DNA of 28,587 bases from Cudoniella acicularis (Eukaryota; Ascomycota; Leotiomycetes; Helotiales; Helotiaceae): contig JAAMPI010000668.1 of NCBI GenBank assembly GCA_013054445.1, positions 1 through 28,587 of the forward strand, given 5' to 3'. Numbering within the stretch: the first letter of the stretch is position 1; the number at the start of each line of letters is the position of its first letter. Positions 1 through 28,587 of the stretch are shown one piece after another. Made by a program: the position numbers and the translations under genes. Below the pieces are notes generated by a model. That model was not told where the DNA came from. It saw nothing but the letters and a program-made list of their open reading frames with translations, and did no database searches.

Positions 1-651
1 GGGGAGGGCAGATAGAGGTACAAAGAGGGGAGGGAGGAGGTAGTATAGAGATAGATAATTAGATAGATAGGAAATGACGGATCTATTTTCCAAAGAGAAT
101 TTGTTTTTATTTATCTTATAGCCTACTAGACTCTACTTACCAGAGTATTACTTTACTTTATATTAAAGTATAATACTCCTAAACTCTTAATACGTTTTGT
201 TGAGGCTAAAAAAAGGAAGAGACAAATGAATATAAATAGAAAATACTAAAAATTACCGAAAAGAACCACTTCCTTCCTTAAAAGCCCTATACTTACACCT
301 TTTAGATTCACTTCACTCACACACTATCAAGCCCAAAACGACCGCACATCATATAATAGGATATCAAAACCAAGAAAACGCCAGCCATTTTTAGAATATT
401 TAGCTTGCTTATAATACACCACCAGACCCGCTCGGTCTTCTCAGATATGCATGCGCAAGCCCAAGCCAAAATCGCATTATCCCCCAAACCGTGCAAGGCA
501 GACCGACCAGGAAAAAGGTTCAAGAACCATATGTAGTGTGTATGCATTTTCCGCTTTCCCCCTCGCCGCCTTCTCTCCTTAAAGACATGCCTCCGAGCCC
601 ACCCGTGCAGCTTTTTGTTCTCCCCATTTCCCCATCCACGAATATCATTCT
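1..651. other. Gene-free flank downstream of SEC61 beta
   Basis: No coding region supported. The first 75 bases are purine-rich with GATA-like tandem units (tagatagatagg). The rest is AT-rich and probably holds the 3' UTR of the SEC61 beta gene, whose stop codon lies at 652-654. The short open frames here have no recognisable composition or motif. Confidence 0.5.
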
Positions 652-1443
652 CTAGCTGGAAAATTTCCTTGTAACTTTGGCAATAACTATAGAGTTATGT
701 TAGTAAAATCGCTCTCTTAGACCTTGTGCTCAAAGACAAGGCAAATGATTTATCAAGGAACAGGGGAGAGAGAACACATACTGTGCAAAGCGACAACACT
801 AAAAATAAAGACGATGGAAAGAACGAGGACAACGACGGGGTCGACTTTCAATCCTGGGCTCTCATCGGTGTAAAGTCCTGTTTCGCAATCGTATTAGCAT
901 AACCCCTTATTCATTCCGAATATTCTCCCTCTCCTGTCCTATAATCGCAATCCGGATTCTGCCAGATCCCATGGTCCACGCTGGATCTTTGCACTCCTCC
1001 GCCTCCATCTGCCTCCTCCATTGATTCGAAACCAAACAGATTCATTTTCTTCCCAACCCCTAAAGCCATGGGAAAGGAGTAACATACTTAACATCGTACT
1101 GCTGCTACCCCCCGCACCCGCCGCTCTCGTTGAACTCGGACGCACATTCGCAACCTTATCCTTCTGATCCGCCGCAGCGCGTCGTCGAATGGCAGTCTTG
1201 GGTCCACCAGGTGGTGTAGGGGAGGAAGGGCGACCGGTCGAGGAGCCGACGGCGCCGGGGCTGTTAACGGGAGATGATGCGCGTGGAGAAGACTAGAATT
1301 TATCCATTTGAATCAGTAGACTATCGCACAGGGAGAGGCTGAGAGTAATTAATGCTGGAAGCAATGGAAGGGGTGGTATGATGGCGTTGCGGCAACAGGA
1401 GAAGCGCGAACAAGGGGAGACGAGATGAGAATTAGCATACCAT
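652..1443 (-). CDS. SEC61B: SEC61 beta / Sbh1, beta subunit of the ER protein translocon
   Basis: Small tail-anchored subunit of the Sec61 channel, which moves nascent proteins into or across the ER membrane. I spliced it by eye into four exons: 1441-1443 (only the ATG), 1088-1292, 782-877 and 652-686. Introns are 1293-1440, 878-1087 and 687-781, all GT-AG. The exons sum to 339 nt, giving 112 residues and a TAG stop. Family hallmarks are clear: a Ser/Pro-rich N-terminus, then PGGPKTAIRRRAAADQK, a Gly/Ser stretch (GAGGSSSTML), LYTDESPGLKVDP, one hydrophobic segment (VVVLVLSIVFIFSVVALH) and a short basic tail (KVTRKFSS). Length and order match the family. An intron directly after the start codon separates ATG from the rest, so simple ORF calling misses the gene. 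Identification is firm; exon 1 rests on ATG|GTATGC joining to an in-frame SSPRASSP start. Confidence 0.93.
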
Positions 1444-2289
1444 TGTGGTGATTGTGTCGAGGAAACAGTTGCGTGAGAAAAGGCGAAATTGGACGGCGAC
1501 TGGATTTAAAGGAGTGGAAGTTGTGGTAGTTGTAAGGTGTCGTGTGCGGATGTGGTTTGCGAAAGCCAAAATATCAAAATTGAGGACACGATGATTGTAA
1601 GGGAGGCTCGCTAGTGCAGGGGTGGTCTCTAGTCGCGCTAATTTTGGGGCGAAACCTGGGGAGACCACGTCAACTATTTTGACAAGAGGCTGATAATATT
1701 CAATTTAATAATATCAAGGTTGACCATTTAACTACAATTACACATATAGATTCACTATGATATCAAGGTCCAAGATCAAATTTACAACGTTTTTCAAACG
1801 ACGCACAGAGCATCGCGGCTATTTCTCTGATGCTTCACGCCCACCGACACACACCCTCGACTTATGCTTTGATACAGGAAGGTCCAGCGCACATGCACAT
1901 GCTTGAATAAATTGAAGATGAACAAATGAAAAGGTCTTGGGTGTCTCTGTTTGCGTGCCTCTGTTTGCCACTCTGGCTCCTCCATCATGATCAGGATAAG
2001 GAAAAAAGAAGTAGCAGCACAATGGCTGTTTTGTGAACCTTTTCTGAGGCCAGGATCCAATTCATGGTCCTTCCTCCCATATTGCACCACTTTGAAGACA
2101 CCAGCTCCCTCCAAATCTGTCCATTTTGAATAACCGCTCACATGCCCACCTTGTTGTCGAAAAGGCTGAGCTGGCTCGCCAGGAAGCCCATTATATAAAT
2201 TAAACAGTACATTCTACAATGAAACCAAAGGTATCAACCGAACGCCGTCCGCTATGATAGCAAGTGTATTTGCATCACTTATGATTGCT
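1444..2289. other. Intergenic region between PSR1-like gene and SEC61 beta
   Basis: Probably holds the SEC61 beta promoter and 5' UTR (nearer 1444) and the 3' UTR of the phosphatase gene (nearer 2289). Open frames around 1794-2141 on both strands lack any domain-like composition and overlap each other, so I do not call a gene. Confidence 0.5.
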
Positions 2290-4211
2290 TCAAAGGGCGA
2301 CATCGAGGACCAAGCTGACGTCTCGTACCTGCGAGCCTGCTAGGTCTTCGAGAACGGGAATGAGGTCGAGAAGCTCATTGTCATGAGCATCAGAGAACCA
2401 ACTGCTGATTGGGACAGCATGTTGAGGGTGAAAGATATATGAAGTTGGGGAGTTGTCAATGATGATGGTTTCTCGTAGATCTCGGCCAACCTGGGACAGA
2501 TCCTTGACGTAGTTTCCTTGGTGATTATAGCAACTCTCCCGGAATAGACGATGGTGTACGACGTGGTGGATGTCCAATTGATCTAGAAGAGGATCGCCGT
2601 ACTTTTGATTGTTAGCATCTAAAGAGGCGAGGTCATGTGAATTTCTTACCTTGGATACAGAAGCAGTGAAAACAACAACTTCATAAAGCTCACCCACACG
2701 TTTCATGAACTGATCAACACCTGGTCGCTTGATCACGTAGACATTATGATATTGACCCTCAATCTCAACAGGGATCGTAAAATCGGCCTGGTGTAGAATC
2801 TGTGAAATAATTAGCTTCTGCAATCGTAAATGGTCGTTCTATTATTACCTTGAAACTACTGTGTACTAATGTCTCATCGAGATCAAGCACTAAACATTTC
2901 TTTCCTTGAAATCTTGGAGCAATTGGTGGAAGCAGCCATTGTTGCTTTTGCTCAGTTGCGTCAGGGGCGGCCTCCTCACTCGGGCCAGGCTGGGGAACAG
3001 GGGGAGGGGGAGGTAACAGAGGTTTGGCAGTTTCATCCTTCCGTGGAACCGGAACAGGGGTCTCCTTTTCTTCTGTCGGTAAAGGTTCGGATTCATTCAT
3101 CTGGATATCGCCCTCCCCATCCTTTTGATCTTGTGATGAGTCGGCTGATATCAATGGATCGGTTGACTCTGGCTTTGCAGGGCTCTGTACCGCAATCGCT
3201 GGATTTGTAGGCACGCTTTCGGTCGCATTGGAGGATTCTGCTTCTTTGGGTAGCTCTGGCAATGGTTGATCACGTGCATCTCCTTGTCTGTTCAAATCGC
3301 CGTTTACTGCTGGAGGCAGGTTCACACCAGGCTGCGAGTTCCTCTTCGGCTCTAAACCCCCACCCTCTTGATTGTTTGGCTCTTCTTTCTGAAGCCCTTC
3401 CTTCTCATTTTGTTGCTCTGTAAGAGCGCTGTTTCGCTGATTTATCGTAGCATGTTCTGGTGCGCTTGCAGTGGTAGGACGCCCTGAAGGCACTTTTGTG
3501 ATCTTGTTAGCTGGGATGTTCGCATCCACTGCATTAGCATCATCTGGTACCCCACAACAGCTGAGAAACGATAAGAAACTCTTCTTTTTCTTCGGCTGTC
3601 GTGGTGCATTGGCATTGGACGTAGAAGCATTGTTTGCGGTAAGGCCAGACGTTGGGCCTAGTGTTGTCGACATTTTGCTGCTTCCCGTACTCCCATTCCG
3701 CCTCCTCCCAAGTATGCTCCCCCTCGACTCTTTTGATCGGCCCCCTATACTGTCTCGTGGGTCGTTGGCAGTGGCTCCGCTCAGGCCTGTGGATGTTGGC
3801 GATGGTTGTATCTTTTGCGAAGAGGATCTTGATGGAACGTGCAGCAGTGATCGGTTTTTCTTTGGGACCTCTGGTGCCTCGTCCGCTACACGCAGAAAAT
3901 CGTTCTCGTTTTGAAAACCAGACAGAGCGGTTGTCTCTGAATCTTCGGTGCCAATCGTCCCTTGTGCGGTGGTCTGGGTTGAAGAGCTGGGAGGTTGCGA
4001 GGCGTTTGTGACTGCGATTCTGATCAGCTCTAATCTTCGATAGAGGGCCATTCAACGGCAAACAGATCTTGAATGGCCCAACTCAAATCTGCAATGGGAA
4101 TGGATAATACATACATCCTGATGTGTCTAGCGCTGGAGGTTTCCCCTTGGTCCCCTCGGTCGAAGCTGAACGAAGGCTTTGCTCAGTTGGCTGAGCTATC
4201 TCATTACTCAT
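2290..4211 (-). CDS. psr1: PSR1-type plasma-membrane phosphatase (FCP1/NIF homology, HAD superfamily)
   Basis: Probable Ser/Thr phosphatase of the Psr1/SCP family, which in yeast acts at the plasma membrane in salt and general stress responses. Model: exons 4115-4211, 2849-4011, 2650-2799 and 2290-2601; introns 4012-4114, 2800-2848 and 2602-2649; 573 residues. The catalytic DLDET box (DxDx(T/V)) lies near residues 409-413 in [15 protein letters not shown]. It is followed by the KRPGVDQF and [16 protein letters not shown] segments, [10 protein letters not shown], and an end in VRDVSLVLD, all typical of the NIF domain. The first 400 residues are low-complexity and Ser/Pro/Gln-rich with a basic KKKK stretch, a Cys-Cys pair near residues 184-185 (possible palmitoylation site) and a proline run. 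The domain and the last two introns are firm. The first exon (start [11 protein letters not shown]) is less sure: an alternative start is the ATG at 4051, inside the putative first intron. Confidence 0.88.
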
Positions 4212-7200
4212 CGAGGGCAATGTAAGAGCAAAGTTGGCCTGGAGCTGTCTGAGTGAGCGCGGCGATGCCTTCCTTTGATCTCTGATCCCCTCGTCTTGTC
4301 GCCGTGGTGCACGCGTCGACTCTTCGATACCTGCGGTTCAGTGGATCGTGACCCGGTCCAATACCATCCGATGTCGTCGAGACGTGGAATGCGACCGAGG
4401 AGAGCACTCCAATAAGCGCTGTGAGATGCGACAATTGATACAGGGAATGAAGGGACTCTTCGAAGCTTGGATAGCAAAGGTCGAGCTCTTGTGGGTGAAG
4501 TAGGATCTCACAGAGGCTGAGCAACCAGAAGCAGAGACTCCGAGAGGCAGTTCGATGGGGGTCCTAGTCCTCTTAGCGAGATTTGGTTAATAAGATTGCC
4601 GTCCAGATCTAGAGGTGGAGGGAGAGTAGAGAGCAGCTGCAGCCGTAGCGATTATGTAAGACCTGGAGAGATGCGACCCGAGGATGAGCGTACAAAGGGA
4701 ATGAGGTCAATGACAATTGCCAGTGAATGCTGTGATTTTTTCTTGAATGTGACGTTGCCTTGGTGCGACTTTGTATGGAGAAATATCAAGCTCAAGAGTC
4801 AGGGGGGATGTTTCTGGGCACAGCAGGTATAAAGAACATTAACGGCGCGGCCAAGAGAGTCGATGTCGCTTGGGGATACTTCATCATGCATCACATCAGA
4901 CTCGCAAACTGCCACCAGTCCTCCTCCGCAAAGAGGGCCCTCTGCCTCTGCCTCTACCAGAGACTGCCACTGCCATTGCCACTTTTCAAAGCCACTCCCA
5001 CTGCCAGACTTCAAGAAAGGCTGCACTGGGCCATTCGGCGCGCGGCCAACAGCTGCAATACTGATTGGCTAACAAGGCAGTTTGGGGAAGAATCCAGCAC
5101 CTCCTCGACCAGCCAGCGCCCTGGATGTCTCTTGGGGGGGGGGGCAAATAATTTTAGGCGCCCTGCCCTTCAGACCCCTTCTCTGCGCCCAGAATTCATC
5201 CTATCAGACGCATTTTACCCCCAATATGCGAACCAACCTACCAGGTCTTCCCAGCATCCCGAGGAGAGAAACCTCAATTCCCCTGATTGCCGAACGCATG
5301 GCTAGATATGGCCCGTCTATCCTCCTGCAGCAGCCAGTCCCAGCCAAGTGTGGAGATCCTGATGCTGAGGTTATTCGAAATCGGGCGTGCGAGTCGCTGT
5401 CTGCGCTGTCCGCGCTGTCAACGGCTTTGCTGCTGCTGTCTGAAAATATTTCGGATCAAAAGCAAACCTGGCTCTGTTGCCGCTAGTCGCCCTGGCCAGG
5501 CTGACCTCAAGGCTCGAAAAAAGGAGTGCAGCATGACATGCATCGCTCACAGTTAAAAGCACCGTCAATATAAAAATAGAAACAGTTGTTTCCCAGGTGT
5601 CCGAGAGCTAGGTTCCCGACAACTGTTTGCCGCATCACCATCACCATCACCAAGAATCAGGGCAACACTGCTTTTGGCCCCTTTTCAACCAACTCCTGGA
5701 ACCTGCTTCTGCTTCTGCCTCCCCAGCCAGCTTATAACATCATGCTATACCCAAGTTGTCCCGACTCATGGGTTCGAGTGCTCTCAAAATGTCCCAAACG
5801 GCAGCTTCTCCACCGTGGCGGCTACCAACAGACCTATCGGTTCACCGCCGTGTTGATTGCTTCTTGAACCACTGCGATATCGTTTGGATTTATTCGACCG
5901 CACCTCCATTCTGTCAGATATTCTCTGCGCTTAGAGAGAAATATGTTGCCTCCAACCGTTCGTCACACCGGGTGCCAAAATGCCATAAGACAACAATTCA
6001 GTCGTTGCGCGCGTCTACAAACAGGGGCAAAAAATAAATGTGCTCGCAGCCCAGCCCATCCGTTCTCAAACCGAACGGCATTTTCCCCAAGTTTCCCAGC
6101 TGGCCGCATATTGGGCCCACCGCTGTATGCGGTCTGCGGCAGGCAGCCTTCTAGAAATAATAGATAAGATGCCCAGCTGAACCCATTCAGCCTGGGCATC
6201 ACGAAGCTCCGCGTACGAGTATTTTGAGTTTTGTCCCTGGCATTGTACGCGTGCTCAGACAGCCTTGAAGAACTTCGAAATGCGGTCTTGTGAGCAAGAA
6301 TCCGGTTTCTTTATTTAGGAGTTCAAGCGGCCCGGACCCGTATCACGCGGATCTTGGCTTGCGATGAGGCCATCACGACGCCCAAAGGGTGCACAGGCTC
6401 CCAAGTGGCCCGTTGTGATCGTCGCTCAGGAGATTTGAGAAATATATCCCCGTTTGAAAACACATAGTCTTGAAGGGTTGCGATGAGCGCAAAGGGGGAA
6501 AATCAATTATGTTTAGCTGATTTTCTGTTTTGGAACCAAGTCCTGATGTTATCTAGAGAGGAAGAAATCAGTTGTTTTGTCGTTTGCCGCCATTACAAGT
6601 CTCCCAAACTGAAAAGCAGTTGCAAACAATTTCAACCACATTATTTTCTCCACTTCCTTTTAACTTTCTCTCGCTTATTTCATTCCATGTTTCATCTCTC
6701 CAGAAGGAAATTCGACGCTCTGATGTCTTGACCACGTGATCGTCGCAATCGCTTAAGGTCACATGCCTGTCATGGACAAGAAGCAGGTTCTCGGCTCCCC
6801 TTCCAGCACGTGCAATGTCACTTTTTATCATGCGACTAAACCCGCACGTAAAGTGGTTATTAAAGGTTTGTGGTGGGTCGTAAGATACCTTCTCATACCG
6901 TAGACTTTTCTATTGGTTTTCAATTGACTTTTTCGTTTATATTCTTCCATAGATATATCTACTCAGCCAAACAAGAAGAATCCAAACCCAAGGGAGATAA
7001 AAAGGTTGATCTATGATGAGTAGCAAGAGCCAGCTATTTAAACTCTCTACAAGCTTCTTCCCCGCAAATCCCAAATCAGCAATTCACGTGACCGGGCTCA
7101 TCACAGCCGACCCGGCTTCTTCTGAGACCCTAAGACCCGCGAGCACGAGCTGCTTGCTTCTAGTTAACCTACTTGAGAACTACTGACTTGGCAGTGGCAG

Positions 7201-7767
7201 TTATGCATCGTAGAAGTGAAACCACTTGGTTTTAATTAAAGAGCATAAAAGTAAAATTCGTTGAAAATGAAAACGAATAAACTACTTACTGCAATGTTTA
7301 TGAGCTCGAGAGTGTATCTGTAAAGCTAGGTCTATCCTCTTATATCATAAGAGAAACACAAAATCAAAGTTAAATGATATTTATTTGCGCCAATTATTCA
7401 CGCAAAGTTTATAAGTACAAGCAAAGCCAAGCAAAGCCAAGCCCCTCCCCTCCCCGCCTCGCGTTCATAAGGCAGGCAGCGACAGCAGAAACAAACTCTT
7501 CAATCAATTATCCTATCAGAGTCACTACGCCTAAGATATTTAAATAGTTTAAAGAGTGCGTAGTAAGGGTGTTATCCGAACCCCTATATTTTTCTTGTTT
7601 GTTTAAGACCCGTAAAGCGAATATATCGTCCAAGGCGTTTCAAAAAAAAAAGGCATTATGGGTATTGATATATTTTCAAGTAGTATTTGAAGTAGTTATT
7701 ATTAAATTATATAAATTACACATTATATATTAGCACCTCGTATAAAGATCCCCTACTCACCAATCAA
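4212..7767. other. 3.5 kb region with no supported gene
   Basis: The part next to 4212 should carry the 5' UTR and promoter of the PSR1-like gene. The part next to 7767 should carry the NRPS 3' UTR and is visibly AT-rich (7200-7740). The middle is pyrimidine-rich on the plus strand, with short repeats: TGCC/TGCCTC units around 4940-5005, an 11-base G run at 5134-5144, ATCACC units around 5634-5652, and a repeated CAAGCAAAGC near 7420-7442. Open frames of up to 181 codons on the plus strand are compositionally repeat-driven and show no domain. Two CACGTG hexamers occur near 6733 and 7085. I see no tRNA or rRNA. Confidence 0.55.
4940..5005. repeat. Imperfect CTGCC/CTGCCTC low-complexity tract
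   Basis: Plus-strand run of CTCTGCCTCTGCCTCTACC followed by ACTGCCACTGCCATTGCCAC. It creates artificial open frames rich in Leu/Pro/Cys/Ser. Simple-sequence DNA with no assigned role. Confidence 0.6.
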
Positions 7768-10700
7768 TCAATTAAACTTATGATCTTCCGAAAACACCAG
7801 GCCCACTCTCCGCTCCCTATCCTCCTCCTCGACCCTCGACCTGCCCACCACCCCCACTAAAAATCCCACCTGCTCATTCAAAATCGGAAAATCAATGATA
7901 TCCTGCAGACTCAACTGTAACCCCTTCTTCACACACAGACTGGCCACTTCAGCCGCAGAGAGAGAGTCGCCGCCGACGTCGAAGAACGAGTCCTCGGGAT
8001 GAATATCCGTAACGTGGAGGACGGATCTCCAAATAGATGCAAGGTGCTCGCGGACCGTTGCCATGTTTGGAGGTACCGGAGACTGGGTTCGGGAAAGAAG
8101 AGGTGGAGATGGGGACTTCAGTAACAGCGTTGGAAGAGCGTCCTTGTTCCGAACCTCCTCGTCCTCGTGGCTCAGCGGGATCTCCAGAGTAGAAGCCACG
8201 CTCGCATTCAGATCATCATTCATCGCCCTCAAAATTCCAAACAACAACTCGAGAGCCCCCTCCGCTTTCTCCCTCTCCATCGTCTCCTGGCTGTATGTAA
8301 ACCGAAACCATGCGGTGCCATCATTCATCGGTGGCCAGGCCATCAACCAGCACGCCCCGCTTTGAAGCATACCGCCACCATAAACCGCATTTCCGGCCAC
8401 TTTCCAACCCGAGCCCGAGTCAGCCATCATATCTTCATCAGAGTCCGGTAAATTCTGAAATTGGAACATGGATTCGAACCGTGTTCCTGGTGGCCATGAA
8501 GTCTGTTCGGCGATGTGATCGAACGGCGTGGACTCGAAGGGGGTAGTGGCAATCTGCTGCTCGTGCACTTCCTTGAGCAGCTGCTTTAAGCTCTGACTGG
8601 TGTCAATGCGCACTCGGGTAGGAATGAAGTTTAGGCAAGGCCCAACAACATCTTGGGCGCCTTCGAAGTCGGCGAATCGTCCAGAGACCACATTGCCAAA
8701 GGTGATGTCTGTGTTTTGCGAGAGCCGCGAGAGAGCAAGCGCCCATGCGGCTTTGACCATTACAGAATAGCTCACACTTCCGGAATGCGTGAATGTGAAT
8801 GGAATAATTCGTTTGATACTTTGAGACATTATTGGCCGGGAGTTGCGCGCGGTAGCTCTCACGATACCGGCCATTGTAGAGCCTTTCAAAGTTTCTCGCC
8901 AGAATAACTCGGTCTTGCTGTTGCACAGCTGGAGAGTGTGCTCAATGAAATGGCTGTAGCTGACTGAGGGTCGAGTATCGGGAAGCTTTCCGGCATAAGC
9001 TAAATATAGATCTTTCAGTATAGTTGGCAGGCTAAAACCGTCGTACTGCGCATGAGAAAGCCCCAAAGCTAATATATGACGCCCAGTATTCGTGTCGATC
9101 ATAAGGCGGAATTTGGTTGGGACTTCCCCGAAGCAAACTGGGTACTTGACATCTTTGTCGAGTTTGGCACACATGTCGCTGGGGAATACATTGAAGAACA
9201 ACACCTTGAAGTCAGGCATGCGTTTCCGGACAGCCTGATAACAACGATTGTTGATCAGATGAAAACTAGTTCGAAGAATTGCATGATGTTGCGTTACAGC
9301 ATTGCAGGCTTCTTGAACTCGGGCGACCAGGGCTGAGGTGCCAACGTCGATGAATGACCAAGCGTAATAAGATCGACACCACTTTTGCCCCTCGACGAGG
9401 AAGGCAACTTGTGTCTGTGAAGCTTGATATATATCTTCAATGCCATGTTGATCAGCCGAGATTAACGCAACATCTTTACTATTAGTATTTGCTCCAGTCC
9501 CCAACCCGTCCGAAACTAGCGAGAACTGCTCCGAAGACGGAGTTGTTGTACTCAAAAAACTCTGATCATCAGTACTGGTGGAATTCTGCTCAAAGCCACC
9601 AACGGTGAGGTTGTGCCCCTTGAACCGATTCCCAGAATACTTTGATTCCACCAGAGTGGCCATATTTCGTAAAGTTCTTGTTTTGAAGACTTCTTGTGCA
9701 GTGATATGAATATCCATGGCTCTAAGTACCGGGATAAGCATGATCGTGGTAAGGGAATCGGCACCTAATTTGAAAAAGTCGTCATACGTTGCGATATCAA
9801 TCGCTTTTTCTTTCTTCAGAACACTCTTCCAGGCTTCTTCGATAATCTTCTCTGTCTTAGTCTTTGGACCCACCTCATCCCTTTGATGGACACTGGTCAA
9901 AGATCGCTGATATTCCATGATCACGTCTGAACTTATAGCCTCGCATAAGGTCGCAAGACGTTTTCGATCCGTCTTTCCAGAAGCGTTGAGAGGCCAGGAG
10001 GAGACTGGTATCCATAGTCTGGGAATCATGTATTCCGGCAATTGGCCACGAAGAGTATCCTCTGCTTTGCTGACTAGTTTTCCGAATCCCTCGGACGGTT
10101 GACCGAAGATAGGCTGAGTAGGCGCCGTGCAATCATCGGGCAGGTGCGCGAAGGCGACCAAGGTGGGGTTGTCATGGAAGTCGACTTTAGCGGCAGCCAC
10201 ATGCTGAGCAGCCGAAAGACAATGACAACTTTCAATGGCGCTCTCAATTTCTCCGAGTTCAAGCCTTAGTCCGTGGAGTTTAATCTGGCCATCCTCTCTT
10301 CTACCCAATATTTCAACACTTCCATCAACGTTGAGTCTCGCAAGATCCCCTGTTTTGTATAAAACCTTCTCCCCGATCCTTGTCAGCCAAGGCACATCTT
10401 GAATAAAAGCTGCTCGCGTCTTTTCGTTATCATTGAGATATCCACGAGCGAGCGTAGCTCCAGTGACGACTAGTTCTCCAACGCAAGAGATCGGTATTAA
10501 ATGATTGTGATCTCCCTTATCGACAATCCATAAAGAACCGCCAACACGTTTTCCTACATTTCCCACTGGCTTTTCCGGATCGACAACCCCGACCGCACAG
10601 CCAATTGCAACTTCGGTAGCTTCAACAAATTAGAGCTATATTTTTTGGGGGTAGGGGGCCAGGATGAGCCGGAAGGATGAGACATCCTCTGACTGTGAGG

Positions 10701-13700
10701 AGTTAAAGGAAGGGATAAAGAAATAAGTTGCTTACGACCATAGCTGTTCACGAAAACTTCCAAAGCTGGTTCCCGAGAACTCCACTTCTTGATCAAGGCC
10801 TGATTTGCCATTTCGCCTCCAATGGCCAGGCCCGTGAGCGTTGACAATCTAGAAGGTTCCAGTAAATTGGCCACCGTTGGCGTGAGATCAGCGAAGTTAA
10901 TATTCATTCTCTGTATAATGCTTTCTAGGTTGCCCAAACGTTCTTGTTCAATTGGGATGCATACGCAACCGCCATACGCCATAACTGCGAAGATGTCAAG
11001 GACACTCGAGTCGAAGGTGTATGAGCTATATTGAAGAGCTCGAGTCTTGCTACCGCGACGCTCGTGATGATATCTCTTGCCATGCTCCAGGACACTTAAG
11101 CTTGCGGTACCGTGCTCAGTAATGACCCCCTTCGGTTTTCCACTCGAACCACTGCAATTAATTAGCATATATGTTTTCTCGGGGTAGGGAGCCAAGAGGA
11201 GCCAGTAAGATGAAACATCGGTGGGGGATTGAGAGGAGGGACAAAGAAATAAGTTGCTTACGATGTAAATGTCACATAAGCTACATCCTGTGGCGTGACG
11301 GTACAACCCTTGGCCAGCTTTGTAGGAATAGAAAAAAGTTTCGAGTCAAGGACAAAAGTTTGTACCGGAAATTTAGACGATCTAGCCTGAAGGGGAGAAA
11401 CCACAACCACTTGTGCCCTCACTTCCTAGATGATGTACTCCACTCGGGAAATGGGATGACTGACGTCCAAAGGTACGTATCCGGCGCTAGCTTTGAGTAC
11501 GCCTAGAATGGCGACGATCATGAGTTTCGACTTTTCGAAACACAAAGGAATGAGATCGCCGGGCTTGACATGATACTTCTCGATAAAAATTGCTGCTAGA
11601 GTATCGGCGGCGGCATCAAGCTCCTTGTAGGTCAATCTCCCATCATGAGCGTCGACCGCAAGTTGATTTCCATTGTGCTTTGCAAGTTTCTCTACAGGCT
11701 CATGAAGACAGGCGTTTGACGGTGACTGGGGAGTACTGTTCCATTCTAGCATACGGTGGAAGTCATGCTCATCTGCTAGACTCCATATCGCAGAGCGAAT
11801 AGTAAGATTATTGGTGTTTAACGTCATGATCATCCAGGAAAATTGCCGAAGGGTATGGCGCACCTCTTCTTCACTTATTAAGGAATGATCATACGAAGCG
11901 GATATCGACATCGAATCCCCGGCACGATTTTGCATACACTCTAGCACCAAACCAAAAAGCTCAATCATGCCTTCCCCGACATCTGGGAGTCTGCTAATTC
12001 CTAGTGGTAGCACGTTCTCGTGCAACTCCGGAGGTTGAACAACGAGTAAGTTGGGAGTCTTGCATATTTCTCGTGCAGACTTGCTGAGCGCTTGTATTCG
12101 ACCGAGGCCATAGTATTCATAAGGTAGCATCGATATCGCTTGGTCATGAATCTGTTGCAAGTATTGACCGATTGATTTTTCAGCGTTTATCTCTACTCGC
12201 ACAGGAACAGTGGTAATGGTGGGCCCGGTCATATCTTCAATTCCATCAAGAGCGATGCTGCGCCCAGATGTGGTAACTGCAAAGCAGACGTCTTTTGTAG
12301 TTCCAGACATCCGGCTACGCATCGACATAATCATTGCCCAAGCAGCTCGAGCGACAGTCGCAAATGTAAATGGACAGGAGGCATTCCATTGCAATTTTGT
12401 GTCGATCGTCTGGAACGTTTGGGAAGTTGTCCTGAGTATATATTGCGGTGGGAAGACTGGGAAATGTTCTCCACGGAATCCTTCTAGACTGTTCTTCCAA
12501 AACTTGATTGTCTCTCCTTCAGGTAGAGAATTTAGATGATTTACGTAGTCTCGAAAGGGCGGCCTGGGGGAAGGACATGTAAGATTTTCGAAGGCGAAAA
12601 GGAAGTCATCCCACAGCAACTTTTCGGACAAGCCATCGTAGATTGCATGGTGCTTTGCCATTTCCAATGTAACGCCATCGGAGGAGCTCAAGGCCCTGTA
12701 TCGCGCAAGAGAGCTACCCATACCCATGGTATCGTTACAAGGCCCTTCATTGAGTGCTTCAACCCAATCAAATTGGGAACTGCAGACCACTTGCACGTTC
12801 TCAACCCCATTTTTAGTTGACATCGAACAAATTCGAGTTCGCAAAATCGGATTGTTCAGGTGGACAAGTTCCCATGCCGCCCGAAAGCGCTTCAAATCCA
12901 TATCTTTAGGCAATCGAAATGCCGCACGCGAAATGTATGCTTCCGGGACTCGCGCTGTGACGGCCATTAAAGCTTCCTGAATTGGAGTGCACGGATAAAC
13001 ATCTTCTATTTGTGAGACTTTCAACTCGCATGCTGCCGCAACCGAGGCTATTGTTTCGGATTTCAGATGATAGGATTTAGCTTGAGCGATAGGTTTTGCC
13101 AGGTTCCGGGATAGTAGCGAGCCGTTCGAATTAGCCTTTCTGCTCCTCTCAACCAGTATGACCATATCTTCAAACTTGGGAGTTCGAAGTATCTCAACTA
13201 CTCCAAGGCCAAATCCAATTTCGCGGCACAGAGTAGCTAATTTAATGGCCGCAATAGAGTCTCCACCAAGACCGATAAATTGGCTGTCAAGACCAATGTG
13301 ACTTGGATCCAAAGCCAAGACTTGCGCCCATAATCCTTGGAGAATCTTCTCTACAGTTGTCCTAGTTTCGCGCTTTTGTACTAGGCCCGGTTGATATGAA
13401 ACGACTTGGGCTTGAGAACATTCGTAAAAAATGCGCTGGAGTGCCTTCCGATCTACTTTCCCGCTGGGGGTTAGTGGAATTTGGTTAATTGGCAGGTAGA
13501 ACTGTGGGATCATGTAAGGAGGTAAAGCTTCCGTAACCTTGGCAGAGGCGTTGCGGATGATTGACTGGATGTGGTCTGTTGGGACAAGCAGTTTCTCATC
13601 AAGTCGCCTTGCTGCTGTGTCATTCATCGTGAAAAATGCAATCAAGACCTCCGAGCTCTTCCCTTGGAGAGAAACTTTGTCCACAACAGCGGATGTTATT

Positions 13701-16700
13701 CCTTCGCAGTGCTCTACAGCGTATTCAACTTCCGTCAATTCGACACGGAAGCCATGGACTTTTGTCTGCAGATCTCTCCTTCCAATGAAATTGATCGAGC
13801 CATCTGGATTCTGTCTCGCGATATCTCCAGTTGCATAAAATCGACTCTCGCCATGCAGGGCCCAAGTGAATGTACTTCCATCAATAAACACTTTTCGAGT
13901 TTTTTCATCATCGTTCAAGTAACCACGAGCCAGTGTCGAACCCGAAATGAGTAGTTCACCTACACAGCCGACGGGAACCAATTGACTGTGATTACTGGGC
14001 TCTACCACCCAGAGATGTGTGCCATTTGGATAGCCAATATTGTTTGGATCTGTTGTCGGTGTGATGTCCACATTCCTGCAGGCATCCACGCAAGATTCCG
14101 TGGGGCCATACGAGTTGATGAGACGAAGTTTAGGGCTCCATTGCTGTAGCAATGTCTGTGGCAAAGGCTCTCCACCACTCCGCAATGTCTTCAATGACGG
14201 GACTTGTGAAGGACTGTGCAATAAATTTCTGATAGCTGTCGGGTTTAGGAAGGCTAATTCGATCTCGTTGTCATTTATGTATCCGCTTAGATTTCCCAGA
14301 CGCTGGTCCTCAGGGGGAATACATAAGCAGCCGCCGTGCAACAAGGTCAGCCAAACCTCCATAACACTACCCAAAGAATTAGCACTGTAAATTCGAGGAA
14401 AGATGAAGAAGTAGAGAGCTTCGGAGCTGCCCAGGACAACCGGGCGTACCGGCTTCCGAGATCAGATAGCACCCAGGCTCTCAACTCCCATAAAAAAACA
14501 GGAAAATTGAGTATATGAATAGCCTTACTTGACGTCGAATGTATAGGCCGCGAAGGAAAGAGTCCTCGTGCCTTTGGAGTAGTTTAAATAGCGCCCATTC
14601 GCAAGAATTGTCGTTGCAAGTGCTGTGTGGTCGATGAGAACGCCCTTGGGCTCTCCGGATGATCCGCTCGTGTAGATGATATAAGCAAGATCAATCATAG
14701 CAGAAGCCTTGATGCTTTTCCCAGCGCTGTGAATTCTGTCTGTATCTTCAATTGAACTGCATTCACTGTTAGTCAAATGTTCTAATTACAACTAGTCACT
14801 CTATTTCCTCGACCGTTGAGCCTTCAGCATTGCAAACTCATACAAAACATCTGAAAAGTAACTATACTTAGAGAGTTAATTTAAGAAGAAAAGCTAGACT
14901 GGGTTGAATTCTCCTTCTTTCAAATACCGTCTCACAGTAGCAGAGCTATTCAGAGTGTTGTATCGGATTTCGGGATACTGCGCGCTTAACGGGTGAAGGG
15001 ATAACTCACTCAATCTTTTGCGAAACGTCTTTCCTCAGTCCCTCAATATCGCAGCATATTGGCTGTATGGGGAGGCCAACCAGGTTAAGTGCTTGATCTA
15101 GCGTGCAAATAATATGCTCCGCGCCGAGTTTGTCCAGGAGTAAACGGAGTCGTTCCTGTGGCAAGTCTGTTCCTAGCGGAACGTATGCTGCACCAGTTTT
15201 GAGAATAGCAAGCATGGTGACAACCATTGCAGCACTTTTAGTCATGTAAAGTGGCACGGCATCATACTTCAAGATCCCAAGCAGCTGCAACCTCGCAGCT
15301 AATTTCGAAGATAACTTATCTAATTCCTCATATGTCAGTGTAGCATCACTAGCTTTGATCGCAATTAAAGATCGCCACTCATGGGCTCGTTCAGCAAACA
15401 AATCGTCGACTCTTTTCGTACATGGTACGATAGGTGTGCTATTCCAACCCTGCACTTGTTTTATCCCTTGTGGACCGTTCATGTCCAGGTCTTGCAGAAT
15501 TTTATCGGAATTAGTGCTTAATTCGGATATCAAGCGTGAAAAGTGGTAGGACATCCACCTTACATCCTCCGGAGAAATCACACGGTCGTCGTAGGTGAAC
15601 GAGATCGTAAGATGGTCATTGCCTTTGGGCTGGCACTCAACGGTGAGGCAGTCGTGTTCGAGCAGGCGGTCTTCTTGAATTGGATGCGGGATGAGAACCA
15701 TATCCTCCTCTTCTTTGGGCTTGGAAGACGCCATTTGCACAACCACAATCGAGCTAAATTTACACGCAATTTTTCCACTGTCGCCAAGTTTACGGATATT
15801 CCGGGTGCCAAATTGCTCCCAGGGTAGGGCTTCCAGGATGGTGGCTTCGACCTTCTGAAGATATTCGGCCACACGTTGTGCACGGAACAATAACAGTCGT
15901 CTTGGAACAATGACAATGGATGGTCCGATCATTGCGTCTATACCATCAACAAGGGTCGCACGCCCAGAGCGAACTGTGCTAAATGATACATCTTCAGTCT
16001 CTGTATAACGGCTTAAAAGAAGACCCCAAGCAGCTTCGGCTATTGTTGCTAGTGAATATTTGGCATTGGTACGAAACGGAACCTTGTCCACATACTTCTG
16101 GTTGGCCTCGAAGGTTGGCGACGCCTTAATCTGGGGCAGAAGAGTCATGTTCAAATCAACCAGATATTTTTTCCAGTACTGTTCGGCTTGGGATGACTGG
16201 CCAACTTCCATTACATGGCGGATAAAGGAGGAAAATACTGCAGTGGGTGGTTCTGATACAGATTTTGCTGAGTATTCACGTTCAATGTCCGCGAGCAGCA
16301 AGTTACTAGACCAGCCATCATGAATGGCATGATTTTGTGAGATAACCAGGTAGCAATGTGAGCCACATGTGATTATTGCGCATCGGAATAGGCTGTCCCC
16401 ATATCCCGGGGCAGACGATGCATCTTGTCCTAGATAACTCTCGATATTCTGATCCGCAATTAAATAAACCTCAAGAGCCTCATTGACGACTACTTGAAGG
16501 CTTCGGTACTTGTCATCGAGGATTATGCGAGTTCGCAAAATATCATGCCGTGCCCATACAGCGGAAACCAGCTTTGGTTGAGAAGTCCCAGGTGCCAGCT
16601 GAAAAGCCTCCTGATTGAAAAATGCCCCACACGATTTTGTCGAAGATATCATGAGTGCTTCTTGCATTGGAGTGCCTTCAACAAATTAGCATCCTCTTAT

Positions 16701-19700
16701 TGTGGGGAATTGAGGGGAATGGATAAAGAAATAGGTTGCTTACATGGGTACACATCTAGGATCATATCGCTAGGAAGATGACATTTCTCAGCCGCGATCG
16801 AAATGCATGTTTCCTGATCAAGATCTCCGACCAAAGAGAAAGGCATCGGCCGCTCAAAAAGTGTTTCATTTGTCGATTGGTTCCTGGCTAGCGATTTCGC
16901 CATAGCCTCAAGTGTGTCATGATGGTATATGTGCTGGAGATTAAGATTTAACTGTTGTCTCCGGGCGCCGGCAATAATCCGAATCGCTGTGACAGAGTCA
17001 CCCCCAAGTGAAGCTATGGTATCATCAAGACCAATCTGCTCTTTGGGAATTTGGATCGCCTCGGCCCATATTTGTGCCAGGAGTTCTTGAGAGGGGTTCT
17101 GGGACGGGCGCTTGAAGTTGCTGCTACCACATCGATAGGAATCTATTATCAACTCAACCGAAGCTCGCAAATGTCGCCGGTCAACTTTTCCAGAGGTAGT
17201 CATCGGCAGGCTGTTGACGGGTACATATATCGCTGGTACCATAAAAGAAGGAAGCACAGGGCTCAGGAAAGCGCGCAAACTGTCCAAGACATCCTGTGAC
17301 AGCTTTTGAGGAGGTAAAGGCCCTTCATACTTACTCTGTTGAGGTGAGCCAATCACGACGAAAGCTACCAGTAATTCCGATGAGATCACATCGACAACAC
17401 ACCCAGAGAAACTACCGTATTGCCTGATTTGGTACTCAATTTCAGATAATTCCAGCCTCTGGCCATGAATCTTGACTTGAAGATCCTTACGGCCCAGATA
17501 TATAATGGATAGGTCTGGAGCGTATTGAGCCAGATCCCCAGTCTTGTAGTATCGGAAATCGATGCCATTCTGGTTGAGTGACCAGGGGGGGTTCACACCA
17601 AACACTTGCGATGTCAAAGCTGGCTGATTCAGGTAGCCATCGGCTAGTGTGTTACCGCAAATGACCAATTCTCCTATCGTGCCAATGGCTGAAAGTTTAT
17701 TAACGTCGTCCAAGGTAGTGATGAAAATGTTGCAGGCAGTTGCTCGACCAATATTGTGAGGATCATTGGCATTTAGGGCTCGACTTGTTGAGGTATGTAC
17801 GCTATTTTCGGTAGGCCCGTACCCATTTAGAATCCGCACCGCCGGAATCTTTGAAGCCCAATGCTGAATCAAATCACGTGAAGGAGGTTCACCAACTAGC
17901 ATGAGACTCCGCAACGTGGGCATGTTCTCGGGCTCTAAGAATTGAGCTACAGTCGGGGTGAGAATTAAATGCGTAATGCCAGAGTATTCCACAGCTTCAG
18001 CGAGTTTGACAGCTCGTCGTTGAGACTCGGACGGCATACAGACGCACCCACCAGAGATTAAAGTGCCGAAGACTTCAAGAATGCTCATATCAAACGTGAA
18101 ACTCGCATACTGAAGCATCCGAGTTTCTTGGCCTAGGCCCATCACTGATGCAGCATCCAAAAGAGAGGTTGCAATTGCCGATTGGCTGATGACCACGCCT
18201 TTTGGTACTCCTGAGGATCCACTCGTATAAAGGATGTAGGCACTTTGATTCGTTGTGTTTCGCTATTCATATCCATGACAGGCCGCTGCACCACAATGGG
18301 AAACCCAGGGTCGAGTAAGGTGAACTGTGAAGGTGCAAATAGTGAAGTTTGAGAAGATTCTGTTAGGACGAGACAGCCGGTGCCTAGGTCCCCGAGTATA
18401 GTGCGCAGTCTGGTAGGTGGTGCTGAAGGATCAAGCGTCACAAATCCTCGGCCAGCTTTCCATATGGCAATCATTGCAATTACCATTAGAGGGCTCTTTT
18501 GAAAGCAAAGCCCAAAGATTGAAGTTGGGCTGTATGCTTCAAGCTGCTTGGCTAGTTTCGTGGCATACTCATCAAGCTGCCTGTAAGATAAGCTCTTGTA
18601 GCTGGTGTTTTTATCCGGTATTGACTCAATGGCTGGAGATTGGGGGTATAGTGATGCCACCTTTTCGAACAGATGGTGGATGAATAGGGATGAAGATGAA
18701 CAGAGCTTAAGATTTTGTGCCTGGATTTCAAGTCTGTCTGCCTTTGTAATGAGCTCAAGCTCGCTCACAATTTTGTTTGGATCACTGCACTGAGTCATAG
18801 TCTGGTCCAGCTGGAGGATAAAACGCCTCACTTGCTCTTTTTGGAGACATTTCGGATCATACTCGACCCTTAATGTGACACATCCATCAGAAGCATCAAC
18901 TTCTGCAACTATCACAAGGGAATAATTTACGGACATCGAAGTCTCGTCAGGAACCGGATCTCGAACGGCTCTGTCATCTGCAATTTCAGTAGAGCGCTTT
19001 TGGAATTGCTGCACAACAAGGAGAGTGCGGAACTGGATCGCATTTCGTGGGCCATCTTCTTGTAAGCGTGCGATGTTCTGTAGGCCGTAATGTTGATGAT
19101 GTCGCATTTCTAGCAGGGAATCTTGGGTCTGCTCAAGCAATTTCGCCACTGCCTGATCGCGACTGATTATCGCACGCATTGGAATGGTCGAGGTTGTTGG
19201 GCCAGCGATATTGGCGAGATCAGGCTCATCTCGACCGGAGAGTGTGGTTCCATAGCACACATCATCTGTATTACAATACGCCGACAAAAGCACAGTAAGT
19301 GCGCTTGCCACTACCGTCGCTGCTGAGATCCCACCAGCTCTGGTACGTGTCAAATCCAGATACATTTGGTGCTCCGTGAATTCAGTTGCTTGGGCTCGAT
19401 ATTCGGGACTTGGAAGTCGCGGAAAAGAAGTCAAAGGGGTGTCCTTGAGCTGCTTCTCCCAAAAGGTCATTGCGTTATCCAAGCTCAACGTGGAGAGATA
19501 TTCAATGAAGTGCCGATAGGGTGTGCCGGCTGGCCTTGTGTTTCTGGGATGGGAGTAGTTGTAATTTATATCATCCAGCAGTCGGATCATTGTCCAGCCG
19601 TCGTAGAGAACGTGGTGAATGTTAAACACTAAACGCTTGTTCTGGCCTTGTTGCATCCAATAGCGAAACAGATTTCTTCGGTCGTTTTCGCTGCTTGAGG

Positions 19701-22700
19701 CGGGTTTGTTTCGGCAAATAACCTGCATAACTCCTTCGCTCGAGTGAACTATCTTCGTCCGCCTTGGGAGAAAGTTAGTATAGGTTCTTAAGAGACTTTT
19801 CAGAAGCTCAGGAGCCGAATGCTTCCAAGACAGTTCTCATGACATGTTTCAAGAGCTCGGCCCCCATATCTCCTCGACCGTTATGTGCGCAGCAGAGCAA
19901 ACTCGCACAAATACTCTAAAATCAAGAAATAGCCACTAATTGAAAAGTGCTAAATTTCAAGAGTTAATATAAGAGGATATGCTAGATTAGGATAAATCCA
20001 CTTTTTTCTTATTATGTGTCACGGTAGCAGAGATAGAGAATGTTATAACCTACTTTCCGATACTGCGCGCATAACGGTCGAGGGGATAAACGCAAGACTA
20101 ATGGCAGAATATACGTACCAAATGGGGTTCTTTGACACTACTACGTCGATTGCCCGAGTCAGCTTCATTATATCCACATCCTTGGCGAGCTCAAACGTCA
20201 TGACTGCATTGTATGAAGTATCTCGATTCTGCTCTAACCGTGCATGATCTCCAAAAGCAATAGCAGCAAGGCCTTCTTGAAAACTTGATGTGGGGAAAAT
20301 GTCCTCAATCTCATCCAAAGACATGTGGCACTGCTGGGCTATTTCTGTACGAAGACCATCAGAAGCAACAAACCCATTTTTTGCGGGGGGCGAGGGGATA
20401 TTATGTAGAGCATTGGCTACTGTAGCAAGATCTTTGAGTACTGGATGCCGGTAGACTTGTTGCACCGAAATCTCCAGCCCATGGTTTCTTGCTGCACTCA
20501 CCAATTTGATGGCAGTAAAAGAGTCACCTCCCTGACTGAAAAAATCTACAGCTGTGTGGAGTCGCTGCTTCTGCATGAAGACTTGGCGAAAAGCAGCTTC
20601 AAGGGCAATTTCTGAGGGGGTGGTGGGGGGGGGTTTCCCGTCGCCTGCTCTTCAAACCCTTTGTTCAAGCCAAAGTGGAGGGATATATCAGGTATTTTCT
20701 GGAGCTCATCTCTCAAACGTTTGAGGTCCACTTTGTCTGATGCTGTGAAAGGCATCCTTCTAATCGGTACGAAAAGCGTAGGAACGTACTGTTGGGGAAG
20801 AGAATCCTCTAAACGGCGTTGGGCATTATGGCACAGCTGCTGAAATGCTTGCGTGCATTCTTCAGTAGCGATGAGTTCTTGATTTGAGGGTTCATTTGGC
20901 TCGGATGGACCGATTTCGAGAAAGGCAGCAATTTTGGCATTGGAGTGGTCATCATAGACACACTGGATAACGCAAGAAGCAAAAATGCCTCCTTGTTTCC
21001 GTAGTTGCTGTTCTGACTCGCCCGGCTCGACCCGGATCCCGTTTACCTTGATCATTCGGTCTTTCCGCCCCATGATGTGGAGGCTCCCGTCCGTACCATA
21101 TCTGCCTATATCACCAGTGAGATAGATTCGGGATGGCATGAGCCCAGTAGCCAGATGAGGTGCTTCAACAAAGTGCTTTTGCGTCAGATCTAGACGATTC
21201 AAGTAGCCTCGAGCCAAGCTGTGTCCAGCAACAGCTATCTCTCCACTACAGCCACTGGGAGCTGGGTAGAGGGCACCGTCTGAACCTCTGCGCACAATCC
21301 AATGCCATGCGGTGATGTTCCGTCCAATTTTGCTTGGATCGGCATCAATGGAGAGAGGGTCAGTCACTGCGGTTGTGATAGATGCCTCGGTAGCTTCAAC
21401 CAATTAGCCCGATGACTTTTTGGGGGTAGGGGGCCGGGAGGAGCCGGGAGGATGAGACATCCTCTTACTGGGGAAGTTAAGAGAAGGGTTGTACAAAGAA
21501 ATAAGTTGCTTACGACCATAGGCGTTGAGTAAACGGACTTTTCGCGACCACTTCCTGATCAAAGGTTGTTTTGTCATCTCACCACCCGTCATGAGCACCT
21601 TCAGCGCATAGGCATCACAGGGAGAGATCAGCTCCACAACCGAAGGCGTAAGAATAGCTGACTCGATGGCGAACTCTCCCATTGTCAACGAAAGCCGATT
21701 GAGGCGATTTTCCGGCGTCGGAACGCATATGCATGCGCCCGAAAACAATGGGATGAAGACATCAGCAACAGAAACATCGTAGCAGAACGAGGAGAATTGC
21801 AGGTGGCGAGTGCCGGGTTGGAGGGCGAAGACGCGTGTGAGATGGGTTATACTGGTGCTCAATGCACGATGCTCCAGCATCACGCCCTTGGGTAGCCCAG
21901 TTGAGCCTGACGTATATAGAACGAAAGCAAGAGTGGACGCATCAGACCGGTGACGCGCCTCGGCATCGGCATCGGCATCGGCATCGGCATCGGCATCGGC
22001 AATGGACACGGAACCAGAACCGGCACCTCCCTTGGAATTCTTCCAGCAACCTTCGGTGACTTCTATGAGGTCAACGGCTTCGGAAATACCAGCATATGTC
22101 CGTGCGTCCTGGCGCGAGCACAACAACACCATCGCGCGCGTCTCGTCCAAAATATGACGAACACGCTCCCGCGGCCACTTCTGATCGATGGGGACATATG
22201 CGCCGCCGGCCTTCAACACGGCAAGCATGGTAATGATTGCTAGCGCCGACTTCTCCAGAGCTACGGGAACAATGGTTCCGGGTGCGATCCGACAGCAAGA
22301 CTGGAGCCAGGTTGACAAGCGGCTCGAGCATTCATCGACTTCTCGGTATGTAAAGGATCGCGTAGCCTGGTCGTCAACGGCCGGCCTGTCAGGATATCGA
22401 TTAACAGACTCGCGGAACAGCTCGTGTAAACACACGTCGACAGCAGCCCCATAGCCGTGCGCCCATTCTGCGGCACGAGTCTGTTCGTCCTCGATCGAAA
22501 GCTTCACCTGCGACACTAAAAGAGGCACACCAGCCGGTCGAGAGAGGTGTTGCAAAACCGAATCTAGCTGGCTCAGCAACACGCTCACGTCACCGGCTGC
22601 GAGGTAGGTCGGGTCTGCGTTGCAGTTAACCAAAACTTGGCTCCCTCCCAGCACCAGTTCCAAGGACAGCGGGATGCTGTCCGCCATACCCGATGTCTGA

Positions 22701-25700
22701 CCATGGACCTCTTCCCAGAGCCCCTCGCCAGCTAGGTTTTCGTCCTCCGGCTGGACCACAACGAGACACCGGAAATCGCACGCGCTCGCCGCCTCGGTCC
22801 CGCATTCCCTGATTCTCTGAAGGCCGTAGTGCTGGTGGAGGACAATGTTGACTACGTGACGTGCGATGCGTTGCAAGAAAGACTCCACGGTGCATTGGCC
22901 GTCAATCTGGGCCCGGAAGGGGAAGCTCGCAAAAGCTGGGCCGATCATATCGAACACACCATCTAAAGGTGCCTCCCGCCCTGCGAGAATGAGCCCAAAC
23001 ACAACGTCTTCACTGTCGCTGTGGGCGCCGATTACTAGTGCCACAGCAGCATAGAGGATGGTGGCCGGGGTGACCCCATAACGCGCCGCTGTGTCCAGCA
23101 GCAAAACGGGTACCTGCCGCGACTGCCGCTCCGTAGCATGGATCTCGTCGAGAGCCCTGGCCTTGGGTCCGGAGGGCAAAGGGGGGAAGTCCTGCAGTGA
23201 GAAACCTTCGAAATACTGTTTCCAGAACTTCTCGGAAGAAAATTTGATACGCTCATCATCTTCCATACGCCGCTGCATAAAATGAGCAAAGGAGAGTTCT
23301 TCGCTGCAGGAAACGCTCTCAGCAAAATAGATAGCTTTCAGCCTATTGAGCATGAGACGCAGAGACCAACCATCGACTATTGAATGGCTTATCTTTAGGT
23401 AGAATTTCCAGCGCTGCACTTCATCATTCCACTGAACAAAGCCACGGCAAAGATCGTGGCCTAAGGACATCGGCCCCTCAAAGTACCCCTTGGTCCAGTT
23501 GGGATTTACATGGCGGATTGTGACCTGCAAGAAGTCCTGTTCAGTAGTGTCCCAAACCAAGCGATTGCGAAGTACTGGCTCTCTGGAAATCAGGCCCCCC
23601 CAAGCAGTGCGGAAGCGGTCGATATCAAGATTCTCGGGGAGGGTCCAGCTGAAAGCGCAGATGTAGCTCCCAGGGCATCTCAAATCCAGAGTCATTAAGC
23701 CGGCTTGGTACCTAAAATGAATGGAGCATCAGCCATTACTTACTTCAAGATATTTGTAGGGTAGGTAGGAGTAAGGGAAGGAAATAATATGGTCCAAAAG
23801 CAGGAATAGGTAAGCCGGAACTTACTGTGTGCAGAAGTAAATATCCTCGATTTCCCTGATCTCGACGTGACAGGCCGCTGCCGAATCTTCAATGATAGGG
23901 GCGAGTGGCCTCGATGGCGGCAGCGAGCTAAATGGTCTGTAGTCAGCGACTCCAATCGGCTTCTCAGAGACTGCAAGACTTTGGTCCTGGGATTGCTGGC
24001 CATGGCTGCGCGCAAGCCCTTGGATTGATGCTGTGGCGTAGACCTGCGAGAGACTCAGATCCATGCCGGCTTTTCGAGCCTTCGAAATGAGCCGAATCGC
24101 ATCCAAGGAATCTACTCCGAACTGCATGAAGGAAACAGTTATGTCGATCGAAGACGTAGGACGGTCGAGCACTTCAGCCCACAGAGATTGGAGTTTTGCC
24201 TCGACTTTATTGCAGGTTGTGTGGCTTTGTTGCCGAGCATCGTCAGCAAAATACTCCAAATGTTCAATGTATGTCTCTGCGTCCATACTTTCGAGCCAAG
24301 TTCGGAGCTTGATCCGGTCAACTTTGCCGCTCGAGGTCAGCGGAATCTCTTCCATGGCCCACCAGCTTGTGGGAAGCGCATGCGTTGGTAGCAAAGTGAC
24401 TGCAGCCTCTTTTGCTTCTCAAAGAAGGAGCAGGACCTCTTGCAATCCATTGAGCAACCCAACCTGGAATCTGGCAATTTTCGGTTCTGGGGAGGCTAAA
24501 TTGGTCCCTTGGGCTTTGAAGGATTGGTGCAATACAACGATGCTGCAAAGTCGACCACCCGAAGGTCCCGATCGTGGGAGAACAATTGCGCATTTTTGGA
24601 TGGTATGGCAGGTCAAGATGGATTGTTCGACATCCCCCAGATCAACACGGATCCCATGTAGCTTCACCTGGCCATCTCTGCGACCGAGGTACCGGATTGT
24701 CTTTTCACCCGCTGGACCCCTCTCAATCTTCCCAAGATCGCCAGTTCGATAATGCCGCTTCCCGTTTCGGTTACACTCGATTGATTTGGTGTCTTTAGAT
24801 TTCTCGGTGGATATATAACCCCTGAATAACTGAGGGCCAGCGACGCATATCTCCCCGATTTCACCTTCTGGGACCTCTTCTACACTTCCATGCGCAAGAA
24901 GGCATACTTCGAGACCGGGAAGTTCTTGCCCAATACACGCAGCGTCAATTTGATTTCCTCCCAGCTCTTGTGTGGTGCACACAATCGTCTCTGTAGGGCC
25001 TGCCAACAAATTAGCACTATGTTTTTTTATCGGAGAAGGTGGCTAGAAGGAGCCAAGAGGATGAATTATCCTCTTACTGTGGGGAATTTGAGGAGGGATA
25101 AAGAAAAAAGTTGCTTACCGTAGGCATTGAACAACCGGACCTTATTCCTCCATCGATTGGCAAGCTTCTGGGACAGCGCCTCTCCAGAACTGGTAAAGAC
25201 CTGAAGACTGGAGACTCCCGGGGGGTCTATCATCTCTAGAATTGTGGGTGTAAGCTGTGCGTAGGTGATTTTTGCCCTCCGAATGAATGTTGTCAGGTCC
25301 GCCACCATGCTGGACAAAGGCGCCATAATCAGACATCCTCCGCACAAAATTGTCATGAACAGATCGAGGCTAAAAACATCAAACGTTGGTGCTGCGAATT
25401 GAAGCGTTCGAGTTTCGGGACCGAGTCCGAATTCCTTGACCAACTCTCGCACATTGTGCGCGACCGCCAGATGCTCAATGAGGACGCCCTTTGGGACGCC
25501 AGTAGATCCCGAAGTAAACAAAATGTGGCAGAGGTCGCTTGGATTCCGGTTACATCCCAGATTACTGCTAGAGCAGGATTGGAACTGCAGAAGATTGGGG
25601 GGTTAGACGCTTCTCAACTTGGAATGTTTCGGGAAGAGTGAGGTATTCTGCTCTTGAGAAGTCTCTAGAGTAAAATCATGAAAAGCCTCTATCACCTACC

Positions 25701-26206
25701 TCGAGAGTCCTGAAGATTTCGTCAAGCTTGAAACATGACACCATGTCTCCCACAATGTGCTTGGTCGATTCGGAACAGAATGCAAGCTCGATATTGCAAG
25801 CCTTGAGGATGTGCGAAATTCTAGCTCGAGGGGCGTCCTGGGGCAATGGCACCCACGCCATTCCTGCCTTCAACACAGCCAAAATGGCAATCACCAAAAA
25901 AGGACCCATTTCCAAACATAGTGCAACTATCTCTCGACCTTCAGGCTGGCGATTTTTCAAATATCGAGCGAGGCGGTTTGAACTGTCATTCAACTCCGAG
26001 TAGGTCATCTGCACATCTGGATAATATTCTATTGCGACATTTCCAGGCGTCTTTATTGCTTGCTCCTCCAAAGCTTGATGGAGTAAAGAAGGCATAGAAG
26101 GCCCCATATTAGAATCTTTGTTGGATGTTGTAGAGTATCGAAATTTTGTCAAATGCTTCCCCGGTAGTGGTATTGATGGACTATTCCGGCTTGGAGCATG
26201 CTTCAT
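7768..26206 (-). CDS. Giant five-module NRPS, (A-T-C)x5-T, frame interrupted four times
   Basis: Assembles a peptide, probably from five amino acids, on phosphopantetheine arms. Exons by eye: 25700-26206, 25119-25584, 23826-24999, 21514-23711, 20119-21393, 16744-19762, 15010-16675, 14529-14756, 11262-14366, 10736-11151 and 7768-10619, about 5.6 thousand codons. All ten junctions are GT-AG and keep the domain reading frame. It starts directly with an A domain (no loading C) and ends C-T with no thioesterase, reductase or epimerase seen. Each A domain has the TSGS(S/T)G, YGPTE and (Y)xTGD motifs. Each C domain keeps the second His of HHxxxDG. The ATG at 26206 is chosen because A-domain sequence begins about 35 codons later and no domain is seen upstream. 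Breaks: TGA 24419-24421, C-run frameshift near 20630, frameshift at 18235-18262, TAG 11426-11428. So it may be a pseudogene, or the assembly may be faulty. Product unknown. Confidence 0.88.
7860..8090 (-). other. NRPS C-terminal carrier domain T6
   Basis: FFDVGGDSLSAAEV near 7950-7990 is a complete phosphopantetheine attachment motif with the acceptor serine. It follows C5 through a Ser/Pro-rich linker and is the last domain; the protein stops about 60 codons later. No thioesterase, reductase or further C domain follows, so how the product leaves is not evident. Confidence 0.85.
10620..10735 (-). mobile_element. Introner-like element, copy 5 (NRPS intron 10, in A5 domain core motif A5)
   Basis: 116 nt, phase 1, at exactly the same codon position of YGPTE as copy 2. 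Starts GTAAGCAACTTATTTCTTT and ends CTCTAATTTGTTGAAG. Hairpin arms AGGATG and CATCCT with a 3-nt loop. The intron is visibly more similar to copy 2 than are the surrounding coding sequences of the two A domains. Confidence 0.88.
11152..11261 (-). mobile_element. Introner-like element, copy 4 (NRPS intron 9, in A5 domain core motif A3)
   Basis: 110 nt, phase 2, splitting FTS|GSSGKPKG of the fifth A domain. Starts GTAAGCAACTTATTTCTTT and ends ATGCTAATTAATTGCAG. The left hairpin arm is partly lost; GATGTTTCATC remains. Its position (A3 motif) is not homologous to that of any other copy, so domain duplication cannot account for it. Confidence 0.88.
11426..11428 (-). other. In-frame TAG stop inside the fifth A domain
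   Basis: RVEYII is followed by TAG and then by EVRAQVVVVSPLQ in the same frame, which continues 55 codons to the A3 motif. The position aligns to a residue usually Gln/Asp-like in A domains, so CAG to TAG is the simplest origin. A 57-nt GT...AG alternative would delete a conserved strand of the fold. Confidence 0.8.
14367..14528 (-). other. NRPS intron 8 (162 nt)
   Basis: GTAAGG donor, phase 2, splitting FDV|NVMEV of A4. Its 3' end (GTGCTAATTCTTTGGGTAG) resembles the introner-like 3' end, but the rest does not align by eye, so I treat it as ordinary or as a very degraded copy. It contains a nested inverted repeat (GCCC/GGGC inside TCGGA/TCCGA) around 14419-14460. Confidence 0.72.
14757..15009 (-). 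other. NRPS intron 7 (253 nt, mostly MITE copy B)
   Basis: GTGAGT donor at 15004-15009, CTAAC branch-like site and ATGCAG acceptor, phase 2, in A4 upstream of its A3 motif. The donor hexamer directly abuts the TA that flanks the inverted-repeat element, and about 80 percent of the intron is that element. Confidence 0.8.
14802..15003. mobile_element. MITE-like element copy B, diverged, with flanking TA
   Basis: Body 14804-15001 (198 bp), same orientation as copy A. Shared blocks include CTCGACCGTT at the left end, GAGTTAAT, GCTAGA, AGTAGCAGAG-like sequence and GATACTGCGCGC near the right end. The terminal inverted repeats have decayed (16 of 26 positions match), so it is older than copy A or less constrained. 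TA flanks at 14802-14803 and 15002-15003. Confidence 0.75.
16676..16743 (-). mobile_element. Introner-like element, copy 3, internally deleted (NRPS intron 6, start of C3)
   Basis: Only 68 nt. Starts GTAAGCAACCTATTTCTTT and ends GATGCTAATTTGTTGAAG. It matches the 5' half of the other copies up to the left hairpin arm (AAGAGGATG) and then jumps to the branch-site/acceptor end, so about 50 nt of the middle is missing. Splits DVYP|CTPMQEAL in phase 1. The join restores a Cys codon and the standard motif. Confidence 0.87.
18235..18262 (-). other. Frameshift just upstream of the A3 motif of module 3
   Basis: Upstream sequence is open through FPIVVQRPVMDMNSETQR. The A3 motif (AYILYTSGSSGVPKG) is in the next frame, and that frame is closed by a TAG at 18263-18265. 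The event therefore lies in this short interval and equals one missing (or two extra) bases. Intron alternatives need donors such as GTTCAC or GTTTCC without a branch site. Confidence 0.75.
19763..20118 (-). other. NRPS intron 5 (356 nt, carries MITE copy A)
   Basis: GTACGT donor, ACTAAC branch-like site and CCCAAG acceptor, phase 2, restoring a Trp codon within NPIW|RTKIV of C2. It is the longest intron of the gene because it contains the inverted-repeat element described separately. Confidence 0.82.
19867..20088. mobile_element. MITE-like element copy A, with TIRs and flanking TA
   Basis: Body 19869-20086 (218 bp). The left end TCTCCTCGACCGTTATGTGC and the reverse complement of the right end, TCCCCTCGACCGTTATGCGC, match at 23 of 26 terminal positions. 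TA dinucleotides flank both ends (19867-19868, 20087-20088), as expected of Tc1/mariner-type insertions. It has no coding capacity and lies wholly inside NRPS intron 5. A diverged second copy lies at 14802-15003. Confidence 0.8.
20580..20657 (-). other. Frameshift between A2 and T2, most likely at a C9 run
   Basis: A2 is read in one frame down to the C9 run at 20626-20634; T2 (RQVFMQKQRL, then FFSQGGDS) is in the next frame. The downstream frame is closed upstream by a TGA near 20657, which bounds the event. The shift equals one missing (or two extra) bases. A mononucleotide run is the typical place for both slippage mutation and sequencing error. Confidence 0.82.
21394..21513 (-). mobile_element. 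Introner-like element, copy 2 (NRPS intron 4, in A2 core motif A5)
   Basis: 120 nt, phase 1, between the first and second base of the Pro codon of YGPTE in A2. Starts GTAAGCAACTTATTTCTTT and ends GGGCTAATTGGTTGAAG. Hairpin arms GAGGATG (21448-21454) and CATCCTC (21458-21464). Closest relative by eye is the intron at 10620-10735, with which it shares GGCCCCCTACCCCCAAAAA. Confidence 0.88.
21962..21999. repeat. Hexanucleotide GGCATC tandem repeat (six copies) encoding (Asp-Ala)n
   Basis: Six perfect GGCATC units at 21962-21997 plus a partial one. On the minus strand this encodes alternating Ala-Asp in the surface linker before the A3 motif of module 2. No other A domain here has it. A frame-preserving expansion, likely length-variable between strains. 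Confidence 0.9.
23712..23825 (-). other. NRPS intron 3 (ordinary)
   Basis: GTAAGT donor and TTTTAG acceptor, phase 2, splitting the first motif of C1 (YFCTQ|YQAGL). I see no similarity to the repeated families, although C3 carries an introner-like element only a few codons from the equivalent position. Confidence 0.75.
24419..24421 (-). other. In-frame TGA stop inside A1
   Basis: The frame reads QEVLLLL, stop, EAKEAAVTLLP, and A-domain sequence to SGKVDR continues in the same frame. No intron explains it well: the only frame-keeping GT...AG pair (57 nt, GTTGGG donor) has no branch site. A single C-to-T change in a CGA codon would produce it, but other origins are possible. Confidence 0.8.
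25000..25118 (-). mobile_element. Introner-like element, copy 1 (NRPS intron 2, in A1 core motif A5)
   Basis: 119 nt, phase 1, splitting the NAYG|PTE motif of A1. Starts GTAAGCAACTTTTTTCTTT and ends GTGCTAATTTGTTGGCAG. Contains a perfect 8-bp inverted repeat (AAGAGGAT at 25055-25062, ATCCTCTT at 25068-25075). Homologous along its length to the introns at 21394, 11152 and 10620 and to both ends of the one at 16676. Its insertion point is 3 nt upstream of that used in modules 2 and 5. Confidence 0.88.
25585..25699 (-). other. NRPS intron 1 (ordinary)
   Basis: GTAGGT donor after a GAG codon, CTAAC branch-like site and CTGCAG acceptor, phase 0. It joins the A1 N-terminal half to the A3-motif exon. 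It has no resemblance to the repeated intron families in this gene. Confidence 0.75.
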
Positions 26207-27121
26207 GAGAGAAGAGAACTATCCCCAGCTGTACCTCATTTCTACCCTTTGGACAGTCATTCAAAAACTCTCCTCTTGTTTCTACCGGAGTAATTCAACA
26301 GTACTCACAGAAACATGCACAATACAACACTAGCTGCCAAAGCTAGGATCGGCGATCCCTCTCGCCTAATACAAATGCTTCTGGGGAACGATGAACTACT
26401 CTGCGTTCACCTCAGACATTAAAATTGCGATCTTGCCATCCGCGCTTAAGCCTAGATTGTGACAAATCAGTCCTGTGGTAGTCACACACACGAATCTTTC
26501 TCTGATCCATTCACCCTGAAAACTTTTAATCAAAACAAAATCAGTTAAAAGTAGAGCCGAATCTTTCGGTCCGACCGGGTCTTAAATGCGTTTGTTCTTT
26601 TTCTCTAGCCCCGTGTCTCATCGGAGCCATCTTCAAGCCCCCTGGACGGGTCAGCAGAAACCCCTTTCCTGGCCCAATCAGCGAGGCACATCTCGTTCGC
26701 CACTTGTGGGGAAGGCGGGGTCAGTCAATAATTGACCCACGATCTCTTCAACGCCTCAGCCAGAGCCATGCCAGGAACATGCAGTAGCGGGGAGTTGAGC
26801 ACACTGAATTTTATTGCTCTGGGGCTCTCCGGTGGTTGAACCCCGTGGGACGAGACCCGGAGAACCTTTGTCACAGCGCGAAATCTCTTTCGTCTTGTTC
26901 GTGAAATTTCACGGCCAGGCGAGGATGTGACGCACACAGGTGACGAGTCTGACTGGTAGAATAATGGCTTCAGAGTCGATGCCCTAGGTATGCTAACCCC
27001 CCTCTCCAGTTTATCTCACTATTCATTTCAGTTCTACTTTTCTCCCGCTCTCTCTATAAACCGTGGTATTATTTCTAGACATTCTTTCAGGAGGCTCTTG
27101 GCGGCCTTGTTACTCAGAACT
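26207..27121. other. Intergenic region: NRPS promoter and 3' flank of the acyltransferase-like gene
   Basis: No domain-bearing open frame seen. The left part should hold the NRPS promoter and 5' UTR, the right part the 3' UTR of the upstream gene. It contains the inverted repeat at 26718-26738, described separately. A 70-codon open frame at 26725-26937 shows no recognisable feature. Confidence 0.5.
26718..26738. promoter_or_regulatory. Nested inverted repeat, candidate regulator site upstream of the NRPS
   Basis: GTCAAT-A-ATTGAC (26724-26736) is a 6+1+6 palindrome, framed by GGGTCA (26718-26723) and TGACCC (26733-26738). It lies about 510 bp upstream of the NRPS start codon. The symmetry suits a dimeric transcription factor, but no named binding site is claimed. 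Confidence 0.3.
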
Positions 27122-28174
27122 TTATATCTCATGATACAACCAGACATTCGGCTCGATGTACGAGCACATCTTCTCTTCCACATAGACCTTGACCGGAACA
27201 AGCCCTCCTAGAATTGCTACTTCCAGGTACTTTCGCTTGCATGTCAAGTCTAGCTTCAATTCCTGTCCTTGCGTACCCTGCGAAACCATATGGAAATCAA
27301 CGCCCGTCCATCTTTGCCATTCTGTGAAGGTTCCTTGCACGACCATACTTGACGGCGCGATTTTTGTTATCCTACCCCCCAGACGAACATGCTTTCGTAT
27401 CCACGGATCATAAGGGAGGTTGTGACTAGAACCACAGCTGGGGTGTTGATGCCGCGGTAAGTATCTGAACTTGACTGAAAGGGCTGTCGTGGTGTTCTTG
27501 GGCAAGAAGTCTCTGATCTGAATGCGCCTCACGTAATCCTCCATCCGTTCAAAGGCGACCTCGGATTTTCTGGTTGGCCGCAGTGGGGCAACCAGGACTT
27601 GAAGACGTTCTTCTTTTGCTACTTGTTTCATGGCCTCTACAAGCCTTTCCGCCAAACCAAGCATGCGACGATCCTCTCTAACAGTGATAGAGAGAGCGGA
27701 AAGGGCATTCGGATAGAGCGCCGTTGCGCAGATATTTGAATCTTGCTCCTGGTTCTGAGTGAAGATTGGAGAAATCGTCGAAATGTTTTCGCGAAAACAA
27801 TACTGTCGAATGCCACGAGATATAATTGTATCCCAACCCCCATCCGGAAGGCTCTGCAAGATATCGGGGTGAGCGGATAGTTCCCTGACGTTGCCATCTC
27901 TGATTTCCTCGAGTTCAGGCCAAAAAAAGGGGACAGATCGAGCACAGGCAACAAGGATTTCGTGGCCGGTCTGGTCCAGCTCAACAACAGCAAACTGGAA
28001 TTTCCGCAGACCTCTGTACTGGAGAAGCTTTGGGGTAAAGTGTTGCTGTGATAGATCTTGATCCAAGAAAAGTGGCCATGCTTGGTTCAGAGGATGGTTT
28101 TCATCCTTCAATGCATCCCAGAGATCTGGTCGTGTCTCGGCTGTGTGAACTTGGCATAGAGGGAGATGATTCAT
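27122..28174 (-). CDS. GNAT-like acyltransferase-type protein
   Basis: Single-exon protein of 350 residues from the ATG at 28174 to the stop at 27122. It has no signal peptide or membrane segment. The N-terminal two thirds resembles the GNAT fold by order of elements: a strand-rich segment (RKFQFAVVELDQ), then ALSALSITVREDRRMLGLAERLVEAM, which reads like the strand/loop/helix that binds acyl-CoA although the glycine-rich loop is imperfect. The C-terminal part (DPWIRKHVRLGGRI, then EWQRWTGVDF, ending YIEPNVWLYHE) recalls a conserved tail that I associate with GNAT-annotated proteins of fungi and actinomycetes. The catalytic residues and acyl donor cannot be read from sequence. It lies 0.9 kb upstream of the NRPS on the same strand, so an N-acylation or precursor role is possible but only inferred. 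It could also be an unrelated neighbour. Confidence 0.55.
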   Translation of the reverse strand: MNHLPLCQVHTAETRPDLWDALKDENHPLNQAWPLFLDQDLSQQHFTPKLLQYRGLRKFQFAVVELDQTGHEILVACARSVPFFWPELEEIRDGNVRELSAHPDILQSLPDGGWDTIISRGIRQYCFRENISTISPIFTQNQEQDSNICATALYPNALSALSITVREDRRMLGLAERLVEAMKQVAKEERLQVLVAPLRPTRKSEVAFERMEDYVRRIQIRDFLPKNTTTALSVKFRYLPRHQHPSCGSSHNLPYDPWIRKHVRLGGRITKIAPSSMVVQGTFTEWQRWTGVDFHMVSQGTQGQELKLDLTCKRKYLEVAILGGLVPVKVYVEEKMCSYIEPNVWLYHEI

Positions 28175-28587
28175 GCTGCTGAGAATAATGAAGATCCATT
28201 TAACAACGAAATTGAGTTATATATTTAAGGGTTAAAACCGAATTCTTGGACATTGCATTATATATGGGGCAAAACTTTTATTGTTTGAGAAAGTCGAAAA
28301 CTAATGGAGCTGTTTTGCTCTTGGATCACACGTTGCGTCGTCCGCAGGACGATAATCAATAATCTGTGTACGAAGGTACAGTATAGGCCACAAGCAAGAC
28401 ACTCCCCAAATGGAGAAAAGCCTAACTAATTTAGGTAGTATAAATATAGTGAGCTCGTGGCTTGGTCATGTTTTGTTTCCGCCGAATCACCCCTTGCTTG
28501 TGACCTATAAATATTCTCAGTCTGAGATCCGACATGCGATAACTCAAGGGCCCGGCCGTGAAGTCTCGGTGCATCCGGTCTGAGACC
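28175..28587. promoter_or_regulatory. Upstream region of the acyltransferase-like gene
   Basis: Contains minus-strand TATA-like sequences about 40 bp (near 28213-28224) and 85 bp (near 28257-28264) upstream of the ATG at 28174; the second is the better spaced. Plus-strand TATAAATA-like sites occur near 28440 and 28504 and might serve a divergent gene beyond the window edge. The last 11 bases (GGTCTGAGACC) form a short palindrome. No gene seen. Confidence 0.35.

Follow-up and report, generated by a model that had tools for sequence, protein, structure and literature searches.

The NRPS gene on contig JAAMPI010000668.1 of the fungus Cudoniella acicularis contains five similar introns, which raises the question of whether they are copies of an intron that multiplies in the genome or old introns copied among the modules of one gene. 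The window analyzed is the whole 28,587-nt stretch of this contig. All five GT...AG introns of a single family that a preliminary description had claimed for the gene were present (Table 1), and splicing them out in silico restored the NRPS motifs that they split, as read from the sequence. The 19-mer at the 5' end of the introns occurred five times in the window with at most three mismatches, compared to a mean of 0.03 in 100 dinucleotide shuffles, none of which reached five. The gene also has in-frame stops at 11426-11428 and 24419-24421, and a separate terminal inverted repeat (TIR) element family, judged to be real, is present within it.

Table 1. The NRPS host gene and the five candidate introners in the window.
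Feature	Positions	Strand	Length (nt)	Phase	Site and remarks
Host gene, multimodular NRPS	7768..26218	-			Condensation, AMP-binding and carrier domains; limits approximate, from open frames
Candidate introner I1	25000..25118	-	119	1	Gly codon of NAYGPTE (A5, first A domain)
Candidate introner I2	21394..21513	-	120	1	Pro codon of NAYGPTE (A5, second A domain)
Candidate introner I3	16676..16743	-	68	1	Cys codon of DVYPCTP (C domain start); internally deleted
Candidate introner I4	11152..11261	-	110	2	Ser codon of TFTSGSSG (A3); 3' exon starts TGG
Candidate introner I5	10620..10735	-	116	1	Pro codon of NSYGPTE (A5); same register as I2

The copies are less uniform than first described. "Near-identical" proved too strong a term, as identity among the four full-length copies is 72-84% in global alignments that count gaps, and I3 is without the middle; the length of 116-120 nt widened to 68-120 nt. 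The shared 5' end was borne out, while the 3' end did not hold as given, being more variable among copies (GCTAATTTGTTGGCAG in I1, GCTAATTGGTTGAAG in I2, GCTAATTAATTGCAG in I4, and TCTAATTTGTTGAAG in I5). What had been counted as three kinds of site are four positions, since the A5 copies I1, I2, and I5 occupy two registers 3 nt apart in N(A/S)YGPTE, the first in the Gly codon and the other two in the Pro codon.

Searching the genome with these copies, as the preliminary description had suggested, recovered the same intron in many unrelated genes, and thus a genome-wide family. The 5' 19-mer with up to three mismatches was found at 166 places, compared to 26 for its reversed control, and a 3' 15-mer with up to one mismatch at 107 places, compared to 7. 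The exact 19-mer occurred at 13 places, three of them in the window, and was absent from the bacterial and archaeal genomes and viral contigs searched, as expected for a fungus. Three full-copy queries returned 27, 40, and 40 matches, with the query itself counted each time. Rough two-ended estimates of copy number were 253, 318, and 336 (~250-340), and the genome probably carries a few hundred members of the family. We curated 71 copies, 68-148 nt long with a median of 118 nt. A set of 51 came from 56 rows, minus five judged to be chance matches or one copy read twice; a later 20 came from 26 rows, minus six whose ends were unrecognized by our script (L081, L088, L095, L096, L097, and L101), all of which except L095 look copy-like by eye. 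Most copies were found by 5' 19-mer or full-copy searches, and the sample is biased to well-kept copies.

The repeated unit is a short, non-coding sequence that contains a complete U2-type intron, with a donor that is mostly GTRAGY or GTAACC, a C/T-rich body, a CTAAT-like branch site, and an AAG, TAG, or CAG acceptor. GT...AG ends and a branch-like site were present in all 71 curated copies, but selection of the copies required them; the distance from the branch A to the end of the acceptor was 10 nt in 54 of 71. Removal of the intron joined one reading frame, with the splice frame best, in 41 of the 51 copies with flanks (5/5 in the window and 36/46 elsewhere), while in 10 the frame was not best at the splice position. 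The downstream open run averaged 167 codons in the splice frame, compared to 36 and 33 in the shifted frames, and 47 of 51 introns would bring an in-frame stop if retained. The joined frame was longer in sense than in antisense for 46 of 51 copies and longer in antisense for five. All 10 spliced hosts tested matched Pfam, with families of nine kinds, and in nine of them the best domain match crossed the junction. The ordinary-intron control consisted of 14 introns chosen by heuristic, not by annotation. From these signals and frames, the five units are predicted to be removed as spliceosomal introns.

Comparison with homologues, also proposed in the preliminary description, gave uninterrupted proteins at I1, I2, I4, and I5 on the assumption of orthology and of unspliced ORF calling for the relatives' proteins; for I3 there was no close spanning homologue, the seven best-scoring spanning proteins all being at most 33% identical. 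Five proteins (P0001-P0004 and P0010, 59-67% identity) were continuous with no gap at the I1 site, as were P0005 (56%) at the I2 site and P0121-P0123 (53-66%) at the I4 and I5 sites. The A5 segment is missing from two named fungal gene models, P0009 of Cudoniella acicularis at the I1 site and P0124 of Metarhizium brunneum at the I5 site; it looks as if something was spliced there, and introns may lie near A5 elsewhere. The same intron in unrelated genes with frame-preserving ends, together with homologues uninterrupted at four of five NRPS sites, strongly supports the introner-like family first proposed. Judged from sequence, the five introns are very probably copies of such a family, and we put the probability that there is such a family and that it spreads as whole introns at roughly 0.85.

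The claim that module duplication cannot have spread the introns stands for most copies but is less certain for I2 and I5. These two occupy one site with four identical surrounding codons (TAT GGT C|CT ACC), and their 84% identity ties with the top pair among the 51 copies; for these reasons, conversion between modules is possible for this pair. A broader version, in which old introns of one NRPS gene were copied among its modules by duplication or gene conversion with no mobile family, could also draw on the mean identity of the four full-length window copies, 75% compared to 65% for other pairs, although one of these copies had served as search query. This excess could also mean local spread of the family. 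We consider the broader version very unlikely: it is already refuted for the family by the many copies in unrelated genes, I1, I3, and I4 lie at other positions and have their nearest relatives outside the NRPS gene, and homologous proteins are uninterrupted at I1, I2, I4, and I5. Donor and branch motifs are common to fungal introns generally, and ordinary introns sharing these and polypyrimidine signals might resemble one another by chance. That explanation has a negligible probability, given that likeness extends over the full length (E 7e-29 for I5 and I2, and 1e-24 for I5 and a copy on another contig) and that pattern counts are 6-fold (5' 19-mer) and 15-fold (3' 15-mer) above reversed controls.

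The borders of the copies bear on how the family inserts. The 3' exon starts with TG in 29 of 71 copies and with TGG in 18, compared to a TG background of 6.6%, measured in the stretches lying 50-400 nt away from each of the 51 copies and used for the later 20 too; a 5' exon ending in AG is rare (1/71). We tentatively suggest that the family picks its target by sequence, directly 5' of TG(G) and mostly after a pyrimidine rather than at AG|G proto-splice sites, although we hold this to be doubtful. No target-site duplication was found in the 51 copies, where edge matches within copies were compared to those of shuffled partners (lowest p 0.08), and no long terminal inverted repeat was visible by eye in the alignment.

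Signs of RNA structure were considered and rejected as evidence that a structure is maintained. RNAalifold returned no consensus pair in the family, and a hand-drawn 7-bp hairpin in the consensus had 79% of cells paired with no covariation of its pairs; perfect stems of at least 6 bp occurred in 22 of 71 copies, compared to 2.9 expected under mononucleotide shuffling. The consensus ends are complementary near the termini at 7 of 9 positions. Across copies this near-terminal complementarity averaged 5.8 of 9 positions, compared to 2.6 when 9-mers were taken from the interior, but shifting the register by 3 nt still gave 5.7. Complementarity within copies was not above that between different copies, as 518 of 2000 shuffles reached the same level, and it showed no covariation.

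A DNA transposon whose ends double as splice sites, like the MITE-type introners of algae, is an unlikely source of the family, although several observations fit it: the TG preference is reminiscent of how DNA elements choose their targets, the two ends of the consensus show partial complementarity, and a real TIR element family is present in the same gene. The missing duplication at either edge and the lack of a long inverted repeat visible by eye speak against such a transposon, as does the fact that the element itself brings both splice sites. The sense bias also counts against it, though selection could cause that too. For an introner family, we regard spread through intron RNA as evenly balanced. 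The element would be excised from a transcript by splicing and put back into a transcribed gene, either by reverse splicing, into RNA or into a coding strand left exposed, or by being joined in at a break. It would then be copied into DNA, preferentially directly before TG(G), and the new copy would be spliced from the transcript of its new host, so that insertion would be nearly harmless. Two border features, the preference for TG(G) and the scarcity of 5' exons ending in AG, count against this RNA route, as they are unlike what simple reverse splicing predicts.

Contrary to the earlier proposal, the invasion does not look recent. Over full alignments, identity peaks at 84% among all pairs of the 51 copies and averages 65%, below families thought to be active, which reach 98-99% identity according to the available text of PMC4457414; degenerated introner-like families are also described there. 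From these copy identities, the family appears fairly old and now eroding.

The family adds a new example to a known class of intron-making elements, and it matches fungal introner-like elements (ILEs). Those of Fulvia fulva, Dothistroma septosporum, Zymoseptoria tritici, and relatives are likewise short spliceosomal introns with many copies in unrelated genes; the available text describes several families per genome, copies decaying to ordinary introns, genes with two insertions, and new introns that lie 1-8 nt away from an intron of another species (PMC4457414). This likeness is one of described features. A Dothideomycete link of the host itself did not emerge, as the named fungal relatives came from several groups and the best for one query was Cudoniella acicularis. 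In contrast to the TG(G) preference here, the known ILEs integrate in seemingly random exonic sequence, in the portion of PMC8469720 available. A survey of 3,325 genomes describes ascomycete introners, for example in Alternaria alternata, that also insert directly with no target-site duplication; as to insertion sites, the main text available mentions a general GC-rich motif bias and leaves TG(G) unnamed (PMC9860276). The same text reports that genes are enriched for introners in 161 of 175 genomes, counted over all groups. Some algal MITE-type introners (Micromonas, Aureococcus), in which an inserted repeat makes the intron as here, have target-site duplications and/or TIRs (available text, PMC9860276); no target-site duplication was found in the present family. 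The sister stwintrons and cropped introns of Hypoxylaceae and Xylariaceae also multiply in ascomycetes, seamlessly, with no target-site duplication and functional on the coding strand only, as far as the sources were available (PMC8469720, PMC12403724, PMC9024468). Their ends are symmetric over a long stretch or carry complementary near-terminal repeats of 10 nt, nesting of introns is frequent, and their insertion sites show no bias (available text, PMC9024468). The present family differs in its TG(G) bias and in having only a 7/9 consensus complementarity without covariation. An internal nested intron as in Hypoxylaceae stwintrons is unlikely, given lengths of 68-148 nt. The TG(G) bias is new relative to related fungal elements, which are reported without site bias.

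The gain of spliceosomal introns is a long-standing open question, and for ascomycete introners the 2022 survey, in the text available, saw no indication of DNA transposition (PMC9860276). A clear target preference combined with a few hundred copies offers a handle on the insertion step. If the family does choose its target by sequence, the places where new introns arise would be set by nicking or priming and not by the site preference of the spliceosome itself; for example, an antisense CCA 3' end might anneal to intron RNA that keeps UGG from the donor's downstream exon. A single gene in which introners occupy four positions, including a pair 3 nt apart within the same codon motif, with one site of that pair filled in two modules, bears on how often parallel gains pass for old shared introns.

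All five introns reported earlier in the multimodular NRPS gene (I1-I5) were recovered. The minus strand of the window contains five occurrences of their 19-base 5' end (shuffle mean, 0.03), and intron removal rebuilds the adenylation-domain motifs A5, N(A/S)YGPTE (I1, I2 and I5), and A3, TFTSGSSG (I4), as well as DVYPCTP (I3). Condensation, AMP-binding or carrier domains were detected in nine of the ten exon pieces scanned. The copies had been called near-identical; they are related, but identity among the four full-length copies (I1, I2, I4 and I5) is only 72-84%, and I3 is internally shortened. The three proposed kinds of site (A5, A3 and C-domain start) are all used, although the A5 copies lie in two registers 3 nt apart: I1 interrupts the Gly codon, and both I2 and I5 interrupt the Pro codon. 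The gene carries in-frame stops at 11426-11428 and 24419-24421 and may be decaying, or these may reflect assembly error.

Introner copies and the MITE-like element in the window NRPS gene
Feature	Position	Strand	Site or description
I1	25000-25118	minus	Gly codon of A5
I2	21394-21513	minus	Pro codon of A5
I3	16676-16743	minus	splits DVYPCTP; middle lost
I4	11152-11261	minus	splits TFTSGSSG
I5	10620-10735	minus	Pro codon of A5
MITE-like element	19867-20088		222 bp; 35-nt imperfect terminal inverted repeats

The MITE-like element starts and finishes with TA and belongs to a MITE family, with at least 39 relatives elsewhere in the genome that match it at 73-87% along its whole length or the greater part of it (40 of 65 candidates scored). 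By our own reading of open frames, it sits inside an intron of the NRPS gene at about 19763-20118.

A genome search, as the preliminary description had advised, revealed many further copies outside the NRPS gene, well above controls. The 53.2-Mb assembly contains 13 exact copies of the 19-mer, of which three lie in the window; with up to three mismatches the 19-mer occurs at 166 places (100 of these listed), compared to 26 for the reversed pattern. The 3' end GCTAATTTGTTGAAG was found at 107 places with up to one mismatch, compared to seven for its control. Full-copy queries gave 27 matches for I5 and 40 for an introner copy from another contig, the query counted in each. Pairing 89 5' places (up to two mismatches) with 100 of the 107 3' places yielded 26 pairs, from which a two-sample calculation gives 336 copies, and two stricter choices gave 253 and 318; these estimates are rough, because the 5' and 3' ends decay in a correlated way and the counts include chance matches. 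A GTAACC-type copy from locus L059 had 40 matches, itself counted. Since 31 of these were absent from the places listed by the end searches, the family comprises at least two subfamilies. The window introns represent a genuine introner family, a new member of this class of multiplying spliceosomal introns, and one that is probably RNA-borne.

Intron behaviour was assessed in 51 curated copies with flanks by following the longest upstream frame downstream of the junction. The mean downstream open run was 167 codons after intron removal, compared to 36 and 33 for junctions displaced by one or two bases. The actual junction performed best in 41 copies (5/5 in the window, 36/46 elsewhere), among which phases 0, 1 and 2 numbered 14, 15 and 12, and retention would introduce an in-frame stop in 47 of the 51. 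The joined frame was longer in sense than in antisense in 46 copies; in the other five, both were shorter than 165 codons. Ten spliced hosts, picked from 43, all matched Pfam families (NRPS, two MFS transporters, LCAT, ABC transporter, AAA protein, PAP2, ApbA, GH43 and carboxylesterase), with the domain match crossing the splice junction in all but the PAP2 protein. The branch A lies 10 nt from the acceptor end in 54 of 71 curated copies. By these sequence measures, the copies behave as introns.

The invasion had also been described as recent, which the identities do not bear out. Over the full alignment with gaps included, pairwise identity among the 51 copies averages 65% and peaks at 84%; when only aligned columns are scored, the full-length pairs listed reach 88%. 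According to PMC4457414, introner families thought active show 98-99% identity, whereas identity in Dothistroma is much lower, and it is the Dothistroma state that our family resembles. The central consensus hairpin decays without compensating changes, which is what neutrality after insertion would predict.

The suggested comparison with homologues, made by a large protein search, found four sites uninterrupted: P0001-P0004 and P0010 (59-67% identity) are continuous without a gap at I1, P0005 (56%) at I2, and P0121, P0122 and P0123 (53-66%) at I4 and I5. At I3, the seven best-scoring spanning proteins are all at or below 33% identity. Because several of the ungapped proteins, all of them from unnamed sources, begin or stop mid-domain, we infer that they are unspliced ORF calls; orthology is likewise presumed. 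The named models P0009 (Cudoniella acicularis) and P0124 (Metarhizium brunneum) lack the A5 segment at I1 and I5, respectively, where an intron may have been called or the protein mis-annotated. For one NRPS query, the top-ranking named fungal relative also came from Cudoniella, a genus of the Helotiales, but the match covers just 11% of that query and is a weak pointer to affinity. Counting all rows spanning a junction, from relatives at any distance, gaps within about four residues were present in 3/118 (I1), 7/256 (I2), 6/48 (I3), 0/111 (I4) and 43/256 (I5). Together with the two A5-less models, these counts suggest that the distribution may be patchy, with parallel gain near A5 possible. 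I2 and I5 share a codon position (TAT GGT CCT ACC, split after the first C of CCT) and 84% identity, reflecting either one target sequence hit twice or conversion between modules; the intron-free homologues of both modules (P0005 for I2, P0121-P0123 for I5) fit the two alike.

Assuming 20 Mb of coding sequence and 90 to 336 copies genome-wide, an 18.45-kb stretch should carry 0.08 to 0.3 copies. Any one gene of this size would then contain at least five with a probability of 3e-8 to 2e-5; across the whole genome the probability rises to 3e-5 to 0.02. A second NRPS locus lies on contig C1298 (2095-24824, minus strand), where three introner 5' ends were listed on the same strand as the condensation domains, two inside the condensation-domain span and the third some 2 kb outside it. 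On other contigs, no condensation-domain span contained any of the listed 5' places with up to two mismatches. It thus appears that NRPS genes are not introner hotspots as a class, but that the window gene and the C1298 locus are. Target choice, low expression or relaxed constraint may account for this. The four full-length window copies average 75% identity, compared to 65% for other pairs. This may be a sampling effect, since I5 served as a search query and copies with an exact 5' end were preferentially sampled, and some local spread is also conceivable. Elsewhere, introners of different type at L017 and L081 (C1760, 68319-68579) lie about 25-30 nt apart by eye, so that only a micro-exon would separate them. 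Loci L054 and L059 each hold a GTRAGY and a GTAACC copy near each other on the same strand, perhaps within one gene.

There was no sign of target-site duplication, as exon/intron edge matches within copies were not significantly above shuffled partners (ten positions, three comparisons). Of 71 copies, 29 have a 3' exon that starts with TG, including 18 with TGG; the background frequencies, taken from sequence flanking the first 51 copies, are 6.6% for TG and 2.2% for TGG (binomial p 3e-16 and 2e-14). The TG excess is present in both subfamilies (24/62 and 5/9) and with either class of acceptor (AAG 20/47, other 9/24); the 41 frame-supported copies include 16 with TG and nine with TGG, the latter spread over all three phases. 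TG followed none of 14 ordinary introns, picked by heuristic, in the same loci (Fisher p 0.002). AG directly precedes the donor in only one of 71 copies, and in 66% the upstream exon ends in a pyrimidine. The TGG at I4 is native, belonging to a conserved TSG motif common to homologues. A 2022 survey describes a general GC-rich insertion bias for introners (PMC9860276), and a TG(G) target did not appear in the portions of the literature examined. The target preference of this introner family is unexpected.
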